Shown here piece after piece: positions 1 through 64,000 of a stretch of 64,000 nucleotides of DNA. Made by a program: the position numbers and the translations under genes. This DNA comes from Jeotgalicoccus saudimassiliensis (GTDB taxonomy: Bacteria; Bacillota; Bacilli; Staphylococcales; Salinicoccaceae). The stretch covers positions 1,642,001-1,706,000 of the forward strand of contig NZ_CCSE01000001.1 in assembly GCF_000756715.1 (NCBI RefSeq), in the 5' to 3' direction. Below the pieces are notes generated by a model, which saw only the letters and a program-made list of their open reading frames with translations, was not told the DNA's origin and searched no databases. Position 1 is the stretch's first letter, and each line of letters starts with the position of its first letter.

Positions 1-1
1 C

Positions 2-1291
2 ACGGCAGGTATTTCGGGGGAGCAGGACCCGCTTGCCCCTGAACGCAACAAACCGTGGCCGAACCCGCCCCTGAATGAAACGCCGTCATTAAAAATGTTT
101 AAGGATGCTGCGTCAAACCTAGGACTGCACCCGTTCCAGGTGGCTGCAGGCAATATGTCGCAGAACTACGAAAATCCGGACGGGGAAAAACTGAATGCAT
201 GTATGTACTGTTCATTCTGTACGAGAGCAGGGTGTGACTTTGATGCGAAATCGGATCCTTTGGCAACGGTAATTCCGACGGCGATGAGGCACGATAACTT
301 TGAACTCCGTACACGTGCGAACGTGCGCCGTGTGCTTTACGATGAGGACAGCAGTGAAGCAACAGGTGTTATGTACGTGGATGAAACGACAGGTCAGGAA
401 TACGAGCAGCCGGCGGACGTTGTCGTACTTGCGGCATTCGCATTTACGAACAACAGACTGTTGATGCTTTCTGAAATCGGTGAGCAGTATGATCCGGAAA
501 CACGTGAAGGGCTGATCGGCCGTAACTTTAACGGGCAGTACAACTCGGCGTTCCACGGCGTTCGCGGATTCTTTGAAAATGAGAAGTTTAACCTGTATAT
601 GGGGGCTGGCGCGTTAGGTGCAGCGGTAAACGACTATGCAGCGGATAACTTCGACCATTCAGACCTCGACTTTATCGGCGGCGGTGCGATTGAATTAAGA
701 CAGTATGGTTTCGGGGCAATCTCGAGCAGTAACAACTATACGAGAGAAGTACCGAGCTGGGGTGCGGATTATAAAGCTGAATCGCTGAAATACGCGTACA
801 GCGCACTTCGCATCTGGTATACAAATATCGCGATGTCATACTGGCATAACTATGTGGATCTCGATCCGACATATAAAGATGAGTACGGTGATCCGTTACT
901 CCGCATCACGTATAAATTTGGTTCAAATGAAAAACCGATTGCCCAATTCGGTATCGACCGATGCCGTGAAATCATGGAAGAAATGGGCGCTGACATTATT
1001 GAAGAAGATGAAGTGGCCGAAGAGTTTAACCATGTATTTTCAGGTGGACACTACACAGGCGGTGTAGTGATGGGGGATGACCCGGAAACATCGGTAGTAA
1101 ACAACTATCTTCAGATGTGGGATGTCGACAACCTGTTTGTCGTCGGCGGCTCTGCATTCCCGCAGTTCGGCGGACACCACCCGACACCGACAATCGGTGC
1201 ACTGGCATACAGAGCAGCCGAAGGTGTTGAACGATTCTTAGATGAAGGTGGTCAGCTTGCAACAGCGAAAAGTAAGACGATGAGAGCATAA
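2..1291 (+). CDS. GMC family oxidoreductase, C-terminal part (5' end outside window)
   Basis: The reading frame is open from base 2, so this is the 3' part of a longer gene. GMC enzymes are FAD-dependent and oxidise alcohols or sugars. The C-terminal GMC signature is visible: a histidine in a GGHYTGG block (His codon 1049-1051), then NLFVVGGSAFPQFGG followed by a His-His-Pro-Thr stretch (codons 1175-1180) and TIGALAYRAAEGV, the usual substrate/FAD-closing segment. A Cys-rich stretch (CMYCSFCTRAGC) encoded near 200-235 resembles the gluconate-dehydrogenase-like branch rather than choline oxidase. It is followed by its own terminator. The substrate cannot be told from sequence. Confidence 0.85.
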   Translation, partial: TAGISGEQDPLAPERNKPWPNPPLNETPSLKMFKDAASNLGLHPFQVAAGNMSQNYENPDGEKLNACMYCSFCTRAGCDFDAKSDPLATVIPTAMRHDNFELRTRANVRRVLYDEDSSEATGVMYVDETTGQEYEQPADVVVLAAFAFTNNRLLMLSEIGEQYDPETREGLIGRNFNGQYNSAFHGVRGFFENEKFNLYMGAGALGAAVNDYAADNFDHSDLDFIGGGAIELRQYGFGAISSSNNYTREVPSWGADYKAESLKYAYSALRIWYTNIAMSYWHNYVDLDPTYKDEYGDPLLRITYKFGSNEKPIAQFGIDRCREIMEEMGADIIEEDEVAEEFNHVFSGGHYTGGVVMGDDPETSVVNNYLQMWDVDNLFVVGGSAFPQFGGHHPTPTIGALAYRAAEGVERFLDEGGQLATAKSKTMRA

Positions 1292-1302
1292 AATTAAATT
1301 TT

Positions 1303-1340
1303 GAGCCTCTTCCGATATTATTCGGGGGAGGCTTTATTTT
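1303..1340 (+). terminator. Rho-independent terminator after GMC oxidoreductase
   Basis: AGCCTCTTCCGA pairs with TCGGGGGAGGCT (two G-U pairs) around a short AT loop, followed by a T-rich tail. It separates the GMC gene from the peptide/ABC/kinase cassette. Confidence 0.8.
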
Positions 1341-1394
1341 ATGTGATTTAATAAAATCAATACATTTTAATCAAATTTTAATTTTCTGATAACT

Positions 1395-1417
1395 GTTACT
1401 TAACTATCCGGGGGCAT
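1395..1417 (+). promoter_or_regulatory. Candidate SigB-type promoter of the Ser-rich peptide cassette
   Basis: GTTACT and GGGCAT boxes lie about 11 nt apart (13 if only GTTA is counted), roughly 36 nt upstream of the peptide ATG. They resemble the SigB consensus GTTTAA/GGGTAT, but the fit is poorer than for the other SigB candidates here. No good SigA -10 was seen in the same place. Confidence 0.3.
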
Positions 1418-1452
1418 TATAGAGTTAACACAAGCGAAGGGAGGAGAAATCC

Positions 1453-1557
1453 ATGAACTATTTCGAGGAAATTGAACCGGCAGTATCAAATGATTTCTCA
1501 ACAGATTCTTATTCAAGTGAATCAAGTGCTTCAGAGAGCAGCGTTTCATCTGACTAA
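1453..1557 (+). CDS. 34-residue Ser-rich acidic peptide, possible exported/modified peptide precursor
   Basis: This small ORF encodes MNYFEEIEPAVSNDF followed by a tail of Ser, Thr, Asp, Glu and Tyr only (plus one Ala and one Val); 13 of 34 residues are Ser. It has a very strong ribosome site (AAGGGAGGAG, about 7 nt before ATG), which argues that it is real. It has no Cys, no signal peptide and no membrane segment. It is the first gene of a probable operon with an ABC exporter and a soluble Ser/Thr kinase, and a hairpin lies just behind it, an arrangement common for RiPP or bacteriocin precursor genes. The SSESS/SESS/SSD motifs are acidic-directed Ser sites a kinase could modify. Function is inferred from context only; I do not recognise a family. 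Confidence 0.6.
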   Translation: MNYFEEIEPAVSNDFSTDSYSSESSASESSVSSD

Positions 1558-1601
1558 GATTCACAGTATACGCGGGTAAACATTTCAATATATCTTTGAA
1601 A

Positions 1602-1642
1602 CAGGCGGCCCGTGTGAGATGCGGTCCGCCTGCCTGCGTTTT
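1602..1642 (+). terminator. Attenuator-like hairpin between peptide gene and ABC transporter
   Basis: CAGGCGG pairs with CCGCCTG, with a further inner CCG/CGG pairing and a 9-nt loop, followed by a short GTTTT run. The weak T tract suggests partial termination, which would make the peptide transcript more abundant than the downstream genes. Confidence 0.55.
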
Positions 1643-1659
1643 GAAAGGATGAGGAACAA

Positions 1660-3531
1660 ATGCAAAGGTCAAATAAATACGACACGAATGAATCACTGTT
1701 TCAAAAGATCAACCGATTTTTTACTATGGAAGAAACTAAAGGGAACATTATCGGCAAAGCACCACCGGTTCCTGTAAAAGAAGTATTCCGCCGTTTTTGG
1801 CCGTACACAAAACATTACCGTAAATGGATTTTTGTCGGACTGATATTTATTGCACTGCAGCCGATGGCATTATCGGGTACAGTATGGCTGCTTCAAATAT
1901 TTATAGATAACGTGCTGGACGCGAGGAACTTAAGTCCGCTCTACTGGATTGTACTGCTCTATTTCGGGCTCAGCCTTGCTGCCGGAATATTTTCATTCTG
2001 CGGGACATTTACAGTAAACTGGGCAGGCCAGAAATTTGTCCTTGCACTGAGAAAGCATTTATATGAACATCTTCAAAGCTTGTCACTGCACTTTTTTGAA
2101 GGGCGGAAACTCGGCGATATTATCGCGAGACTGACGAGTGACATATCTTCAATTGAAAGACTGATTGTTACGGGCGCAACTTCTGCCTTGTCATATGTAT
2201 TCCAGCTTATTGTTTTTATCGGTATGTTATTTTTTATGGAATGGAAACTTGCATTGGCATCGATGATTGTTGTTCCGTTATTTTACATTATTACACGGTA
2301 CTTCTCGGTCCGTATGAAAATGGCCTCGCGTGAACGTTCGAGACGAATGGGCGCGATAAATTCCCTGACGGAGGAAAGTTTTTCAAACATATCGCTGATG
2401 CAGGCATTCAACCAGGAAGAAAACGAATCGAAAAAATTCCATAATCAGAACCTGGCTGCATTTACAGCGAAAATGTATAAAGTCCGGTTAAAATCAACTT
2501 TTACACCGGCAGTATCATTAATTGAAACGATCGGCACGCTGATTGTTATGGTATTCGGTGCATTCCTGCTGATGCAGGGCGAGGTAACAATCGGTGTACT
2601 TGTTGCATTCTTAACGCTCCTTCGGAGACTGTACAGTCCGGTCCGCGGGCTCAGCCGTCTTTTAAACACTATTTACTCGGCGTCGGCAAGTGCCGAACGT
2701 GTCATCGAGTTTATGGAGCAGACACCTGCAGTCAGCTCAAACGGTACGGAGAAAATTGGAAATGGGGAACCGGGCATTGCATTCAATAATGTATCTTTTG
2801 CGTATCCGCATAAGAAGCACAATGTGCTGTCGAATATTTCCTTTACGGTAAATGCCGGAGAGACGGTCGCACTGGTCGGGGCAAGCGGTGTCGGTAAATC
2901 GACAATCCTTAAAATGCTGCTCCGTTTTTATGAACCGACAGAAGGCAGTATTTACCTGAACGGTCAGCCGGTGGATACGGCGGATCTGCAGTCGCTCCGC
3001 AATCAGATTGCGGTCGTGTTTCAGGAAGCATTAATATTCGACGGTTCTGTCCGTGAAAATATTGCTTACGGTAAACCGGAAGCAGACGATGAAGAAGTTG
3101 TTGCGGCTGCAAAAAAAGCGGAAGCGCACAACTTTATCGAAAAAATGGTGGAGGGCTACGATACGAATGTCGGTCAGAAGGGACGTAACCTGTCGGGAGG
3201 ACAGCAGCAGCGCCTGGCGATTGCGAGGGCGATTATAAAAAACGCTCCGGTGCTGATTCTCGATGAGCCGGCAGACGGTCTCGACGGTTCCACGGAAAAA
3301 CGTGTCATGAAAGATCTGATGAAAGATACAGCGGCACTGATTATTACACATAATTTAAAAACTGCACGTGAAGCAGATAAAATTCTCTATATTCACGAAG
3401 GAGAAATTAATGAAACAGGTACGCATGATGAACTCATGAAGCTGAACGGGAACTATAAAAAACTTTATAACGATCAGCAGGATGAAGCGGAGTACGAAGA
3501 AGGAGTCGTACCGGAGCCGGCTGTTAAATAA
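1660..3531 (+). CDS. ABC exporter, fused permease/ATPase (MsbA/LmrA type)
   Basis: This is a 623-residue half-transporter that should work as a homodimer in the membrane. The first ~45 residues are a soluble extension, not a C39 peptidase. Residues ~55-340 form the six-helix exporter domain (SLHFFEGRKLGDIIARLTSD coupling region). The ATPase domain has Walker A GASGVGKST (~407-415), a Q-loop (VVFQEALIFDGSVREN), signature LSGGQQQR (~511), Walker B LILDEPADGLDG (~532) and the His switch LIITHNL. It lies 102 nt after the Ser-rich peptide gene and just upstream of the kinase gene, so peptide export is a reasonable inference. General drug or lipid export cannot be excluded. Ribosome site GGATGAGG supports the ATG at 1660. 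Confidence 0.9.
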   Translation: MQRSNKYDTNESLFQKINRFFTMEETKGNIIGKAPPVPVKEVFRRFWPYTKHYRKWIFVGLIFIALQPMALSGTVWLLQIFIDNVLDARNLSPLYWIVLLYFGLSLAAGIFSFCGTFTVNWAGQKFVLALRKHLYEHLQSLSLHFFEGRKLGDIIARLTSDISSIERLIVTGATSALSYVFQLIVFIGMLFFMEWKLALASMIVVPLFYIITRYFSVRMKMASRERSRRMGAINSLTEESFSNISLMQAFNQEENESKKFHNQNLAAFTAKMYKVRLKSTFTPAVSLIETIGTLIVMVFGAFLLMQGEVTIGVLVAFLTLLRRLYSPVRGLSRLLNTIYSASASAERVIEFMEQTPAVSSNGTEKIGNGEPGIAFNNVSFAYPHKKHNVLSNISFTVNAGETVALVGASGVGKSTILKMLLRFYEPTEGSIYLNGQPVDTADLQSLRNQIAVVFQEALIFDGSVRENIAYGKPEADDEEVVAAAKKAEAHNFIEKMVEGYDTNVGQKGRNLSGGQQQRLAIARAIIKNAPVLILDEPADGLDGSTEKRVMKDLMKDTAALIITHNLKTAREADKILYIHEGEINETGTHDELMKLNGNYKKLYNDQQDEAEYEEGVVPEPAVK

Positions 3532-3547
3532 TACTGGGGGTAAAGTA

Positions 3548-4387
3548 ATGAAAACTGAGGATGAAGCATTAATTGAACCGCTCGAGCAGGGGGATACTCT
3601 GATTCCGGGATATAAAGTTGTCGCGCATATGAGACGGGGGAAAGACTGTGATCTGTATCATCTCTGGAGCGAAGAGAGAATGTGCAGCACAATCGGCAAA
3701 ACGATTCAGCCGAACGTCGCGTCAAAAGATAAGGCCGTGGACAGGTTGATTCGTGAAGGAGAACTGATTACACGTCTGTCCCATCCGAATTTAATCCGGG
3801 GGTATGAACTGCAAATGGCACCCGAACCGGTAGTGATTCAGGAAACGCTGACCGGTGAAACGATATCTCATCTGGTGCGCCGGATTTATAAAAAGGATGA
3901 AGAGCTGCCGCTAATGCAGATTGCGCATTTTGGTAAGCAGATTGCTTCAGTCGTTAATTATCTGCATCAAAATAATATACTGCACCTGGATATTAAGCCG
4001 TCCAATATTATTTCGCAGCCGCCGCTCGCCAAACTGTTCGATCTGAATCTGGTCACTGAACCCGGGACGATCAGAAAGGGGACAGGCACGCGGCCTTATA
4101 TGTCGCCTGAACAGGCTTCCGGTGAACCGTTAACTCCGGCAGCAGATGTATGGGGCATCGGAGTGGTACTGTTCTTTATGATGACGGGTGAACGGCCGTT
4201 TAAAACATATGAGGACAACAAATACGAACAGCTGGAACGGAGAGCTGTTCCGGTATCCGATTTAAGAAAGGCCGCACCGGATGATGCGCTTATTGCGATG
4301 GTGGACCGCTGCCTGGATCCGAACCCCAAAAACCGTCCGGCAGCCGCCGAAGTATTTAAAATATGTGGGGACTATATCCGCAGTTAA
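3548..4387 (+). CDS. Soluble Ser/Thr protein kinase (Hanks type, no PASTA or membrane segment)
   Basis: A 279-residue protein that is nearly all kinase domain. Visible elements are a candidate ATP-Lys (K51, IGKTI), the alpha-C Glu (E72 in REGELITRLSHPN), the catalytic loop HLDIKPSNI (D148, K150, N153), a metal-binding Asp in DLN (D165, where DFG is usual), the activation segment ending in YMSPEQ, and ADVWGIGVVLFFMMTGERPF. The Gly-rich loop is degenerate. No transmembrane helix or extracellular PASTA repeats are present, so it is not PrkC/Stk1. I chose ATG 3548 (GGGGG site, 8 nt) over the ATG at 3482, which lies inside the ABC gene. It closes the peptide/exporter/kinase cassette and is followed by a terminator. 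Confidence 0.85.
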   Translation: MKTEDEALIEPLEQGDTLIPGYKVVAHMRRGKDCDLYHLWSEERMCSTIGKTIQPNVASKDKAVDRLIREGELITRLSHPNLIRGYELQMAPEPVVIQETLTGETISHLVRRIYKKDEELPLMQIAHFGKQIASVVNYLHQNNILHLDIKPSNIISQPPLAKLFDLNLVTEPGTIRKGTGTRPYMSPEQASGEPLTPAADVWGIGVVLFFMMTGERPFKTYEDNKYEQLERRAVPVSDLRKAAPDDALIAMVDRCLDPNPKNRPAAAEVFKICGDYIRS

Positions 4388-4404
4388 TGTCATTAATTAC
4401 TCGA

Positions 4405-4434
4405 AACTCCCGACTGCCGGTCAGGGAGTTTTTT
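4405..4434 (+). terminator. Terminator after the kinase gene
   Basis: AACTCCC pairs with GGGAGTT, with an inner GAC/GTC extension, followed by TTTTTTC. Confidence 0.85.
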
Positions 4435-4477
4435 CATGCCATAATGTATAATAACAGTTAAAAGGAGCGGATATAAA

Positions 4478-4777
4478 ATGGCAAAATTGATTCATACTGA
4501 CAATGAACTTTCGGCTAAAGATAAATCCATTAAAAAGGTATTCGGCAATGAACAGTCGAATATCGTTAATATCCAGCTGAAAGCGGGAGAGGGCATTCCG
4601 GAACATGATTCCAAAAACCCGATTTTTATCATCGTGAGAAGCGGTACGGTGAAATTTGTCTGTCCGGATGAGGAATACCATTTAAAAGACAGCGATATTT
4701 TATATATGGAGGCAGAAGAACTGCACAGTGTAGAGGCGGTTACCGACACTGATTTTCTTGTCGTATTTTTAAAGTAA
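4478..4777 (+). CDS. Small single-domain cupin protein
   Basis: A 99-residue protein with one cupin beta-barrel: GEGIPEHDSKNPIFIIVRSGTVKF (cupin motif 1 region, with a single His and no full HxH) and YMEAEELHSVEAVTDTDFLVVF (motif 2 with one His). The metal site is therefore reduced. It may bind a small ligand or metal, or be a small isomerase; the exact role is unknown. A good AGGAG ribosome site precedes it. It sits 22 nt upstream of a formate/nitrite channel gene and is probably cotranscribed with it. Confidence 0.75.
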   Translation: MAKLIHTDNELSAKDKSIKKVFGNEQSNIVNIQLKAGEGIPEHDSKNPIFIIVRSGTVKFVCPDEEYHLKDSDILYMEAEELHSVEAVTDTDFLVVFLK

Positions 4778-4799
4778 ATACTATATAGGAGCGTTTCAT

Positions 4800-5582
4800 A
4801 TGTACAGAGAGACAATCGAAACAATGAGCGGCAATGCACGGAATAAGCAGAAGTTTTATGAAGACTCGCGCATGAAGTTTTTCGTTTCATCGATGCTCGC
4901 AGGCGCATATATCGGTGTGGGCTGTATCGTGCTGTTCTTTATGGGCGGCCCGTTATTTGCGGTGGAATCACCGTTTGTTAACCTGATTACCGGTATTACA
5001 TTCGGCGTGGCACTGGCTATCGTTATCTGGGCTGGATCGGATCTGTTTACGGGCAACGTCATGACGTTTACATTCGGCGCACTGATGAAGAAGATTACGT
5101 GGAAACAGACAACAGTGCTTTTAATCTGGTGTTACATCGGTAACTTAATCGGTGCACTGCTGTTTTCGTATTTCATATACCTGAGCGGGATTTTTCCGGA
5201 AATTAATATGGACAGCTACACAGTATACACAGCAGCCGGCAAGATGAACGACGGTTTCACAGCACTGCTGTTTCAGGGAATAATGTGTAACTGGCTGGTC
5301 TGTCTGGCTATTTGGACAGCGGCACGTGCGAACAATGAAATGACGAAACTGTCATTAATCTTCGTCCTGATTTTTGCTTTCGTGGCGGTGGGGTTTGAAC
5401 ACAGCATTGCAAACATGACGATTATGGCAGTCGCTCTCCTGCACAGCAGTGTGGATACAGTCACTGTCGGCGGATTTGTCTACAATTTAATCCCGGTCAC
5501 AATCGGCAATATTATCGGCGGCGGATTTTTCGTGGCCTGTATTTATTATTATTTAAATGGCGGGTATAAAGAAAAGATTTAG
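4800..5582 (+). CDS. Formate/nitrite transporter (FNT) family channel
   Basis: 260 residues with about six membrane helices. It shows the two FNT marks: the FQGIMCNWLVCLAIW helix and the VGFEHSIANMTIMA segment, which lines the pore with the conserved His. The family moves formate, nitrite, hydrosulfide or similar monovalent anions across the cytoplasmic membrane. No formate lyase or nitrite reductase lies beside it; the only partner is the small cupin upstream, so the substrate is open. The ribosome site is AGGAGCG before ATG 4800. Confidence 0.88.
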   Translation: MYRETIETMSGNARNKQKFYEDSRMKFFVSSMLAGAYIGVGCIVLFFMGGPLFAVESPFVNLITGITFGVALAIVIWAGSDLFTGNVMTFTFGALMKKITWKQTTVLLIWCYIGNLIGALLFSYFIYLSGIFPEINMDSYTVYTAAGKMNDGFTALLFQGIMCNWLVCLAIWTAARANNEMTKLSLIFVLIFAFVAVGFEHSIANMTIMAVALLHSSVDTVTVGGFVYNLIPVTIGNIIGGGFFVACIYYYLNGGYKEKI

Positions 5583-5632
5583 TGTATAGTTTACAGAAAG
5601 ACTTAGGTTAAAACAAAAGGGGAGCTTTAGTT

Positions 5633-6661
5633 ATGTTTAAAAAAGACGGTACGATTTCATTTTTAACGAAGCTGTTATCAATTAACAGCCCGACAGGCTA
5701 CACAAATAATGCGGTGAGTTTCCTGAGAGAAACAATTGAGGACATCGGCTATGAAACGATGACGACACCGAAGGGGAACCTGATTGTTCAGGTAGACGGT
5801 GAAAATACTGAAGTCACAAGAGGACTAAGTGCCCACGTGGATACACTTGGTTTGATGGTCCGTTCAATTAACTCGGACGGTACTTTATCGCTGACTAAGC
5901 TCGGCGGTCCTTTAACACCGACGCTTGACGGAGAATACTGTGACATTATTACGCGCGATGACAAAGTATATACGGGGACTATTTTGTCTAAATCACCATC
6001 GATTCACGTATTCAAAGACGCATCGACAAAAGAACGCGACATTGATAACCTGATTGTAAAACTCGATGAACGTGTGGAAAGTAAGGAAGATGTGGAGAAT
6101 ATCGGCATTCAAAATGGTGATATTGTTGCGTACGATCCGAAAGTAGTCGTTACAGACTCAGGTTTTATAAAATCAAGATTCCTGGATGATAAAGCATCGG
6201 TTGCTGTATTGGTCAGCATCTTAAAAATGATGAAACAGGAAGAAGTAACACCTTCGACGAACCTGAAATTTATCTTCTCAACATATGAAGAAGTCGGTCA
6301 CGGTGCTGCATGGATTCCGGAAGATATTACAGAGCTTTTAGCTGTCGATATGGGATGTATCGGACTTGATCTTGACTGTACCGAATACGATGTGTCGATC
6401 TGTGCCAAAGACTCATCAGGACCGTATGATTACGATATGACGACGAAACTGATGAACTTTGCGAAAGATAAAGCACTGAATTACGCGGTAGACATCTATC
6501 CGATGTACGGCAGTGATGCATCAGCAGCAATGAGCGGCGGTGCGAACATCAGAGCAGCACTCATCGGACCAGGAGTAGCAAGCAGCCACGGGATGGAACG
6601 CACGCATATCGATGCACTTGAAAATACGTTTGAACTGATTTCGGAATACATTCGGAATTAA
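5633..6661 (+). CDS. M42 family metallopeptidase (glutamyl aminopeptidase/FrvX-like)
   Basis: A 342-residue cytosolic co-catalytic zinc aminopeptidase. Visible metal and catalytic motifs are SAHVDT (His68, Asp70), SRFLDDKASVAVL (bridging Asp), TYEEVGHG (Glu-Glu), DMGCIG (metal Asp) and GVASSHGMERTH (final His). M42 enzymes form tetrahedral dodecamers that trim short peptides. The length is normal. It has its own GGGGAG ribosome site and is monocistronic, except possibly for the small membrane protein 30 nt downstream. Confidence 0.9.
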   Translation: MFKKDGTISFLTKLLSINSPTGYTNNAVSFLRETIEDIGYETMTTPKGNLIVQVDGENTEVTRGLSAHVDTLGLMVRSINSDGTLSLTKLGGPLTPTLDGEYCDIITRDDKVYTGTILSKSPSIHVFKDASTKERDIDNLIVKLDERVESKEDVENIGIQNGDIVAYDPKVVVTDSGFIKSRFLDDKASVAVLVSILKMMKQEEVTPSTNLKFIFSTYEEVGHGAAWIPEDITELLAVDMGCIGLDLDCTEYDVSICAKDSSGPYDYDMTTKLMNFAKDKALNYAVDIYPMYGSDASAAMSGGANIRAALIGPGVASSHGMERTHIDALENTFELISEYIRN

Positions 6662-6690
6662 TAATATTATTTCACTAAGGTGTTGTTATC

Positions 6691-7074
6691 TTGTCTAAGA
6701 GTACATTTATAACAGTAATAATTTCTGCTTCAGTGTTTACATTGATAGTTACAGATTTCTATCCTGCAATTCCATGGTATGTCCAATTTGGACCAATCAT
6801 ACTGACAATCATGATTATTTTTATTGGTGCTTATTTTGAGAAGAAAAAAGGTGAACCAGAGGAAAGTGAATCTGTTGATGAGAGGAAAGAAAGCAGAAAA
6901 CAGTGGCTGTTTTTAATGGGTGCTGTCTGGGCGGCAATTATAGCTATGAATGTTTTAGTTGGAGAGCCTAAGACGAATGCATTCAATATCCAAGAACTGC
7001 AGTTTTGGATTTTAATTGTCGCATTACCGCTGCTTTCCCAGTTTAATTTTAAGAAAAGAACAGACGGAGTTTAA
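6691..7074 (+). CDS. Small hypothetical membrane protein
   Basis: A 127-residue protein with a TTG start placed 8 nt after AAGGTG. About four hydrophobic segments are predicted (residues ~5-22, 28-45, 70-88 and 100-117), with a charged Glu/Lys/Arg-rich loop (GEPEESESVDERKESRKQ) between the second and third. I do not recognise a family. Base composition from here to about 9.2 kb is visibly richer in A/T than the flanking genes. Confidence 0.65.
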   Translation: MSKSTFITVIISASVFTLIVTDFYPAIPWYVQFGPIILTIMIIFIGAYFEKKKGEPEESESVDERKESRKQWLFLMGAVWAAIIAMNVLVGEPKTNAFNIQELQFWILIVALPLLSQFNFKKRTDGV

Positions 7075-7082
7075 TCTGACCA

Positions 7083-7118
7083 GACCAGTTTCTTCAGTAT
7101 GAGGAAGCTGGTTTTTTT
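7083..7118 (+). terminator. Terminator after small membrane protein
   Basis: ACCAGTTTCTTCA pairs with TGAGGAAGCTGGT (G-U allowed), followed by seven T. Confidence 0.88.
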
Positions 7119-7124
7119 ATTGAC

Positions 7125-7140
7125 CTGAAGTGTGCTTCAG
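7125..7140. promoter_or_regulatory. Short palindrome upstream of the acetyltransferase gene
   Basis: CTGAAG and CTTCAG arms flank TGTG. It directly follows a TTGACC that could act as a -35 box, so it could be an operator. This is observation only. Confidence 0.25.
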
Positions 7141-7201
7141 CATTTATATTTAAGAACAGGGTATATAAATATTATTAATATTAAAGCTGGAGATGATGAT
7201 T

Positions 7202-7777
7202 TTGGAAATCAATACACTATTATTAAATATGAAAAAGGATGGAGTGCTTAAGGCTGGTTCAGAAGAGAATGCAGCAATGAGAGAAGTTTCTGCTGAGACC
7301 AGAAAACTGTGCGCGGAAATGAATAACGGTGCGTATACTGATGAAGAAATCAGGAACTATATGTCAGGTATTACCGGACATGAAATTGATGAAAGCTTTT
7401 CTCTATTTGTGCCGTTTACTGCTGATTTTGGTAAGAATATAAAGATTGGTAAGAATGTGTTCATTAACTCCGGATGCCGCTTTCAGGATCAGGGCGGGAT
7501 TACAATTGGAGATGGCAGTTTAATCGGCCACAATGTTGTACTTGCAACGATTAATCACGACTATGATCCAAAAAACAGAGGGACGATGTTCTTAAAACCT
7601 ATTGTACTTGAGACAAATTCATGGATTGGTTCGAACGCAACAATTCTCCCGGGAATTACAATAGGAGAAAACTCAGTTGTCGCAGCTGGTTCGGTCGTTA
7701 CAAAAGATGTTCCGGCCAACACAATTGTTGCGGGGAATCCTGCGGAATTTATGAGTAATTTGGAAGATAAAATTTAA
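7202..7777 (+). CDS. Maltose/galactoside O-acetyltransferase-like protein (left-handed beta-helix)
   Basis: An N-terminal Maa-type cap (KLCAEMNNGAYTDEEIRNYMSGITGHEIDES) precedes hexapeptide repeats (IKIGKNVFINSGCRF, ITIGDGSLIGHNVVLATINHDY, SWIGSNATILPGITIGENSVVAAGSVVTKDVP) and the usual NPAEF ending. The His in ATINHD is the likely catalytic base. The family transfers acetyl from acetyl-CoA to sugar hydroxyls. I chose TTG 7202 because GGAG at 7189-7192 sits 9 nt before it; the ATGs at 7193 and 7196 are too close to the ribosome site. It forms a short operon with the pentapeptide protein 28 nt downstream. Confidence 0.85.
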   Translation: MEINTLLLNMKKDGVLKAGSEENAAMREVSAETRKLCAEMNNGAYTDEEIRNYMSGITGHEIDESFSLFVPFTADFGKNIKIGKNVFINSGCRFQDQGGITIGDGSLIGHNVVLATINHDYDPKNRGTMFLKPIVLETNSWIGSNATILPGITIGENSVVAAGSVVTKDVPANTIVAGNPAEFMSNLEDKI

Positions 7778-7804
7778 GAATAAATGAATAGTGAGGAATT
7801 CAAA

Positions 7805-8443
7805 ATGAAGTTAAAACCACTGAAAATAGCATCTGAACTGGAAGTTGTTTCTTATGAGTCCATTATAGAAGATGAGGATCAGATATTTGATGGTATTGAG
7901 ATTAACGATGCTGAGTTTCTTGATACTGATTTCGGAAGATTAATCTCCTATAACTCTGTAATTAAGAACAGTAATTTATCGAATAACGAATTTGATAATG
8001 CAGATTTAACAGATACACGATTTGTTAACTGTGACTTTTCAAACACAGTATTTTTAGGTGCTTCTATACATAATGTTGAGTTTGTTAACTGCAAAATGAT
8101 TGGTGTCAGTTTTGATGAGTCCAGAATTAAAAACGTTAAATTTTTTGAGTCACTGTTAAATCTATCGGGGATAAGTGAATCTAAACTTGAGAATGTATTG
8201 TTTGAAAATACGAGAATGGTTACAGCAGATTTCTTTAATAATAAATTTAAAAATATTGGCTTTGAAAATTGTGATCTGACTGAAGCAAGATTTGTCGATA
8301 CACCGCTTAAAGGTATTGATATCAGCTCATCCCATTTTGAGTCATTAAGCATTAAGCGTGAAGATCTGGAAGGCTGTATCGTTTCCAGTGTACAGGCGAT
8401 TCAGATGGCGGCATTGATGGGACTTGTAGTGAAGGATAGTTAG
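7805..8443 (+). CDS. Pentapeptide-repeat protein
   Basis: About 212 residues, mostly degenerate pentapeptide repeats of the A(D/N)LXX type (SNNEFDNADLTDTRFVNCDF, NTVFLGASIHNVEFVNCKM, FENTRMVTADFFNNKF, NCDLTEARFVDTPLKGIDI). It should fold as a right-handed quadrilateral beta-helix. Such proteins include DNA-mimic gyrase protectors (Qnr/McbG type), but many have no known role. GAGG 8 nt before ATG 7805 favours that start over ATG 7784. The gene is distinctly AT-rich. Confidence 0.8.
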   Translation: MKLKPLKIASELEVVSYESIIEDEDQIFDGIEINDAEFLDTDFGRLISYNSVIKNSNLSNNEFDNADLTDTRFVNCDFSNTVFLGASIHNVEFVNCKMIGVSFDESRIKNVKFFESLLNLSGISESKLENVLFENTRMVTADFFNNKFKNIGFENCDLTEARFVDTPLKGIDISSSHFESLSIKREDLEGCIVSSVQAIQMAALMGLVVKDS

Positions 8444-8475
8444 ATAGAACTGGCATCAGGTGCAGGAGGGAAGTC

Positions 8476-9186
8476 ATGTCTTATATATTTATGGGTATAT
8501 TGACTGTAACGCTTTTAATTACAGCATTAGTATTAAAAGATAAATATGAATTCACAAAAACTATCGGTGCACTGTCTTGGATTGCATTAAGCCTGTATTT
8601 TATCGTTGAATTTATTGTGATCAGAGCAAGTACTGCATCGTATAATTTCTTAAAACAGCCGATGAGTGATTTAGGTGTAACTATATGTGGAATAGATACG
8701 TATGAGCTCGCTGCTTATGAAATTTGTTCACCGGCTCATCTGGCGATGAACTGGACGTTTACTCTAACTGGCATAGCAGTTTTTACCGGTGCCATTTTTC
8801 TTCATCGGTTTTGGCCGGATAACATGAAAACAAAAACAGCGACTGTACTGCTCGTTATTTTCGGGATCAGCTACAGTATTTCAGGGATCTTCCCGGCTGA
8901 TATAAATTTTTTAGTACACACATTTGCCTCATTGCCGGGAATGTTTGTGCAAATACCTGCTTTAATTATTATTGGACGGGCAATTAAAAGTACAATGCCG
9001 AAACTGTCAAAATGGACTTATTTCTGTCTGGTTCTTAATTTATTGAGTCTGCTGTTTATATTTTTACAGCCAGTGTTTCCTGAGCTGCCGGGAGGCTTAA
9101 TTCAGAGGGTGCTTTATGGTTCAGTCTGGCTGTGGATGATTGTTACAGGAATCGTGCTGCTGAATAAATCAGTTCAACGTAAATAG
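8476..9186 (+). CDS. DUF998 family integral membrane protein
   Basis: 236 residues with about seven hydrophobic helices and the DUF998 hallmarks: a conserved LKQPMSDLG segment after helix 2, a His near HLAMNWTFTLTG, and GIFPADINFLVHTFAS. The function of the family is unknown. A strong GGAGG precedes ATG 8476. It is adjacent to and codirectional with the pentapeptide protein and the Asp-box protein. Confidence 0.75.
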   Translation: MSYIFMGILTVTLLITALVLKDKYEFTKTIGALSWIALSLYFIVEFIVIRASTASYNFLKQPMSDLGVTICGIDTYELAAYEICSPAHLAMNWTFTLTGIAVFTGAIFLHRFWPDNMKTKTATVLLVIFGISYSISGIFPADINFLVHTFASLPGMFVQIPALIIIGRAIKSTMPKLSKWTYFCLVLNLLSLLFIFLQPVFPELPGGLIQRVLYGSVWLWMIVTGIVLLNKSVQRK

Positions 9187-9218
9187 GTTTATGTGAGATT
9201 TAAAAAGGAGGAATATTA

Positions 9219-10226
9219 ATGACTTCAATTTATTTTACTTCAGGATCTAAAATTATCAGTGTTTCAGGACGGGAACGGGACTGGTCGATTAACGAGATAG
9301 AGACCGGTTATGATGACGTGCGTGCAGTGGCTGCTGATGAATTGGCCGAAACGATTTACGTGGGAACTTTTGATGACGGGCTGTTCAGAAGCCGTAATAA
9401 TGGTGAGACCTTTGAAGCTGTTGGGCAGGATGTCTTACCGAAAAGAGTAATGTCACTTCATATCAGTCCTGTTTCAAAACGTTTATATGTCGGAACGGAA
9501 CCGAGTGAATTGCATTATTCGGATGATGATGGTGAAACATGGGCAGAAATGACTGCACTGCAGGACCTGCCGTCGAAATCAGAGTGGAGTTTCCCGCCTC
9601 GTCCTGATACACATCATGTTAAAGATATAGCGAGCGGTACTCAGGATGAGTCATTTGTACTTGCCGGCATTGAGCTCGGCGGTATTATGCGTTCGGTAGA
9701 TAATGGAGAGTCATTTGAGGACCGTAAAGCAGGTTCTCAATTTGATGTGCATAACATGATTATTCACCCTGACGATGACAATCTGCTTTACGAAGCAGGC
9801 GGGGGCGGTTATGCATGGAGTGACGATAAGGGCGAGTCGTGGCAGATTGATAATGAAGGTCTCGGAGACTTCACGTATTTAGTACATGTCGCAGTGGATC
9901 CCGGTGATAAAAATACGGTACTTGTTTCCGGTGCAAGAGGACCGGTTTCAGCGTATATGCCTGAGCGAGAAAAGACAGAGATGAAAGTATTCCGTAAACA
10001 AGGAGACACGCCGTGGGAGGAAATTACAGAAGGACTGCCTGACAGCAAAGGAACGATTGTCACTCATCTATTGACGTCACCGGATGAACCAAGCGTGTTT
10101 TACGGTGTGAATAACAAGGGTGTCTATCACTCAGTCGACCGCGGTAAAAGCTGGATGAAAGTTCCAGTCGAATTTCCGGAAGAAGTGACGAAAAATAAGA
10201 TTAACTCGGCATGTCTCACTAATTAA
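9219..10226 (+). CDS. Asp-box (BNR) repeat beta-propeller protein
   Basis: A 335-residue protein with at least five Asp-box turns of the form S-x-D/N-x-G-x-[TS]-[WF]: SRNNGETF, SDDDGETW, SVDNGESF, SDDKGESW and SVDRGKSW. This is typical of sialidase-fold or sortilin-like seven-bladed propellers. There is no signal peptide, so it should be cytosolic. No catalytic sialidase set (Arg triad, Tyr) could be assigned, so I call it a propeller of unknown function. Strong AGGAGG site; terminator follows. Confidence 0.8.
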   Translation: MTSIYFTSGSKIISVSGRERDWSINEIETGYDDVRAVAADELAETIYVGTFDDGLFRSRNNGETFEAVGQDVLPKRVMSLHISPVSKRLYVGTEPSELHYSDDDGETWAEMTALQDLPSKSEWSFPPRPDTHHVKDIASGTQDESFVLAGIELGGIMRSVDNGESFEDRKAGSQFDVHNMIIHPDDDNLLYEAGGGGYAWSDDKGESWQIDNEGLGDFTYLVHVAVDPGDKNTVLVSGARGPVSAYMPEREKTEMKVFRKQGDTPWEEITEGLPDSKGTIVTHLLTSPDEPSVFYGVNNKGVYHSVDRGKSWMKVPVEFPEEVTKNKINSACLTN

Positions 10227-10233
10227 ACAGACA

Positions 10234-10271
10234 AAATCCATCTCATATTAATAATGAGATGGATTTTTATT
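10234..10271 (+). terminator. Terminator after Asp-box protein
   Basis: AAATCCATCTCAT pairs perfectly with ATGAGATGGATTT, then TTATTT. As the stem is symmetric, it may also serve the tRNA transcribed from the other strand. Confidence 0.88.
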
Positions 10272-10275
10272 TGAA

Positions 10276-10348
10276 TGGAGCCAAGGGGGCTCGAACCCCT
10301 GACCTTTGCACTGCCAGCGCAACGCTCTCCCAGCTGAGCTATGGCCCC
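10276..10348 (-). tRNA. tRNA-Ala (anticodon GGC)
   Basis: The reverse strand folds as a cloverleaf. The acceptor stem is GGGGCCA/TGGCTCC (one G-U) and the D stem GCTC/GAGC. The anticodon arm is TTGCG-CTGGCAG-TGCAA with anticodon GGC, and the T arm is AGGGG-TTCGAGC-CCCCT. CCA is not encoded. It stands alone between two plus-strand genes. Confidence 0.95.
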
Positions 10349-10460
10349 GGATGTATTATCCTCATTGTAGGACATTACACATCTTTACTCAATAGCGGTA
10401 AGATTTTAAATACTGTATTCTTAACATAAGAATAGTTATTCAAGTTCAGGAGGTACATCG

Positions 10461-12440
10461 ATGATTACAGGGGAACGTACGACGATTGGAATTTTAGCCC
10501 ACGTAGATGCAGGGAAAACAACGTTGACTGAAGCGCTGCTGTATCATGCAGGAGCGATTTCAAAACGGGGACGGGTCGATCACGGCGATACATATTTTGA
10601 TTTCGAGTCTATTGAAAGAAGCCGTGGAATTACAGTGTCATCCAAACAGGTTGACTTTGAAGTCGGTAATCGTAAATTCACTTTAATCGATACACCGGGG
10701 CACGCTGACTTGTCCGCAGAAATGGAACGGTCACTGCAAATACTGGACCTGGCAATTATAGTGGTCAGTGCGGTCGACGGGGTGCAGTCACATACCGTAA
10801 CAATTTTTCAGCTGCTTGAAAAATACGAAGTACCGGCGATTATTTATATTAATAAAAATGACCGGCCGAGTGTCGATAAAGATAAAACTATGGGCAGCCT
10901 GCAGGAACTCGATGAACGCTGTGCATTATTTTCAGAAGCAGATTCAGAGCTGAGCGAATCATTTATCGAACAGCTGGCAATGCAGGACGAGGAACTGCTG
11001 GAGATGTTTATGGAAGGAACTGAAGATCAGGCATTCTGGTCTGATGCTGCTAAAAAAGCGTTGATGAACAGAACGGTATTTCCAAGTGTCCGGGGTTCAG
11101 CGCTGAACGGTAACGGTATCGGTGAAGTCATTAATATAATGGAAAAATTAACCGAATCAAAAGAATATATAGAAGAAGCCGGTGCACGGGTTTATAAGAT
11201 TATGCACGACGAAAAAGGGCAGAGACTGACATTGTTTAAAGTATTAGGCGGTACTTTTCGAATTAAGGATATGGTCTATTACAAAGATTCGGACGGCGAA
11301 AAAATCAATCAGCTGAGGAGGCTGAATGGCGGGAAATTTGAAGGGGTCAGTGAAGCAGCAGCGGGTGATGTCTGCACGGCAATCGGCATTCAAAATGCAG
11401 AACTCGGTGATATTATTGCATTGTCGGAAGCGGATATTGAACTGTTTTCTGAGTCAAAGGTACCGGAGCTGCAGCCGGTAATGGAAGCATCTCTCGTGCT
11501 GCCGGAAGGTATTGACGTATTTACAGCGATGAAGACACTCAGACAGCTTGAAGCAGAAGAACCGGAAATTGGTCTCAGAACTTCTGAAACAACAGGTGAT
11601 ATACATATGCGTGTCATGGGCACGATTCATATGGAAGTACTGACAGAATCTATTCGTGACAAATACGGAATGAATATCACATTCGGTCCGCCGGTGATTT
11701 TATACAGAGAAACGATTGAAGAAAGCATTGTCGGCTACGGTCATTTTGAACCGCTCGGCCATTATGCGGAAGTGCAGCTGCGTATCGAACCCGGGCAGAA
11801 TGGACAGGGTATTATCGCAAAAAATGAAGCGAATACAGATGACTTGAAAATTCAGTTTCAGAAACTGATTATGACTCATATTAAAGAAAAAGAGCATTTG
11901 GGTGTACTTACCGGGGCACCGCTGACGGATGTCACAATTACTTTAATGGCAGCGAAAACAGCGTTAAGAGAAACACAGGGCGGCGATTTGCGTCAGGCAA
12001 CTTACCGCGGGGTCAGACAGGGTTTAATGAAAGCTAAATCAGTTATCCTCGAACCGTGGTATTCATTTGAAATCACGCTGCCGGCAGACGCAGCGGGACG
12101 TGCAATGTCAGATGTTCAGAGACTTCACGGTGAGTCCGGTGATATGGCGCAGCTCGGAGAAAACAAAGTATCGCTAAAAGGGGAAGTACCGGTCGCGACA
12201 TTTGTAGATTATCCGATTGAACTCGCATCATATACTAAAGGCGAAGGAACTGTGTCGCTGCAATCGGCAGGATACCGACCGTGTCACAATCCGGAAGAAG
12301 TGATTGACCAGGCGGATTATAATCCCGAAAACGACCTCGATAACACACCGAACTCCATTTATTTTAAAAAAGGTGCAGGCTATGAAGTGAAGTGGTACGA
12401 CATTGATGAAGTCCGTCATATTAAAGGAAACTTTAATTAA
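10461..12440 (+). CDS. Translation-factor GTPase of the TetM/TetO/EF-G class (ribosomal-protection-like)
   Basis: 659 residues. G motifs are G1 AHVDAGKTT, G2 region RGITV, G3 DTPGHADL and G4 NKND, then the EF-G-like domains II-V (VYKIMHDEKGQRLTLFKVLGG; TGDIHMRVMGTIHMEVL; GPPVILYRET). The order matches tetracycline ribosomal protection proteins, which are about 640 residues long, more than EF-G (about 690) or LepA. No leader peptide or attenuator typical of mobile tet(M) is present, and base use matches the neighbours, so it seems a resident chromosomal paralogue. Whether it protects against tetracycline is unknown. The G3 segment differs from TetM (HADLSAEMERS versus HMDFLAEVYRS). Confidence 0.8.
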   Translation: MITGERTTIGILAHVDAGKTTLTEALLYHAGAISKRGRVDHGDTYFDFESIERSRGITVSSKQVDFEVGNRKFTLIDTPGHADLSAEMERSLQILDLAIIVVSAVDGVQSHTVTIFQLLEKYEVPAIIYINKNDRPSVDKDKTMGSLQELDERCALFSEADSELSESFIEQLAMQDEELLEMFMEGTEDQAFWSDAAKKALMNRTVFPSVRGSALNGNGIGEVINIMEKLTESKEYIEEAGARVYKIMHDEKGQRLTLFKVLGGTFRIKDMVYYKDSDGEKINQLRRLNGGKFEGVSEAAAGDVCTAIGIQNAELGDIIALSEADIELFSESKVPELQPVMEASLVLPEGIDVFTAMKTLRQLEAEEPEIGLRTSETTGDIHMRVMGTIHMEVLTESIRDKYGMNITFGPPVILYRETIEESIVGYGHFEPLGHYAEVQLRIEPGQNGQGIIAKNEANTDDLKIQFQKLIMTHIKEKEHLGVLTGAPLTDVTITLMAAKTALRETQGGDLRQATYRGVRQGLMKAKSVILEPWYSFEITLPADAAGRAMSDVQRLHGESGDMAQLGENKVSLKGEVPVATFVDYPIELASYTKGEGTVSLQSAGYRPCHNPEEVIDQADYNPENDLDNTPNSIYFKKGAGYEVKWYDIDEVRHIKGNFN

Positions 12441-12453
12441 ATAAATATAACAA

Positions 12454-12499
12454 GAAAAGCAGGAACAGAATCTTAATTTGATTCTGTCCCTGCTTTTTT
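12454..12499. terminator. Bidirectional terminator between GTPase and GNAT genes
   Basis: AAAAGCAGGAACAGAATC pairs with GATTCTGTCCCTGCTTTTTT; both strands end in T-rich runs. It overlaps the last codons of the minus-strand GNAT gene. Confidence 0.88.
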
Positions 12500-13027
12500 A
12501 GCTGCCCATTCTTCTTTTAAAATACCCATACGAATTGAATCGTAGTATTCACCGTTGTAGAAACGGACTTTCCGGACTCGGCCTTCAAGCTGCATGCCGA
12601 GTTTTTCTCCAACACGAATCATTCGTTCATTACCTGACCATGTTGTAAGACCAACTCTTACGGTAGGTACTGTATTGAAGACATGATTAATCCACAGTTT
12701 TAAAGCACGTGTGCCAAGTCCTTTGCCCCAGTTCTTTCCTTCATGAATAACAATGCCGACTTCCAGCCATTTCTTCATATCATCTTCAAAATAATACGTC
12801 ACAATGCCGTATATTTCATTATTTACAGTAATCAGCCACAGGCTGTCGGAATCGACGAATACTTCGCTTTTCTCCATAAAGGTTTCATAAGGAACTGAAC
12901 GGTGTGAAAAATAAGGCGCATCCCACTTTTTCCATTCCGGATTTTCATCTTGATATATTAATTCCCATAGCTTTAATAAATCATTATCTTTAATTGGACG
13001 AATGCCGAGTTCTTTATCAGTGTACAT
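12473..13027 (-). CDS. GNAT family N-acetyltransferase (RimJ/RimL-like)
   Basis: 184 residues. The acetyl-CoA site is seen as GIVIHEGKNWGKGLGTRALKLWINHVF (Q/RxxGxG/A-type loop), followed by VGLTTWSGNERMIRVGEKLGMQLEGRVRKVRFYNGEYYDSIRMGIL, the RimJ/RimL-type C-terminal strand pattern. It probably acetylates an amino group of a small molecule or protein; the substrate is unknown. It is monocistronic, divergent from the RocB-like gene, with AGGAGG before its ATG. Confidence 0.82.
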   Translation of the reverse strand: MYTDKELGIRPIKDNDLLKLWELIYQDENPEWKKWDAPYFSHRSVPYETFMEKSEVFVDSDSLWLITVNNEIYGIVTYYFEDDMKKWLEVGIVIHEGKNWGKGLGTRALKLWINHVFNTVPTVRVGLTTWSGNERMIRVGEKLGMQLEGRVRKVRFYNGEYYDSIRMGILKEEWAAKKAGTESN

Positions 13028-13129
13028 AAATGCCTCCTTGTTTGTTTCTATAGTATCATTATAAATACTAATATATTTTTACTATTAAGACTTTTAATAT
13101 AAAGTATAATTAAAGGATAAAGAGCTATG

Positions 13130-13141
13130 TTTCCCGGGAAA
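13130..13141. promoter_or_regulatory. Perfect 12-bp palindrome upstream of the RocB-like gene
   Basis: TTTCCCGGGAAA lies about 20 nt downstream of a TATAAT (13105-13110) and 44 nt before the start codon, a position suitable for a repressor operator. No regulator is assigned. Confidence 0.3.
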
Positions 13142-13184
13142 TATGCCGGATATTATTTTATCGTAAACAAGGGGAGTTTTGCAT

Positions 13185-14798
13185 ATGGAACAACAGGGGT
13201 ACTTATGGGAATCCGCAGCACAGCTTGAAGTGCTGCTTTATGAATTAGTCGGATGGAAAAGTTTATCGGGAACACAAGGGGAAATTGATTTTCCGCATAA
13301 GCTGACAGCAAAATTTAAAGAACTGGATTATTTTAAAACTAATCCGGATAACATTCAATTATTTGATGCAGGGAAAGACAGAAATGCATTTACTGCATTA
13401 TATAAAACAGATAAAAGCTCGGATACAGTCGTCTTGATCAGTCATTTTGATACAGTCGGTACTGAAGAATACGGCCAGCTGCAGGAGCTTGCATTTAATC
13501 CTGAACAATTGACGCAGGTGTTTCGGGACAACCCGGATTTCCTGACACCGGATGCAAAAGAGGATTTATATACAGATCAGTATGTATTCGGCCGGGGTGC
13601 GATGGATATGAAGATGGGACTCACACTGCATATGCATTTAATTGAACAGGCTGTAAAAGAAGAATGGCCGGTGAATTTACTGCTGGTGACAGTACCCGAT
13701 GAAGAAGTCAGTTCCGGAGGCATGCTCGCTGCCGTACCGGGTATTCTTGAAATATCACAGGCTCACAATTTAAATATCAAATTATTTCTAAACGGGGAGC
13801 CGTCATTTACACAGCAGCCTCTGGATGAGAATCACTATATATATTCAGGATCGATCGGTAAAATACTGCCGGCAGCACTGTTTTATGGTGTACCGACTCA
13901 TGCAGGCGAACCGCTTAACGGCATTACATCTCATTTCATCGGGTCTTATCTGACGAAGAAAATGGAGTATACGGATAAGTTTTTAGAAACCTTTGACGGA
14001 GAAACAACTCCGCTGCCGGTGTGTCTGCAGGCGAACGATTTAAAGGACAACTACGATGTACAGACATCGCACCACAGTTACGCTCTGTATAACGTATTTA
14101 CGCTGACTCAGACGGCTAAAGACGTAATGGTTACATTTAAGGAAATTGCGGATGAAGCCATGCATGAATGCCGGACGGATTATGAAGAGATATGTAAAGC
14201 GCATCATATACCGGCGCCGAACTGTATCAGAGTGCTGGAATACCACGAAGTGCTGGAGTATTTTATCGATAAATACAGTAGAGAAGAAGCAGATGAACTG
14301 ATCAGGGCAGTCCTTGAAGAAAACGGGACTGACGAGCGGAAGAAGACCCTGCTGATTGCCGATAAGCTGATGGAATATTGTCAGGAACTGGCACCGGCAA
14401 CTGTGCTGATGTTTGCACCGCCATACATGCCCGCAGTGAATTCGTCGGATGATGAACTGGTGAGAAAATTGATTGAAGCGACTAAAAGTGAGATGCATGA
14501 ACAATATAATTACGACGTGACGAATAAGCATTATTTCAACGGTATATCAGATTTAAGTTATGTGAATTATAATCCTGCAGATGACGGCTGGCAGTCGTTT
14601 AAAAATAATGCGCCGTTATGGGGAGAAACATATACAATACCGTTTGAAGAAATGCAGCAGCTGAGCGCACCGGTAATGAACATCGGGCCGTACGGTAAAG
14701 ATGCACATAAAATGACCGAACGGCTGCATAAGAAAAATGCATTTGAAATGATGCCGGCCGTGCTCAGGGAAGTTGTAAGCGAGTTCTTCTATAGATAA
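13185..14798 (+). CDS. M20 family peptidase, RocB-type
   Basis: About 537 residues, longer than typical M20 peptidases (about 400) and matching the RocB (arginine-utilisation protein) class. Metal and catalytic motifs are LISHFDTVG, FGRGAMDMKMGLTL (bridging Asp) and VTVPDEEVSSGGM (catalytic Glu-Glu). The insert after residue ~230 (SGSIGKILPAALFYGVPTHAGEPLNG) matches the dimerisation region with its conserved His. RocB proteins are probably amide hydrolases, but no substrate is firmly known. No roc genes are beside it. ATG 13185 has GGGGAG 8 nt upstream; the in-frame TTG at 13179 is too close. Confidence 0.85.
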   Translation: MEQQGYLWESAAQLEVLLYELVGWKSLSGTQGEIDFPHKLTAKFKELDYFKTNPDNIQLFDAGKDRNAFTALYKTDKSSDTVVLISHFDTVGTEEYGQLQELAFNPEQLTQVFRDNPDFLTPDAKEDLYTDQYVFGRGAMDMKMGLTLHMHLIEQAVKEEWPVNLLLVTVPDEEVSSGGMLAAVPGILEISQAHNLNIKLFLNGEPSFTQQPLDENHYIYSGSIGKILPAALFYGVPTHAGEPLNGITSHFIGSYLTKKMEYTDKFLETFDGETTPLPVCLQANDLKDNYDVQTSHHSYALYNVFTLTQTAKDVMVTFKEIADEAMHECRTDYEEICKAHHIPAPNCIRVLEYHEVLEYFIDKYSREEADELIRAVLEENGTDERKKTLLIADKLMEYCQELAPATVLMFAPPYMPAVNSSDDELVRKLIEATKSEMHEQYNYDVTNKHYFNGISDLSYVNYNPADDGWQSFKNNAPLWGETYTIPFEEMQQLSAPVMNIGPYGKDAHKMTERLHKKNAFEMMPAVLREVVSEFFYR

Positions 14799-14813
14799 TA
14801 CCTGGTGGGGTAT
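14798..14813. promoter_or_regulatory. CstR-type operator upstream of cstR
   Basis: ATACCTGGTGGGGTAT, an imperfect copy of the ATACCCC...GGGGTAT-type palindrome, directly abuts the -35 box of the cstR promoter. This position fits autorepression. Confidence 0.7.
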
Positions 14814-14842
14814 TTGACGGATTGCCGATTACCTAATATAAT
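14814..14842 (+). promoter_or_regulatory. SigA promoter of cstR
   Basis: TTGACG, 17 nt, TATAAT; a near-consensus promoter 36 nt before the chosen start codon and next to the operator. Confidence 0.85.
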
Positions 14843-14877
14843 ATACATAGTGACTACGAGTGAAAAGAGGTATGTAT

Positions 14878-15162
14878 ATGATAGTCGAAGATCAGAAGCA
14901 TGTATATGATAAAGCGGTAATAAACCGTATTAACCGACTGCAGGGGCAGATTAACGGTGCGAAAAAAATGATTGAAGACGGTGAAAACTGCAAAGATGTA
15001 GTAACTCAGCTGAGTGCAGCAAAGAGTGCACTCAACCGTACAATGAATATAATCATCAGTGAAAATCTGGTGGAATGTGTGAAAGAAGCGATGATTAATC
15101 CGGATCAGGACGCCGATGAATTAATTAAAGAAGCAGTAGAATTATTAAACAAGAGCAGATAA
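14878..15162 (+). CDS. cstR: CstR, persulfide-sensing CsoR-family repressor
   Basis: 94 residues of the all-helical CsoR/RcnR fold: VINRINRLQGQINGAKKMIEDGENCKDVVTQLSAAKSAL. Two cysteines, C38 and C67, are 29 residues apart, the spacing of the CstR persulfide pair (C31/C60 in S. aureus). The His ligand of copper CsoR is replaced (ENLVECV), which excludes Cu(I) sensing. CstR forms di- to tetrasulfide links on reaction with persulfides and releases DNA. AAAGAGG 7 nt upstream decides ATG 14878 over GTG 14860 and ATG 14872. The neighbouring cstA-cstB genes and three operators support the name. Confidence 0.92.
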   Translation: MIVEDQKHVYDKAVINRINRLQGQINGAKKMIEDGENCKDVVTQLSAAKSALNRTMNIIISENLVECVKEAMINPDQDADELIKEAVELLNKSR

Positions 15163-15190
15163 TATATCTGTTCTTTTTTTATTTTAAAAT

Positions 15191-15206
15191 ATACCCCCAT
15201 AGGTAT
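15191..15206. promoter_or_regulatory. CstR operator 1 of the cstA operon
   Basis: ATACCCCCATAGGTAT, a palindrome ending exactly where the -35 box begins. Confidence 0.8.
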
Positions 15207-15235
15207 TTGACAAAGATAAATATACTTGGTAAGAT
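15207..15235 (+). promoter_or_regulatory. SigA promoter of the cstA operon
   Basis: Consensus TTGACA, 17 nt, TAAGAT. It is bracketed by two CstR operators, one abutting the -35 and one overlapping the -10 box. Confidence 0.88.
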
Positions 15236-15249
15236 ACCCCTATAGGTAT
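15234..15249. promoter_or_regulatory. CstR operator 2 of the cstA operon
   Basis: ATACCCCTATAGGTAT, nearly identical to operator 1, starting in the -10 box and covering the start point. Confidence 0.8.
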
Positions 15250-15274
15250 TTAAAGACGAGAGGAAGTTATTAAA

Positions 15275-16354
15275 TTGAATAAAAATAATTATCATATGAA
15301 CGATGTAGATGAACTGCTTAACAAAGGAGAGTATCTGCTTGATGTCAGAGAAACATTTGAATATGAAATGGGCCATGTTGCATCGGCAAAACACATTTCT
15401 TTAACAGTGTTAGAGCAGCGTATGGATGAATTACCAAAGGATAAAACAATCTATACATACTGTAAAAGCGGCAGACGCAGTCAGACAGCAGCGGATTTAT
15501 TAAATGCCAACGGTTTTGAAGCAATCAGCCTGGAAGGCGGTTTTTCATCGTATACAGGAAAGTTCAGCAATACCGATATTGAAGAAGTTATTTCTCCGGC
15601 GGAGACGAATTCAAATATTGCCGAAGATCGTATTAAAATAGCAGCGCACGGGCTGCAGTGTCCGGGGCCGCTGTTAAAAGTTAATGAAGTGATGAGTGGT
15701 CTTGAAACAGGGAAGCAAATGGAAATCACTGTAACGGATCACGGCTTTTGTACAGATGTTGAAGCCTGGGCTAAAAAACATGGACATGCTGTACTGAAAA
15801 ACGAAGTGTCAGGTGAAAATGTAACTGTTGTTCTTGAAAAGAAAGCGCCGGTACAGACCGAAGGGCATAAAATGGTTGAAACAAAAGACGGTGCAACAAT
15901 TGTCGTTTTCAGCGGCGATATGGATAAGGCACTGGCTTCATTCATTATTGCATCCGGTGCACGGAGCATGGGGAAAGAAGTAACGATGTTCTTTACGTTC
16001 TGGGGACTGAATATTATTAAAGACCCGAAAGCACCGAAAAGAAATAAAAAGGGTCTCGATAAAATGTTCAGTATGATGATGCCGAAATCAGCTTCGAAAC
16101 TCCCGATTTCTAAAATGAATATGCTCGGTGCGGGTTCTAAAATGATTCAGCATGTTATGAAGAAAAAGAAAGTTGATGCACTGTCTGAAATGATTGAAAA
16201 AGCGGACAAACTTGGCGTTAAAATGATTGCCTGCACAATGAGCATGGATATTATGGCAGTCGAAAAAGAAGAACTTCTATCAAATGTTCAATTCGGTGGT
16301 GTCGGCACATATCTCGGAGATGCAGAAAACGGAAATCTTAACTTATTTATATAA
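15275..16354 (+). CDS. cstA: CstA, rhodanese-TusA-DsrE multidomain sulfurtransferase
   Basis: 359 residues with three sulfur-carrier domains in order. The rhodanese domain (1-95) has active loop CKSGRR, C63. The TusA domain (~118-190) has GLQCPGPLL, C129. The DsrE-like domain (~200-359) ends with the reactive cysteine C320 in MIACTMSMDIM. The order and length match S. aureus CstA, which passes persulfide sulfur between its domains in the cytosol. It starts at TTG 15275 behind GAGAGGAAG; the ATG at 15296 has no ribosome site. First gene of the cstA-cstB-tauE-osmC unit, with two CstR operators at its promoter. Confidence 0.93.
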   Translation: MNKNNYHMNDVDELLNKGEYLLDVRETFEYEMGHVASAKHISLTVLEQRMDELPKDKTIYTYCKSGRRSQTAADLLNANGFEAISLEGGFSSYTGKFSNTDIEEVISPAETNSNIAEDRIKIAAHGLQCPGPLLKVNEVMSGLETGKQMEITVTDHGFCTDVEAWAKKHGHAVLKNEVSGENVTVVLEKKAPVQTEGHKMVETKDGATIVVFSGDMDKALASFIIASGARSMGKEVTMFFTFWGLNIIKDPKAPKRNKKGLDKMFSMMMPKSASKLPISKMNMLGAGSKMIQHVMKKKKVDALSEMIEKADKLGVKMIACTMSMDIMAVEKEELLSNVQFGGVGTYLGDAENGNLNLFI

Positions 16355-16385
16355 AAACTAAATTTAAAACAGGAGAGTGTATTTA

Positions 16386-17747
16386 ATGTATTTCAAACAA
16401 TTTTATGATCAGAAACTTTCACAAACTTCGTATATGGTAGCATGTCAAAAGACAAAAGAAGCTATTATTATCGACCCGAAACGCGTAGTAGATGAATACC
16501 GGGAAACGGCGGATGTTGAAGGATTTAAAATAACAAAGGCGACAGAAACACATATCCATGCTGACTTCGCTTCCGGTCTTCGTGATGCATCTCGTAAATT
16601 TGGTGCGACACTTTATGTCTCTGACGAAGGCGATGAGAATTGGAAATATCAAAATGTTCCTGATGACACTGTATTTCTTAAAGAAGGCAGTATTATAAAT
16701 GTCGGAAATGTCGAATTGAAAGTTATTCACACACCGGGACATACCCCTGAGAGTATTTCATTTGTACTGACAGACCACGGCGGCGGAAGTACGGAACCGA
16801 TGGGTATGTTTACAGGAGACTTTATATTTGTCGGTGATATTGGCCGTCCTGATTTACTTGAAGAAGCTGCAAATATGGAGGGTGCGACAGAAGAAGGAGC
16901 AAATGCTATGTTTGATTCATTGAAAAAAATGAAAGATTATCCTGACTTTATGCAGATATGGCCGGGGCACGGTGCAGGAAGTGCATGCGGCAAATCACTC
17001 GGGGCCGTTCCGTTATCTACACTTGGATACGAAAGAAAAAATAACTGGGCACTTAAAGTGACAGACAGAGCTGCATTTATTAATGAACTGACAAGTGATC
17101 AGCCGGAACCGCCGAGCTATTTTGCACAAATGAAAAAAGTGAACAAAGAAGGTCTGCCGGAATTTAAAGTGAGAGAACTCACAGCAGGTACGCCTGAAAT
17201 ATTACCGGGTCAGCTGTTTGATTTAAGAAGTAAAAAAGAGTTTAAAAAGGGATTCAAAAAAGGTGCGATTAACGTACCTTACAATAGTAAATTCCTGCAG
17301 TTTGCCGGCTGGTATATTAATTACAATGAACCGATGACGATAATTGCAAACCCTGAAACCAGCAAAACGCTGCAGGAAGATTTTGCATCTATCGGTTTTG
17401 ATAACATTCAGTTAATCGTACCAATGGATCAGGCAGAACAGTATTCTGACGATAATTACGAGAATATTTCCCCGGAAATATTTACTAAAGACATGAGCAG
17501 TAAAAACATTCTTGATGTTCGTACAAACTCTGAATATCACGCTGGAAATCTGGAAAGTGCAGCTCATATTCATTTTGGCAAGCTTCAAAATGCGGATATA
17601 CCGTTTAACAATGAAGATAAAATTTATGTTCATTGTCAATCCGGTGTGCGTTCAGCGATTGCAATGAGTGTCCTTAAAGCCCGGGGGTTCGATAATATTG
17701 TAAATATCGAAAAAGGGTATATAGGTATTAAAGAAGCGATGAAATAA
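16386..17747 (+). CDS. cstB: CstB, persulfide dioxygenase-rhodanese fusion
   Basis: 453 residues. The N-terminal metallo-beta-lactamase/ETHE1-type domain carries non-haem iron ligands in [10 protein letters not shown] (His56, His58, Asp60), HTPGHTPES and [13 protein letters not shown], plus [12 protein letters not shown] degenerate rhodanese domain without a Cys (about 205-310, [10 protein letters not shown]) follows, then an active rhodanese domain with C417 (VHCQSGVRS). CstB oxidises persulfides and makes thiosulfate. GGAGAG 9 nt upstream favours ATG 16386 over GTG 16377. It ends in TAATG, overlapping tauE by one base. Confidence 0.93.
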
Positions 17748-18529
17748 TGGAATTCTCATTTATCATCATTATATTTTTAATTGGTTTTATCGGTTCTTTT
17801 ATATCAGGTATGGTAGGCATTGGCGGCTCGATTATTAAATATCCGATGCTGCTCTATATTCCTTCCCTGCTCGGTTTTACTTCTTTTACAGCGCATGAAG
17901 TTGCCGGTATAAGTGCAGTACAGGTGTTTTTCGCTACTATCGGCGGGGTTTGGGCTTATAAAAGCAGCGGCTATCTTAATTTAAAACTGATTGTTTATAT
18001 GGGCGGTGCCATTCTGATCGGCAGTCTGATTGGCGGATACAGCTCAGGATTCTTCACTGAAAATCAGATTAATATCGTCTACGCTGCTCTTGCAACGATT
18101 GCTGTAATAATGATGTTCATGCCGAAAAAAGAAGTACCATTCCTTCCTGGCGGAGAGCTTCATTTCAATAAATATCTTGCTGCAGGTTTAGCGTTCATTA
18201 CCGGAGCGGCTTCAGGAATTGTAGGCGCAGCCGGAGCATTTATTCTAGTGCCGATTATGCTTGTTGTGCTTAGAATCCCGACCAGGGTGACGATTGCGAC
18301 CAGTCTCGCGGTAACTTTTATTTCTTCTATCGGGACAACAGCCGGAAAAATAGTGACGGACCAAGTATTATATGGACCTGCTCTTATTATGATTATCGCC
18401 AGTCTGATTGCAGCACCGCTCGGTGCGAAAGCCGGTCAAAAGATTAATACAAAGATACTCCAGTGGATGCTTGGAATACTTATTCTCGGAACTGCTGTTA
18501 AAATATGGATTGAGATATTCACGCAGTAA
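17747..18529 (+). CDS. tauE: TauE/SafE family sulfite/thiosulfate exporter
   Basis: 260 residues with about eight membrane helices and the two repeated GxGGSxxK/GAxGxxxxP-like halves of TauE proteins ([13 protein letters not shown] near the N-terminus; [17 protein letters not shown] in the second half). It is translationally coupled to cstB through TAATG. In staphylococcal cst loci a TauE protein probably exports sulfite or thiosulfate made during persulfide oxidation; the same role is likely here. Confidence 0.88.
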
Positions 18530-18555
18530 ATAATAAATTAAGGTGAGAGATGTAT

Positions 18556-18981
18556 ATGGCTCATTTAAAAACTGTTTGGAACGGAAGTACAAAAGGAAAC
18601 GGAACAATTACAGGAGATAAAATGGACACGCCAATCGCAATCCCGACGGTGTCAGGCGGCAGCGGTGACGGCGCAAATCCGACAGACCTGCTCGCAGCTT
18701 CCGCAGCATCCTGCTATGCGATGACATTAATTGCTTTAACTGCAGCGAGAAACTTACCGGTAATAGGTCTAGTGATGACTACAGAAGCTGTGAATTCAAA
18801 AGATAAAGGATTAAAAATTATTCATTATCCTGAAGTCAGTCTGCCTGAAAGTGCCACTGAAGAAGAGATTAAGTTCGTGGAACGTGCATTTAATACTGCC
18901 GACATGGGCTGTCACATCGGCAATCTGCTTAAAAGAGCGGATGCAGAAATTAAGATTGAAGGTAAAATTTCATTGGAATAA
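18556..18981 (+). CDS. OsmC/Ohr family thiol peroxidase-like protein
   Basis: About 141 residues. Both reactive cysteines of the OsmC fold are present: AASAASCYAMTLIALTAARN and NTADMGCHIGNLLKRAD. OsmC proteins reduce organic or lipid peroxides, and in some cst-like loci handle persulfides. AGGTGAG 8 nt upstream selects ATG 18556 rather than ATG 18550. It is the last gene of the cst operon (26 nt after tauE) and is followed by a strong terminator. Confidence 0.88.
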   Translation: MAHLKTVWNGSTKGNGTITGDKMDTPIAIPTVSGGSGDGANPTDLLAASAASCYAMTLIALTAARNLPVIGLVMTTEAVNSKDKGLKIIHYPEVSLPESATEEEIKFVERAFNTADMGCHIGNLLKRADAEIKIEGKISLE

Positions 18982-18991
18982 ACCAGGCATT

Positions 18992-19030
18992 TGACCTTGT
19001 ATGAGCTATTTCATACAGGGTCATTTTTTT
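18992..19030 (+). terminator. Terminator of the cst operon
   Basis: TGACCTTGTATGA pairs with TCATACAGGGTCA, followed by seven T. Confidence 0.9.
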
Positions 19031-19135
19031 ATCTCAGATTAAAGAAAATACTAATAGAATTAAAAAATCTGAATTATTAGTATATAATAGGGCCCAATAC
19101 AGTATCATCACAGTTTTATAATGAGGAGTGTGTGA

Positions 19136-20503
19136 ATGTCTAATCAATTAAGACCCTTATTTCATGAACCGGAAACTGAAGACTACTTGACCGCTGCTGT
19201 ATCAGCAGCACAAATGTTTAAAAATACTGCGATTGAAACATCGGAAGGTATCTACTGGGAAGAAGAACCGTTTTCTCCGGCTGAACCTTATGAAGATACA
19301 TTTATGGGACAGTTTTCTTTATACAGCGGTTCACCGGGTGTGATTTATTTTCTGACTCAGCTGGCACGGGCAGCGAAGGATCACAGTTATTTAGACGATG
19401 CTGTTAAAGCGGGCAGGTATATTATCAGCAACTGGGACTGTGAAGTGAGAATGCAGCAGTACGGAGGTAATATCGAACATTCAGAGTGGGGTATGCTGAA
19501 CGGTGTAACCGGGATTGCTTATGTATTTGGTGAGCTGGCTGAAGTTTCAGGAATGGTGGAATTTGATGAATTTGCGATTCAGCTGATTGAAGAAACAGCA
19601 GATGCAGCACGTCAGACAGATAAAGGAATTGCCTGGACAGATGAACCTGCGATTTTCTTTGACTCCGGAATTATACTGTTTTTAATTAAAGCAGCAGAAA
19701 AATATAAGAGAACAGACTGGCGAGATCTTGCTTTAAAAGCAGGAGAAAAGATACTGAATGAGGGACATGAAAAAGACGGCCGGACGACATGGACGACAAT
19801 CAGTCCGGCTTACTTTGGTATCCCTGAAGACAGTGTTATGCCGAACTACTTTTACGGTACAGCAGGTGTAGCATACACAATGGCTTGTTTATATGAAGAA
19901 AATAAAGATGAGAGGTATCTTGCAGCAGCCGAAAAAGGTGCAAGATATATTCAATCGATTGCGACAGTGGATAAGAATAATATTTTATTTCCGCACAGTT
20001 TTCCTTATTTAAAAGATGTACATTATCTGGGGCTATGTCACGGTGCAGCAGGTACCATCCGCTTGTTTTACAAGCTGTATAAAGTGACTGGTGAAGCGGA
20101 GTATAAAGAGTGGACAGAAAAAATCATCAACGGGATTTTGAATACAGGCGCACCGGAACTTCATTCAGACGGCTACTGGAACGTCGCATCACAATGCTGC
20201 GGCTCTGCTGGAATGAGCAGTGTATTTATCGGAATGTGGGCAGAAACTGGTGAAGAGAAATATTTACATTATGCAAAACGTGTCGGCAAGCAGCTATTGA
20301 GCGAAAGTGTCTATGAAGAAAACACAGGTGCATGCTGGTATCACGCATTCGACAGAACAGACCCTGGTCACGTGACTGCTAAAATTGGTTATCTGGACGG
20401 TGCTTCTGGTATAGCAGCTGAATTAGTTCAGCTGTATCAGGCGGTAACGAATGATTTCGATGTACTGAGACTGCCGGATGATCCTTATCCTAAAACTTTA
20501 TAA
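19136..20503 (+). CDS. Orphan LanC-like protein with Cys-Cys-Cys zinc-ligand pattern
   Basis: 455 residues with the alpha/alpha-barrel repeats of lanthionine synthetase C (YSGSPGVIYFL, WGMLNGVTGIAYVF, YFYGTAGVAYTMA, LCHGAAGTIRLFY, CCGSAGMSSVFIGM, YLDGASGIAAEL). The zinc site is C301 (LCHGAAG) plus C354-C355 (SQCCGSAG); the usual LanC has Cys-His at the second position. LanC enzymes add Cys thiols to dehydrated Ser/Thr. No LanB/LanM dehydratase, Cys-containing precursor or transporter lies beside it, so it may be an orphan LANCL-type enzyme. It is monocistronic, with GAGGAG before ATG. Confidence 0.82.
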   Translation: MSNQLRPLFHEPETEDYLTAAVSAAQMFKNTAIETSEGIYWEEEPFSPAEPYEDTFMGQFSLYSGSPGVIYFLTQLARAAKDHSYLDDAVKAGRYIISNWDCEVRMQQYGGNIEHSEWGMLNGVTGIAYVFGELAEVSGMVEFDEFAIQLIEETADAARQTDKGIAWTDEPAIFFDSGIILFLIKAAEKYKRTDWRDLALKAGEKILNEGHEKDGRTTWTTISPAYFGIPEDSVMPNYFYGTAGVAYTMACLYEENKDERYLAAAEKGARYIQSIATVDKNNILFPHSFPYLKDVHYLGLCHGAAGTIRLFYKLYKVTGEAEYKEWTEKIINGILNTGAPELHSDGYWNVASQCCGSAGMSSVFIGMWAETGEEKYLHYAKRVGKQLLSESVYEENTGACWYHAFDRTDPGHVTAKIGYLDGASGIAAELVQLYQAVTNDFDVLRLPDDPYPKTL

Positions 20504-20508
20504 TATAA

Positions 20509-20542
20509 AAAGAAGCCTCCGGTTAATAACCGGGGGCTTCTT
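20509..20542. terminator. Bidirectional terminator after the LanC-like gene
   Basis: AAGAAGCCTCCGGTT pairs with AACCGGGGGCTTCTT (G-U pairs allowed). It covers the 3' end of the converging membrane-protein gene. Confidence 0.85.
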
Positions 20543-21122
20543 CAGTTTCATCTAATTCATTTAAATTGAGTACATAATAATGTTTGTCGTTTAAGCCGAA
20601 ATAGAAATACACTGCAATCCAGCTCAGGCCTAAAGTGACAATACCAAGAACAATCAGTACAAAAATCATTAATGGCGAGGTTTTTTCTCCGGTTTCCTTA
20701 TTTATAAAACTTCTTAAAATAAAGAAACCGATAGCAGCATTGAAAATTATGCCAGTTATATTAGTAATCATATCTATAGAACTATCTTCAATGACAACAC
20801 CGCTGAGCTCCAGCAGCATTATAGCGATAAATGCTCCTACAAACAGCAGAATAACATATGCAGCTGTCGCCGATGAAACAAAATTCCTTCTGACATCCTG
20901 ATATTTTACTGCAGGCATCGTACCTTCCAGCACTTGATACCCCTTAAAGTAATCGTATACGAAACAAAGCTGCTTATACGTTGAAAGTATCGGCATAAAT
21001 GCCATCCACTTATTTCTGTACCCGGCTTTCCTGATAATAAAATAGAAAGACAGGCAGGTAATAATATAAAGCCCAACTGTCAGTATTAACCCCGTGAAAA
21101 TCGCGAAGCTCCCCAATCCCAT
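20523..21122 (-). CDS. Hypothetical membrane protein (DUF5684-like topology)
   Basis: 199 residues with about five hydrophobic segments. The first is followed by GYRNKWMAFMPILSTYKQL, a cytosolic amphipathic stretch typical of large poorly characterised Bacillales membrane proteins, and the C-terminus is acidic (NLNELDETEEAPGY). No catalytic motif is seen. It is encoded 25 nt downstream of the oxidoreductase gene on the same strand, so cotranscription is likely. Confidence 0.65.
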   Translation of the reverse strand: MGLGSFAIFTGLILTVGLYIITCLSFYFIIRKAGYRNKWMAFMPILSTYKQLCFVYDYFKGYQVLEGTMPAVKYQDVRRNFVSSATAAYVILLFVGAFIAIMLLELSGVVIEDSSIDMITNITGIIFNAAIGFFILRSFINKETGEKTSPLMIFVLIVLGIVTLGLSWIAVYFYFGLNDKHYYVLNLNELDETEEAPGY

Positions 21123-21147
21123 TTGCTTTCACTCCTGTTGTGTTATT

Positions 21148-22143
21148 CTAGCTGTTTTTTAAATTAACAATTGTACGGCCTCTGACCTTGCCGTCGATTA
21201 TATCATGAATTACCTGAGGAAGCTCCTCAAGGCTGACTTCATTAACAACATCTTTGTTGAGTATTTCCGGTTTTAAATCTTTCGCCAGTCTGTCCCAGAC
21301 TTTTATGCGCTGCTCCATTGGATAGAAAACAGAATCTACACCGAGCCACTGAATACCGCGTCCGATGAACGGCAGTACAGTCGTATGGACTTGAATACCT
21401 CCCACCAGTCCGAATGTAGCAAGTGCACCTTCGGGTTTAAGCGTTTTAATAATATACTCTGTCGTTTTCCCGCCGACCGGGTCAATTGCGGCTTGATACT
21501 GAGGTTTATGAACGGGTTTTTTATCATCATTAACGACGTCATCACGGTGAATGACTTTCTTCGCACCGAGTGATGTTAAATAATCTTTTTCATCCATGCT
21601 GCCTGTACTTGCGACGACATCGTATCCTAAAGCAGCGAGCATACTGATCGATAAACTTCCGGCACCACCGGAAGCACCGGCAACGAGTACTTCACCGTTA
21701 TCCGGTGTAACGCCTGCCTGTTCAAGTTTTGAAATAGAGATGCCTGCAGTAAATCCGGCAGTACCTAGTTCCATAGACTCTTTTAATGTCAGTCCGTCAG
21801 GTAATGGCACGACATATTCTGCGGGAATACGTGCAATTTCAGAAAATCCGCCTGAAATCCCTGTCCCGATTTTGTAACTTGTCGCGATGACTGAATCACC
21901 CTTTTTAAACTTGTCATCAGTCGATTCAATCACTTCGCCAGCAAGGTCAATCCCTGGAATAATCGGGAAGTTTTCAGCAATCTGACCTTCCGCTGCAACC
22001 ATGCCATCTTTATAATTCACGCTGGAGTAGTGAACGTCAATCAGTACGTCACCTCCGGATAAGTCCTCTATATTTAAATTTTTAACACTCATTTCTGTGC
22101 CTTCATCAGTTTTATCAGCAACTAAAGCTTTGAAAGAATTCAT
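21148..22143 (-). CDS. YhdH/AcuI-type NADPH-dependent enoyl (acryloyl-CoA) reductase
   Basis: 331 residues of the zinc-free medium-chain dehydrogenase family. The N-terminal GroES-like domain contains HYSSVNYKDGMVAAEGQ and PIIPGIDLAGEV. The NADPH-binding Rossmann domain has VLVAGASGGAGSLSISMLAALGYDVVASTG, where AGASGGAGS is the AcuI/YhdH form of the nucleotide loop. The end is FIGRGIQWLGVDSV...GRTIVNL. AcuI reduces toxic acryloyl-CoA; YhdH proteins are also seen as quinone reductases. A candidate SigB promoter lies upstream. Confidence 0.85.
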   Translation of the reverse strand: MNSFKALVADKTDEGTEMSVKNLNIEDLSGGDVLIDVHYSSVNYKDGMVAAEGQIAENFPIIPGIDLAGEVIESTDDKFKKGDSVIATSYKIGTGISGGFSEIARIPAEYVVPLPDGLTLKESMELGTAGFTAGISISKLEQAGVTPDNGEVLVAGASGGAGSLSISMLAALGYDVVASTGSMDEKDYLTSLGAKKVIHRDDVVNDDKKPVHKPQYQAAIDPVGGKTTEYIIKTLKPEGALATFGLVGGIQVHTTVLPFIGRGIQWLGVDSVFYPMEQRIKVWDRLAKDLKPEILNKDVVNEVSLEELPQVIHDIIDGKVRGRTIVNLKNS

Positions 22144-22174
22144 TGTGAGCCTCCTAAATTTACTTTAACTAACA

Positions 22175-22200
22175 GTACCCTCAGGTGTGATTGGTAAATC
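22175..22200 (-). promoter_or_regulatory. Candidate SigB promoter for the YhdH/AcuI gene
   Basis: Reading on the minus strand: GATTTA, 14 nt, GGGTAC, about 30 nt before the start codon. The -10 is good; the -35 matches GTTTAA at only four positions. Confidence 0.4.
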
Positions 22201-22246
22201 ATAAGTTGTAATATAGAGTCAAGATTATATTTACGGGGGAGTAGAC

Positions 22247-23386
22247 ATGAAAGTTATCGTGGGAATGGATTCATTTAAAGGCAGTTTACCGTCTGTTGAT
22301 GCGAATCATGCGGTTGAGAATGGTATTAAACAGGTTTTTCCGGGTGCTGTTGTCAAATCATTCGCCATGGCTGACGGCGGCGAGGGCACGGCCGAAACGC
22401 TTGTTGATGGTATGAATGGAAGTCTCGTTAAGATGACTGTAACAGGTCCATTGGGTACGCCGATTGAGTCTTCATACGGGTTAATTAAAGATGAAAGACT
22501 TGCAATTATAGAAGTCGCATCAGCATGCGGGTTAACATTGTTGTCTAAAGCTCAATTGAATCCGCTGATGACCACAACTTACGGCGTCGGCGAATTAATT
22601 AATCATGCTTATAATAATGGTGCGAGAAAATTCATTATCGGTCTCGGCGGCAGTTCAACGAACGACGGCGGTGTCGGTATGCTGCAGGCAATGGGCTACG
22701 AGTTTCAGGATAGTGACGGTAATCAGGTTGCGTTTGGCGGCGGGTCTTTATCGTCTATATATTCTATTAACCAGACAGTTGAAAGCCGGAAGTTTAAAGA
22801 CTGCGAATTCAGAGTGGCCTGTGATGTGTCCAATATTTTATACGGACAACAGGGAGCGTCTTATATATTCGGGCCGCAAAAGGGTGCAGACAGCGATATG
22901 CTGAAAGTTCTGGATGCCGGTTTGAAACACTATGCAGATTTTACATCTAAAGAAATGGGCATCGAGATTTCAAGTATTGAAGGCGGCGGTGCTGCGGGCG
23001 GTTTAGGTGCGGCTTTCCATGGTTATTTAAACGGTCAGCTGGAGTCCGGTGTTGAGCTTATTATGGACGTTCTCGGAGTGGAGTCGGAAATGGAAAATGC
23101 AGATTTTGTCATTACCGGAGAGGGCCGGATTGATGCACAGACATCAATGGGAAAAGTGCCTGCAGGTATGGCAGGCTTAGCTGGAAAATACAATGTTCCG
23201 ATTATCGCTGTTGGCGGAAGTCTGACTGACGATGCTTACAATCTTAATCATCATGGAATAAACGCAGTATTTTCAATTCAGAATGAACCTTTATCTATTG
23301 AAGAAGCAATGGATAGTAAAAGGACACGGACTAATATTGAAAGAACGGTAGAACAGGTCATGAGAACTTTGAAGATTAACCTGTAG
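22247..23386 (+). CDS. Glycerate kinase (GlxK/GarK family)
   Basis: 379 residues, the normal family length. It begins with MKVIVGMDSFKGSLPS and shows AMADGGEGTAETLV, GLGGSSTNDGGVGML and GGGAAGGLGAAFHGYL, then FVITGEGRIDAQTSMGKVP, all glycerate-kinase signatures. The enzyme phosphorylates glycerate with ATP to 2- or 3-phosphoglycerate in the cytosol. It has GGGGGAG before ATG and stands as a single gene divergent from the YhdH gene. Confidence 0.92.
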   Translation: MKVIVGMDSFKGSLPSVDANHAVENGIKQVFPGAVVKSFAMADGGEGTAETLVDGMNGSLVKMTVTGPLGTPIESSYGLIKDERLAIIEVASACGLTLLSKAQLNPLMTTTYGVGELINHAYNNGARKFIIGLGGSSTNDGGVGMLQAMGYEFQDSDGNQVAFGGGSLSSIYSINQTVESRKFKDCEFRVACDVSNILYGQQGASYIFGPQKGADSDMLKVLDAGLKHYADFTSKEMGIEISSIEGGGAAGGLGAAFHGYLNGQLESGVELIMDVLGVESEMENADFVITGEGRIDAQTSMGKVPAGMAGLAGKYNVPIIAVGGSLTDDAYNLNHHGINAVFSIQNEPLSIEEAMDSKRTRTNIERTVEQVMRTLKINL

Positions 23387-23399
23387 ATTTATAAGTCTG

Positions 23400-23424
23400 G
23401 TTTATGTCCTTCCAGTCAGGGAAC
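23400..23424 (+). promoter_or_regulatory. SigB promoter of the SOD-like lipoprotein gene
   Basis: GTTTAT, 13 nt, GGGAAC, ending 28 nt before the ATG. It fits GTTTAA-N13-GGGTAT closely, with the same spacer as four other candidates in this window. Confidence 0.7.
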
Positions 23425-23452
23425 ATGTCTATAAGAAGCTGGAGGGATTATT

Positions 23453-23995
23453 ATGAAGCGTTTGATGTATTTACCAATGTTACTCGTAATTTTAGTACTC
23501 GCAGCATGCGGAGAAGCGCCGATACAAGAGCCATCACAGGAAATTGAAGTCACCATGATGAATACTGAAGAAGAAGAGATTGGCAGCGCAACGTTAGCAG
23601 AAACGGATAATGGCTTAACAATCGCACTGGAAGCAGAAGGACTCGAACCGGGAATGCATGGTATCCATATTCATAATGCAGGTATGTGTGAAGGGCCGGA
23701 CTTTGAATCAGCAGGTGACCATTACAACCCGACAGATGCTGCTCACGGATTTGATCATGAAGACGGGCCTCATGCAGGTGACTTGGAGAATATCGAAGTT
23801 GCTGACGACGGAACTGTTTCAACGGAACTTAATACAGAGAGTGTATCTATTTTAGAAGAAAACTTAGATAATACTTTACTGACTGATGAAGGAACTGCGT
23901 TAATCATTCACTCAGGTGAAGATGATTATCAAACACAGCCTTCAGGTGATGCGGGGACACCAGTTGCGTGCGGTGTTATTTCAGAACCTAAATAA
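23453..23995 (+). CDS. Cu/Zn superoxide dismutase-family lipoprotein
   Basis: 180 residues. A signal peptide ends in the lipobox LAAC (lipidated C19), so it is anchored outside the membrane. The SodC fold is shown by MHGIHIHNAGMC (HxH copper ligands and disulfide Cys), GDHYNPTDAAHG (bridging and zinc His), DGPHAGDL, and LIIHSGEDDYQTQPSGDAGTPVACGVI (copper His, second Cys). The metal ligands look complete, so dismutase activity on extracellular superoxide is plausible. Its SigB-like promoter fits a stress role. Confidence 0.88.
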   Translation: MKRLMYLPMLLVILVLAACGEAPIQEPSQEIEVTMMNTEEEEIGSATLAETDNGLTIALEAEGLEPGMHGIHIHNAGMCEGPDFESAGDHYNPTDAAHGFDHEDGPHAGDLENIEVADDGTVSTELNTESVSILEENLDNTLLTDEGTALIIHSGEDDYQTQPSGDAGTPVACGVISEPK

Positions 23996-24005
23996 CAGTA
24001 AATAA

Positions 24006-24051
24006 AAACAGCCGGAAAATCCATTATTAAGGATTTGCCGGCTGTTTTTTT
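24006..24051 (+). terminator. Terminator after the SOD-like gene
   Basis: AACAGCCGGAAAATCC pairs with GGATTTGCCGGCTGTT (one bulge), followed by six to seven T. Confidence 0.9.
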
Positions 24052-24060
24052 GAATTTTAA

Positions 24061-24166
24061 TGGAGTTGGTATGAGACGCTCTCATGTGTATCCGAATCTC
24101 TTGGGGTTGGGATGAAAGTCAGTCATGTGTATCCAAATCTCCTAGAACTCAGAATAAACCACTCCA
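24061..24166. repeat. Intergenic element: two 40-nt imperfect direct repeats inside inverted ends
   Basis: Units at 24065-24104 and 24106-24145 share GTTGG-ATGA and an identical core TCATGTGTATCC-AATCTC. The whole is bracketed by TGGAGTTGGT and AACCACTCCA, which are nearly inverse complements. The architecture resembles the short TGGGA...TCCCA intergenic repeats of staphylococci, but the sequence differs. Confidence 0.6.
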
Positions 24167-24188
24167 GTTTTCAGCTTCATTTTATATT

Positions 24189-24836
24189 TTATTCTGTTTC
24201 CTGTTCTTCAGCATAAATTTTACCTAATGCTTCCTGGAATAATTCAACAGGCTGTGCACCTGAAATTGAATACTTATCGTTAACTAGGAAGAAAGGAACG
24301 CCTTGTATTCCAAGACTTGATGCTTGTGAGATATCAACATTCACATCCTGTTTATACTGTTCGCTCTTCACGATATCACGTACAGCAGCACCGTCTAAGC
24401 CGACTGATTCTGACAGACGTGCCAGTGTATCTTCATCGTTCAGCACTTCACCGTTAGTGAAGTGTGCCTGGTATAACGCTTTAAAGAATTCGGTTCCTTT
24501 ACCTTGTTCTTTCGCATATTGGAAAACGCGGTGAGCATCCAGTGTATTCGTGAGTTTAGCAGTATCGTAATTAATCACAACACCAGCTTTTTCAGCTGTT
24601 TCTGTTACTTGTGAAAACATGCCTTCTGCTTGTGCTGCAGGCATGCCTTTCATTTTAGAGAAAGTTTCAGCATACGTTTCTCCCGGAGTATATTCAGCAT
24701 CCGGCATTAACTGGAAACTCTTATACTCAATTTCAACTTCATCTTTATGTTCAAATGTTTTAAGTGCATTATCTAAATTTGCCTGTCCGATATAGCAGAA
24801 TGGGCATACGAAATCTGACCAGATTGTAATTTTCAT
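24189..24836 (-). CDS. DsbA-family (FrnE-like) thiol oxidoreductase
   Basis: 215 residues, cytosolic because no signal peptide is present. Thioredoxin-fold active site VCPFCY (C11, C14) and cis-Pro loop IQGVPFFLV flank the helical DsbA insert (residues ~60-150). FrnE-type proteins act in oxidative-stress tolerance and polyketide or peptide disulfide chemistry. Its ATG overlaps the stop codon of an upstream 51-residue CX6C peptide gene (TAATG), so the two are translationally coupled. Confidence 0.9.
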   Translation of the reverse strand: MKITIWSDFVCPFCYIGQANLDNALKTFEHKDEVEIEYKSFQLMPDAEYTPGETYAETFSKMKGMPAAQAEGMFSQVTETAEKAGVVINYDTAKLTNTLDAHRVFQYAKEQGKGTEFFKALYQAHFTNGEVLNDEDTLARLSESVGLDGAAVRDIVKSEQYKQDVNVDISQASSLGIQGVPFFLVNDKYSISGAQPVELFQEALGKIYAEEQETE

Positions 24837-24991
24837 TATTTATTATCCTCTTTCTCTACTTTGATTGGACCGCACATACCGGTCTCGAAGTCGCACACCA
24901 TACCGGAATTGCCGAAATCCAAAGTCTCGATTTCTTTAACTTCTTTTGGTGTTTCTTTTGAAATGTTTGTCTCATTCTCTTTTACACTCAT
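24836..24991 (-). CDS. 51-residue CX6C peptide coupled to the DsbA-family gene
   Basis: A small gene beginning MSVKENETNISK, Lys/Glu-rich in the first half, then LDFGNSGMVCDFETGMCGP with C33 and C40. It has a strong AAAGGAG site 8 nt before ATG, and its TAA shares a base with the start of the DsbA-like gene. It has no signal peptide. The pair of cysteines next to a thiol oxidoreductase suggests a substrate, partner or redox-sensing/metal-binding peptide. I do not know a named family. Confidence 0.72.
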   Translation of the reverse strand: MSVKENETNISKETPKEVKEIETLDFGNSGMVCDFETGMCGPIKVEKEDNK

Positions 24992-25044
24992 GATTCAAAC
25001 TCCTTTCACTCACTGTCATTTTAACAGGACAGCCGGAGAATAAC

Positions 25045-25077
25045 GAAAAAACTGCCTGCTGCAGGACAGCGGGCAGT
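25045..25077 (-). terminator. Terminator of the codBA operon
   Basis: On the minus strand, ACTGCCCGCTG pairs with CAGCAGGCAGT, followed by TTTTTTCG. Confidence 0.88.
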
Positions 25078-25085
25078 GTTGTTCC

Positions 25086-26348
25086 TTATCTTTCAAAATC
25101 AATAATTTCTTCAGTACCGAGGTTAATCGTCGTTTCTGCAGGTTTTGTTCCTGCGATGAGCCTGCCGTTTCTGTAAGAATGCGTCACGGCAGCCTGTTTA
25201 CGGATAACATCGTATTCATTATCCGCATTCAGTACGATAAAATTCGCCGGTTTGCCTGCTTCAATACCGTACTGATCTTCGATGTGCAGCGTTCTGGCAC
25301 TGTTTGTTGTCACGAGATCAATCGAATTGATAATCTCTTCGTATCCCATCAGCTGTGCAGCGTGGATTCCCATATGAAGTACCTGAAGCATGTTCCCTGT
25401 GCCAAGTGGGTACCACGGGTCGAATATATCATCGTGTCCGAAACAGATATTCATGCCGGCAGCCTGAATTTCTTTCACTCTTGTTAAACCGCGGCGTTTC
25501 GGATAAGTGTCAAAACGTCCCTGCAGATGAATATTAATCAGCGGATTTGAAACAAAGTTGATGCCGGACATTTTTAACAGTCTGAATAATTTAGCTGTAT
25601 ATGCATCATTATATGAACCCATTGCTGTCGTATGGCTCGCTGTCGTTTTCTCGCCGTAACCGCGCTGATACGCTTCATTCGCAACGACTTCAACGAATCT
25701 CGACTGCTCATCATCAATTTCATCACAGTGAATATCGACAAGTTTATCGTATTTTTCAGCCAGATCGAAAGCAATTTTCATTGATTCCACACCGTATTCT
25801 CTCGTGAATTCAAAGTGGGGAATGCCGCCGACTACATCTGCGCCAAGCTTTACAGCTTCTTCAAGCAGTGCCTCACCGTTCGGATAAGATAAAATCCCTT
25901 CCTGCGGGAAAGCTACCAGCTGAATATTAACGAACTCTGCCAGCTCTTCTTTTACTTCGATCATTGCTTTTAACGCAGTCAGTTCCGGATCAGTTACATC
26001 AACATGTGTACGGATATGCTGAATGCCCTGTGCAATCTGCCATTTAATCGCTTTTTTCGAACGTGTTTTAACGTCTTCGATTGTCAGTGCCTCTTTACGT
26101 TCCGACCATCTCTGAATTCCCTCAAACAATGTCCCGCTTAAATTCCATTCCGGCTCTCCTGCTGTAAGTGTCGTATCCAGATGGATATGCGGTTCGATAA
26201 ACGGGGGCAGTACAAGCGAACCGTTAACATCAACCGTATTATCAGTATCCGCTACTTTCCCCTGTGTAATTTCTTTAAATCTGCCATCTTCAACGATGAT
26301 ATTCCATAATCCTGTTTGTTCTCTGAGTGAAGCATTTTTAATAATCAC
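25086..26348 (-). CDS. codA: Cytosine deaminase (CodA)
   Basis: About 420 residues, matching E. coli CodA in length. Amidohydrolase metal and catalytic motifs are all present: EPHIHLDTT (HxH), [14 protein letters not shown] (His and catalytic Glu), [11 protein letters not shown], and [18 protein letters not shown] (Asp ligand and CodA-specific segment). It converts cytosine to uracil plus ammonia for pyrimidine salvage. It overlaps the end of codB. ATG 26360 is possible, but GGATGAGG lies 6 nt before GTG 26348, which I prefer. Confidence 0.93.
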
Positions 26349-27612
26349 GTACGACCTCATCCTTTGTAGTTAGTTGAACTGCTGATGTTTCTTTAGATGC
26401 TGCAAGCTTCATGCCTGCTGTGTAAATAATGATTGTTCCGATTAAAGCATTAAGCGGCGGAATTCCCGGTACAAAGTTCGCAAGTGCAACGCCGGCAATC
26501 CATGCGACTATTGCGACATGGTTCAGTGACTTAAATTCCATTGTACCGTATGCAGCGTATTTCCCGCGTCTTACAAGGAAGTAATCGGCAAGAATAATTG
26601 CACCGATTGAAGGCAGTGCAGATCCGAGCAGTGTCAGGAATCCGACGAAGTTGTTGTACAGCCACATTGCTGCAATCGTACCTAAAATGCCGTTGAATAC
26701 GACGATATATTTTTTTGGAAGTTTAAAGATATTGGCAAATCCTAATCCCGATGCATACAGTGCGCTGTCATTAGTCGTCCATATGTTCAGACCGAGAACA
26801 ATAATTGCCGGAATCATTAATCCCTGCAGCAGCATTACTTCTGAAATGTCAGCAATTCCGAATGCCATCGCGCCGACTGCACCGAACAGAAACATCAGTG
26901 AGTTGCCGAGGAAGAATGCAATAATGCTTGAACTCACTGCAGATTTTGTGGATTTTGCAAAACGTGTGAAGTCGGGAGTCAGCGTGCCTGCACTGATGAA
27001 TGAGCCTACACAGATTGTCAGTGCAAGTGCAATACTCATTGACTGTGCCGGTTCATATAAAAGCAGTGACTCCATGCCGCCCATTGAGTTGACTGCGTCT
27101 GTCATTGAATACGTTCCGAGTAAGGCGATTGTCGGAACACTGATGAAACCGAGTATGGCAAGAGCTTTTAGACCGAAAATTGAAGAGATTGTCATCAGTG
27201 CACCAAAGACACCAATCAGGACAAATACGTTAATACCTGTAGCGACTGATACCGGTACTGCAAACATTGCGAGACCGACACCAAACCAGCAGACCTGTGT
27301 GGAAGCGAGAAGAAAAGATGTAATGTATGAACCTTTTTTACCGAAAGCGTAACGTGCGAGCAGGTGAGTCGACAACCCTGTTTTAGCAGCGATATAAGCA
27401 AGTGCACCAGTGTATAACCCGAGAATCAGGTTGCCTGCGAGAACAATAAGTATGAAGCTGGTGAATGACAGCCCTTCGCCAAGTGTTCCGCCTGACCACA
27501 TACTTGCCGAGAAAAAGCTGAGTGAAAGCATAACAGCTAAAATATTCCAGAAACCTTTGCGACTTGACTGAGGCACAGCCTCAAGTGAGAACTCTTTGTC
27601 CTGAATTGACAT
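26338..27612 (-). CDS. codB: Cytosine permease (CodB, NCS1 family)
   Basis: 424 residues with about twelve membrane helices. NCS1 features include [29 protein letters not shown] near the N-terminus, [10 protein letters not shown] in the middle and [19 protein letters not shown], which are characteristic of CodB-type cytosine transporters. It imports cytosine by proton or sodium symport for the downstream deaminase. GGAGGAAT precedes the ATG. Its leader carries a PyrR-type attenuator. Confidence 0.92.
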
Positions 27613-27684
27613 AAATAATTCCTCCAGTATCTTTTGAATTTCAGAAACTGGCGCCGAAAGGGCACTTCTGTTATGATTTTCGGC

Positions 27685-27726
27685 AAAAAGAAAAGCTTCC
27701 TGCCGGAAACATGACAGGAAGCTTTC
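27685..27726 (-). terminator. Leader terminator (attenuator) of codBA
   Basis: On the minus strand, AAAGCTTCCTG and CAGGAAGCTTTTC form an 11-bp stem, followed by TTTTT, within the untranslated leader 70 nt before codB. Confidence 0.85.
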
Positions 27727-27732
27727 TCTATA

Positions 27733-27830
27733 ACAAGGTACGGCAAACTATCCCCTCACTGTGGGCGTGTTTAACCGCACGATATTACATCGCGCTGTCC
27801 TTGTCAGTCTCTCTGGACTGATTTAAAGGC
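27733..27830 (-). promoter_or_regulatory. PyrR-binding leader element of codBA
   Basis: The minus-strand leader contains TTTAAATCAGTCCAGAGAG followed by ACTGACAAGG. This matches the conserved PyrR-binding loop of pyrimidine operons (AGTCCAGAGAGGCT-type), with the CAGT/ACTG stem. Its ACAAGG (27799-27804) can also pair with CCTTGT at 27733-27738, an alternative structure upstream of the attenuator. UMP-bound PyrR would favour termination, so codBA should be off when pyrimidines are plentiful. Confidence 0.8.
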
Positions 27831-27852
27831 ACCAGTATTTAGTTATTGATTA

Positions 27853-27880
27853 GTATTACACAGATTAAATTTAAAGTCAC
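27853..27880 (-). promoter_or_regulatory. Candidate SigA promoter of codBA
   Basis: Minus strand: GTGACT, 16 nt, TAATAC, just upstream of the PyrR leader. It lies close behind the stop codon of the catalase gene. Confidence 0.45.
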
Positions 27881-27899
27881 GCTTTAAGTTTAAAATGAT

Positions 27900-29894
27900 T
27901 TAACGGCTCCATACTCTGTGACCTTTAACATCGGCCAGGAACCCGTCAAAGTTCTGTTCAATATCAGTGACACCGTCATCATTTTCAGAGAATGATAACG
28001 AATCGAATATATTCGCTGAATCAGTGCCGAACCCGATTGCTTTTTTATGTTTGAAAGCAATCTCAAGATTTTCAACAGCCGGTGCAGGCAGCGGCTGTTG
28101 CCCGCTGATAACGATTAATGAATCAAACAGCACAGCGTGTACGGTATCGAATGTTGCATCGAGAGTAATATCCCCGATGCGATAAATTTTATCTGATATG
28201 AACATTGGCTGAAGACCCTGCTGTTCAAGTTTTTCCTGGGCATCTTTCAGTGTCTCTTCTGGAACGTCAGGCATAACGATTACACCCACTGTACGTGTGT
28301 TCAGCGAGAAGTTTGTATTCGTCATGCTGAGTGCAGGCGAGCTTTTATCGTAAGTGGATTCGTTGTTTTCAGAAGGAGCTGCGACCCCGACATGATCTGC
28401 AACATATTCTGTTAGATCCCGGTCGATAAAGTTCAGCAGATTGTTGATTGCCAGTTCCCTGATTTCCATATCACACTTGCCGAGCTCGAAACTGAAAGCA
28501 TCGTATAAATGCTGTTTCTCATGTTTGGATAATGAGTTCAGGAACATTTTAGCCTGACTGAAGTGATCTTTAAAGCTGTCGCTTCGTGCCTGGATTTTAC
28601 GCCCTTCCACTTTTTCATGATAATGCTCATAACCGCCTTCTTTTGGACTTAACGGTTCCGGCTGATTATCGTTCATATGGTTAATGTGATGTGCTGTCTG
28701 ACCTTTATGAATCGACATTTGTCCGTAGCCGTCCCGCTGGTTGTTTGAGAACGGGCATACCGGACGGTTAATCGGAATCTGATGGAAATTCGGACCACCG
28801 AGACGGATTAACTGCGTATCCGTGTATGAGAACAGTCGTCCCTGCAGGAGCGGGTCATTTGAGAAATCAATACCCGGCACGACACTGCCCGGATGGAATG
28901 CGACCTGTTCCGTTTCTGCGAAATAGTTATCCACATTCTGATTTAATGTCATCTTACCGACAATTTGTACCGGCACGTCTTCTTCAGGCCACAGTTTCGT
29001 CGGATCGAGAATGTCGAAATCCATTTTGAACTCATCATTTTCGTCGATTATCTGCAGACCCAGTTCGAACTCGGCCGGAATGCCTTTTTCAATGTTTTCC
29101 CATAATGTCTGACGGTTAAAGTCGATATTTTTACCGTTAATCATCTGCGCTTCATCCCATAATACCGAATGCATACCATCTTTCGGTTTCCAGTGGAATT
29201 TCACAAAGTGACTTTTACCTTCGGCATTCACGAGTCTGAATGTATGGACACCGAAACCTTCCATCATGCTGAGGCTTTTGGGAATTGCACGGTCACTCAT
29301 CAGCCACATGACCATATGAGCACTTTCGGTATTCATCGATACATAATCCCAGAACGTATTATGTGCAGAAGCAGCCTGAGGCATTTCATTATGAGGTTCA
29401 GGTTTTACTGCGTGGACAAAATCCGGGAACTTAATTGCATCCTGCATAAAGAAAACAGGCATATTATTACCGACAAGGTCAAAGTTACCTTCATCTGTAT
29501 AAAACTTAGTGGCAAAACCGCGTACATCACGTGGAATATCCATTGATCCCCGGCTTCCTGCCACTGTAGAGAACCTTGTGAAAACCGGAGTTTTTCTACC
29601 GGGCTCTGTGAGGAATTTTGCTTTTGTATATTGCTCCAATGATTCGTAAACTTCAAATTCACCGTGAACACCAAAACCGCGTGCATGCACGACGCGTTCC
29701 GGAATTCTTTCATGGTCAAAGTGTGTCATTTTTTCACGGAAATGGAAATCCTCCATTAAAGTAGGACCACGTTCACCAGCTTTTAATGAAAACTCGTCTT
29801 CGCTTACAGGCAGCCCCTGATTCGTCGTAAGCGGCGCCTTCTTCGTGTTATCGATTGTATCCCGCTGATTCAGTTCGTCTTTCTTTCCGGACAT
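27900..29894 (-). CDS. katE: Large-subunit (clade 2) catalase
   Basis: 664 residues, much longer than small catalases (about 500). Active-site His70 ([11 protein letters not shown]), Asn in VGNNMPVFF (~143) and haem Tyr357 ([14 protein letters not shown]) are all present. Residues ~545-664 form the extra flavodoxin/GATase1-like C-terminal domain of HPII-type enzymes ([14 protein letters not shown]...[16 protein letters not shown]). It breaks down hydrogen peroxide in the cytosol. A SigB-type promoter 37 nt upstream matches the known SigB control of katE in B. subtilis. Confidence 0.93.
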
Positions 29895-29930
29895 TAAAAA
29901 TCCCCTCCTGAAATTAAGTACATTCCTTCT

Positions 29931-29955
29931 GTACCCGTCTTATATTCAGTTAATC
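29931..29955 (-). promoter_or_regulatory. SigB promoter of the catalase gene
   Basis: Minus strand: GATTAA, 13 nt, GGGTAC, 37 nt before the ATG. Confidence 0.7.
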
Positions 29956-30086
29956 AAATTACAAAATTTATAATTTAAAATTTGAAATATAATTGTAAAA
30001 AGAAAAATCCAAAGATTTTTATCTGTGTTAGTATAGAAATATCTTTTTAATTTTAGAATATTCGGACAAACAAGGGGAGTGGATTC

Positions 30087-31478
30087 ATGAATAAAGAGAT
30101 AAAGAAAAAGAAATGGGAATTTCCGGATACTTATGTCATCGTTTTTCTTGTGCTGCTGATTGCAGTCATCGCGACATACATAGTTCCTGCAGGTGCTTTT
30201 GACAGGGAAGAATCAGACGGTGTGACGACTGTAGTTTCCGGATCATATGAGAGTAGTGAATCATCACCGGCCGGATTTATGGACATATTTATGTCTGTTC
30301 AGACCGGAATGGTTGAAAGTGCAGGGTTGATTTTCCTCGTGCTGTTTGCCGGGGGGATGTTTGAGATTATTAATAAGTCAGGTGCGATCCACACGGGCAT
30401 TTATTCGGCAATCGATAAAATGCGGGGCAAAGAATTTCTGCTGATTGCAACAATCATCGTCTTATTCGCTTTAGGGGGAGCGGTGGGCGCGCTTGCGAAC
30501 TCCGTCATACCGTTCGTTGCTATCGGGGTTCTTCTCGTAAAAGCGCTGAAGCTCGATGCACTCGTGGCAGTGGCAATTACATTTAATGCAGCATTTATCG
30601 GGTTCGCGGCAGGATTTCTTAATCCCTATACAGTAGGTATTGCACATAATATTGCAGAACTGCCGCTGTTTTCGGGAATGCTTTTCAGACTGATTGCATT
30701 TACACTTTTAGTTGGAGCAACGATCTGGTATACGTGGCGCTACTGTAAGAAGATTATGGATGATCCATCCAGAAGCCTGATTGGTATAGAAGCTGCCGCT
30801 GAAGATGAATTGAATTTTGATGAGACATTTACAGGTCGTCATAAACTGATTTTAATATGGACGGCAGCAGCTTTAATATTCTTCGTCTTTGCAGTGGTTA
30901 AATTCCAGTGGACGACAGATCACATGGCTGCATTCTTTGTTATTATCGGTCTTGTGGCAGGAATTATCGCAGGTATGAATTACAATGAAATCACACTCAC
31001 ATTTTTAGAAGGATGTAAAAACCTCGTTTACGGCGCACTGATCATTGGTCTTGCAAGGGCAGTGCTGGTCATTATGGAGAACGGACAGATACTGGATACA
31101 CTGGTCAACGCACTGTCGCAGCCGTTATCAGCACTGCCGCCAATCGCGACAGCAATCGGAATGTTTATAATGAACTCGGTATTTAACTTCTTCGTACCGT
31201 CGGGGAGCGGACAGGCAGCAATCATGATGCCGATCCAGACACCGCTCGCTGATATGATTGGTATTACGAGACAGGTTACAGTACTTGCCTTCCAGTTTGG
31301 AGACGGGTTCTCCAATGTGCTGTATCCAACATCAGGGCCGCTGATGGCAAGTCTGGCAGTCGCAGGTGTATCGTGGATTAAATGGGCAAAATGGTTTTTC
31401 CCGCTGTTTCTTATCTGGTCAGTCATTGCTTTTATTCTGCTGGCAACAGCAGTAATGATTAACCTTGGACCTCTATAA
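30087..31478 (+). CDS. YfcC-family membrane transporter
   Basis: 463 residues with about twelve membrane helices. Family features are KKWEFPDTYVIVFLVLLIAVIATYIVPAGAFDR at the N-terminus, ALGGAVGALANSVIPFV, and MFIMNSVFNFFVPSGSGQAAIMMPI in the second half. The YfcC/ArcD-like (ion transporter) group moves amino acids, peptides or short-chain acids. No adjacent catabolic gene points to a substrate; the catalase is divergent and the SRPBCC gene downstream is unrelated. Confidence 0.85.
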   Translation: MNKEIKKKKWEFPDTYVIVFLVLLIAVIATYIVPAGAFDREESDGVTTVVSGSYESSESSPAGFMDIFMSVQTGMVESAGLIFLVLFAGGMFEIINKSGAIHTGIYSAIDKMRGKEFLLIATIIVLFALGGAVGALANSVIPFVAIGVLLVKALKLDALVAVAITFNAAFIGFAAGFLNPYTVGIAHNIAELPLFSGMLFRLIAFTLLVGATIWYTWRYCKKIMDDPSRSLIGIEAAAEDELNFDETFTGRHKLILIWTAAALIFFVFAVVKFQWTTDHMAAFFVIIGLVAGIIAGMNYNEITLTFLEGCKNLVYGALIIGLARAVLVIMENGQILDTLVNALSQPLSALPPIATAIGMFIMNSVFNFFVPSGSGQAAIMMPIQTPLADMIGITRQVTVLAFQFGDGFSNVLYPTSGPLMASLAVAGVSWIKWAKWFFPLFLIWSVIAFILLATAVMINLGPL

Positions 31479-31543
31479 GAATTAGTCTCCGGTGCGTGAA
31501 ATAGTTATAATAACAATATCAACATGAAAGCAGGTGCCTGCAT

Positions 31544-31990
31544 ATGGAAATATACAGCTATCAGAATGACAAACTTGAAGCATCGCCGGAAGATGTATTT
31601 GCTGTAATCAATGATGATGAACAACTTAAAAATATCTTCAGTATACTTAAAGATATCGAGTACAATACTAAAGGCAAACGTTCAAAAGGGACGAAATTCA
31701 GAATAACGCTGGGCGTTAGAAATAAGACGTACCGATTTAGAAATGAGATTACGGAATACGATGAGAACAGGCGTATAGTGATGAAAACCAAGCTTAAACA
31801 GGGCGTTATAACAACGTTATTTAATGTGGAGCCGTCAGGAACCTGTACAAAACTCACCGTACAGTCTTTAATCGAGAGCGGAATGGGTGTCCGTGTGTTT
31901 GCCATGACAGCAAAGCCTGTTGTGAGATCGGTAATGAACAAAGAAATGAAGAAACTTGAAGACGCAGTGGCTGCTGAAAGTTCACTGTGA
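31544..31990 (+). CDS. SRPBCC-superfamily (START/Bet v1-like) small protein
   Basis: 148 residues. The pattern starts MEIYSYQNDKLEASPEDVFAVINDDEQLKNIFSILKDIE and is followed by GTKFRITLGVRNKTYRFRNEITEYDENRRIVMKTK, a polyketide-cyclase-2/SRPBCC beta-sheet with a long C-terminal helix (residues ~110-145). Such proteins bind hydrophobic ligands. Function is unknown. It ends at a terminator and has a possible TATAAT about 30 nt before the start. Confidence 0.75.
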   Translation: MEIYSYQNDKLEASPEDVFAVINDDEQLKNIFSILKDIEYNTKGKRSKGTKFRITLGVRNKTYRFRNEITEYDENRRIVMKTKLKQGVITTLFNVEPSGTCTKLTVQSLIESGMGVRVFAMTAKPVVRSVMNKEMKKLEDAVAAESSL

Positions 31991-32005
31991 AATAATACAA
32001 TGCAT

Positions 32006-32041
32006 AAAGCTTTCTGCCTGATAATGGCGGAAAGCTTTTTT
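32006..32041 (+). terminator. Terminator after SRPBCC gene
   Basis: AAAGCTTTCTGCC pairs with GGCGGAAAGCTTT, followed by TTTT. Confidence 0.85.
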
Positions 32042-32144
32042 AATATGAATATTTTGCTGTAATTAAGGAATAGACAAAGTACAATAGAGTAATCGCTTAG
32101 TACTGTGAACGAGCAGGAATTTAAAAAAGTAGAGGGATTTAAAA

Positions 32145-33044
32145 ATGAAAAAGAAACCGACAAAGAAACCGAACAGACCCCGTCATGAAGAGTGGACGGT
32201 TAAAGAGCATACAGAAGTGCTGGAGTTTTTATTTAAAGTGATGCCGTCAAAAAGCCGTAATGCCGTTAAAGGTATTTTAAAGCGCGGCCAGGTTGTAGTG
32301 AACGATAAACCGACGACTCAGTTTGATGACAAACTGAAACCCGGTGATTTCGTTCAGATTCGTGAGCGTGTGGCATCGGCTTCAGTTAAGCTGAAAGGTG
32401 TGACTATTCTTCATGAAGATGATGATGTAATTGTGGTCGATAAAGAGAGCGGGCTTCTGTCTATGGGCTCAAAACAGGAACGCCAGATGACTGCTTATAA
32501 ACAGCTGATGGATTACGTACAGAGTATTCACCCGAAAAACCGTATATTTATCGTCCACCGCCTGGATCGCGATACATCAGGTGTCATGATTTTTGCACGC
32601 AGTAAAATTGTTCAGCAGAAATTGCAGAAAGCATGGACTGAAGCTGTGCAGGAGCGTTCTTACGTGGCGCTGGTTGAAGGTGTCGTCAGTAAAGGCGGCA
32701 CGATAACTTCATGGCTGACGGAAGACAGGACATTTATGATGCATTCCAGTCCGAAACCAAATCACGGGCAGAAGGCAATTACACACTATAAAGTAATGAA
32801 ATCAAATCGCAGATTCTCATTGTTGAAAGTGAATCTCGATACAGGACGTAAAAATCAGATTCGTGTCCATATGCAGGATCTCGGACACCCAATTGTTGGA
32901 GATAAAAAGTACGGATCGGAAGTTAATACGATTAACAGACTCGGACTGCATGCCAATGCAATAAAATTTAAGCATCCGTCAAGCGGTAAAATGATGCGCT
33001 TTGAATCGGAAACACCTGCGTCATTCACAAGAGGATTTAAATAA
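32145..33044 (+). CDS. RluA-family RNA pseudouridine synthase
   Basis: 299 residues. An S4 RNA-binding domain (residues ~20-75, VKGILKRGQVVVNDKPTTQFDDKLKPGD) precedes the synthase domain with catalytic Asp141 in FIVHRLDRDTSGVMIFARS and the later NQIRVHMQDLGHPIVGDKKYG. It isomerises uridines in rRNA or tRNA; the exact site is not deducible. The N-terminus is very basic (MKKKPTKKPNRPRH), and the gene is monocistronic with a strong terminator. Confidence 0.92.
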   Translation: MKKKPTKKPNRPRHEEWTVKEHTEVLEFLFKVMPSKSRNAVKGILKRGQVVVNDKPTTQFDDKLKPGDFVQIRERVASASVKLKGVTILHEDDDVIVVDKESGLLSMGSKQERQMTAYKQLMDYVQSIHPKNRIFIVHRLDRDTSGVMIFARSKIVQQKLQKAWTEAVQERSYVALVEGVVSKGGTITSWLTEDRTFMMHSSPKPNHGQKAITHYKVMKSNRRFSLLKVNLDTGRKNQIRVHMQDLGHPIVGDKKYGSEVNTINRLGLHANAIKFKHPSSGKMMRFESETPASFTRGFK

Positions 33045-33055
33045 CCATATTGCTG

Positions 33056-33093
33056 TCAGGCACAGATTATAAAAAATCTGTGCCTGATTTTTT
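33056..33093 (+). terminator. Terminator after RluA gene
   Basis: TCAGGCACAGATT pairs with AATCTGTGCCTGA, followed by TTTTTTG. Confidence 0.9.
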
Positions 33094-33495
33094 GTTTATT
33101 TTTAAGTACGTGATTGCGTTTATACTGAAAAATTAAGGGAATATAATTGTAAATATACACAATCGTAAAATGTAAAACGTATTCATCCTTTTGTACCGTT
33201 TAATTTTAAAGTTATCCATGTTAGCATTATTAGTTGTTTAGTGCATACTTAACCATGCATCCCTTTGTCATGCGATCTGTTCGCAATGCATTATTGTTCT
33301 GAAGTATTTTTCAGGCATTGTTTAAACGTCACCGTTTTTTATTTCAATTTTTTTCTGGAGTGCACAGACACTTTCCATCTTTTTTTCTCACAAAAAAGTA
33401 AAGCGTTACAAAACTATTGATTTTCTCATATGGAGACCTCTCTTTTTTAGTATGTCTTTATATGGGGCGTCACAACTAAATAAGGAGGATATTTC
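33094..33495. other. Long AT-rich intergenic leader upstream of the BCCT gene
   Basis: About 400 nt with no ORF behind a ribosome site. It contains a SigB-like promoter near its left end (33118-33142), several T-rich runs and a good AAGGAGG just before the BCCT start. I see no known riboswitch consensus. It could be a long 5' leader or hold a small RNA. Confidence 0.5.
33118..33142 (+). promoter_or_regulatory. SigB-like promoter upstream of the BCCT gene
   Basis: GTTTAT, 13 nt, GGGAAT; a close match to the SigB consensus. It lies about 350 nt before the BCCT start codon, so a long leader or a separate transcript is implied. Confidence 0.6.
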
Positions 33496-35142
33496 ATGAG
33501 AAACAGAAGATCATCGATCACCCCGGTATTTTATATTTCACTTGCTATCGCATTTGTATTTATTTTATGGGGCGCATTTTTCCCGGCGAATCTCGAGACA
33601 ATACTGGGTTACATTAACAATTTTATTTCCAATGAACTCGGATGGGTATACATGCTCGCAATGACGGGCTTCGTAGTATTCGCACTTTATCTTGTTATCA
33701 GCCCTTACGGTAAGATCCGTTTAGGTAAACAGGATGAAAAACCGCAGTACAGTTATTTCACGTGGTTCTCATTCCTGTTCACAGCAGGTATGGGTGTAGG
33801 ACTAGTATTCTACGGTGTAAACGAACCGCTGACGCATTTCCACAACCCGCCGATTACAGAAGGCGGTACGGCGCTCGCTCAGCAGGAAGCACTTCAATAT
33901 ACGTTATTCCACTGGGGACTTCACCCATGGGCAGTATATGCAGTAGTAGGTCTGGCACTCGCGTACTTTAACTTCAGACATAACGCTCCGCTTTTAATGA
34001 GTTCGGCACTGTCACCGTTAATCGGCGACAGATCAAAAGGCTGGCTGGGTACAACTGTCGATGTTATCGCAGTATTCGGTACAATTTTTGGTATTGCAAC
34101 ATCGCTCGGGCTTGGTGCAACACAGATTACAGCGGGTCTGAGCTACAGCTTCGATGCAATAGAAAATAACCTGATGACACAGATGATAGTTGTTATTTTA
34201 ATTACTTTAGCATTCGTTGCTTCTGCGGCAACAGGACTTAACAAGGGTATCCGTTACTTAAGTATGGGTAACGTTGTTATTGCAATTTTATTAATGATTT
34301 TCGTATTTGTATTTGGTTCCTCTGTATTAATGATCGATTCATTTATGACCAATACAGGAAACTATCTGCAAAACTTAGTGAGCATGACATTCAATATGAA
34401 CTCGTTCGTCGGCGACAGAGGATTCCTTGACAGCTGGACTATATTCTACTGGGCTTGGTGGATCGGCTGGGCTGCTTTCGTCGGAAGCTTTATCGCACGT
34501 GTATCACGAGGCAGAACAATCCGTGAATTCATCATCGGTGTAATGGGTGTTCCGGTATTATTCAGCGCACTGTGGTTCGCAATTTTTGGCGTAGCAGGTA
34601 TCGAGACTGATAACCTTCTTGGCGGCGGACTGTACAGCCTGATGGAATCGCAGGGTAACGAAGTAGCATTGTTCGCATTCCTTGAGAACTATCCGGCAGC
34701 ACCGCTGATTATGGGTATTGCAATCTTACTGATTGCTTCATTCTTCGTAACATCAGCAGACAGCGGTACTTTCGTACTGAGTATGCTGACAACTGGCGGT
34801 TCACTGAATCCGCCGCTTAAAATTAAGTTAACATGGGGCGGTATCCTGGCTGGTACAGCTATGGTATTACTGGCTTCAGGCGGTCTTAACGCACTACAGA
34901 TGGCTATGCTCATTGCAGCATTCCCATTCACATTTATTGTAATAATGCTGGCAATATCACTGTACAAAGCATTGCGCAGTGAACATGGCATTATTCAGCT
35001 TGAAAAGCAGCAGCTGCTGTTTGAATCAGGCTACAGAGAAGACACACAAAAAGAACTGGAAGAGAAACGCGAAGCGTTTGAAGAAACACTTCCGGATGAA
35101 CAGCCGCCTGAAATTGAAGCGGAAAGCAGCGAAGAGAAATAG
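33496..35142 (+). CDS. BCCT-family betaine/choline/carnitine transporter
   Basis: 548 residues with about twelve helices. BCCT marks are GMGVGLVFYGVNEPLTHFHNPP, the aromatic helix WTIFYWAWWIGWAAFVGSFIARVSRGRTIREF (Trp cage for the quaternary amine) and FFVTSADSGTFVLSMLTTGG. The C-terminal ~60 residues are soluble and strongly Glu-rich, as in osmosensing members. It imports compatible solutes with sodium or protons. The SigB-like promoter upstream would fit osmotic-stress induction. Confidence 0.92.
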   Translation: MRNRRSSITPVFYISLAIAFVFILWGAFFPANLETILGYINNFISNELGWVYMLAMTGFVVFALYLVISPYGKIRLGKQDEKPQYSYFTWFSFLFTAGMGVGLVFYGVNEPLTHFHNPPITEGGTALAQQEALQYTLFHWGLHPWAVYAVVGLALAYFNFRHNAPLLMSSALSPLIGDRSKGWLGTTVDVIAVFGTIFGIATSLGLGATQITAGLSYSFDAIENNLMTQMIVVILITLAFVASAATGLNKGIRYLSMGNVVIAILLMIFVFVFGSSVLMIDSFMTNTGNYLQNLVSMTFNMNSFVGDRGFLDSWTIFYWAWWIGWAAFVGSFIARVSRGRTIREFIIGVMGVPVLFSALWFAIFGVAGIETDNLLGGGLYSLMESQGNEVALFAFLENYPAAPLIMGIAILLIASFFVTSADSGTFVLSMLTTGGSLNPPLKIKLTWGGILAGTAMVLLASGGLNALQMAMLIAAFPFTFIVIMLAISLYKALRSEHGIIQLEKQQLLFESGYREDTQKELEEKREAFEETLPDEQPPEIEAESSEEK

Positions 35143-35152
35143 AATGATATAT

Positions 35153-35183
35153 AAAGATGCCGGATTTTCCGGCATCTTTTTTT
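35153..35183 (+). terminator. Terminator after BCCT gene
   Basis: AAAGATGCCGGA pairs with TCCGGCATCTTT around TTT, followed by T-run. Confidence 0.9.
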
Positions 35184-35247
35184 AATGATTACTTCGCGGT
35201 GAAAAAGGGCAAACATACGTATATGAACTTTTGGGAGGTATTTGTTT

Positions 35248-35376
35248 TTGAAAGAAGCAGCGAATACAGAAATGACACCTCTGAAACATGCAGAAGAACC
35301 TTTATTTGATTATTGGAAAGAATGTATAAACAAAATCGATAAATATAGAGGAGTATATGTATATGGGACTATTTGA
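35248..35376 (+). CDS. Possible 42-residue small protein
   Basis: TTG start 9 nt after GGGAGG, giving MKEAANTEMTPLKHAEEPLF, then DYWKECINKIDKYRGVYVYGTI. The end overlaps the start of the next gene by 14 nt in another frame, suggesting coupling. The good ribosome site is the only evidence. No family recognised. Confidence 0.45.
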   Translation: MKEAANTEMTPLKHAEEPLFDYWKECINKIDKYRGVYVYGTI

Positions 35377-35758
35377 TTTTCTGAAACCAGAAGAAGATAA
35401 CAATGAAGCGGATGATAAAACACAGGAGTCCTATTCAGAATTGTCCACGGGACTCGATGATTTTCCAAACCCCAGCTGGGGACAGGTTGAAAGTGCAGTC
35501 AGAGATGTTATAGAAGCAGAAGACAGTTTTGCGACACTGGGCTTTTATAACCGGAATCTGGAAGTGGATTCACTGCAGTGTATAAAGTTTGAAAATGGCT
35601 ATACTATCGAAGCATTACCGGCGCGGAAGTCAGAAGAGTTCGGTAAGATCTATCACCTGGACGGTCTGAGCTATGAAGAGACAATCAAATATTTTGAAGA
35701 GTTTTATGAAACACAGGAAATATCAGGATATAAAAACTTTTCAGAGGACAGCTTGTAA
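35363..35758 (+). CDS. Hypothetical acidic protein
   Basis: 131 residues. The N-terminus is low-complexity and acidic (PEEDNNEADDKTQESYSE), followed by a compact domain (NPSWGQVESAVRDVIEAEDSFATLGF...YTIEALPARKSEEFGKIYHLDGLSYEETIKYFEEFYE). It has the look of small immunity or cytosolic partner proteins, but I cannot assign a family. AGAGGAG 9 nt upstream selects ATG 35363 over ATG 35357. A strong terminator follows. Confidence 0.65.
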   Translation: MGLFDFLKPEEDNNEADDKTQESYSELSTGLDDFPNPSWGQVESAVRDVIEAEDSFATLGFYNRNLEVDSLQCIKFENGYTIEALPARKSEEFGKIYHLDGLSYEETIKYFEEFYETQEISGYKNFSEDSL

Positions 35759-35764
35759 AAGAAC

Positions 35765-35794
35765 AAAACGGAAGCGGCAGCTTCCGTTTTTTTT
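35765..35794 (+). terminator. Terminator after hypothetical acidic protein
   Basis: AAACGGAAGC pairs with GCTTCCGTTT around GGCA, followed by eight T. It lies close to the end of the converging operon. Confidence 0.9.
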
Positions 35795-35809
35795 ATGTGT
35801 CATTTCATC

Positions 35810-36262
35810 TTATATTATACCCTGGAATCTTAAAATAATCTCAGCAATAACCGCAGATCCGAGATATGTACCAATCAGTACGAGCATCCCGATAATAATT
35901 GTTTTCCATCCCATCTTGGCGAAGTCTGCCCATGAATTTCCGATGGAAATCCCGGCATAGGCAAGAATCGGTGTAGTCAGGGAAAGCAGATTCACTTCAG
36001 AAGTCCATGCTGATATTTGTGCAGCACCCGGGACCCCCGGAATCGTCACGAGAAAAGCAAGAACACCGATATAGGCAATTGCGGGTAATTTGAACGGCAG
36101 AATTTCATGAATGACCATGCCAATGAGGACGATGACCATTAAGCTGATAATCCCCGGCAATGCAGCAGGCGGCATCACTTCATACCCGATGAAGTTGCCA
36201 AGCAGTGTCATCGCTGCAACCAGTGAAAGTGTCAATGTCCAGTCTGTTAATTTATCCAGCAT
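35810..36262 (-). CDS. Small membrane protein paired with the DUF3100-like gene
   Basis: 150 residues with about five hydrophobic helices (NLLSLTTPILAYAGISIGNSWADFAKMGWKTIIIGMLVLIGTYLGSAVIAE near the end). It starts 4 nt after the DUF3100-like frame and is preceded by GAGAGG, so it is in the same operon with the amidohydrolase. It may form a two-component transporter with the DUF3100-like protein; this is an inference from gene order and topology. Confidence 0.65.
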   Translation of the reverse strand: MLDKLTDWTLTLSLVAAMTLLGNFIGYEVMPPAALPGIISLMVIVLIGMVIHEILPFKLPAIAYIGVLAFLVTIPGVPGAAQISAWTSEVNLLSLTTPILAYAGISIGNSWADFAKMGWKTIIIGMLVLIGTYLGSAVIAEIILRFQGII

Positions 36263-36266
36263 ATTC

Positions 36267-37064
36267 TTAACCTCTCTTCTTTGATTTTAACTTGGTAATC
36301 AGGCTGTAATACTTTTCCGCCAGCGGTAAACCGATAAATATACTCATATACAGTCCGGTCACCGAAGTGAGAAGATTACTTGCCCCTGAATAAGCTGTAA
36401 TCAGCTCGCTCTGTTCAGGATACATCGCTACCAGCGGTCCGAGAGAGGCAGCAGTCATACTTCCGCTCCCAATACCTGTGGCCATGGCAAAAGACAGGGG
36501 ACTGATGGGTAAAAGTGAAGCGAACAGTCCTGAAGTTAAACCGAGGAATATCGCCCCGAAAATCGTACCGAAAATATACATCGATACTACACCGCGTCCT
36601 TCAGGAGAAGAAATACCGTATTTCTCCGAGATTAATGCGAGGTTGGCTTCACGACCGATAGAATGTGTCATTCCGATTGTTTCGCGTTTTAAACCGAGTA
36701 AAATCGCGACCGGCAGTGCAACTAATATTGTGGCAAGATTACCAAACTCCTGAAGAATCAAAGCAGGACCGGCTTTAATCAGTTACGGGAGAGCGGGGCC
36801 GGCCTGCACACCGAATTTCGCGATTAGCAGTGTGACAGACATAAAGACGAGCGTCTCAGCTTTTTTTGACTGCTTTTTATTAATCAGCGGTGTAAAAAAT
36901 GTTCCAAGTCCGATAATTACCGCATACAGCATCGGCAGGAGCAGTATAGCGCCGGCCCCTACGGGAATCTCGTGTGTACCGATTAATTCTGTAATAATGA
37001 CAATTCCGATGACGACAAGATGCAGCCGCCAGTCTTTCCATAAGTGTGTTGAAGTGTTATCCAT
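36267..37064 (-). pseudogene. DUF3100-like membrane protein interrupted by an in-frame TAA
   Basis: The minus strand reads from ATG 37064 (GGGAG 7 nt upstream) through ITELIGTHEIPVGAGAILLLP to KFGVQAGPALP, then TAA at 36783-36785. It continues in the same frame with LIKAGPALILQEFGNLATILVALPVAILLGLKRETIGMTHSIGREANLALI. Together about 265 residues of one continuous multi-helix protein. No good ribosome site exists for the second half (TTG 36761). A single base change in one codon would restore it. It could be a pseudogene, a sequencing error or stop-codon readthrough. Confidence 0.75.
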
Positions 37065-37082
37065 AAACATTCTCCCTTGTGA

Positions 37083-38261
37083 CTACTTATTTTGTGACAT
37101 GTATTTCATTGTGGATTCAGCAAGAATTTTTGCAGCAATGAGTAGTGATTTTTCATCGATATCAAATTTAGGATGGTGGTGCGGGTAAGGGTCTGCGACA
37201 CCTTCAGGCTGTGCACCTGTAAAGAAGTATGTTCCTTTTACCTGCTGAAGATAGTAAGAGTAATCTTCCCCGCCCATAATCGGTTCAGTTTCTTTAATTT
37301 CCTTCACTCCGGGTACGGTTTCTGCAACATCCATAACGAATTCAGTTTCTTCTTTATGATTAATCAGTACCGGATATCCGCGGTCATATTTAAAATCAAA
37401 TTCTGCACCGGCTAAATGGCAGGTTCCTTCAATTACACGCAGCATTTCCTGTTCCATCAGTTTACGTGTATCCTCATTCAGAGTACGGACGGTGCCTTTC
37501 AGCTTCGCGGTATTTGCGATGACGTTATACGGACCCGCTGCTTCGAATGAACAGACTGATAAAACAGCCGACTGAAGCGGATCTACCCGTCTGCTGACAA
37601 TCTGCTGGAAGTTATCCACGAGCTGTGACGCGATTAAAATACTGTCTTTCGTATTTTGTGGCATCGCACCGTGTCCGCCTTTACCGTAAATTATTACTTC
37701 GAATGAGTCGGATGATGCCTGCAGTTCATCTGTACGGTAATTAATTTCGTGTAAAGGAAGCTGAGCCTGCAGATGTGTGCCGAAAATAACATCGACACCT
37801 TCCAGTGCACCATCTTCAATCATTGGACGGGCGCCGCCCGGCGGCAGTTCTTCCGCATGCTGATGAATGAATACGACAGTACCGTGCAGTTCTTCTTTAT
37901 GTTTATTTAAAGCTTTGGCGACGCCGAGCAGAGTAGCGGTGTGCCCGTCATGTCCGCAGGCATGCATTACGCCGTCATTGACCGAACTGAATTCGAGTTC
38001 AGTTTCCTCGTGTATCGGCAATGCATCAAAGTCGGCCCGGAGTGCTACAGTGGGTCCCTCGTGCGCACCTTTTAAATAAGCGAGTACGCCATTACCGCCG
38101 ACGCCGGTTCTGACTTCATGACCCAGCTGCTCATGAAATTCAGCTATGTATTTCGGTGTTTCCACTTCTTCAAACGACAGTTCCGGATACTTATGTAGAT
38201 GTCTTCGTATCGAAATAATTTCTTCGTTCAGGCTGTCCAATGTAGAAAATAAATTATCCAT
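37083..38261 (-). CDS. M20-family amidohydrolase (N-acyl amino acid/hippurate hydrolase type)
   Basis: 392 residues. Motifs are RRHLHKYPELSFEE, LRADFDALPIHEETELEF, MHACGHDGHTATLLG (Cys/His metal site), FIHQHAEELPPGGARPMIEDG (Glu-Glu/His) and GGEDYSYYLQQVKGTYFFTGAQ. It hydrolyses N-acylated amino acids or similar amides and yields free amino acids. It is the first gene of a minus-strand operon with the DUF3100-like and small membrane genes, which may import its substrate. Confidence 0.9.
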   Translation of the reverse strand: MDNLFSTLDSLNEEIISIRRHLHKYPELSFEEVETPKYIAEFHEQLGHEVRTGVGGNGVLAYLKGAHEGPTVALRADFDALPIHEETELEFSSVNDGVMHACGHDGHTATLLGVAKALNKHKEELHGTVVFIHQHAEELPPGGARPMIEDGALEGVDVIFGTHLQAQLPLHEINYRTDELQASSDSFEVIIYGKGGHGAMPQNTKDSILIASQLVDNFQQIVSRRVDPLQSAVLSVCSFEAAGPYNVIANTAKLKGTVRTLNEDTRKLMEQEMLRVIEGTCHLAGAEFDFKYDRGYPVLINHKEETEFVMDVAETVPGVKEIKETEPIMGGEDYSYYLQQVKGTYFFTGAQPEGVADPYPHHHPKFDIDEKSLLIAAKILAESTMKYMSQNK

Positions 38262-38373
38262 GTTCCCATCTCCCTTTTATTTATTAAAGTTTGGATAATG
38301 CCAAATTATATGCCTAATTAATTGGCAAGTCAAAATAATCTGAAAATATTTAGAATACGAAAGACCTGCAGAC

Positions 38374-38408
38374 AAAAAAAGACGAAAGCAGCAATGTGCT
38401 TCCGTCTT
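38374..38408 (-). terminator. Terminator after the SDR gene
   Basis: Minus strand: AAGACGGAAGCA pairs with TGCTTTCGTCTT, followed by seven T. Confidence 0.85.
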
Positions 38409-38427
38409 AATTTAAATCTATAACATT

Positions 38428-39210
38428 TTAGTATTTATAAGATTGTCCGCCGTCAATGTTAATGACCGCACCGTTGATGAACCCGGCTTCAGACAGCAGG
38501 AATGCCACAAGTGCCGATACTTCTTCAGGCTTGCCGAAACGTTTCATCGGGTTAACTGAAACGAACTCTTTACCTGCTTCTTCCCAGTTGTCAGGATCCA
38601 TTTGCTTTAATGAACCTTTTACCATTGCCGTCATAATTGCACCCGGTGCAATTGCGTTAATGTTTACACCGAACTGTCCGTATTCAACGGCGGAGTTGCG
38701 TGTCAGACCGACAACACCGTGTTTTGTAGCTGAGTAACCGGACTGGTTGCCAACGCCGCGGATTCCGCCGACTGAAGCAGTGTTAACGATTGAACCGTAC
38801 CCCTGTTCCTTCATTACTTTTAGTACGTGTTTCATACCGAAGAATACGCCGTTCAGGTTAATATTTACTACCTTCTGGAATTCATCCGAACCGTAGTCTT
38901 CTGTCAGATTTTGTTTGCCTTCAATACCGGCGTTATTAAAGAAACCGTCAATTTTACCGAATGTCTCAACAGTTTTATTGACGTAATTTTTAACAGCTTC
39001 TTCATCGGAAACATCAGCTGTCACTGTTAACACTTCAGCATTGCTGTTTTCTTTTTTTATCAGCTCTTCTGTTTCTTTCAGTGCCTCTCCGTTCAAGTCG
39101 ACAAGTACTAATTTAGCACCTTCGGATGCGACTCTTACTGCTGCGTCCTGCCCAAGACCGGAAGCGGCACCTGTCATAAGGATTACTTTGTCTTCAAAAC
39201 GTTTTGCCAT
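38428..39210 (-). CDS. Short-chain dehydrogenase/reductase (SDR)
   Basis: 260 residues, the classical SDR size. Cofactor loop TGAASGLGQ, Asp after beta-2 (LVLVDLNG, favouring NAD), NNAGIEG, catalytic Ser in NTASVGGIRG, and YSATKHG (Tyr-x-x-x-Lys). The end FINGAVINIDGGQSYKY is typical. The alcohol or ketone substrate is unknown. It stands alone, with a possible SigA promoter (TTGTTG-17-TATGTT) upstream on its strand. Confidence 0.9.
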   Translation of the reverse strand: MAKRFEDKVILMTGAASGLGQDAAVRVASEGAKLVLVDLNGEALKETEELIKKENSNAEVLTVTADVSDEEAVKNYVNKTVETFGKIDGFFNNAGIEGKQNLTEDYGSDEFQKVVNINLNGVFFGMKHVLKVMKEQGYGSIVNTASVGGIRGVGNQSGYSATKHGVVGLTRNSAVEYGQFGVNINAIAPGAIMTAMVKGSLKQMDPDNWEEAGKEFVSVNPMKRFGKPEEVSALVAFLLSEAGFINGAVINIDGGQSYKY

Positions 39211-39300
39211 GAATAAAACACTCCTTAAATAGTTTTCTCTTCACTATTAAAAATAACATAAGACAACCATCATAATACAACAATAAGGTTCGAATTCTAA

Positions 39301-40191
39301 CTAAGTGTTATTCAGTGCGTCCGCCAGTTTTACCGAGGCATATTCACTGCCGATAATATACCTGATAATAAACTGGGAAGCGAGCGTAATATGGCTGTGA
39401 CTGTATGGCAGATCCGCTGTTTCTTCAAGCAGCAGCTCATAAAGCTCATTAATCGTAAATTGTTTCATGAGTAACAAATTACGGTACTTTTCAACGGTGA
39501 AGTTGTCGATGTTAAAAAATAAATCATGTGGGGGAGAAACTGTTTCTTTCTGATATCTTTCGATGGATTGCAGAATAATCAGCATGGTGAATTGATTTAA
39601 GTGGTACAGGCTTTTATGAATATCATTCAGCTCGCTGTCATAGTATACAGACAGCAGATGATGACACTTCACCGCATCGTATTTATTGGATTTGCTGAGA
39701 GACGCAGAGATTTTGTTTTCATGCAGTGCAATAATAATGTCTGAATTGCTCATATCGGGATGCTTAATATAAAAATCGTAAGCTTCGTAAATCGTCACCG
39801 GCCCGTGCAGACTGATATAATTAATAAAAACAGTGTCATGAAGAAACGTGTCCAGTGACTCATCGGCAACGTAAACGCCGTTAAGTTCCAATGCGCTTAA
39901 ATCGATAAATTCCTGATGTGCTTTGATGCGTTCAATGATGGCCGGTTTGGTTCCGGAAACTTTAATGCCGGATTTTTTAAGTAAATCTTTTAAAACGGGT
40001 ATAGTATGTTTAGTCAGAGTGACAGACAAATCACAGGATTTATAAACAGCACCTGATTCAATTAGAAAATTTAACAGCTGTTTCGGGCTGCGGTTATATT
40101 CAGCCGACCAGAAATCATGCTGCAGCACTTCCTGTTCGGTTTTACCATTTACATAGTGCAAAAAGAGTACTTCAACAGCATCCATAGTCAT
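39301..40191 (-). CDS. SAP-domain hypothetical protein
   Basis: About 296 residues. A SAP-like helix-extension-helix lies near residues 65-92 (TIPVLKDLLKKSGIKVSGTKPAIIERIKAH), usually a DNA or RNA binding motif. The rest is helical, with many His, Tyr and Leu and no catalytic motif. The GGATGTG stretch before ATG 40191 makes this start more likely than ATG 40215. It is divergent from the DUF2200 gene. Function unknown; it could be a regulator or nucleic-acid-associated protein. Confidence 0.65.
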   Translation of the reverse strand: MTMDAVEVLFLHYVNGKTEQEVLQHDFWSAEYNRSPKQLLNFLIESGAVYKSCDLSVTLTKHTIPVLKDLLKKSGIKVSGTKPAIIERIKAHQEFIDLSALELNGVYVADESLDTFLHDTVFINYISLHGPVTIYEAYDFYIKHPDMSNSDIIIALHENKISASLSKSNKYDAVKCHHLLSVYYDSELNDIHKSLYHLNQFTMLIILQSIERYQKETVSPPHDLFFNIDNFTVEKYRNLLLMKQFTINELYELLLEETADLPYSHSHITLASQFIIRYIIGSEYASVKLADALNNT

Positions 40192-40287
40192 GATTATCAC
40201 ATCCTGTACAAACATACGTTCGTATATTATTATAAATGAATAAGCAGGAGATGTCAGTTAATTACTATTTTAAAGAGGTGGAGAACG

Positions 40288-40641
40288 ATGGCAGGTCATA
40301 AAATTTATAAAATGAGTTTCAGCAGTGTGTATCCGCACTATATTAAAAAAGCGGAGCGTAAAGGCAGAACGAAAGAAGAAGTGGATGAAATTATTCTCTG
40401 GTTAACCGGTTATTCCCAAAAAGAGCTGGAAGAGCAGATAGACAAAGAAGTAAACTTTGAAGAATTCTTTGAACAGGCACCGACATTAAACCCGGCAAGA
40501 AGAGAAGTTAAAGGCGTGATCTGCGGTGTGAGAGTGGAAGAAATAGAAGAGCCGCTGATGCAGGAAATCCGTTATATGGATAAGATGGTAGACGAACTCG
40601 CCAAAGGTAAAAAGATGGAGAAAATCTTAAGAACAGTGTAA
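40288..40641 (+). CDS. DUF2200 family protein
   Basis: 117 residues; [43 protein letters not shown] is the characteristic DUF2200 start and [51 protein letters not shown] the characteristic end. The fold is small and mainly helical; the role is not known. AGAGGTGG precedes the ATG. Confidence 0.85.
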
Positions 40642-40746
40642 TAATTAGGCAGGTACTATGGAATTTTCAACTCTATCGAAGTGGAAAGTATTTTTATAAA
40701 TCATAAAACATATTAATGTCATCATAAAAGAACAGGGGATTATGAA

Positions 40747-41217
40747 ATGAAAATTTATTTAGCGAGTCCATTTTTTGACGAAGAACAGCTTGAACGTGTG
40801 AAGCGTGTGGAGAAAGCTCTTGCTGACAACCCGACAGTTACCGAGGTGTTTTCACCGCGCCTGCAGCAGGTAGAGCATCTTGAACATGGTTCAGATGAGT
40901 GGCGTGACTTCGTTTACAATAACGACATTAAACACATTGAGTGGTGTGATGCTGTCGTTGCGGTTCACGATTATGTAGGTGAACACGTTGATCCGGGTAC
41001 AGGTTTTGAAATCGGGTACGGTAAAGCATTGAAAAAATTTATCGTTTTATACCAGGAGAAAGATCCTGTCACAGAAGCGCCTGTCAACCTGATGCTTACG
41101 GATTCGCTTGATGTTTATATTCAGAATATCGGCAAACTTGCTGAATATGATTTTAATGAAAAGCAGAGAAACAGATTTGAAAATTACAGCTTTGCTCCCA
41201 TTGCTAAAGAAAAATAA
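40747..41217 (+). CDS. Nucleoside 2-deoxyribosyltransferase
   Basis: 156 residues. MKIYLASPFFDEEQLERVKRVEKAL opens the Rossmann-like fold, with IEWCDAVVAVHDYVGEHVDPGTGFEIGYGKALKKFIVLY carrying the conserved Asp (substrate ribose), and the catalytic Glu in TGFEIGYG. The enzyme exchanges the base of deoxynucleosides, for salvage. It may be cotranscribed with DUF2200, about 100 nt upstream. Confidence 0.9.
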   Translation: MKIYLASPFFDEEQLERVKRVEKALADNPTVTEVFSPRLQQVEHLEHGSDEWRDFVYNNDIKHIEWCDAVVAVHDYVGEHVDPGTGFEIGYGKALKKFIVLYQEKDPVTEAPVNLMLTDSLDVYIQNIGKLAEYDFNEKQRNRFENYSFAPIAKEK

Positions 41218-41334
41218 TGATTTAACAGCATATTTTCAGAATATGCTGTCTTTTTATGTTATAAAAGAATGTAAAGTAAATTGCCGATGGTGAGTTACCA
41301 CAGCATATAAAAATACATAAAGCAGGTGGCATAA

Positions 41335-42042
41335 ATGTCTTTTGATAACCATATCGCAACTTTGAAATACGCCTTTCCGAAAACGATACCGATTCTCGCA
41401 GGATTCACCTTCCTCGGCATTGCTTACGGTATTTACATGAATTCCCTCGGCTTCGGGCCCTGGTATGCTATTTTAATGAGCATTTTTATCTTTGCAGGTT
41501 CGATGGAGTTTGTTGCGGGCAGTATGCTGCTCGGTGCATTTAATCCTTTCAGTGCATTTCTGCTGACTTTGATGATTAACGCACGTCATCTGTTTTACGG
41601 CATTTCCATGCTCGATAAATTCAGAGATGCCGGTAAGAAAAAATATTATTTAATCTACGGTATGTGCGATGAAACTTTCGTTATTAACAGTACTGAAAAG
41701 ACACCGGCCCATATTAATTCCGGATGGTTTATGTTTTACGTGACGGTGCTGAATCAGCTGTACTGGGTCGGCGGCACGACAGTCGGCAGTCTGTTCGGAT
41801 CGGCTGTGACATTCAATACTGAAGGACTGGAATTTGTAATGACCGCACTGTTTGTCGTGATTTTCCTCGATCAGTGGATGAAGGAACGGTACCACGTGAG
41901 TTCAATTACCGGTATCGCAGCCTCTGTGTTAAGTCTCATTGTCTTTGGTCCGGAGAATTTTATAATCCCGGCGATGGTTCTGATTTTAGTCACGTTGACA
42001 CTGATTAGAAAAACGGTTGAGAAAAGAGAGGTGATCTCGTAA
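41335..42042 (+). CDS. azlC: AzlC-family branched-chain amino acid exporter, large subunit
   Basis: 235 residues with about six to seven helices. AzlC marks are [42 protein letters not shown] and [12 protein letters not shown]. With AzlD it exports branched-chain amino acids or analogues. Its stop overlaps the azlD start (TAATG), so the two are translationally coupled. Confidence 0.92.
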
Positions 42043-42371
42043 TGACATTAACCCAGCAGATTATTATTATCGCATGTGTCGTTCTTGGAACACTTACGAC
42101 GAGATTCCTGCCGTTTATAGTATTCAGCAGTGATAAAGAAACGCCCCGATACATAAAATATTTAGGGTATATGCTGCCTCCGGCGGTATTCGGCCTTTTG
42201 GTAGTTTACGCATTACGGGAAGTGGAAGTGACGGCAATCAGCGGTTTCATGCCGGAACTGCTCGCGGTCGGATTTATAGTCCTGCTGCATTACTGGAAAA
42301 AAAGCATGCTGCTGTCAATCGCGGGCGGCACGATATTTTACATGATTCTTGTACAGATGGTGTTTGCATAA
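42042..42371 (+). CDS. azlD: AzlD-family branched-chain amino acid exporter, small subunit
   Basis: 109 residues, four hydrophobic helices. [39 protein letters not shown] is the typical AzlD N-terminal half. It forms a heteromeric exporter with AzlC. One-base overlap with azlC; a strong terminator follows. Confidence 0.92.
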
Positions 42372-42408
42372 AAACTGTTCCCATTCTTTTTGAGTGGGAA
42401 CAGTTTTG
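42371..42408. terminator. Bidirectional terminator between azlD and the amidase gene
   Basis: AAAACTGTTCCCA pairs with TGGGAACAGTTTT; T runs on both strands. Confidence 0.88.
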
Positions 42409-42411
42409 AAT

Positions 42412-43209
42412 TTATAAGTACTTATACAGCTCTTTCCTTCTGCTGTCGAAAATAGGAATGTCTTTACGGACTTTGGCAATATAATTCAGATCAAGTTCGG
42501 CTGTAACTGTTTCTTCTGTGTCTTTTGCTGCTTCTGCGAGAATTTCCCCGAATGGATTAATAATCATCGAACGCCCGGCAAATTGGGTGCCGTTTTGCTG
42601 AGTGCCTGTGGTATTACTTGCCACGATATAGCACTGATTTTCTATTGCTCTTGCTTTCAGCAGTGTAATCCAGTGTTCCGTGCGTTCAATCGGCCACTCT
42701 GCAACGACGAATATTATTTTTGCACCTGACAGGGACAGGTCCCTGAACAGTTCAGGGAAACGTAAATCGTAACAGATGACCTGTCCTGCTGGTTCCCCGT
42801 TAATTTCAAATACTTCGGCCGGCTTGTCACCGCTCTCCAGAAATTCCGGTTCATTCAGCATCGGTACGAGATGCATCTTGGAGTATTCATAAATCAGTTC
42901 GCCGTTATTATTTACAGTGAATGCAGTATTGTACACACCGCTGCCTCCGTATGTGTTTGGAATAGAACCTGCAACAACTGTGACATCGTTATCTGCAGCC
43001 AGTCTGCCAATAAATGATTTTACCGGTTCCAGATTGTCAGCAGCATAGTCTCTAATATTTTCGAGATCATATCCGGACGTCCACATTTCCGGAAGAACAA
43101 CAACGTCTGTACTGCCTAAGTCAGTTTCGCGGAACATTTCTTCGACTTTATTTAAGTTCGCTTCTGTATCGCTGTCGATGACTTGAAATTGAAAGATTTT
43201 AATTTTCAT
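42412..43209 (-). CDS. Carbon-nitrogen hydrolase (nitrilase superfamily, omega-amidase-like)
   Basis: 265 residues. The Glu-Lys-Cys triad is visible: VVLPEMWTSGYD (Glu), YSKMHLVPML (Lys) and VICYDLRFPELFRDLS (Cys). The members closest in pattern are MtnU/YafV/Nit2-type amidases that clear alpha-ketoglutaramate or alpha-ketosuccinamate, but substrate is uncertain. It is a single gene, convergent with azlCD and divergent from metY. Confidence 0.88.
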   Translation of the reverse strand: MKIKIFQFQVIDSDTEANLNKVEEMFRETDLGSTDVVVLPEMWTSGYDLENIRDYAADNLEPVKSFIGRLAADNDVTVVAGSIPNTYGGSGVYNTAFTVNNNGELIYEYSKMHLVPMLNEPEFLESGDKPAEVFEINGEPAGQVICYDLRFPELFRDLSLSGAKIIFVVAEWPIERTEHWITLLKARAIENQCYIVASNTTGTQQNGTQFAGRSMIINPFGEILAEAAKDTEETVTAELDLNYIAKVRKDIPIFDSRRKELYKYL

Positions 43210-43289
43210 CTCTGCACCCCTTAATCGTTTCGGAATTTAACTCCACAGTATACGTTCAAAAACTGAGTGTAAAGAAAAGACTTCCTTCC

Positions 43290-43318
43290 TTGCAAAACAC
43301 CTACTGAGATAGTATGAT
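43290..43318 (+). promoter_or_regulatory. SigA promoter of metY
   Basis: TTGCAA, 17 nt, TATGAT, about 50 nt before the start codon. No T-box or SAM riboswitch lies between. Confidence 0.7.
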
Positions 43319-43371
43319 TTTAAATATATTTATAAATCAGAAAATTCAACCAATATGATGGAGGAATACTA

Positions 43372-44649
43372 ATGACTAACGAAAACTGGAACCTGGAAAC
43401 TTTAACGATACATGCAGGACAGACGATCGATGATACAAAATCACGTGCGGTGCCGATTGCGCAGACAACGAGCTATGTGTTTGACGATACTCAGCATGCG
43501 CAGGACTTATTCTCACTGGCAAAGCCGGGTAACATTTATACACGCATTATGAACCCGACACAGAACGTATTTGAGGAGCGTATTACAGCGCTTGAAGGCG
43601 GTGTCGGTGCACTTGCAACGTCTTCCGGACAGGCAGCGATACATTTATCACTTTTAAACATTGTTGAAACAGGCTATGAAATTGTTGCATCTGCGAACCT
43701 TTACGGCGGTACATACAACCTTTTAAATGTAACGTTTAAGAAGATGGGTATTAAAGTTCATTTCGTTGATCCATCAGACCCTGAAAACTTTAAAGCAGCT
43801 ATTAATGATAAAACACGCGCAATCTTCGCTGAGACAATCGGTAACCCGCGCATCGACGTACTGGATATTGAAAAAGTGGCGGAAATTGCACACAGCAACG
43901 ACGTACCTCTTATTGTCGACAGCACTTTTGCAACACCGTATCTGCTGCGTCCGTTTGAACATGGCGCGGACATCATCGTGCACTCTGCGACTAAATTTAT
44001 CGGCGGACACGGAACTTCAATCGGCGGGGTAATCGTCGACAGCGGTAAATTTAACTGGGATAACGGCAAGTTCCCGGGACTGACAGAACCGGATGAAAGC
44101 TATCACGGTGTGTCTTATGCGAAGGATATCGGCCCTGCAGCGTATATTACGAAAGCGCGTGTTCAGTTATTACGGGATCTTGGCTCTGCAGTCGCACCGT
44201 TCAACGTACAGCAGTTCCTGTTAGGACTTGAAACACTGCATCTTCGCATGGAACGTCATTCAGAGAACGCACAAAAAGTAGCAGAGTATCTGGAACAGCA
44301 CCCTAAAGTAAAATGGGTAAATTATCCGGGGCTTGAAAGTAACAAATATCATGAACTCGGCAAGAAATATCTGCCGAAAGGACAAGGTGCCATTCTGACA
44401 TTCGGTATCGACGGTTCGGTTGAAGAGATTGCGAAATTTGTCGACGGACTTGGGCTGTTTTCACACGTTGCAAACGTCGGAGACTCCAAATCATTAGTGA
44501 TTCACCCGGCATCGACGACACACCAGCAGTTATCAGAAGCAGAACAGGTCGCTTCAGGCGTGCTGCCGGAATTGGTAAGGCTGTCGATCGGAACAGAAAA
44601 CATTGACGACATTATCGGTGATCTGGAACAGGGATTAAAAGACGTATAA
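43372..44649 (+). CDS. metY: O-acetylhomoserine sulfhydrylase (MetY)
   Basis: 425 residues, PLP enzyme of the Cys/Met metabolism fold. [67 protein letters not shown] (PLP Lys208) and [23 protein letters not shown] are diagnostic for MetY rather than MetB/MetC (longer C-terminal region). It makes homocysteine from O-acetylhomoserine and sulfide. It is monocistronic with a SigA promoter. Confidence 0.92.
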
Positions 44650-44797
44650 AGAAGCAAACCAGCTGAAGCCGTGAGATGTTTTCTCACGGCTATTTTTATT
44701 AAATGCATAAACTGCCGAAACAGGGTATAGGGTTTAGGAATACAATATTACTGATATTCTGCAGTGGAATTTAAATAAAAAATTGGGTGAGAAAGCT

Positions 44798-46933
44798 ATG
44801 ATTGCCAATAAAAAAGATGTTACTGAAATCGAGCGTAGAATCGATACGATAGAATCGAAACTTAAAACTTATGACGAAGAGAAATTTGACAGGGAAATCA
44901 CGAGATTATGGCAGTTTATTAAAGAACGGGAATCAAATGAGCAGTTCAAAAAGATGCACATTGATACCGTTTCGACTATTGAAAAGGGAATGCCGGTTAA
45001 TAATCTGGTTAATGCCGGTTTAAAAACGATTTATGATGTGTCGAACTACACTGTCAGCCAGTTTCTGCAGGTTAGAGGTGTCGGGGAAAAATCTGCTCAG
45101 CCTTTAAAAGAAGCAGTTGAGAAAATTAAACAGTCTGTGCACTTAAGAGCTAAAGGGCGCATTAACCCCGATAATATGACGCGTCTGGACTATGATACGC
45201 TTCGTGCAATTAACTCCAAATGGCATATTTTAATCAAGAAAGAGTACCTGTTGAATGAGCTCAAAAGTTTCATCACAGATTACCGGAACAGATTTGAAAT
45301 CGTTAAAGAGCAGAAGAACTTTATCATGCGGTTATTCCAGTCTCAGGAAAAGAAAGATGACATTGCCGGGGCAATTGAAAGTTTAAATAACGGTGAAATG
45401 CAGCACAGGCTGGAAAGAATAGAGCAAATTTATGCTGAGATTACCGGATTTAACATTGAAGAAAGCAGCTTAAAAGAAGATTTTGTCCAGAATAATATCA
45501 AATATTATTCTGAAATCGAGAAAGTCACCGGATACAGCAACAGAAAAGTTACGGAAGACATGCCGTCGGAACTTGTAGAGGCAGTTAATAAAGTTGAGAT
45601 TGATACGTCAGGACTCAATCTCACATTGAGACATTATCAGGAATTTGGTACGAAATATATTTTGTACAATAAACGCGTGCTGCTCGGTGATGAAATGGGT
45701 CTCGGTAAAACTGTCCAGGCGCTCGCTGCTGTTAATCATTTGAATAATACGGGGAAATCTTTTGCAATTGCAGTTTGTCCGTTAAGTGTTATGGCGAACT
45801 GGAAAAGGGAAACAGAAAAATTCACTGAGCTTAAGGCATTTATTTATCATGGCAGAAACAGAGACGAAGTATTTGAACAGTGGAGCCGCGAAGGCGGAAT
45901 ACTCATTACTACTTTCAGCCATACGAGAAATATTGATAAAGATAAATTGAAAAATCTGGACATTCTTATCGTAGACGAGGCTCATTATGTAAAGAATCCC
46001 GATGCAAAGCGGTCAGAGAGTGTATATGAGATGTCCCGTAGAGCTGAATTTGCCGTGTACATGAGTGGAACACCGCTGGAAAACCGTCTCGAAGAGATGA
46101 AACAGCTGATCAGTGTGCTGCAGCAGGATATTGCAGATAAGCTGTCGAATGAACTGCATCTTCTCAAACCGCAAAAATTTATGAGAGAAATTGCACCTGT
46201 GTATTTGAGACGCAACCGGGCCGACGTGCTTGGTGAACTGCCTGAACTGGAAATTATTGAACAATGGTCTGATTTTGGAGAAGAAGAAGAGAAAATCTAT
46301 AACGCTGCTGTCGCCGGCGGTAAGATTATGACAATGAGGAGAGCAGCATGGCAGGGCGGCAGTCCGGAGAAATCTCCGAAACTCGATGCGCTGAAGGAAA
46401 TATGCGAATCAGCTAAAGAAAATGGACATAAAGTGCTTGTGTTTTCATTTTTCAGAGATGTTATCGATACCGTCCAGCAGCATATTACAGGTCCGTCGTT
46501 CCCGGCCATTACAGGTGATGTGCCAAATGACGAAAGACAGAAAATCATCGATGATTTCACCAGAGCAGAAAACGGTGCGGTGATGACCGCTCAAATTATT
46601 GCCGGCGGGGTGGGACTGAACATTCAGGCGGCTAACATTGTAGTACTGTGCGAACCGCAATGGAAACCCTCAACAGAAGAGCAGGCCATCAGCCGGGCAT
46701 ACAGAATGGGACAGTCCCGCAATGTCGTCGTTTACCGTCTGCTGACAGAAGACAGTATCGATGTGAGCATACTTGAACTGCTGGAGGAGAAATCACAACT
46801 GTTTAATATGTATGCCAAAGACTCGGAAGTTGCCAATATTGTTCAGGACCAAAATGAAGAATCAGAGCAGTCGCTGGCGAAAAAAGTGCTTAAGATGGAA
46901 CAGGAGAGACTTGCTGATAAGACCGCAGGGTAG
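44798..46933 (+). CDS. SNF2-family DEAD/DEAH helicase-like ATPase with N-terminal HhH region
   Basis: About 711 residues. A helix-hairpin-helix-like segment (YTVSQFLQVRGVGEKSAQPLKEAVEKI, residues ~85-115) is followed by a coiled region. The SNF2 ATPase core has LLGDEMGLGKTVQALAA (Walker A, ~300), VDEAHYVKN (~392), MSGTPLENRLEE and the C-terminal RecA domain ending ISRAYRMGQSRNVVVYRL. It should be a dsDNA translocase. No phage, restriction or SWIM-domain partner lies next to it. GGGTGAG 6 nt upstream selects ATG 44798 over TTG 44783. Confidence 0.9.
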   Translation: MIANKKDVTEIERRIDTIESKLKTYDEEKFDREITRLWQFIKERESNEQFKKMHIDTVSTIEKGMPVNNLVNAGLKTIYDVSNYTVSQFLQVRGVGEKSAQPLKEAVEKIKQSVHLRAKGRINPDNMTRLDYDTLRAINSKWHILIKKEYLLNELKSFITDYRNRFEIVKEQKNFIMRLFQSQEKKDDIAGAIESLNNGEMQHRLERIEQIYAEITGFNIEESSLKEDFVQNNIKYYSEIEKVTGYSNRKVTEDMPSELVEAVNKVEIDTSGLNLTLRHYQEFGTKYILYNKRVLLGDEMGLGKTVQALAAVNHLNNTGKSFAIAVCPLSVMANWKRETEKFTELKAFIYHGRNRDEVFEQWSREGGILITTFSHTRNIDKDKLKNLDILIVDEAHYVKNPDAKRSESVYEMSRRAEFAVYMSGTPLENRLEEMKQLISVLQQDIADKLSNELHLLKPQKFMREIAPVYLRRNRADVLGELPELEIIEQWSDFGEEEEKIYNAAVAGGKIMTMRRAAWQGGSPEKSPKLDALKEICESAKENGHKVLVFSFFRDVIDTVQQHITGPSFPAITGDVPNDERQKIIDDFTRAENGAVMTAQIIAGGVGLNIQAANIVVLCEPQWKPSTEEQAISRAYRMGQSRNVVVYRLLTEDSIDVSILELLEEKSQLFNMYAKDSEVANIVQDQNEESEQSLAKKVLKMEQERLADKTAG

Positions 46934-46988
46934 TTGAGTAACAGGCGAAATCGTTTATAAAAATAAATTATAAAGGGGAATTATATTT

Positions 46989-47930
46989 ATGAAAGATAAT
47001 ATTTACGGCAACATTCCATGCTTTTTAGGTGCAGAGAACCTCGTTAAAAAAGGTGAGTATGATACTGATGTGATTTTTTACGGTGCACCTTTTGAAGGCG
47101 AAAGTACATGGGGAGATTATACAGGTGTAGAACTTGGACCGAAGCAGATCCGCTCATCATCTGCACGCTACAGCGGCTATCTGCCGGAACTTGATCATGT
47201 TGATGTGACGGAACATCTGACTTTCGGTGACGCAGGTGATGTGCCGTTTGTTGCACATGACAATGAACAGTCATATCAGAACATCGAAGATTTTTCAGCT
47301 GAGTTATGGAAAACAGGCAAGTTTCTGGTCGGCTTCGGTGGCGAGCACGGTGTGACGTACCCAATTTTGAAGTCTCTTGCTGACAGCGGTAAAACAGTCG
47401 GCATTATACATCTCGATGCACATTACGACAATATGCCGGATTACGAGGGCGAACAGTACGCACGCAACACACCGTTTATGCGCTTGTACGAAACAGAAGG
47501 GGTCCGCAACGAATCGATTATTCATACAGGTATTCACGGACCGCGTAACAAACCGGACACAGGACGCTATGCCAAAGAAAATGGTGCAGTCACGATTACG
47601 ATTAATGACATACGCGAAGCGAAAGATTTACGTGCCTATGCGAAAGAAATATACGATATGGCGGCAAAAGATGTCGATGTAGTTTACTTATCCATCTGCA
47701 GTGACGTGCTGGATTTTGCATATAATCCCGGCGGCCCTGTAGACGGCAACGGCTTAACTTCATATGAACTGCTCACAATGATTCACGAATTCGGCAAACA
47801 CGGCCTTATCGGTATGGACTACGTAGAAGTGTATCCGATGATGGATGCCAATCAGCATTCAGCTCACTTTGTCAGTTACGCTGTGCTTTATGTACTCGCG
47901 GGGCACTTAAAACATTTAGGTAAAATCTGA
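46989..47930 (+). CDS. Ureohydrolase (arginase/agmatinase/formimidoylglutamase superfamily)
   Basis: 313 residues. Manganese-site motifs are GFGGEHG (His120; GGDHS is usual), HLDAHYDN (D143, H145, D147) and YLSICSDVLD (C237, D239). The Cys replaces the first Asp of the usual SIDID motif; I recall an ICMD version in staphylococcal HutG, so a formimidoylglutamase-like branch is possible. It hydrolyses a guanidino or formimino group to urea or formamide. It is 22 nt upstream of an NRAMP-like transporter and near an aspartate dehydrogenase, so it may serve a nitrogen-source pathway. Confidence 0.85.
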   Translation: MKDNIYGNIPCFLGAENLVKKGEYDTDVIFYGAPFEGESTWGDYTGVELGPKQIRSSSARYSGYLPELDHVDVTEHLTFGDAGDVPFVAHDNEQSYQNIEDFSAELWKTGKFLVGFGGEHGVTYPILKSLADSGKTVGIIHLDAHYDNMPDYEGEQYARNTPFMRLYETEGVRNESIIHTGIHGPRNKPDTGRYAKENGAVTITINDIREAKDLRAYAKEIYDMAAKDVDVVYLSICSDVLDFAYNPGGPVDGNGLTSYELLTMIHEFGKHGLIGMDYVEVYPMMDANQHSAHFVSYAVLYVLAGHLKHLGKI

Positions 47931-47952
47931 TTAAACAGGGGATGGGATCTCG

Positions 47953-49173
47953 ATGAACAGATTTAAAGATATACTGAAAGCACTTGGACCCGGTATGGTC
48001 ATTACAGCTTCATTCATCGGTCCGGGAACAGTAACGACGATGACACGTGCCGGAGCAGGTTTCGGCTACAGTATTTTATGGGCGGTCATATTTTCTGTCA
48101 TTGCAACAATCGTGCTGCAGGAAATGATTATAAGACTGGCCCTGGTCACACGACGCGGCCTCGGTGAAGCAATTTACGATTTATTCAGCAATACGCTCGG
48201 GAAGTTTTTCGTGGTCTGGATTTCAATGCTTGCAGTAGCAATCGGGTGTGCAGCCTACATGAGCGGTGACCTTCTCGGAACATCGCTCGGTCTTGGTTAT
48301 CTGCTCGATATACCGACAAATATACTGGCGCCTGTTGTCGGTGTCATTATTTTAACAATCGGCTTACTCGGAAGTTATAAAGTTGTGGAAAAAATTATGC
48401 TCGGTTTAATGGTGATTATGGGTGCAACATTTATTACGACGATGTTCCTTGTCAAACCTGACTGGGGAGAAGTATTCAGCGGGGCATTGATACCGTCGAT
48501 TCCGGATGGTTCGATTATTATGGTTATCGCGCTGATTGGTACAACGGTAGTACCGTATAACTTCTTCCTTCATGCAACAGCTGTGCACGAACGTTTTGGA
48601 AGTTTGAAATATTTAACGCTGGCACGCTGGGACACAATCATTTCAATTACTATCGGGGGAATTATTTCAGCAGCAATTCTGATTTCTGCCGGAACGCTTA
48701 TATACGGTCAGGAAGTTGATAATGTGGTTGCACTTTCCGGGCCGCTCGTACCGGTACTTGGTGAAGTATGGGCACCGGTCTTTATCAGTGTCGGGTTATT
48801 CGCAGCAGGATTTTCATCTGCACTGGCATCGCCGATGGGTGCAGCTGCAACGGTCAGCTCTTTCTTTAAATGGGAAGGCGGCATGAAAAATAAGAAATTT
48901 AAAATGGTTTTCGGACTCGTGATATTAATCGGTGTTGTAACATCGGCAATCGGTTTTGAACCGCTTGAAGTCATCCTTCTTGCACAGGCATTGAACGGAC
49001 TTATTCTTCCGCTGATTGCGATACTGATTTACATTATTGTTAACAAAAAAGGACTTATGGGCAAACATAAAAACGGTCCGATTTTAAACATCGCGGGATT
49101 TCTTGTTGTGGCGGTCGTGTCATTCTTAGGTATTTACAGTATGATTGATGCAGTCACAGCATTCTTTGGATAA
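47953..49173 (+). CDS. NRAMP-superfamily transporter lacking the metal-binding motifs
   Basis: 406 residues with about eleven helices of the NRAMP/LeuT fold. Helix 1 has FIGPGTVT (residues 21-28) where metal transporters have DPGN, and helix 6 has VVPYNFFLH (199-207) where they have A-x-x-MPH. Both ligand sets are missing, so transport of Mn or Fe is doubtful. Related NRAMP-like proteins near catabolic genes (for instance YcsG next to 5-oxoprolinase genes) suggest an organic substrate. It follows the ureohydrolase gene and probably carries that enzyme's substrate. Confidence 0.82.
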   Translation: MNRFKDILKALGPGMVITASFIGPGTVTTMTRAGAGFGYSILWAVIFSVIATIVLQEMIIRLALVTRRGLGEAIYDLFSNTLGKFFVVWISMLAVAIGCAAYMSGDLLGTSLGLGYLLDIPTNILAPVVGVIILTIGLLGSYKVVEKIMLGLMVIMGATFITTMFLVKPDWGEVFSGALIPSIPDGSIIMVIALIGTTVVPYNFFLHATAVHERFGSLKYLTLARWDTIISITIGGIISAAILISAGTLIYGQEVDNVVALSGPLVPVLGEVWAPVFISVGLFAAGFSSALASPMGAAATVSSFFKWEGGMKNKKFKMVFGLVILIGVVTSAIGFEPLEVILLAQALNGLILPLIAILIYIIVNKKGLMGKHKNGPILNIAGFLVVAVVSFLGIYSMIDAVTAFFG

Positions 49174-49182
49174 AAACATGAG

Positions 49183-49200
49183 GGCCCCGGAAACGGGGTC
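49183..49200 (+). terminator. Weak terminator-like hairpin after the NRAMP-like gene
   Basis: GGCCCCG pairs with CGGGGTC around GAAA, followed by ATTATTATT, not a clean T run. Readthrough into the dehydrogenase gene is likely. Confidence 0.5.
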
Positions 49201-49216
49201 ATTATTATTGAAATAC

Positions 49217-49243
49217 TTCATCCGCCGGCAGAGCCGGGATGAA
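49217..49243. promoter_or_regulatory. Stem-loop upstream of the aspartate dehydrogenase gene
   Basis: TTCATC/GATGAA and CCGGC/GCCGG arms form a GC-rich hairpin with an AGA loop and a bulge, 35 nt before the ATG, without a T tract. It may stabilise or regulate the downstream message. Confidence 0.4.
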
Positions 49244-49277
49244 TAATAATACATAAAAACAGAGGAGAGATTGATTT

Positions 49278-50045
49278 ATGAATATTGGATTAGTTGGTTC
49301 AGGTGCAATCGGTCAGTATTTATTAAAGAACATTAACAAGGGCAGCAATGAAGACTTGAATGTAACGAGTGTATACGTGCGTAATTACGACAAGTATAAA
49401 CATCTTGAAGAACAGTATAATGTAGAACTCTTCACTGACCTGGAAAAATTCCTCGCAGCCGACACGGATGTTATTGTCGAAGCGGCGAACGTTGAAACAT
49501 GCAAGGAGATAATTCCTGAAATTATTAAAGTAAAAGATACGGTAATGATCAGTATCGGTGCACTTGCAGACGAAGAGCTGCTTAAAACAGTGACAGCTGA
49601 AGGTGCGAAAACACTTCACCTGCCATCTGGCGGTATCGGCGGACTTGACCTTGTGCAGAATGCGAGAGCGCTCGGCAACCTGGACACAGTGACTTTAACG
49701 ACGCGTAAGCCTGCGGGTTCACTGATCGATGAGCCTGTGGAAGAAGAGACAGTTGTGTTTGAAGGGAAAGCGAAAGATGCCATCGATAAATTCCCGAAAA
49801 ATATGAACATCTCGATTATATTGTCACTGGCAGGCGTTGGAATTGATAAGACGAATGTTGTGCTGATTGCAGATCCAAACGCAACATTAAATAAACATAC
49901 AATTAATATTGCGGGTAATTTCGGTGATGCAGAGTTTACAATGACGAGCAATCCGCTGCCGGAAAACCCGAAAACAAGTTCGCTCGCAGCATTGAGCCTG
50001 TACGCAACGCTTGAAAGACTCGCAGATAACGTTAAAATCGGCTGA
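49278..50045 (+). CDS. L-aspartate dehydrogenase-like protein (NadX family)
   Basis: 255 residues. NAD loop MNIGLVGSGAIGQYLL, then EAANVETCKEIIPEIIK and LPSGGIGGLDLVQNARALGNLDTVTLTTRKP, which is the AspDH/NadX pattern. The conserved His lies in DPNATLNKHTINIAGNFG. The enzyme converts aspartate to iminoaspartate or oxaloacetate plus ammonia. Iminoaspartate feeds NAD synthesis, but no nadA/nadC is here. The upstream ureohydrolase and transporter suggest a catabolic or assimilatory use. Confidence 0.85.
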   Translation: MNIGLVGSGAIGQYLLKNINKGSNEDLNVTSVYVRNYDKYKHLEEQYNVELFTDLEKFLAADTDVIVEAANVETCKEIIPEIIKVKDTVMISIGALADEELLKTVTAEGAKTLHLPSGGIGGLDLVQNARALGNLDTVTLTTRKPAGSLIDEPVEEETVVFEGKAKDAIDKFPKNMNISIILSLAGVGIDKTNVVLIADPNATLNKHTINIAGNFGDAEFTMTSNPLPENPKTSSLAALSLYATLERLADNVKIG

Positions 50046-50049
50046 TAAT

Positions 50050-50080
50050 ATGACAAATGTCATGTGAATGTACTGACAGT
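50050..50080. promoter_or_regulatory. Palindromic site upstream of the desaturase gene, DesR candidate
   Basis: ATGACAAATGTCAT (perfect 6-bp arms, 50050-50063) is followed by a further TGACAGT half-site at 50074. They lie 70-100 nt before the desaturase start, where DesR-P binds the B. subtilis des promoter. The match to DesR is inferred from position and the neighbouring desKR genes. Confidence 0.45.
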
Positions 50081-50150
50081 TTAGTCTATATCCCACCCCT
50101 CCTGTCATTCATAATTAAAGATGAAAAGATACGGGGAAAGAGGTAAGCAT

Positions 50151-51179
50151 ATGACTAAAGAAAAACAGGCGGCACTGAGAAAAAGTGTAATGCCGTATGC
50201 GAAATCACAAACTAAGACGAGTGTTATACAGCTGCTGAATACGATATTGCCATTCTTTATACTGTGGTTTTTAGCGTATCAGTCACTGAGTGTTTCATTC
50301 TGGCTGAGCCTGCCGTTTTCGATACTGGCAGCAGGTTTCATGATTCGTTCATTCATCATTTTCCATGATTGTACACATGGATCATTCTTTAAGAGTAAAA
50401 AATTAAATAATTTCTTCGGTAATGTAACCGGCGTAATTACACATTTCGCATATGAGAAATGGAAAAAAGAACACGCAATTCATCATGCAACGAGTGGTAA
50501 CCTTGATAAACGTGGAGTCGGCGACATCTGGGTAATGACTGTGCAGGAATATGAAGACGCAGATAAATGGGAAAGACTTAAATACCGTCTATACCGTAAC
50601 CCGATTGTTATGTTCGGTTTTGGTCCACTGTACTTATTCCTTATTGCAAACCGTGTGAACCGTAAAGCAGCGAAACGTGCAGAGCGTATTAACACACACG
50701 TTCTGACATTAATTATCGTCGGTATTTACCTGCTGATCGGCTTTACTTTAGGCTGGCATGTACTGCTTATGGTTCAGCTGCCGATTATATACATTGCAGG
50801 TATGGCGGGCATATGGTTATTCTACGTGCAGCACCAGTTCGAAGATTCATACTTTGAAAATGAATCGGAATGGGATTTTGTAAAAGCTGCGGTAGACGGC
50901 AGTTCCTACTACAAACTTCCGGCATGGCTTGAGTGGATGACGGGCAGTATCGGATATCACCATGTGCATCATCTGGCGCCGCGTGTACCGAACTACCATC
51001 TTGAAGAAGCGCACGAAAACACACCGCCGCTGCACAAAGCGACGACAATTACACTGAAAACAAGTCTGGAATCATTAAAATTCCGCCTCTATGATGAGGA
51101 AAACAATACATTCATCACATTTAAAAACATGAAGGAACGTCTTCAGACAAAAGTATCGGGCAACCAGACTGTACAATAA
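50151..51179 (+). CDS. des: Membrane fatty-acid desaturase (Des type)
   Basis: About 342 residues with four or more helices and the three His boxes of di-iron desaturases: HDCTHGSFF (H72-H76), EHAIHHATSG (H108, H111, H112) and YHHVHHLAPRVPNYHL. It inserts a double bond in acyl chains of membrane lipids, using ferredoxin or flavodoxin. AAAGAGG upstream favours ATG 50151 over ATG 50121. Its neighbour is desK-desR, the cold/membrane-fluidity sensor pair known to control it in B. subtilis. Confidence 0.92.
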   Translation: MTKEKQAALRKSVMPYAKSQTKTSVIQLLNTILPFFILWFLAYQSLSVSFWLSLPFSILAAGFMIRSFIIFHDCTHGSFFKSKKLNNFFGNVTGVITHFAYEKWKKEHAIHHATSGNLDKRGVGDIWVMTVQEYEDADKWERLKYRLYRNPIVMFGFGPLYLFLIANRVNRKAAKRAERINTHVLTLIIVGIYLLIGFTLGWHVLLMVQLPIIYIAGMAGIWLFYVQHQFEDSYFENESEWDFVKAAVDGSSYYKLPAWLEWMTGSIGYHHVHHLAPRVPNYHLEEAHENTPPLHKATTITLKTSLESLKFRLYDEENNTFITFKNMKERLQTKVSGNQTVQ

Positions 51180-51188
51180 GAACGAACA

Positions 51189-51222
51189 GCATCCTCCTAT
51201 GTAAAATTAGGAGGATGTTTTA
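51189..51222 (+). terminator. Terminator between des and desK
   Basis: CATCCTCCTA pairs with TAGGAGGATG, followed by TTTTAT. Confidence 0.85.
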
Positions 51223-51276
51223 TCTTCATGAAAGAGTATTTGATATAATAGGCTGAACACAACAGGGAAGGGGCGA

Positions 51277-52404
51277 ATGAAAGTGAAAGACTGGTATCAT
51301 ATTTTCCCGTCAAACACGGGGTTGAGTCTTTATATATGGATTATTTTTTGTGTGCTGCCATTTTACTTCATTTTCCGTGCGACATCGCCCGTTGAAATTG
51401 CTACAGGCATTGTTACGACGTTGATTTTTTTCGCGGTGTACTGGCTGACATTTAAATCCAAAGGGGCACCTGTCTACATCGGCATGAGTATAGAAATTGT
51501 GATTAATATTATTATGACGATATTGTTCAGCTATGTGTATTTTGCATTATTTATTGCGATGTTTATCGGGAATATTAAAAGCAGGGCAGGCTTCATTACG
51601 ATGTATGTGCTGCTGCTCGTTACAACGGTATTGTCGATAGTTTCTGCCTCGTTTTTTAATTACATGATTTTCCTAAACCATCTGCCGTTTTTAATTATGA
51701 CGATTCTCGGGGTTATTTTGATTCCGCTGAACAAGCGCAGCAGGCTGAAACAGGAAGCATTGGAATCACAGCTCGAAGATGCGAATCAGCGCATTGCGGA
51801 GCTGGCGATTAAAGAAGAGCGTCACCGTATTGCGAGAGATCTGCATGATACGCTTGGGCAGCGTTTATCAATGATCGGGCTAAAGAGTGATTTATCGAAG
51901 AAACTGATTGACGCCCGGCCGGAAGATGCGAAAAGAGAACTTCAGGATATACAGGATACTGCACGGCATGCCCTGAAGGAAGTCCGTGAAATGATCAGTG
52001 ATATGAGACGCGTGAATTTCTGCGACGAGCTGGAACACTCGAGACGGATTCTCGACACGGCTGCAGTGAAGCATACAGAAACGATAGAAGCGGACTTTAA
52101 GAACATTCCGATACTGATAGAAAATGTGCTCAGCATGTGTTTGAAAGAATCGGTCACAAATATTGTTAAACACAGCAGTGCAACGGAGTGTATGATTATA
52201 TTGAATGAGTCGGACAAAGATATATTCCTGAAAATTTCCGATAACGGCACGGGGACACCGGGCTTTAATTACGGTAACGGCCTGCAGGGAATGAAGGAAC
52301 GTCTTCAGTTTGTTAACGGTGAATCAGAGGTCCACAGTTCGGATAGCGGCTTTGAAGTAAACATTACGGTACCGAAAGTACTGAGGCAGATAGAGGAGGA
52401 ATAA
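51277..52404 (+). CDS. desK: DesK, thermosensor histidine kinase
   Basis: 375 residues. Four to five membrane helices (residues ~15-150) beginning GLSLYIWIIFCVLPFYFIFR, close to the N-terminal sensor helix of B. subtilis DesK. Then a linker with EDANQRIAEL, the HisKA_3 phosphoacceptor ERHRIARDLHDTLGQRLSMIGLKSDL (His190), and an ATPase domain with CLKESVTNIVKHSSA and SDNGTG/GNGLQGMKERL. It senses membrane thickness or fluidity and phosphorylates or dephosphorylates DesR. Confidence 0.93.
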   Translation: MKVKDWYHIFPSNTGLSLYIWIIFCVLPFYFIFRATSPVEIATGIVTTLIFFAVYWLTFKSKGAPVYIGMSIEIVINIIMTILFSYVYFALFIAMFIGNIKSRAGFITMYVLLLVTTVLSIVSASFFNYMIFLNHLPFLIMTILGVILIPLNKRSRLKQEALESQLEDANQRIAELAIKEERHRIARDLHDTLGQRLSMIGLKSDLSKKLIDARPEDAKRELQDIQDTARHALKEVREMISDMRRVNFCDELEHSRRILDTAAVKHTETIEADFKNIPILIENVLSMCLKESVTNIVKHSSATECMIILNESDKDIFLKISDNGTGTPGFNYGNGLQGMKERLQFVNGESEVHSSDSGFEVNITVPKVLRQIEEE

Positions 52405-52405
52405 A

Positions 52406-53005
52406 ATGATCAGAGTTGTATTGGCAGAAGACCAGAATCTGCTGTTGAGTGCTCTCAGCTCGCTGTTGAATCTGGAAGAAGATATTACGGTAGTGGGGAC
52501 GGCGGATAATGGTAAAGATGCGTTGAAACTGGTTGAAGAACAGCAGCCTGATATTTGTCTGATGGATATTGAAATGCCGCTGATGACAGGTTTGGATGCC
52601 GCAGAGAAACTGAACGGCACCGGCTGCAAAGTGATTATACTGACGACTTATGCCCGTCCGGGTTATTTTGAACGTGCTAAAAAAGCCGAGGTGAAAGGTT
52701 ATCTGCTGAAAGATACGCCGAGTGAAACACTGGCGGAATCCATCAGACAGATTATGAACGGCAAGCGGATTTACTCGCCGGAATTGATTGATATCGCCTT
52801 TGAAACCGGTAATCCTCTGACATCGAGAGAAATTGAAATCGTCCAGCTGCTTGCGGATGGGAAGACAACAAAATCCATCGCTGAAGAGCTGCATTTATCG
52901 AATGGGACGATAAGGAACTATGTGTCAATCGTGCTGGAAAAACTCAGTGTAAATAACAGAATAGAAGCCATTAAAAAAGCACTGGATAAAGGATGGCTGA
53001 AATAA
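52406..53005 (+). CDS. desR: DesR, NarL-type response regulator
   Basis: 199 residues. Receiver domain with phosphoacceptor Asp54 (ICLMDIEMP), Thr/Lys switch residues (ILTTYARPG, GYLLKD), then a LuxR/NarL helix-turn-helix (LTSREIEIVQLLADGKTTKSIAEELHLSNGTIRNYVSIVLEKLSVNNR). Phosphorylated DesR activates des. It starts 1 nt after the desK stop behind AGGAGGAA. Confidence 0.94.
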   Translation: MIRVVLAEDQNLLLSALSSLLNLEEDITVVGTADNGKDALKLVEEQQPDICLMDIEMPLMTGLDAAEKLNGTGCKVIILTTYARPGYFERAKKAEVKGYLLKDTPSETLAESIRQIMNGKRIYSPELIDIAFETGNPLTSREIEIVQLLADGKTTKSIAEELHLSNGTIRNYVSIVLEKLSVNNRIEAIKKALDKGWLK

Positions 53006-53022
53006 AAAAGCAGTCCTTCTGA

Positions 53023-53563
53023 TTAACTTTCAGAAGGCTGCAATTCATCCGGAATATATGCTTCGGCTTCACTGTACTCCGGGTAGTAATATCCTTCCGG
53101 TAATGTCTGAAGTTCAATCAAGCTGCCCCAGGGTGTCTTAAAGTACACTGTACCGTTGCCTTCGGTATCTTCAAAACGGGTGTTTGCATGAATGTTGGAC
53201 AGCGGTTTCCCGCCTGCCTCTTTCATTTGTTCATATGATTTTTTAATATCATCTGTATAAAAAAGACAGATGTGTGTACCCGTAATCTTCAAGGCTTAAC
53301 GGTTTTCTTGAATGGACATTGTAAAACTGGAACATTTCAATGTTCGGCCCGTTGCCGATAGTGAGCATTCTTTTTTTGACGATATATGAATCCTCCGGAA
53401 TGCCCAGTAACTTTTCAACCATCGGTCCGCCTCTCGGGCGATCTTCAAGTGTTTGTGAATCATAAGCTATTTTGGCACCCAGCCCTTTTTTGAAAAAATC
53501 TGTCGCCGATTCTATATCGGGCACAGTCATACCGATATGATTAATTCCCCGTATCAAATCCAT
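53023..53563 (-). pseudogene. VOC/glyoxalase-family gene with a one-base frameshift
   Basis: ATG 53563 (AAGGAG upstream) opens MDLIRGINHIGMTVPDIESATDFF...MFQFYNVHSRKPLSLEDYG. The next frame gives THICLFYTDDIKKSYEQMKEAGGK to the end (SNIHANTRFEDTEGNGTVYFKTPWGSLIELQTLP). Dropping one G from the GGG (plus-strand CCC, 53279-53281) joins them into one about 180-residue VOC protein with both beta-alpha-beta-beta-beta halves. It is either a recent pseudogene or an assembly error. Confidence 0.75.
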
Positions 53564-53712
53564 GCTTATCACTCCTTCAGAGAAAAGCTTTGTCCTTTTG
53601 TATTCCCTCAACCATAGGTATTCTAAACGTCACAGGCATATATATTGCCAATTACAAATAATGGTAATATAATGCATTTACATTTTAATCAGTAAAGAAA
53701 GAAGGGTCGGAT

Positions 53713-53943
53713 ATGATCGCAGGATTAGACAGAATCAATGAATTGGCAAAAATACAAAAGACTACAGGTCTGACAGAAGCTCAAAAATTGGAGCAGAAAG
53801 AATTAAGAGAAGACTATCTCCGTCAAATCAGAGGGCAGGTGCTGGATTCTTTTCAGGGATTGACGGTTGTTGATCCGCTTGGTAACGATGTAACGCCTGA
53901 AAAGCTTAAAGAAGAACAGGCAAGAAATAGAGAAAATCAGTAA
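53713..53943 (+). CDS. DUF896 family protein (YnzC-like)
   Basis: 76 residues; LDRINELAKIQKTTGLTEAQKLEQKELREDYLRQIRGQVLDSFQGLTVVDPLGNDVTPEKL covers the full DUF896 pattern, an antiparallel two-helix domain. It is near-universal in Firmicutes, often by sos/yneA genes, which are absent here. Function unknown. Good AAAGAAGG site and terminator. Confidence 0.92.
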   Translation: MIAGLDRINELAKIQKTTGLTEAQKLEQKELREDYLRQIRGQVLDSFQGLTVVDPLGNDVTPEKLKEEQARNRENQ

Positions 53944-53972
53944 AAAAGCAGCGGTTATCCGCTGCCTTTTTT
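53943..53972 (+). terminator. Terminator after DUF896 gene
   Basis: AAAAGCAGCGG pairs with CCGCTGCCTTTT around TTAT, followed by T run. Confidence 0.88.
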
Positions 53973-53975
53973 ATG

Positions 53976-55181
53976 TCATGAATGATTGGAAACCTGTTTG
54001 TTTTTACCTGACGCCATACCGGAAACGAGCATTACTGCCGAGAATACTGCGAGCATCGTGAGCGGCAGCGCCCAGCTGCCTGTTAAATCCTGCAGGCCGC
54101 CGACCATCACGGGTCCGACTGCTGCAAGCAGGTAGCCGAATGACTGTGCCATACCCGACAGTTCAGCTGCTTCATAGCCGTCATTTGTTCTCAGTGTAAA
54201 GAACATCATGGACAGTGAGAAGGCACTGCCGTTACCGGCACCAAGCATAATTATCCAGAGAATCGACAGGTCTGAAAATCCTGCGAAGAGACCGAGGACA
54301 CCGCCGAGTATCATACCGCTGCTCGCGATTGCAATCGGCACCTGGTTTTTCATCTTGTCCGCAATTACCGGAATAATGAATGTAAATGGAATGCTTGCAA
54401 ACTGGAATATAAAGACACCCCAGCCGGCAAGCTTAATGTCGTAGCCGTTTGCCGTTAAGATTGTCGGCAGCCATGTAATCAGCGTATAGAAAATTAGCGA
54501 CTGGGCACCCATAAAGAGTGTGATTTTCCATGCGAGCGGTGAACGCAGCATGCCGCCGATGTTTTGATTGTTAAGCTTCTTTTTGCCGGCATGCTTTTTC
54601 GTCAGCTGCGGCAGCCAGATCAGGAGCGTAATAAACGCGAGACCTGACCATATAATCAGTGAGCCGCGCCATCCAACATTTCCTGATGTTGCGATGGGAA
54701 TGCTGAGACCTGACCCGAGCGCACCGAAAACATTCATAATAATCGCATACATTCCTGTCATCAGCCCAATTTTATACGGGAAGTTCATCTTAATAATTCC
54801 CGGTATTAACACATTGCCGACTGCGATTGCGAGACCGATCATCAATGTACCGGTAAACAGCAGGGTGATGCCGCCTGCCGAACGAATGAGAATGCCGGTA
54901 ATCAGTAACAGCAGTGAAATTGCGATCGTGAGCTCCATGCCGATTTTGTTTGCGATTTTCGGTGCAAATGGTGACAACAGTGCAAACGCGATTAACGGCA
55001 GTGTAGTAATCGTGCCTGCAAGTGCGTTGCTGATGCCGAAATCATCTCTTATAAACGACACGAGTGCCCCTGCGGAAGTTAACGGGATTCTCAGGTTTGC
55101 ACCAACTAAAATTACACCTGTAATCAGCAGCCATCTTAAGTGCTTACTGTTCAGCAGAGATTGATCTATCCGATTATCCAA
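53976..55181 (-). CDS. MFS transporter, CynX/NimT type
   Basis: 401 residues with about twelve helices. HLRWLLITGVILVGANLRIPLTSAGALVSFIRDDFGIS at the N-terminus, with AxLRxP in helix 1, is the CynX/NimT signature. Substrates in the family include cyanate and 2-nitroimidazole; here unknown. TTG start behind GGAGGAG, 15 nt after the GNAT stop, so the two genes form a minus-strand operon. Confidence 0.87.
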   Translation of the reverse strand: MDNRIDQSLLNSKHLRWLLITGVILVGANLRIPLTSAGALVSFIRDDFGISNALAGTITTLPLIAFALLSPFAPKIANKIGMELTIAISLLLLITGILIRSAGGITLLFTGTLMIGLAIAVGNVLIPGIIKMNFPYKIGLMTGMYAIIMNVFGALGSGLSIPIATSGNVGWRGSLIIWSGLAFITLLIWLPQLTKKHAGKKKLNNQNIGGMLRSPLAWKITLFMGAQSLIFYTLITWLPTILTANGYDIKLAGWGVFIFQFASIPFTFIIPVIADKMKNQVPIAIASSGMILGGVLGLFAGFSDLSILWIIMLGAGNGSAFSLSMMFFTLRTNDGYEAAELSGMAQSFGYLLAAVGPVMVGGLQDLTGSWALPLTMLAVFSAVMLVSGMASGKNKQVSNHS

Positions 55182-55196
55182 TAATTGTCTCCTCCA

Positions 55197-55721
55197 TTAA
55201 TTTGACGGTAAAATTTTTTCGGCTATAAGATCTGTCTGTTCGTCATCTCCCATAAAGAAAGAATGAGACCCTGTTTTCTTAAAGCCCTGTTTTTTATAAA
55301 AGCCGATGGCATTATCGTTCTCCTCCCACACACCGAGCCAGACCTTTGTCTTTTTCAGTGAGTGTGCAATGCTGTATGCGTGATTCAGCAATGCTTTGCC
55401 AAAGCCCTGTTTATGATATTCAGAGAGCACATAAATTCTTTGAACTTCAAGCGCATCGGAACCCATCGGTTCAGACTGAGCATCATTGATATTTACTTTT
55501 AAATATCCGGCAGGCACATCGCCGCTGTATATAAAATAAAACTTTGATTCCGGGTGCCTCAGCTCTTCTGTAATCCTGTCGATTGTAAAAGCGGAATCGG
55601 TATAAGCCTTCATGTTTTCAGCTGTGTTCTGGGCCCGGAATGCTTCATAAAACGTATCATAACTTAATTTTAACAGCGTCTCTCTGTCATTTACAGTGCA
55701 CTGTACTATATGTGGGGTCAT
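55197..55721 (-). CDS. GNAT family N-acetyltransferase
   Basis: 174 residues. The acetyl-CoA loop is VLSEYHKQGFGKALLNHAYSIAH (Q-x-x-G-x-G/A), followed by VWLGVWEENDNAIGFYKKQGFKKTGSHSFFMGDDEQTDLIAEKIL. This is the pattern of PaiA/small amine acetyltransferases. The upstream gene of an operon with a CynX-type transporter, which may hint at a shared toxic substrate. Confidence 0.85.
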   Translation of the reverse strand: MTPHIVQCTVNDRETLLKLSYDTFYEAFRAQNTAENMKAYTDSAFTIDRITEELRHPESKFYFIYSGDVPAGYLKVNINDAQSEPMGSDALEVQRIYVLSEYHKQGFGKALLNHAYSIAHSLKKTKVWLGVWEENDNAIGFYKKQGFKKTGSHSFFMGDDEQTDLIAEKILPSN

Positions 55722-55811
55722 GTACTCACCTCTGTATTATTTATTTCCCTACTATACATGAAAACAGGTATTTAATCACAGCCGGCATATTGAAAAGAAA
55801 AAGTGCGACGG

Positions 55812-56333
55812 CTACAGCCAGTCGCACTTCCACATACCATCATTAAATTTATAAAGGAGCCGGGCATAGCCGCCCTCATTTAACGCCTGGTAAAACTCGA
55901 TTTCAGACGGTACGGTCTTATACGCATTTAAGTCGCGGACCGATGCATCCAGATTATCGGCAACATGTGAAAAATCAGCTGTCTGAATGGCGGTACCTTT
56001 AATGCGTATTTGACGGCCTTGTTCACGCCAGTAAATATTTAATGCAGTACTGCTGTTGTGAGCGAGCTGTCTTACTTTGCTTCGGGCTTTGCCGGTTTCA
56101 AAGTAAAAACCAGTCTCATCGACCGCCTTCAGCAGAACGACGCGTGAATCGGCAGTACCATTTTCATCAATCGTACCGAGCACCATGCTGTTTGGTTCTT
56201 TCGTGTCGTTCTCCACAGCATGAGCATACCATTCGGTGAAACGGTCGAACGGATTGGCATGCACCGTTTCGTCAGGCAGCGGGAACGGTCCGGTCATAAT
56301 CTTTGAATCTTTAAGCATCTCGTTAATGTTCAT
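55812..56333 (-). CDS. Pyridoxamine 5'-phosphate oxidase-like flavoprotein
   Basis: 173 residues versus about 215 for PdxH. FMN-binding pattern MVLGTIDENGTADSRVVLLKAVDETGFYFETGKARSKVRQL, then LNIYWREQGRQIRIKGTA. The C-terminal RLHDR substrate motif of PdxH is replaced by YARLLYK. It may therefore not be a true PNP oxidase but a related flavin or haem-binding enzyme. GGGGTG precedes the ATG. Confidence 0.8.
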   Translation of the reverse strand: MNINEMLKDSKIMTGPFPLPDETVHANPFDRFTEWYAHAVENDTKEPNSMVLGTIDENGTADSRVVLLKAVDETGFYFETGKARSKVRQLAHNSSTALNIYWREQGRQIRIKGTAIQTADFSHVADNLDASVRDLNAYKTVPSEIEFYQALNEGGYARLLYKFNDGMWKCDWL

Positions 56334-56457
56334 ATGTACACCCCGGTATCATTGTTAGGTAAATCGTATCATAATTTTGATGTTTTAAGCATTGGCACTC
56401 CGTCCATTTTATTAATATACTTAAATTAATACTTTCTTTGAGGACAGTGATGATGCA

Positions 56458-57876
56458 ATGAAATCTAAAAGAATAGCAATTGCAGGTGCGGGAGTGGCCG
56501 GAATTTCCATTGTTAAATTTTTTGTAAACGATAAACGGTTCAGTGAACGGTTGAAAATTGATATTTATGATGCACCGGCAACGATGGGGCGGGGGTATGC
56601 GTACCAGCATGACGATGACCATCTCATTATTAACTTGCCGGCGGAGGAAATGTCGCTGACTGCGGATCCTGATGATTACGTAAGCTGGCTGGAAAGAAAC
56701 GGATATCAGGCTGAAAGCTATACGAGCCGGCGCGTGTTTGGCGAATACATGCACAGTACGCTGACTGCACTGAAGGAAGGGCACAGCAATATTAATATTA
56801 TTAAAAATTATGCAGACAACATTACATTTAACGAAGACAGTGAAACCTACACGCTGCATTCAGGTAATGAAAGACGGGATTACGATGCCGTGTATCTAAT
56901 GACAGGTGAGCTGTCATACAGTGATCCGTATGAATTGAAAGGTGAACCGGATTATTTCTATAATCCGTATCCGATAGAAGAGAATTTAAATAATCTCAAA
57001 GGAAGAATCGGAATTATCGGCAGCGGGCTGTCTGCAATCGACAGCTTCAGATATTTACTCCGAAACGGGCATGATCAGGTATATGTTCTGTCGAGAAGCG
57101 GGGAAATGCCTGCTGTCAGAGGTACGTATTTTGATATTCAGCCTGAATGCCTGACACTTGGCGCTGCCATGCAGCACGAAAAGGACGGCTTGATTCCACT
57201 TGAACAGATTGTGGAGCTTTTTATAGAGGAAATGACAGCGCAGGGACTCGATATGTCACTGTTTGAACGTAAAACCGACCGCCCGGAAATTGATTTAAAG
57301 TATGATCTTGAGCATATGGATACGGTCGGTAAACTCCAGTATTTAATTGTGAACCTTGAAGATACATTTAAAACGCTGTTTAAATATTTGTCACGAAGCG
57401 ATAAGCGTAAGTTTTTACAGGATTATCATCCCTATATTAACGGGAATCATTCACCGATGCCGCCGCACGGTGCAGAACAGATTCTCGAATGGATTGATGA
57501 AGACAGACTGATCTTTATGCACGGGATGGATTCCGTATCGGCAGATAATGGCTTTACGGTAACGTTTGAAGACGGTGGATCCGAAAATTTCGATATTTTA
57601 ATTAATGCTACAGGGCCTGTGAAAAATATAGAAAAAGATAATACTGAACTGATTCAGAATATGTATGATGCGCTAATACTTGAAGCGGATGAGTTCGGCG
57701 GGGCGCTGCTGAGCAAAGATCACGAGATAATCAGTCCGAGATTCGGTACATTGGGTAATTTCTATACAATCGGTGCACTGTCTGCGGGCTCGGATTATTT
57801 AATCAGAGGTGTCGGCATGCTGTCGAAAGAAACAGAAGAACTGGTCAGTCATTTCTACAATACAAATGGTGAATAA
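56458..57876 (+). CDS. FAD/NAD(P)-binding protein (NAD_binding_9 type)
   Basis: 472 residues. FAD loop RIAIAGAGVAGISIVKFF at the N-terminus and a second nucleotide loop GRIGIIGSGLSAIDSFRYLL at about 185, as in flavin monooxygenase/hydroxyacylglutathione-type 'FAD-NAD(P)-binding' proteins. GRGYAYQHDDDHLIINLPAEEMSL follows the first domain and is typical of this group. The reaction is unknown. Single gene, 100 nt upstream of an MFS transporter. Confidence 0.82.
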   Translation: MKSKRIAIAGAGVAGISIVKFFVNDKRFSERLKIDIYDAPATMGRGYAYQHDDDHLIINLPAEEMSLTADPDDYVSWLERNGYQAESYTSRRVFGEYMHSTLTALKEGHSNINIIKNYADNITFNEDSETYTLHSGNERRDYDAVYLMTGELSYSDPYELKGEPDYFYNPYPIEENLNNLKGRIGIIGSGLSAIDSFRYLLRNGHDQVYVLSRSGEMPAVRGTYFDIQPECLTLGAAMQHEKDGLIPLEQIVELFIEEMTAQGLDMSLFERKTDRPEIDLKYDLEHMDTVGKLQYLIVNLEDTFKTLFKYLSRSDKRKFLQDYHPYINGNHSPMPPHGAEQILEWIDEDRLIFMHGMDSVSADNGFTVTFEDGGSENFDILINATGPVKNIEKDNTELIQNMYDALILEADEFGGALLSKDHEIISPRFGTLGNFYTIGALSAGSDYLIRGVGMLSKETEELVSHFYNTNGE

Positions 57877-57976
57877 GTAAACAGATTACAAATTTTATCG
57901 GCGCAGCTATAGACAATGTCTGTTATTTAATGGAAAATAGAGAGATTCAATCATTTATTAAGGAAGTGCAGTTATA

Positions 57977-59173
57977 TTGTCGGAAGTATATAAAGACAGA
58001 TTGTGGACGAAGGATTTTATCAACACATCAATAGTGAACTTTGCACTGATGATGTCACAGTACCTGCTGCTCGTAACAATGGCGATGTACGCCACGCAGG
58101 AATACGGCGCATCTGTAGCAATGGCCGGACTGGTATCCAGTGCATTTATTATCGGTTCGCTGATCGGAAGGTTATTCGGCGGAAAACACATTACAGCGAT
58201 GGGCGGCAAAAAGATGCTCCTGATCGGTTCGGGATTTATCGTTCTGCTGACTGCTTCATACATGATTCCGATGGGCATCTATCCGCTGATAGTTCTCCGT
58301 ATATTACACGGAATGGCGATGGGCTATGCGATGACGGCAACCGGAACGATTATTGCCCAGATTATACCGCCGAGCAGAAATGGTGAAGGTATCGGCTACT
58401 TCAGTATGTCAGTAGTTCTGGCAACGGCAGTCGGGCCGCTGATTGGTGTCGCGTTAATTGCAGCATACGGATTTATCAGTATTTTTATCTTTTCATTCTC
58501 GATGGCTGTAATCAGTCTCGTGATAGGGCTGACAGTCAATGCACCGCCGATGAGACCGATTAAATCATCTGAGACCGGTAAATTTGATATCTTTAACTTC
58601 TTTGAAAAACGTGCAATTCCAATTTCGGCCGTAATGTTCGTTATGGCATTCGCTTATTCGGGGATTTTATCTTACGTGACTGCATACGCAGAAAGCATCA
58701 GCCTCATTCAGGCCGGCAGTCTCTACTTTACGGTATACGGTGTGACGGTGCTGCTGTCACGCCCGATTACAGGACCGCTCCTTGACCGTAAAGGGGCAAA
58801 CGTTGTCATGTATCCGGCGATTATTATGTTTGCGATCGGACTTGCTGTAATCAGTCAGGCTTCAATAACGATTATGTTCCTGGTTGCGGCAGTACTGATT
58901 GGTTTCGGTTACGGCAACGTCCAGTCGATTACACAGGCGCTGTCCATTAAAGTTACACCGCCGGAACGTCTCGGACTCGCGAATACGACGTACTTTATAG
59001 CGCTGGATCTCGGCCTCGGTTTTGGACCGTTTCTGCTTGGTCCGATTGCAACGTCACTGGGTTACAGCGGAATGTATCTGACACTCGGATTTATCGTACT
59101 GGCGGGTATTATCGTATATTATTTACTGCACGGTCGGTTCGACAAACATATTACTCAAAAACACAGAGCATAG
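57977..59173 (+). CDS. MFS transporter
   Basis: 398 residues, twelve helices. Helix 2-3 loop GRLFGGKHITAMGGKKMLLIG contains the MFS motif A-like sequence, and RILHGMAMGYAMTATGTIIAQIIPPSRNGEGIGYFSM is the YwoG/YfkF-type drug-proton antiporter helix 4-5. The exported compound is unknown. TTG start behind AAGGAAGTG. Cotranscription with the FAD protein is possible. Confidence 0.87.
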   Translation: MSEVYKDRLWTKDFINTSIVNFALMMSQYLLLVTMAMYATQEYGASVAMAGLVSSAFIIGSLIGRLFGGKHITAMGGKKMLLIGSGFIVLLTASYMIPMGIYPLIVLRILHGMAMGYAMTATGTIIAQIIPPSRNGEGIGYFSMSVVLATAVGPLIGVALIAAYGFISIFIFSFSMAVISLVIGLTVNAPPMRPIKSSETGKFDIFNFFEKRAIPISAVMFVMAFAYSGILSYVTAYAESISLIQAGSLYFTVYGVTVLLSRPITGPLLDRKGANVVMYPAIIMFAIGLAVISQASITIMFLVAAVLIGFGYGNVQSITQALSIKVTPPERLGLANTTYFIALDLGLGFGPFLLGPIATSLGYSGMYLTLGFIVLAGIIVYYLLHGRFDKHITQKHRA

Positions 59174-59177
59174 AAAC

Positions 59178-59216
59178 ATCACCTGTCATTTACATGGCAG
59201 GTGATATTTTTGTTTT
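59178..59216 (+). terminator. Terminator after the MFS gene
   Basis: ATCACCTGTCAT pairs with ATGGCAGGTGAT, followed by ATTTTTGTTTT; the T tract runs into the -35 box of the next promoter. Confidence 0.85.
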
Positions 59217-59236
59217 ACCGGGGATTATAAGGGTAC
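59212..59236 (+). promoter_or_regulatory. SigB promoter of the VLRF1 gene
   Basis: GTTTTA, 13 nt, GGGTAC, 42 nt before the start codon; one of the best SigB matches here. Confidence 0.75.
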
Positions 59237-59278
59237 TGTACTGGAATGATGTAATTCTGAAAGGGGAGTAAGATAAGA

Positions 59279-60070
59279 ATGTCATTAGCAAAGATTATTG
59301 AGGAAATCAAAGGGAAACGCGACAGTACCGGTGTGCTGACGATTTACTTAAACACTGATGCCAGTGCAGGGAATCTGTCAAACGGTGAATGGAAAATTCA
59401 TTTAAAAAACGGTTTAAAAGAACTGAAGGAAGAAGTAAAAGATAAAGATGATCAATCAGAGCTGAAAGCTTTGAAGAAACTGCAGGATAAGGTGGAAAAA
59501 GAAATTGCCGTGCATCAGCGTGAAATGCGTAAAGGATTTATATTAGTTGCATCTGCTGATGGTGAACTCTGGAAAGCGAGAGTCCTGCAGGTTCCGGTAT
59601 CGACTTCATTCCATTGGGGAGAAACTGCACAAACCCAGCAGATTGAAGAACTCGAACAGCGATTCCCTGAAACAGCACTGGTAGTAGTACAGCAGTCTGA
59701 CGTGACATTTATCGAAACATCACTTGGAATTATCAGAGAGACGAAAAAATACAGCTGGGACGTCGACAGTGAAAACTGGATTGATTATGGTGAAGCGGCT
59801 CAGCCGGCGGCGCGGGGCGGCGGTAAAGATGAGTTCCAGGACCGCTTTTTAGAAAACCAGCACCGCTGGTACAAGAGTCTGGCAGCGCAGCTGGAAAAAG
59901 AAGTTAAAGAACGCGGTCTTGAAGGTGTGTATCTCATCGGGACGAAGGAGTCGGTCGGTGAAATTGAATCCAATATGAGTCCGGATAAGATTCGGGGTGT
60001 CATTACGAAAAACCTGGGTTCAAAACCGGACCATGAAATTTTAAATGAAGTCTTTGAGACGTTAATATAG
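59279..60070 (+). CDS. VLRF1-family (Vms1-like) aeRF1-type release factor
   Basis: 263 residues. The N-terminal part (TGVLTIYLNTDAS...) is the typical start of bacterial eRF1-like proteins. The middle domain has a Gly-rich loop ARGGGKDEFQDRF (about 178-190), where Vms1/eRF1 relatives hold their catalytic loop, followed by ENQHRWYKSLAAQLEKEVKERGLEGVYLIGTKE. The family is proposed to act in ribosome rescue or peptidyl-tRNA release. The SigB promoter suggests stress use. Terminator follows. Confidence 0.8.
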   Translation: MSLAKIIEEIKGKRDSTGVLTIYLNTDASAGNLSNGEWKIHLKNGLKELKEEVKDKDDQSELKALKKLQDKVEKEIAVHQREMRKGFILVASADGELWKARVLQVPVSTSFHWGETAQTQQIEELEQRFPETALVVVQQSDVTFIETSLGIIRETKKYSWDVDSENWIDYGEAAQPAARGGGKDEFQDRFLENQHRWYKSLAAQLEKEVKERGLEGVYLIGTKESVGEIESNMSPDKIRGVITKNLGSKPDHEILNEVFETLI

Positions 60071-60078
60071 TAAAGTTA

Positions 60079-60105
60079 AAAAGCAGCGGCTCTGCCGCTG
60101 CTTTT
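60079..60105. terminator. Terminator between VLRF1 gene and dsdA
   Basis: AAAAGCAGCGG pairs with CCGCTGCTTTT around CTCTG; symmetric, so it can serve both converging genes. Confidence 0.8.
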
Positions 60106-60110
60106 CCTGT

Positions 60111-61403
60111 CTAAATTAAGCTTTTCCCTTGTTTATAATATTCCTGATAAACTGCATCAGGCACCATATTGCCGCCGGTACTCCAGGCAATATGGACACC
60201 TCCCTTTTTGACGGCAGCAGGCCCGGATACACCTGCCAGTGCTGAAGGTTCGAGTTTAATATTTTCTTTATCATCCATTTCGGCAAGCATTTTAAATAAG
60301 TTTTCATCACTGACTGTATATGACCCGCTGATCAGGTTTTCCAGCAGTTTGCCGACGAACCCGGATGCTCTGCCGACAGCAAGGCCGTCTGCAGCTGTCA
60401 CATTATCCATGCCGAAATCCTGAACGGATATTTTATCGTGATAACCGGTCATCAGTCCGAGTGTCATACACGGTGCATGCGTCGGTTCAGCAAAGTAGCA
60501 GTTTACAGCATTGCCGAAAACAACTTTAAGCCCGAAAGCAATGCCGCCGGGACCGCCGCCGACACCGCATGGCAGATATACATTCAGCGGCTGTTCGGTG
60601 CTGATGTTGATATTCTCTGCCTGCAGCTGGGCTTTCAGGCGTATTGCCGCTACGGCATAGCCTAAAAACAGCGTGATTGAATTTTCATCATCGATAAAGT
60701 AGCTTTTCGGGTCGCCGACAGTCTCTCCGCGTCCTTCAGCGACAGCTTTTGAATAGTCATCACTGTGCTCGATGACAGTCACACCTTTTGAGCGGAGCAT
60801 ATCTTTCTTCCATTTCCTCGCATCGTCAGACATATGAATAATGACATTAAAGCCGAGTTCTGCACCCATAATCCCGATGCTCAGTCCGAGGTTTCCGGTC
60901 GAACCGCAGACGAGAGTATACTGTGAAAAATGCTGTTTAAATTCGTCATCTGCAAACTTTTTATAATCTCCATCTTCGGTAATCAGTCCGGCCTCCAATG
61001 CAAGCTTTTCAGCGAACGCCAGCACTTCGTAAATACCGCCCCGTGCTTTAACAGAACCCGAGATTGGGAGCTTGTTATCTTCTTTTAAATAAAAAGAGCC
61101 GTTAATTTCCGTGCTGCTCTGCTGTTTTAAGCTGTCCTGAATATGTGTGAGTTCAGTCAGAGGAGACTCAATAATACCTGCCTGCTCTTCTGTTTCCGGA
61201 AATACATGTGCGATATACGGTGCAAAGCGTTTCAGACGGGCTTCCGCATCCAGAATATCCTGTTCACCGAGCGATAAGTCCGGGAGAATCTGTGCAGCCG
61301 GCAGCAGTTGATCATTCAGCCACAGCACTTCCTTATATTCCATCATATTTTTAAGTTTTGGAAATTCATTTTGCCATTGTTCGATTGATTTATTAAGTAT
61401 CAC
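60111..61403 (-). CDS. dsdA: D-serine ammonia-lyase (DsdA)
   Basis: 430 residues, near the E. coli DsdA length. PLP Lys119 in LPISGSVKARGGIYEVL, the Gly-rich phosphate loop CGSTGNLGLSIGIMGAELGF and VYLPCGVGGGPGGIAFGLK are diagnostic. It turns D-serine into pyruvate and ammonia, a detoxification step for bacteria exposed to urine or host tissue. There is no dsdX/dsdC beside it. Monocistronic. Confidence 0.93.
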   Translation of the reverse strand: MILNKSIEQWQNEFPKLKNMMEYKEVLWLNDQLLPAAQILPDLSLGEQDILDAEARLKRFAPYIAHVFPETEEQAGIIESPLTELTHIQDSLKQQSSTEINGSFYLKEDNKLPISGSVKARGGIYEVLAFAEKLALEAGLITEDGDYKKFADDEFKQHFSQYTLVCGSTGNLGLSIGIMGAELGFNVIIHMSDDARKWKKDMLRSKGVTVIEHSDDYSKAVAEGRGETVGDPKSYFIDDENSITLFLGYAVAAIRLKAQLQAENINISTEQPLNVYLPCGVGGGPGGIAFGLKVVFGNAVNCYFAEPTHAPCMTLGLMTGYHDKISVQDFGMDNVTAADGLAVGRASGFVGKLLENLISGSYTVSDENLFKMLAEMDDKENIKLEPSALAGVSGPAAVKKGGVHIAWSTGGNMVPDAVYQEYYKQGKSLI

Positions 61404-61486
61404 AGCACCATCTCCTTGAATATTATTATACTTAAATTTTAAAAAACATAAAAATAAGCAGGTCTATGTTGACCTGCCGGTGAATA

Positions 61487-61903
61487 TTATAATCTTTTAC
61501 CGTCATCACTGACTTTGTTCATGTCGACGACTTCAGTATCTGCATCGTAAGGCACATTTTTAAGACTTGCCCTGTCGACACCTCCTAAATCCGGATTGTC
61601 GATATACAGAATAAACTGGTGATGCTCCAGAGCGTAATGATAAGCTTCTTCCTGTTCATGTGTCAGTCCGAGATTGCCAATACGGCGGTCTTCCGGCTCA
61701 CCCGCAGAGAAATAAGTAATCATTTTGTCTCCGGCGCTTCCGTCGATTGTTTTCGTTTCAATATCTTCATTTAATTCGACACTTTCGAAAGAAGAATTCG
61801 AAAAAATAGTCAGGTGTTCATTCGTTACATTGTGTTCTCTTCGCAATAAGTGAATACGATTCAGTAAATCAGTTTCATTAAGAAATGTTTCCAATCTGGC
61901 CAA
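61487..61903 (-). CDS. YflT-type general stress protein (short form)
   Basis: 138 residues. It begins ARLETFLNETDLLNRIHLLRREHNVTNEHLTIFS, the ~100-residue YflT domain also found in the larger neighbour at 62529. TTG is used as start because GGGAGGGG lies 7 nt upstream, exactly as in the longer paralogue. The tail (PYDADTEVVDMNKVSDDGKRL) is polar. YflT is heat- and SigB-induced in B. subtilis; the role is unknown. A SigB promoter lies 42 nt upstream. Confidence 0.78.
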   Translation of the reverse strand: MARLETFLNETDLLNRIHLLRREHNVTNEHLTIFSNSSFESVELNEDIETKTIDGSAGDKMITYFSAGEPEDRRIGNLGLTHEQEEAYHYALEHHQFILYIDNPDLGGVDRASLKNVPYDADTEVVDMNKVSDDGKRL

Positions 61904-61944
61904 TAATATCCCCTCCCAGAGAGTTTCATATACATATAAAATAT

Positions 61945-61969
61945 TTACCCTGTCTGTTTGGAATGAAAC
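61945..61969 (-). promoter_or_regulatory. SigB promoter of the short YflT gene
   Basis: Minus strand: GTTTCA, 13 nt, GGGTAA, ending about 42 nt before the start codon. Position uncertain by about 2 nt. Confidence 0.7.
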
Positions 61970-61982
61970 AAAATCAGCTTTT

Positions 61983-62429
61983 TTATGATTTTGGACCGGT
62001 CGGCCGGCTTTCATACAGTTCAATCCATTCATCGACTGTCATTTTTTCGGCAAGTTCACCGAGCAGCTCATACGGAATCTTTTTCGGATTGGTGAATCTG
62101 ATACAGCTTTTACCCATGTTCAGTTTTGTTTTCATATGTTTCGGATACTCTTCTGTAAACCAGTCGAGAAGTTCCGGTTTACGGTACATACCCATATGAT
62201 ATACAGCGAGGTGCCGCTTTTGGGCGGCGACTCCGATAAACGGCAGCGGCTCGTTATCGACGTGATAGCCGGCCGGATAACGGTCGAGTGGAACTTGAAA
62301 GCCGGGCATACCGTGTGAGATGCTGATTTCAAAACCCGGGGGCAGGTGTGACTCTATCGTATTCCATGTGTCTAAAAACGCATCTTTCCATCTATCTTCC
62401 ACACTTGCAGCGTAGTCATCGAAATTCAT
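61983..62429 (-). CDS. DUF1801 domain protein (YdhG-like)
   Basis: 148 residues. SHGMPGFQVPL..., PLPFIGVAAQKRHLAVYHMGMY and MGKSCIRFTNPKKIPYELLGELAEKMTVDEWIELYE fit the DUF1801/YdeI-like fold of frataxin-like topology. Function unknown. The SigB promoter of the next gene begins just after its stop. Confidence 0.85.
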   Translation of the reverse strand: MNFDDYAASVEDRWKDAFLDTWNTIESHLPPGFEISISHGMPGFQVPLDRYPAGYHVDNEPLPFIGVAAQKRHLAVYHMGMYRKPELLDWFTEEYPKHMKTKLNMGKSCIRFTNPKKIPYELLGELAEKMTVDEWIELYESRPTGPKS

Positions 62430-62486
62430 AATATCCCGCCTTTATGTCATTTGTTTCTATTATAATCAATATCCTCTATGTATAAG

Positions 62487-62512
62487 TGAAATACCCGGGA
62501 ATATCCCGGGTA
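62487..62512 (-). terminator. Hairpin after the long YflT-DUF2382 gene
   Basis: ACCCGGGA pairs with TCCCGGGT; the tail is ATTTC on the minus strand, so termination may be moderate. Confidence 0.55.
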
Positions 62513-62528
62513 ATTTTAAATTGCTGTA

Positions 62529-63437
62529 TTATTTTCTGAACTTGTCTTCATCTACATCCAGCTCTTCGCGGCGGACCTCTTCAGATACATGTTCCACATC
62601 TTCGTGTGTTTCTTTTCTAATTGTAACCTCTTCGTTTACAACGTTTTCCTTGTCGACGTTAACGCGTTCTTCGTTAACGGGAACTCTGACTTCATCGACA
62701 TCGTTATTATCATCGAATCCGCCTTCAGCCGGTACATCGTCAACAGGGTTGCGTTCAATTACAACTTCTTCGCGTTCTACAGGAATATCGAATTCCTGAG
62801 TATCGGTTTCAACATGTTTGTCTACTGTTACTTCACCGGTCTGAACGTTTTCCTTGTCGACATTTACCCGTTCTTCACGCAGCTGAATTTTTTCTTCTTC
62901 AGTCAGTCCGTCTTCACGTTCAACTGCACGGGCATCAAGTTCAGGATCTCTGTTGTATTCATCTGTTCTTAAATTATCGTGACCGGCGACATTTTCATCA
63001 GTGTAATTATTGTTCACTGCTGCACTGCCTGCAAGTCCTGCACCTGCAGTATCAGCATTGTTGTCATAATCATAGTTGCTGCGTTTCTCTCCATATTCCA
63101 TCGTATTGTCTGCAGCGGTGTTGTCCGGTGCTTCTACATAAACCAGCACTTCACCTGCATTTAGTGAATCACGGTATTGAACCTGTTCCGACTCACCTAA
63201 GCCAAGATCATTTAAAACTTTCTCTTCAGAATTATCCGGTGAGAAGAATGAAACAAATTTATCCCATGCAGAACCTTCTGCATCTCTGAAGTTTACCTCG
63301 CTGCCTGCAAATGTTTCATTTTTTATCGGCTGCTTCGATAATACTGTAATGTCACGATCGGCAACACCTTCTGCTCTTAATTGTTCTACGCGTGTTAAGG
63401 CATCATTCTCTGTAACGAAATTTTCAATTCTACTCAT
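62529..63437 (-). CDS. YflT-DUF2382 stress protein (YsnF/AvaK-like)
   Basis: 302 residues. An N-terminal YflT domain (SRIENFVTENDALTRVEQLRAEGVADRDITVLSK) is joined through an Asn/Asp-rich linker (residues ~110-165) to a DUF2382 domain with highly charged repeats. EERVNVDKENV occurs twice, followed each time by a GEVTVDKHVE or NEEVTIRKETHE strand. It is predicted soluble and very acidic. Members are stress-induced with unknown biochemical role. AGGGGAATATTA-ATG start; a consensus SigB promoter upstream. Confidence 0.85.
   Translation of the reverse strand: MSRIENFVTENDALTRVEQLRAEGVADRDITVLSKQPIKNETFAGSEVNFRDAEGSAWDKFVSFFSPDNSEEKVLNDLGLGESEQVQYRDSLNAGEVLVYVEAPDNTAADNTMEYGEKRSNYDYDNNADTAGAGLAGSAAVNNNYTDENVAGHDNLRTDEYNRDPELDARAVEREDGLTEEEKIQLREERVNVDKENVQTGEVTVDKHVETDTQEFDIPVEREEVVIERNPVDDVPAEGGFDDNNDVDEVRVPVNEERVNVDKENVVNEEVTIRKETHEDVEHVSEEVRREELDVDEDKFRK
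62641..62876. repeat. Two internal 32-nt direct repeats in the DUF2382 gene
   Basis: 62641-62672 and 62845-62876 differ by a few bases and encode the twice-occurring EERVNVDKENV. Internal domain duplication. Confidence 0.7.
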
Positions 63438-63513
63438 TAATATTCCCCTCCAAAGAGACTGTTTTATTCTCTCAAATTTTTAACAAACTTAATTAGTTGT
63501 TACAGTACAGTAT

Positions 63514-63538
63514 CTACCCGGCTAATTTGCCCTAAAAC
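63514..63538 (-). promoter_or_regulatory. SigB promoter of the YflT-DUF2382 gene
   Basis: Minus strand: GTTTTA, 13 nt, GGGTAG; about 76 nt before the start codon. Confidence 0.75.
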
Positions 63539-63619
63539 ATAATGAAATATTTTTTCTTTCTCAAACTACTGTTACTTGTTACTTTTTTATAAGAAAAATA
63601 AAACTGTGAATAAGGGAGT

Positions 63620-63649
63620 TTAATTCGCGTATTATAAGGTATGTATAAT
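63620..63649 (+). promoter_or_regulatory. Candidate SigA promoter of the YehR-like gene
   Basis: TTAATT, 18 nt, TATAAT, 28 nt before the ATG. Confidence 0.5.
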
Positions 63650-63677
63650 AGTAAAGAACATAAAAGGGGAAGGTACG

Positions 63678-64000
63678 ATGAAAAAAGCATGGGCGTTATT
63701 TCTTATCGCAGCTGTGATGATTGTGTTAACAGCATGCGGCAGTGAAGAAACCAGAACATTTGAATTAAACGAGCAGGGGATAGAAAGTAAGCTGGTTTAT
63801 ACTTACAGCGGTGATGAGGTTATCAGTCAGTCGACTGAGAATGTCATTAACTACGAAGCGCTCGGTATCGACAAAGCTCAGGCTGAAGAACTTTTTGGGG
63901 ATCTTGCAGAACAGTATGAAGGACTGTCCGGAGTAGAGCACAGTTTTGACTTTGGTGATGAAGAAGCAACGGAGAGCATTTCAATCGTGTATGATGAAAT
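63678..64000 (+). CDS. YehR-like (DUF1307) lipoprotein, 3' end outside window
   Basis: The first 107 codons are visible. Signal peptide MKKAWALFLIAAVMIVLTAC ends in the lipobox LTAC (lipidated Cys20). The mature part (TFELNEQGIESKLVYTYSGDEVISQSTENVINYEALGIDKAQAEELF) matches the DUF1307 pattern of Firmicutes lipoproteins. Anchored on the outer face of the membrane; function unknown. Strong AAGGGGAAGG site. Confidence 0.82.
   Translation, partial: MKKAWALFLIAAVMIVLTACGSEETRTFELNEQGIESKLVYTYSGDEVISQSTENVINYEALGIDKAQAEELFGDLAEQYEGLSGVEHSFDFGDEEATESISIVYDE

Follow-up and report, generated by a model that had tools for sequence, protein, structure and literature searches.

A Ser-rich precursor peptide, a stand-alone Hanks-type kinase and an ABC exporter form a candidate RiPP-like cassette in Jeotgalicoccus and related bacteria

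Background

In class III and IV lanthipeptides (LanKC, LanL), a Hanks-like kinase domain phosphorylates Ser and Thr residues of the precursor; this domain is fused to a lyase and a cyclase, the phosphate is eliminated and the cores usually contain Cys. Paeninodin-type lasso peptides are encoded with an HprK-like kinase, which phosphorylates a Ser of the RiPP, and with an exporter, a macrolactam cyclase, an RRE and a leader peptidase, the product being lasso-shaped. Linear phosphorylated RiPPs are also in print. Phospeptin (EmbA/EmbM), from an uncultivated marine lineage, is made from one precursor by a sole modifying enzyme, EmbM, a dehydration domain of lanthipeptide-synthetase type whose elimination residues are mutated, and is a poly-phosphorylated linear peptide with phosphate on Thr (PMC9259500, 2022). 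The linear polyphosphorylated peptides (LPP) of Bacillota derive from clusters encoding one to three short precursors with a conserved N-terminus (leader motif YxxPxVLxHQxIxFETxxS) and a variable C-terminus, a dedicated HprK-like kinase, an MsbA-like transporter, a discrete RRE, a SipW-like peptidase and an NTP transferase. Several phosphates were placed on one Ser (S3), the final product was not identified, and the distribution of the clusters among Bacilli is very patchy (PMC13381572, 2026).

We analysed a window of 64,000 nucleotides from Jeotgalicoccus saudimassiliensis, that is, the whole stretch of DNA under study, for which an initial annotation had proposed a new phosphopeptide system. 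The enzymes do differ, and no description of this peptide/Hanks kinase/ABC exporter route was found in the literature; since linear phosphorylated RiPPs were already known, the proposal is half right and the cassette a variant with other enzymes.

Results and discussion

Gene content and distribution of the cassette

The cassette consists of one or more peptide genes followed by the ABC exporter gene and then by the gene of a soluble Hanks-type kinase (Table 1). As announced by the initial annotation, terminators lie at both borders, the left one listed by the scan and the right one, absent from that list, recognised by eye only. Between them, the genes recognised are limited to those of the precursor, the ABC protein and the kinase, with no RRE, SipW-like peptidase or NTP transferase.

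Table 1. Features of the cassette and of its borders in the window
Feature	Position	Strand	Basis
Intrinsic terminator, left cassette border	1303..1334	+	terminator scan (13 pairs, T-run); after upstream GMC-type oxidoreductase gene
Four 7-bp boxes, 11-bp spacing (TTTTAAT, TTTTAAT, TGATAAC, ACTTAAC)	1365..1404	+	layout like an OmpR-family response-regulator array
-10-like element	about 1415-1421	+	by eye
Ribosome-binding site GGGAGGAG of peptide gene	1439..1446	+	six bases 5' of ATG
Ser-rich precursor peptide gene, 34 aa	1453..1557	+	ORF and conservation; residues 1-19 conserved, then Ser/Asp/Glu tail
Hairpin without U-run between precursor and exporter genes	1602..1632	+	fold and comparison of loci
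ABC exporter half-transporter (MsbA/Sav1866 type), 623 aa, no C39 peptidase domain	1660..3531	+	Pfam, NCBIfam, structure match
Stand-alone Hanks-type Ser/Thr kinase, 279 aa	3548..4387	+	Pfam, alignment, structure match
Terminator-like imperfect inverted repeat with T-run, right cassette border	about 4404..4434	+	by eye

Full cassettes occur in three Jeotgalicoccus, three Salinicoccus/Lacicoccus, Oceanobacillus senegalensis and two relatives of the latter; together with one decayed and one exporter-less copy (G574), they amount to 11 Firmicutes loci, a count that excludes two Streptomyces loci considered below. These loci hold 24 precursor genes, in 1 to 5 copies each and in tandem at 8 of the 11. 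The initial annotation had staked its reading on a Ser-rich small ORF being conserved beside homologous ABC/kinase pairs, and these 24 genes are such ORFs. The kinase gene adjoins a precursor at all 11 loci, the decayed one counted. Peptide and kinase also co-occur at the scale of genomes, as of 157 Staphylococcales genomes 7 have the peptide, and the kinase orthologue is present in these same 7 (kinase E <= 4.6e-83); 16 genomes had matched the kinase, nine of which were not taken as orthologues (E 6e-28 to 5e-26, 31-38% identity, frames of 619-661 aa). In the Oceanobacillus family (159 genomes), four genomes carry the kinase; the peptide was found in three of them by query and in the fourth, G574, by ORF listing. 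No exporter orthologue was found in G574, where the best ABC match reaches 35%, and the persistence of peptide and kinase together in this genome indicates that the peptide is tied to the kinase; as the peptide queries missed it, diverged orphan peptides without a kinase could also have escaped. A Pirellulaceae kinase (L039) of 22% identity was left aside. Two sister genomes present a clean empty site where the cassette would sit, and the empty sites of two relatives carry, by eye, a similar terminator-like repeat directly 3' of the oxidoreductase gene. The cassette is a small portable gene set, present or absent at one site and patchily spread in a few salt-loving and related bacteria.

Precursor peptides

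The predicted 34-codon gene with a strong ribosome-binding site was found, and its translation is MNYFEEIEPAVSNDFSTDSYSSESSASESSVSSD. The peptide is acidic as described (8 Asp/Glu, no Lys or Arg, and no Cys), with 12 Ser of 34 residues instead of the 13 initially counted. Ser-richness alone was rejected as proof of a gene, since 4 of the 552 short ORFs of the window (25-60 aa) have at least 33% Ser; only the ORF retained here reaches at least 30% Ser without Lys or Arg, and among the 16,212 short ORFs of 20 simulated 64-kb sequences a single one reached 33% Ser. The gene is accepted because it is conserved in other genomes, and on this comparative evidence it is no chance ORF. All 24 peptides share the N-terminal motif M-x-x-F-x-x-[hydrophobic]-x-[PS]-[AT], with F4, P/S9 and A/T10 fixed, followed by a Ser-rich, low-complexity and variable tail. 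These tails are mostly acidic, the whole set contains one Lys and no Arg, and Cys is found in a single precursor, that of the decayed locus. Over leader codons 2-19 the raw pN/pS is 0.22 (59 between-genome pairs), a pairwise proportion uncorrected for the kinship of the genomes, and a purine-rich Shine-Dalgarno sequence is visible by eye 5' of 23 of the 24 genes, the remaining one having N letters there. O. senegalensis carries five near-identical copies in tandem; a sixth, decayed precursor (within the ORF at L038 3075-3170) is outside the 24. The set therefore resembles the short precursors with conserved leader and variable core that characterise RiPPs, and the adjoining kinase gene could supply the modifying enzyme usually encoded beside them, its action on the precursor being proposed here.

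Kinase and exporter

The downstream gene was correctly read as a membrane-free Hanks kinase with DLN in place of DFG: it matches Pkinase (PF00069, 1.9e-36) and no domain of another kind, and no long hydrophobic stretch was seen by eye. K51, E70, H146, D148, K150, N153 and D165 do not vary among the 11 kinases aligned, S. nigrescens counted, so that the residues of active Hanks-type kinases (beta-3 Lys, alpha-C Glu, HxD, Asn, DxG Asp) are all present. The DFG motif is replaced by DLN in nine kinases, including that of the window, and by DLS in two. In place of the Gly-rich loop, the ten Firmicutes kinases have R-R-G-[KQ]-D-C-D, and S. nigrescens a different sequence; this alteration suggests that ATP handling may differ. 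PknB is the best match of the kinase model, and the cassette protein resembles PknB/PrkC-type kinases in fold and catalytic residues, but it is a domain alone, linked to a peptide gene, altered in its Gly loop and divergent: eight cassette kinases score 93-117 bits with the PknB profile, whereas two PrkC control domains reach 371 and 477.

The full ABC exporter announced downstream of the peptide was likewise recovered, with ABC_membrane (1.2e-49) and ABC_tran (1.3e-39) in Pfam; the only other Pfam matches are weak and of ATPase type, and none is to a C39 peptidase. Among 198 NCBIfam models MsbA_lipidA is the best (449.6 bits, below its cut-off of 602), and Sav1866 (2hyd) is matched at 1.3e-106. 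Kinase and exporter have diverged in a coupled manner, their identities being correlated with r = 0.986 (45 pairs, 10 loci); this rests on the identities and not on tree congruence, because support for the kinase tree is weak (2 of 7 inner branches starred).

Upstream boxes

The first two boxes upstream of the peptide gene, with CTGAT[AG]A, were found by pattern in 7/7 Staphylococcaceae loci and in 0/4 other Firmicutes loci, and a sigma-70 promoter scan of the + strand near the boxes gave no match. Given their likeness to an OmpR-family array, PhoP was considered as a possible regulator of the cassette. In the genus, 9/9 pstS loci have an array of four boxes at 11-bp spacing, made of TT[TAC]A[CT][AT] words. 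The layout is equal but the words differ, TTTTAAT-N4-TTTTAAT being present in the peptide loci and in 0/9 of these pstS loci.

Proposed route and alternatives

Support for a modified and exported peptide comes from peptide-kinase co-occurrence, from the intact catalytic residues of the kinase and from precursors of RiPP-like form. We consider it probable, at roughly 60%, that the cassette is a RiPP-like system in which the stand-alone kinase adds phosphate to several Ser residues of the precursor and the MsbA/Sav1866-type protein exports the product. The precursor would be strongly translated from its one to five tandem genes; its N-terminal segment, M-x-x-F-x-x-hydrophobic-x-P-A, would be the recognition part bound by the kinase, which would phosphorylate several Ser/Thr of the tail into a linear polyanionic phosphopeptide, and the ABC half-transporter would export it as a homodimer. 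As no dedicated protease was seen in the cassette, the leader may be either retained or cut off by a host protease. Phosphorylation, leader role, export and whatever function the product may have outside the cell are what we infer from the genes, and the kinase could instead target the transporter or another protein. The lack of an orthologous exporter in G574, the altered Gly loop and the Ser/Thr-poor tails of the Streptomyces relatives weigh against this reading.

That the peptide is exported unmodified, as a leaderless bacteriocin or pheromone, with the ABC protein ensuring export or immunity and the kinase only regulating the transporter or sensing the peptide, is unlikely. An MsbA/Sav1866-type exporter does adjoin a small peptide gene with tandem copies, and the kinase fold is nearest to the signalling kinase PknB; however, peptide and kinase persist without the exporter in G574, Pfam detects no sensor domain on the kinase, and membrane-active bacteriocins are unlike these Ser-rich acidic tails.

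We give little credence to a Ser-codon attenuator, in which a cis-acting leader peptide and the hairpin would sense seryl-tRNA and control exporter and kinase. A stable hairpin does lie between a short Ser-rich ORF and structural genes (the fold of 1555-1662 has -34 kcal/mol, z -3.3, with 0/200 shuffles equally good), and a GC-rich hairpin occupies the same place in 9/9 exporter-bearing loci, the weakest being that of G591 (z -1.3, 24/200 shuffles equally good). Such an attenuator would nevertheless show a terminator/antiterminator pair with a U-run after the leader ORF, whereas this stem has no U-run and is not listed by the terminator scan, and is therefore no canonical terminator. One stem pair is mismatched in the window and in J. 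psychrophilus, and with 0/12 pairs changed on both sides its conservation is limited to sequence and location; the hairpin initially called attenuator-like exists where it was placed, as a putative attenuator at most. The tandem precursors with their own ribosome sites also argue against an attenuator, as do four folded inter-copy spacers, which are weak (-1.1 to -6.2 kcal/mol, compared with -16.8 to -37 in spacers that carry the hairpin), the conservation of N-terminal residues against synonymous change, the single Lys and missing Arg, and the His-rich Streptomyces tails.

A lanthipeptide-like route, with the kinase performing the first half of a dehydration and an unlinked lyase making dehydroalanines, seems very improbable. 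Kinase domains of this kind occur in LanL and LanKC, and LanL is the top-scoring NCBIfam model for three of eight cassette kinases (73.8-110.6 bits over the eight), but two ordinary PrkC-type control domains score 87.8 and 97.9 bits with it and only two of the eight exceed them (108.8 and 110.6), so that a special kinship to LanL is unsupported; moreover the cassette genes include no lyase or cyclase, and Cys is nearly absent from the precursors. Finally, a toxin-antitoxin, immunity or defence logic, with the peptide as inhibitor or toxin and the kinase as its neutraliser, would suit the compact, patchy cassette and the PADLOC kinase matches (mad6 3.3e-42, PD-T4-6 9e-36) but is scarcely credible, these matches being limited to the kinase domain, compared without an ordinary-kinase control and judged generic, the partner proteins of both systems being absent beside the kinase, and the peptide being acidic, not hydrophobic, and present in up to five copies.

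Comparison with described systems

The proposed phosphopeptide cassette can be set against the described routes. With LPP it shares short precursors of conserved N-terminus and variable C-terminus, a kinase gene, an MsbA-like transporter, a patchy spread in Bacilli and, on the reading proposed here, a linear product phosphorylated on Ser; it differs in its Pkinase, PknB-like kinase in place of an HprK-like one, in the missing RRE, SipW-like peptidase and NTP transferase, in its tail of Ser repeats and in its leader, the LPP motif being seen by eye in 0/24 precursors. With phospeptin it shares a single modifying enzyme beside the precursor and the linear phosphopeptide proposed here, but this enzyme is a Hanks kinase, and in Pfam neither it nor the ABC protein has a lanthipeptide-synthetase dehydration domain. 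The paeninodin type is alike in its Ser-phosphorylating kinase and exporter, and differs in its HprK-like kinase, cyclase, RRE, peptidase and lasso shape. Unlike class III/IV lanthipeptides, which combine a lyase-kinase-cyclase synthetase with Ser/Thr and Cys cores, the cassette has a 279-aa kinase domain alone and precursors almost devoid of Cys.

Distant relatives

A distant version of the cassette, with the same order and leader motif, is found on two Streptomyces plasmids, the actinobacterial search having covered plasmid records and, by one pattern scan, genome contigs. Both precursor positions match the motif against 1 of the other 1,127 starts, in a test devised after those peptides were seen and hence not independent. 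In S. cathayae, ABC and kinase match in separate pieces and were left out of trees and alignments. The Streptomyces tails are rich in His, Asp, Gly and Arg with few Ser/Thr, so multi-Ser phosphorylation could not serve the whole wider family, and these two versions argue against Ser-richness as its defining feature. Two further ABC matches were set aside, that of Nonomuraea (40%), with no match to the S. nigrescens kinase at 1e-20 and the motif in 0/235 small-ORF starts, and that of Paenibacillus (34%), which sits in an unrelated operon. It is a doubtful, though conceivable, extension that these loci form a class of exported low-complexity "polyelectrolyte" RiPPs in two phyla, with one leader motif, a stand-alone Hanks kinase and an exporter, whose core would be free to change, being poly-phospho-Ser in Firmicutes and His/Asp/Gly-rich in Streptomyces. 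Such peptides, secreted and binding metals or minerals, would be bacterial analogues of casein- or phosvitin-like phosphopeptides; they would also be the first RiPPs to owe their final chemistry to a soluble Hanks-type kinase alone.

Conclusions

Should the peptide be modified by the kinase, an ordinary eukaryote-like Ser/Thr kinase would have been recruited for a secreted product rather than for signalling. The cassette would then be a three-gene, easily reconstituted route to densely phosphorylated peptides. Linear phosphorylated RiPPs would have arisen independently once more, in addition to the lanthipeptide-synthetase (phospeptin) and HprK (LPP) types, and the role of such polyanionic peptides outside the cell would become a testable question.

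Organization of the cassette

In a genome of 2.19 Mb, J. saudimassiliensis carries a compact cassette in which a gene for a Ser-rich precursor peptide precedes those for an ABC exporter and a stand-alone Hanks-type Ser/Thr kinase. The initial annotation had described a 34-codon open reading frame with a strong ribosome-binding site, followed by the exporter and by a kinase with DLN in place of DFG, all of which were confirmed at the same positions. The hairpin reported between peptide and exporter was also retrieved in its place and lacks a U-run, and the Ser content of the peptide, previously counted as 13, is 12. Elsewhere, the window encodes an EF-G-like GTPase, whose general make-up we take to resemble that of ribosomal-protection (Tet-type) proteins.

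Coordinates of the cassette, its neighbours and related features (window positions, except for the two Streptomyces plasmid stretches L053 and L054)
Feature	Position	Strand	Remark
Cassette	about 1340-4434	+	from the terminator of the GMC-type oxidoreductase gene to a terminator-like repeat
GMC-type oxidoreductase gene	end at 1291		left neighbour; own terminator marks the left cassette border
Array of 11-bp boxes	1365-1404		ahead of the first precursor gene; equivalent arrays at the corresponding position of six other Staphylococcaceae loci
Precursor gene	1453-1557
Hairpin	1602-1632
ABC exporter gene	1660-3531
[AS]PPVPxxxxFRxFWPY-like segment	1759-1806		ahead of the first membrane helix of the exporter
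Kinase gene	3548-4387
Cupin gene	4478		right neighbour; terminator-like repeat just before
Formate/nitrite transporter gene	4800		beyond the cupin gene
EF-G-like GTPase gene	10461-12440	+	GTP_EFTU, EFG_IV and EFG_C domains
Streptomyces small ORF, L053	7643-7804		before the ABC-kinase pair
Streptomyces small ORF, L054	7622-7798		before the ABC-kinase pair

Precursor peptides

Twenty-four precursor genes of 32-41 codons were found at eleven loci, as single copies in the window, at the decayed locus G025 and at the exporter-less locus G574, as pairs in J. psychrophilus, J. aerolatus, Salinicoccus kekensis, Lacicoccus qingdaonensis and G549, as three copies in G591, at least three in Salinicoccus sp. 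YB14-2 (where a run of N interrupts the locus) and five in Oceanobacillus senegalensis, to which G591 and G549 are related. All 24 match M-x-x-F-x-x-[ILVM]-x-[PS]-[AT], a pattern devised with these peptides already in view; together they contain one Lys and no Arg, and Cys occurs in a single peptide, that of G025. The tails are Ser-rich and acidic in Jeotgalicoccus, Oceanobacillus, G591 and G549, consist of SSA-repeats in Salinicoccus and Lacicoccus, and are composed of Ser, Thr and Gly in G574. Over leader codons 2-19 (59 between-genome pairs, six Staphylococcaceae), pN was 0.12 against a pS of 0.54, indicating that the reading frame is maintained as a protein.

A divergent stand-alone kinase

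Residues K51, E70, H146, D148, K150, N153 and D165 are invariant among 11 aligned kinases (ten from Firmicutes and that of Streptomyces nigrescens), which suggests a catalytically active enzyme. In place of the usual Gly loop, the ten Firmicutes kinases carry R-R-G-[KQ]-D-C-D, a replacement not seen in S. nigrescens, and the DFG position is occupied by DLN in nine kinases and DLS in two. A structure model based on ten sequences, with a mean pLDDT of 75.9 and values below 50 for residues 159-177, had PknB as best Foldseek match (E 1.1e-13, rmsd 6.4, TM 0.64 normalized by query length). The NCBIfam PknB model gave 93-117 bits on eight cassette kinases, and 371 and 477 on two ordinary PrkC kinase domains. 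The LanL model gave 74-111 bits on the same eight and 88 and 98 on the PrkC controls; a distant kinship with LanL may exist, since this model scored highest for three of the eight, and two of the eight outscored both controls. We conclude that the cassette enzyme is a divergent, stand-alone Hanks kinase.

Exporter and hairpin

The exporter belongs to the Sav1866/MsbA-type half-transporters (2hyd, E 1.3e-106); in the PDB, two-repeat ABCB1-type pumps give the lowest E-values. The protein scores under the cut-offs of all 25 NCBIfam models among the matches listed, and no C39 peptidase domain was found in it. Its divergence proceeds in step with that of the kinase (r = 0.986, 45 pairs). The conserved segment ahead of its first membrane helix, closely matched in Streptomyces exporters, is a possible docking site. 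A hairpin precedes the exporter gene in all nine exporter-bearing loci (weak in G591) and most likely sets the precursor level above that of the exporter. At G574 the exporter is absent, the precursor gene adjoins that of the kinase, and the best ABC match genome-wide reaches 35%.

Distribution, gain and loss

Protein searches with the kinase retrieved orthologues (69-100% identity) in 3/9 genomes of the genus, 7/33 of the family and 7/157 of the order, the last count leaving aside nine genomes with weak matches in long frames only; the peptide query identified precursors in the same seven. The kinase is also present in 4/159 genomes of the Oceanobacillus family, and even samples from the class (398 genomes) and from the Oceanobacillus order (397 genomes) added no further orthologues at E 1e-40. 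A scan of genome contigs with two Firmicutes-like peptide patterns, which Streptomyces-type precursors would escape, yielded seven loci: J. psychrophilus, J. aerolatus, S. kekensis, YB14-2, L. qingdaonensis, O. senegalensis and one Pirellulaceae, whose kinase (22% identity) was set aside. Judged from these genomes, the cassette looks rare and patchy in its spread.

Two sister genomes without the cassette (G002 and G003) show a clean empty site, in which nothing but a single terminator-like repeat separates the oxidoreductase gene from that of the cupin. The cupin gene was found in all five readable genomes of nine, three of which possess the cassette. The Salinicoccus and Lacicoccus loci have different flanks, oxidoreductase and cupin genes both being unmatched in the stretches compared. 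Empty sites and differing flanks fit gain and loss of the cassette as one unit. The G025 locus (L023, G025:C8, reverse strand) is decaying: an N-terminal remnant of the exporter is left, the kinase contains a stop and the hairpin is mostly lost, and the precursor gene, with its unique Cys, is still open.

Relatives in Streptomyces

Two Streptomyces plasmids share the order small ORF, ABC, kinase, with identities in S. nigrescens of 46% for the ABC protein and 40% for the kinase. Their small ORFs begin with MGVLQILTPA and MAIFSSLMPA (the latter annotated as WP_279331629.1). Both carry the leader motif of the Firmicutes peptides, and their residues 9-10 are Pro-Ala, as in the majority of those peptides. 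The tails are rich in Arg, His, Asp and Gly in the first and in His, Gly and Asp in the second. In S. cathayae, ABC and kinase each align as separate segments, and both may be broken.

Regulation

All seven Staphylococcaceae loci display TTTTAA[TC]-N4-TTT[TA]AA[TC], followed at a fixed distance by CTGAT[AG]A, 66-90 bases upstream of the first precursor; this arrangement is absent from the four other Firmicutes loci. The array is retained even at G025, and its 11-bp spacing is the layout of sites of OmpR-family response regulators. A four-box 11-bp array of TTTACA/TTAACA-like words, likely a PhoP site, precedes pstS in 9/9 Jeotgalicoccus-group genomes (L090-L098). The Staphylococcaceae peptide loci have this layout in common with the pstS promoters of the genus, but the box words differ, and the resemblance therefore does not establish phosphate control of the cassette.

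Proposed mechanism

The literature searched gave no account of a cassette combining a Hanks kinase, a Ser-rich peptide and an exporter, a provisional result as most subscription papers and bioRxiv lay outside its scope. The nearest described systems are the linear polyphosphorylated peptides (PMC13381572) and phospeptin (PMC9259500). The His-rich tail seen in Streptomyces is the strongest argument against poly-phospho-Ser as a general function. The strongest support for the mechanism proposed here comes from the 316 genomes queried for both peptide and kinase (157 + 159), in which the two were never seen apart, even with the exporter gone, a co-occurrence limited by one true case that the peptide query missed in the 159-genome set. 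In the most economical reading, the precursor would be produced in excess and recognized through its N-terminal segment, the kinase would phosphorylate the Ser residues of its tail, and the ABC protein would export the product.
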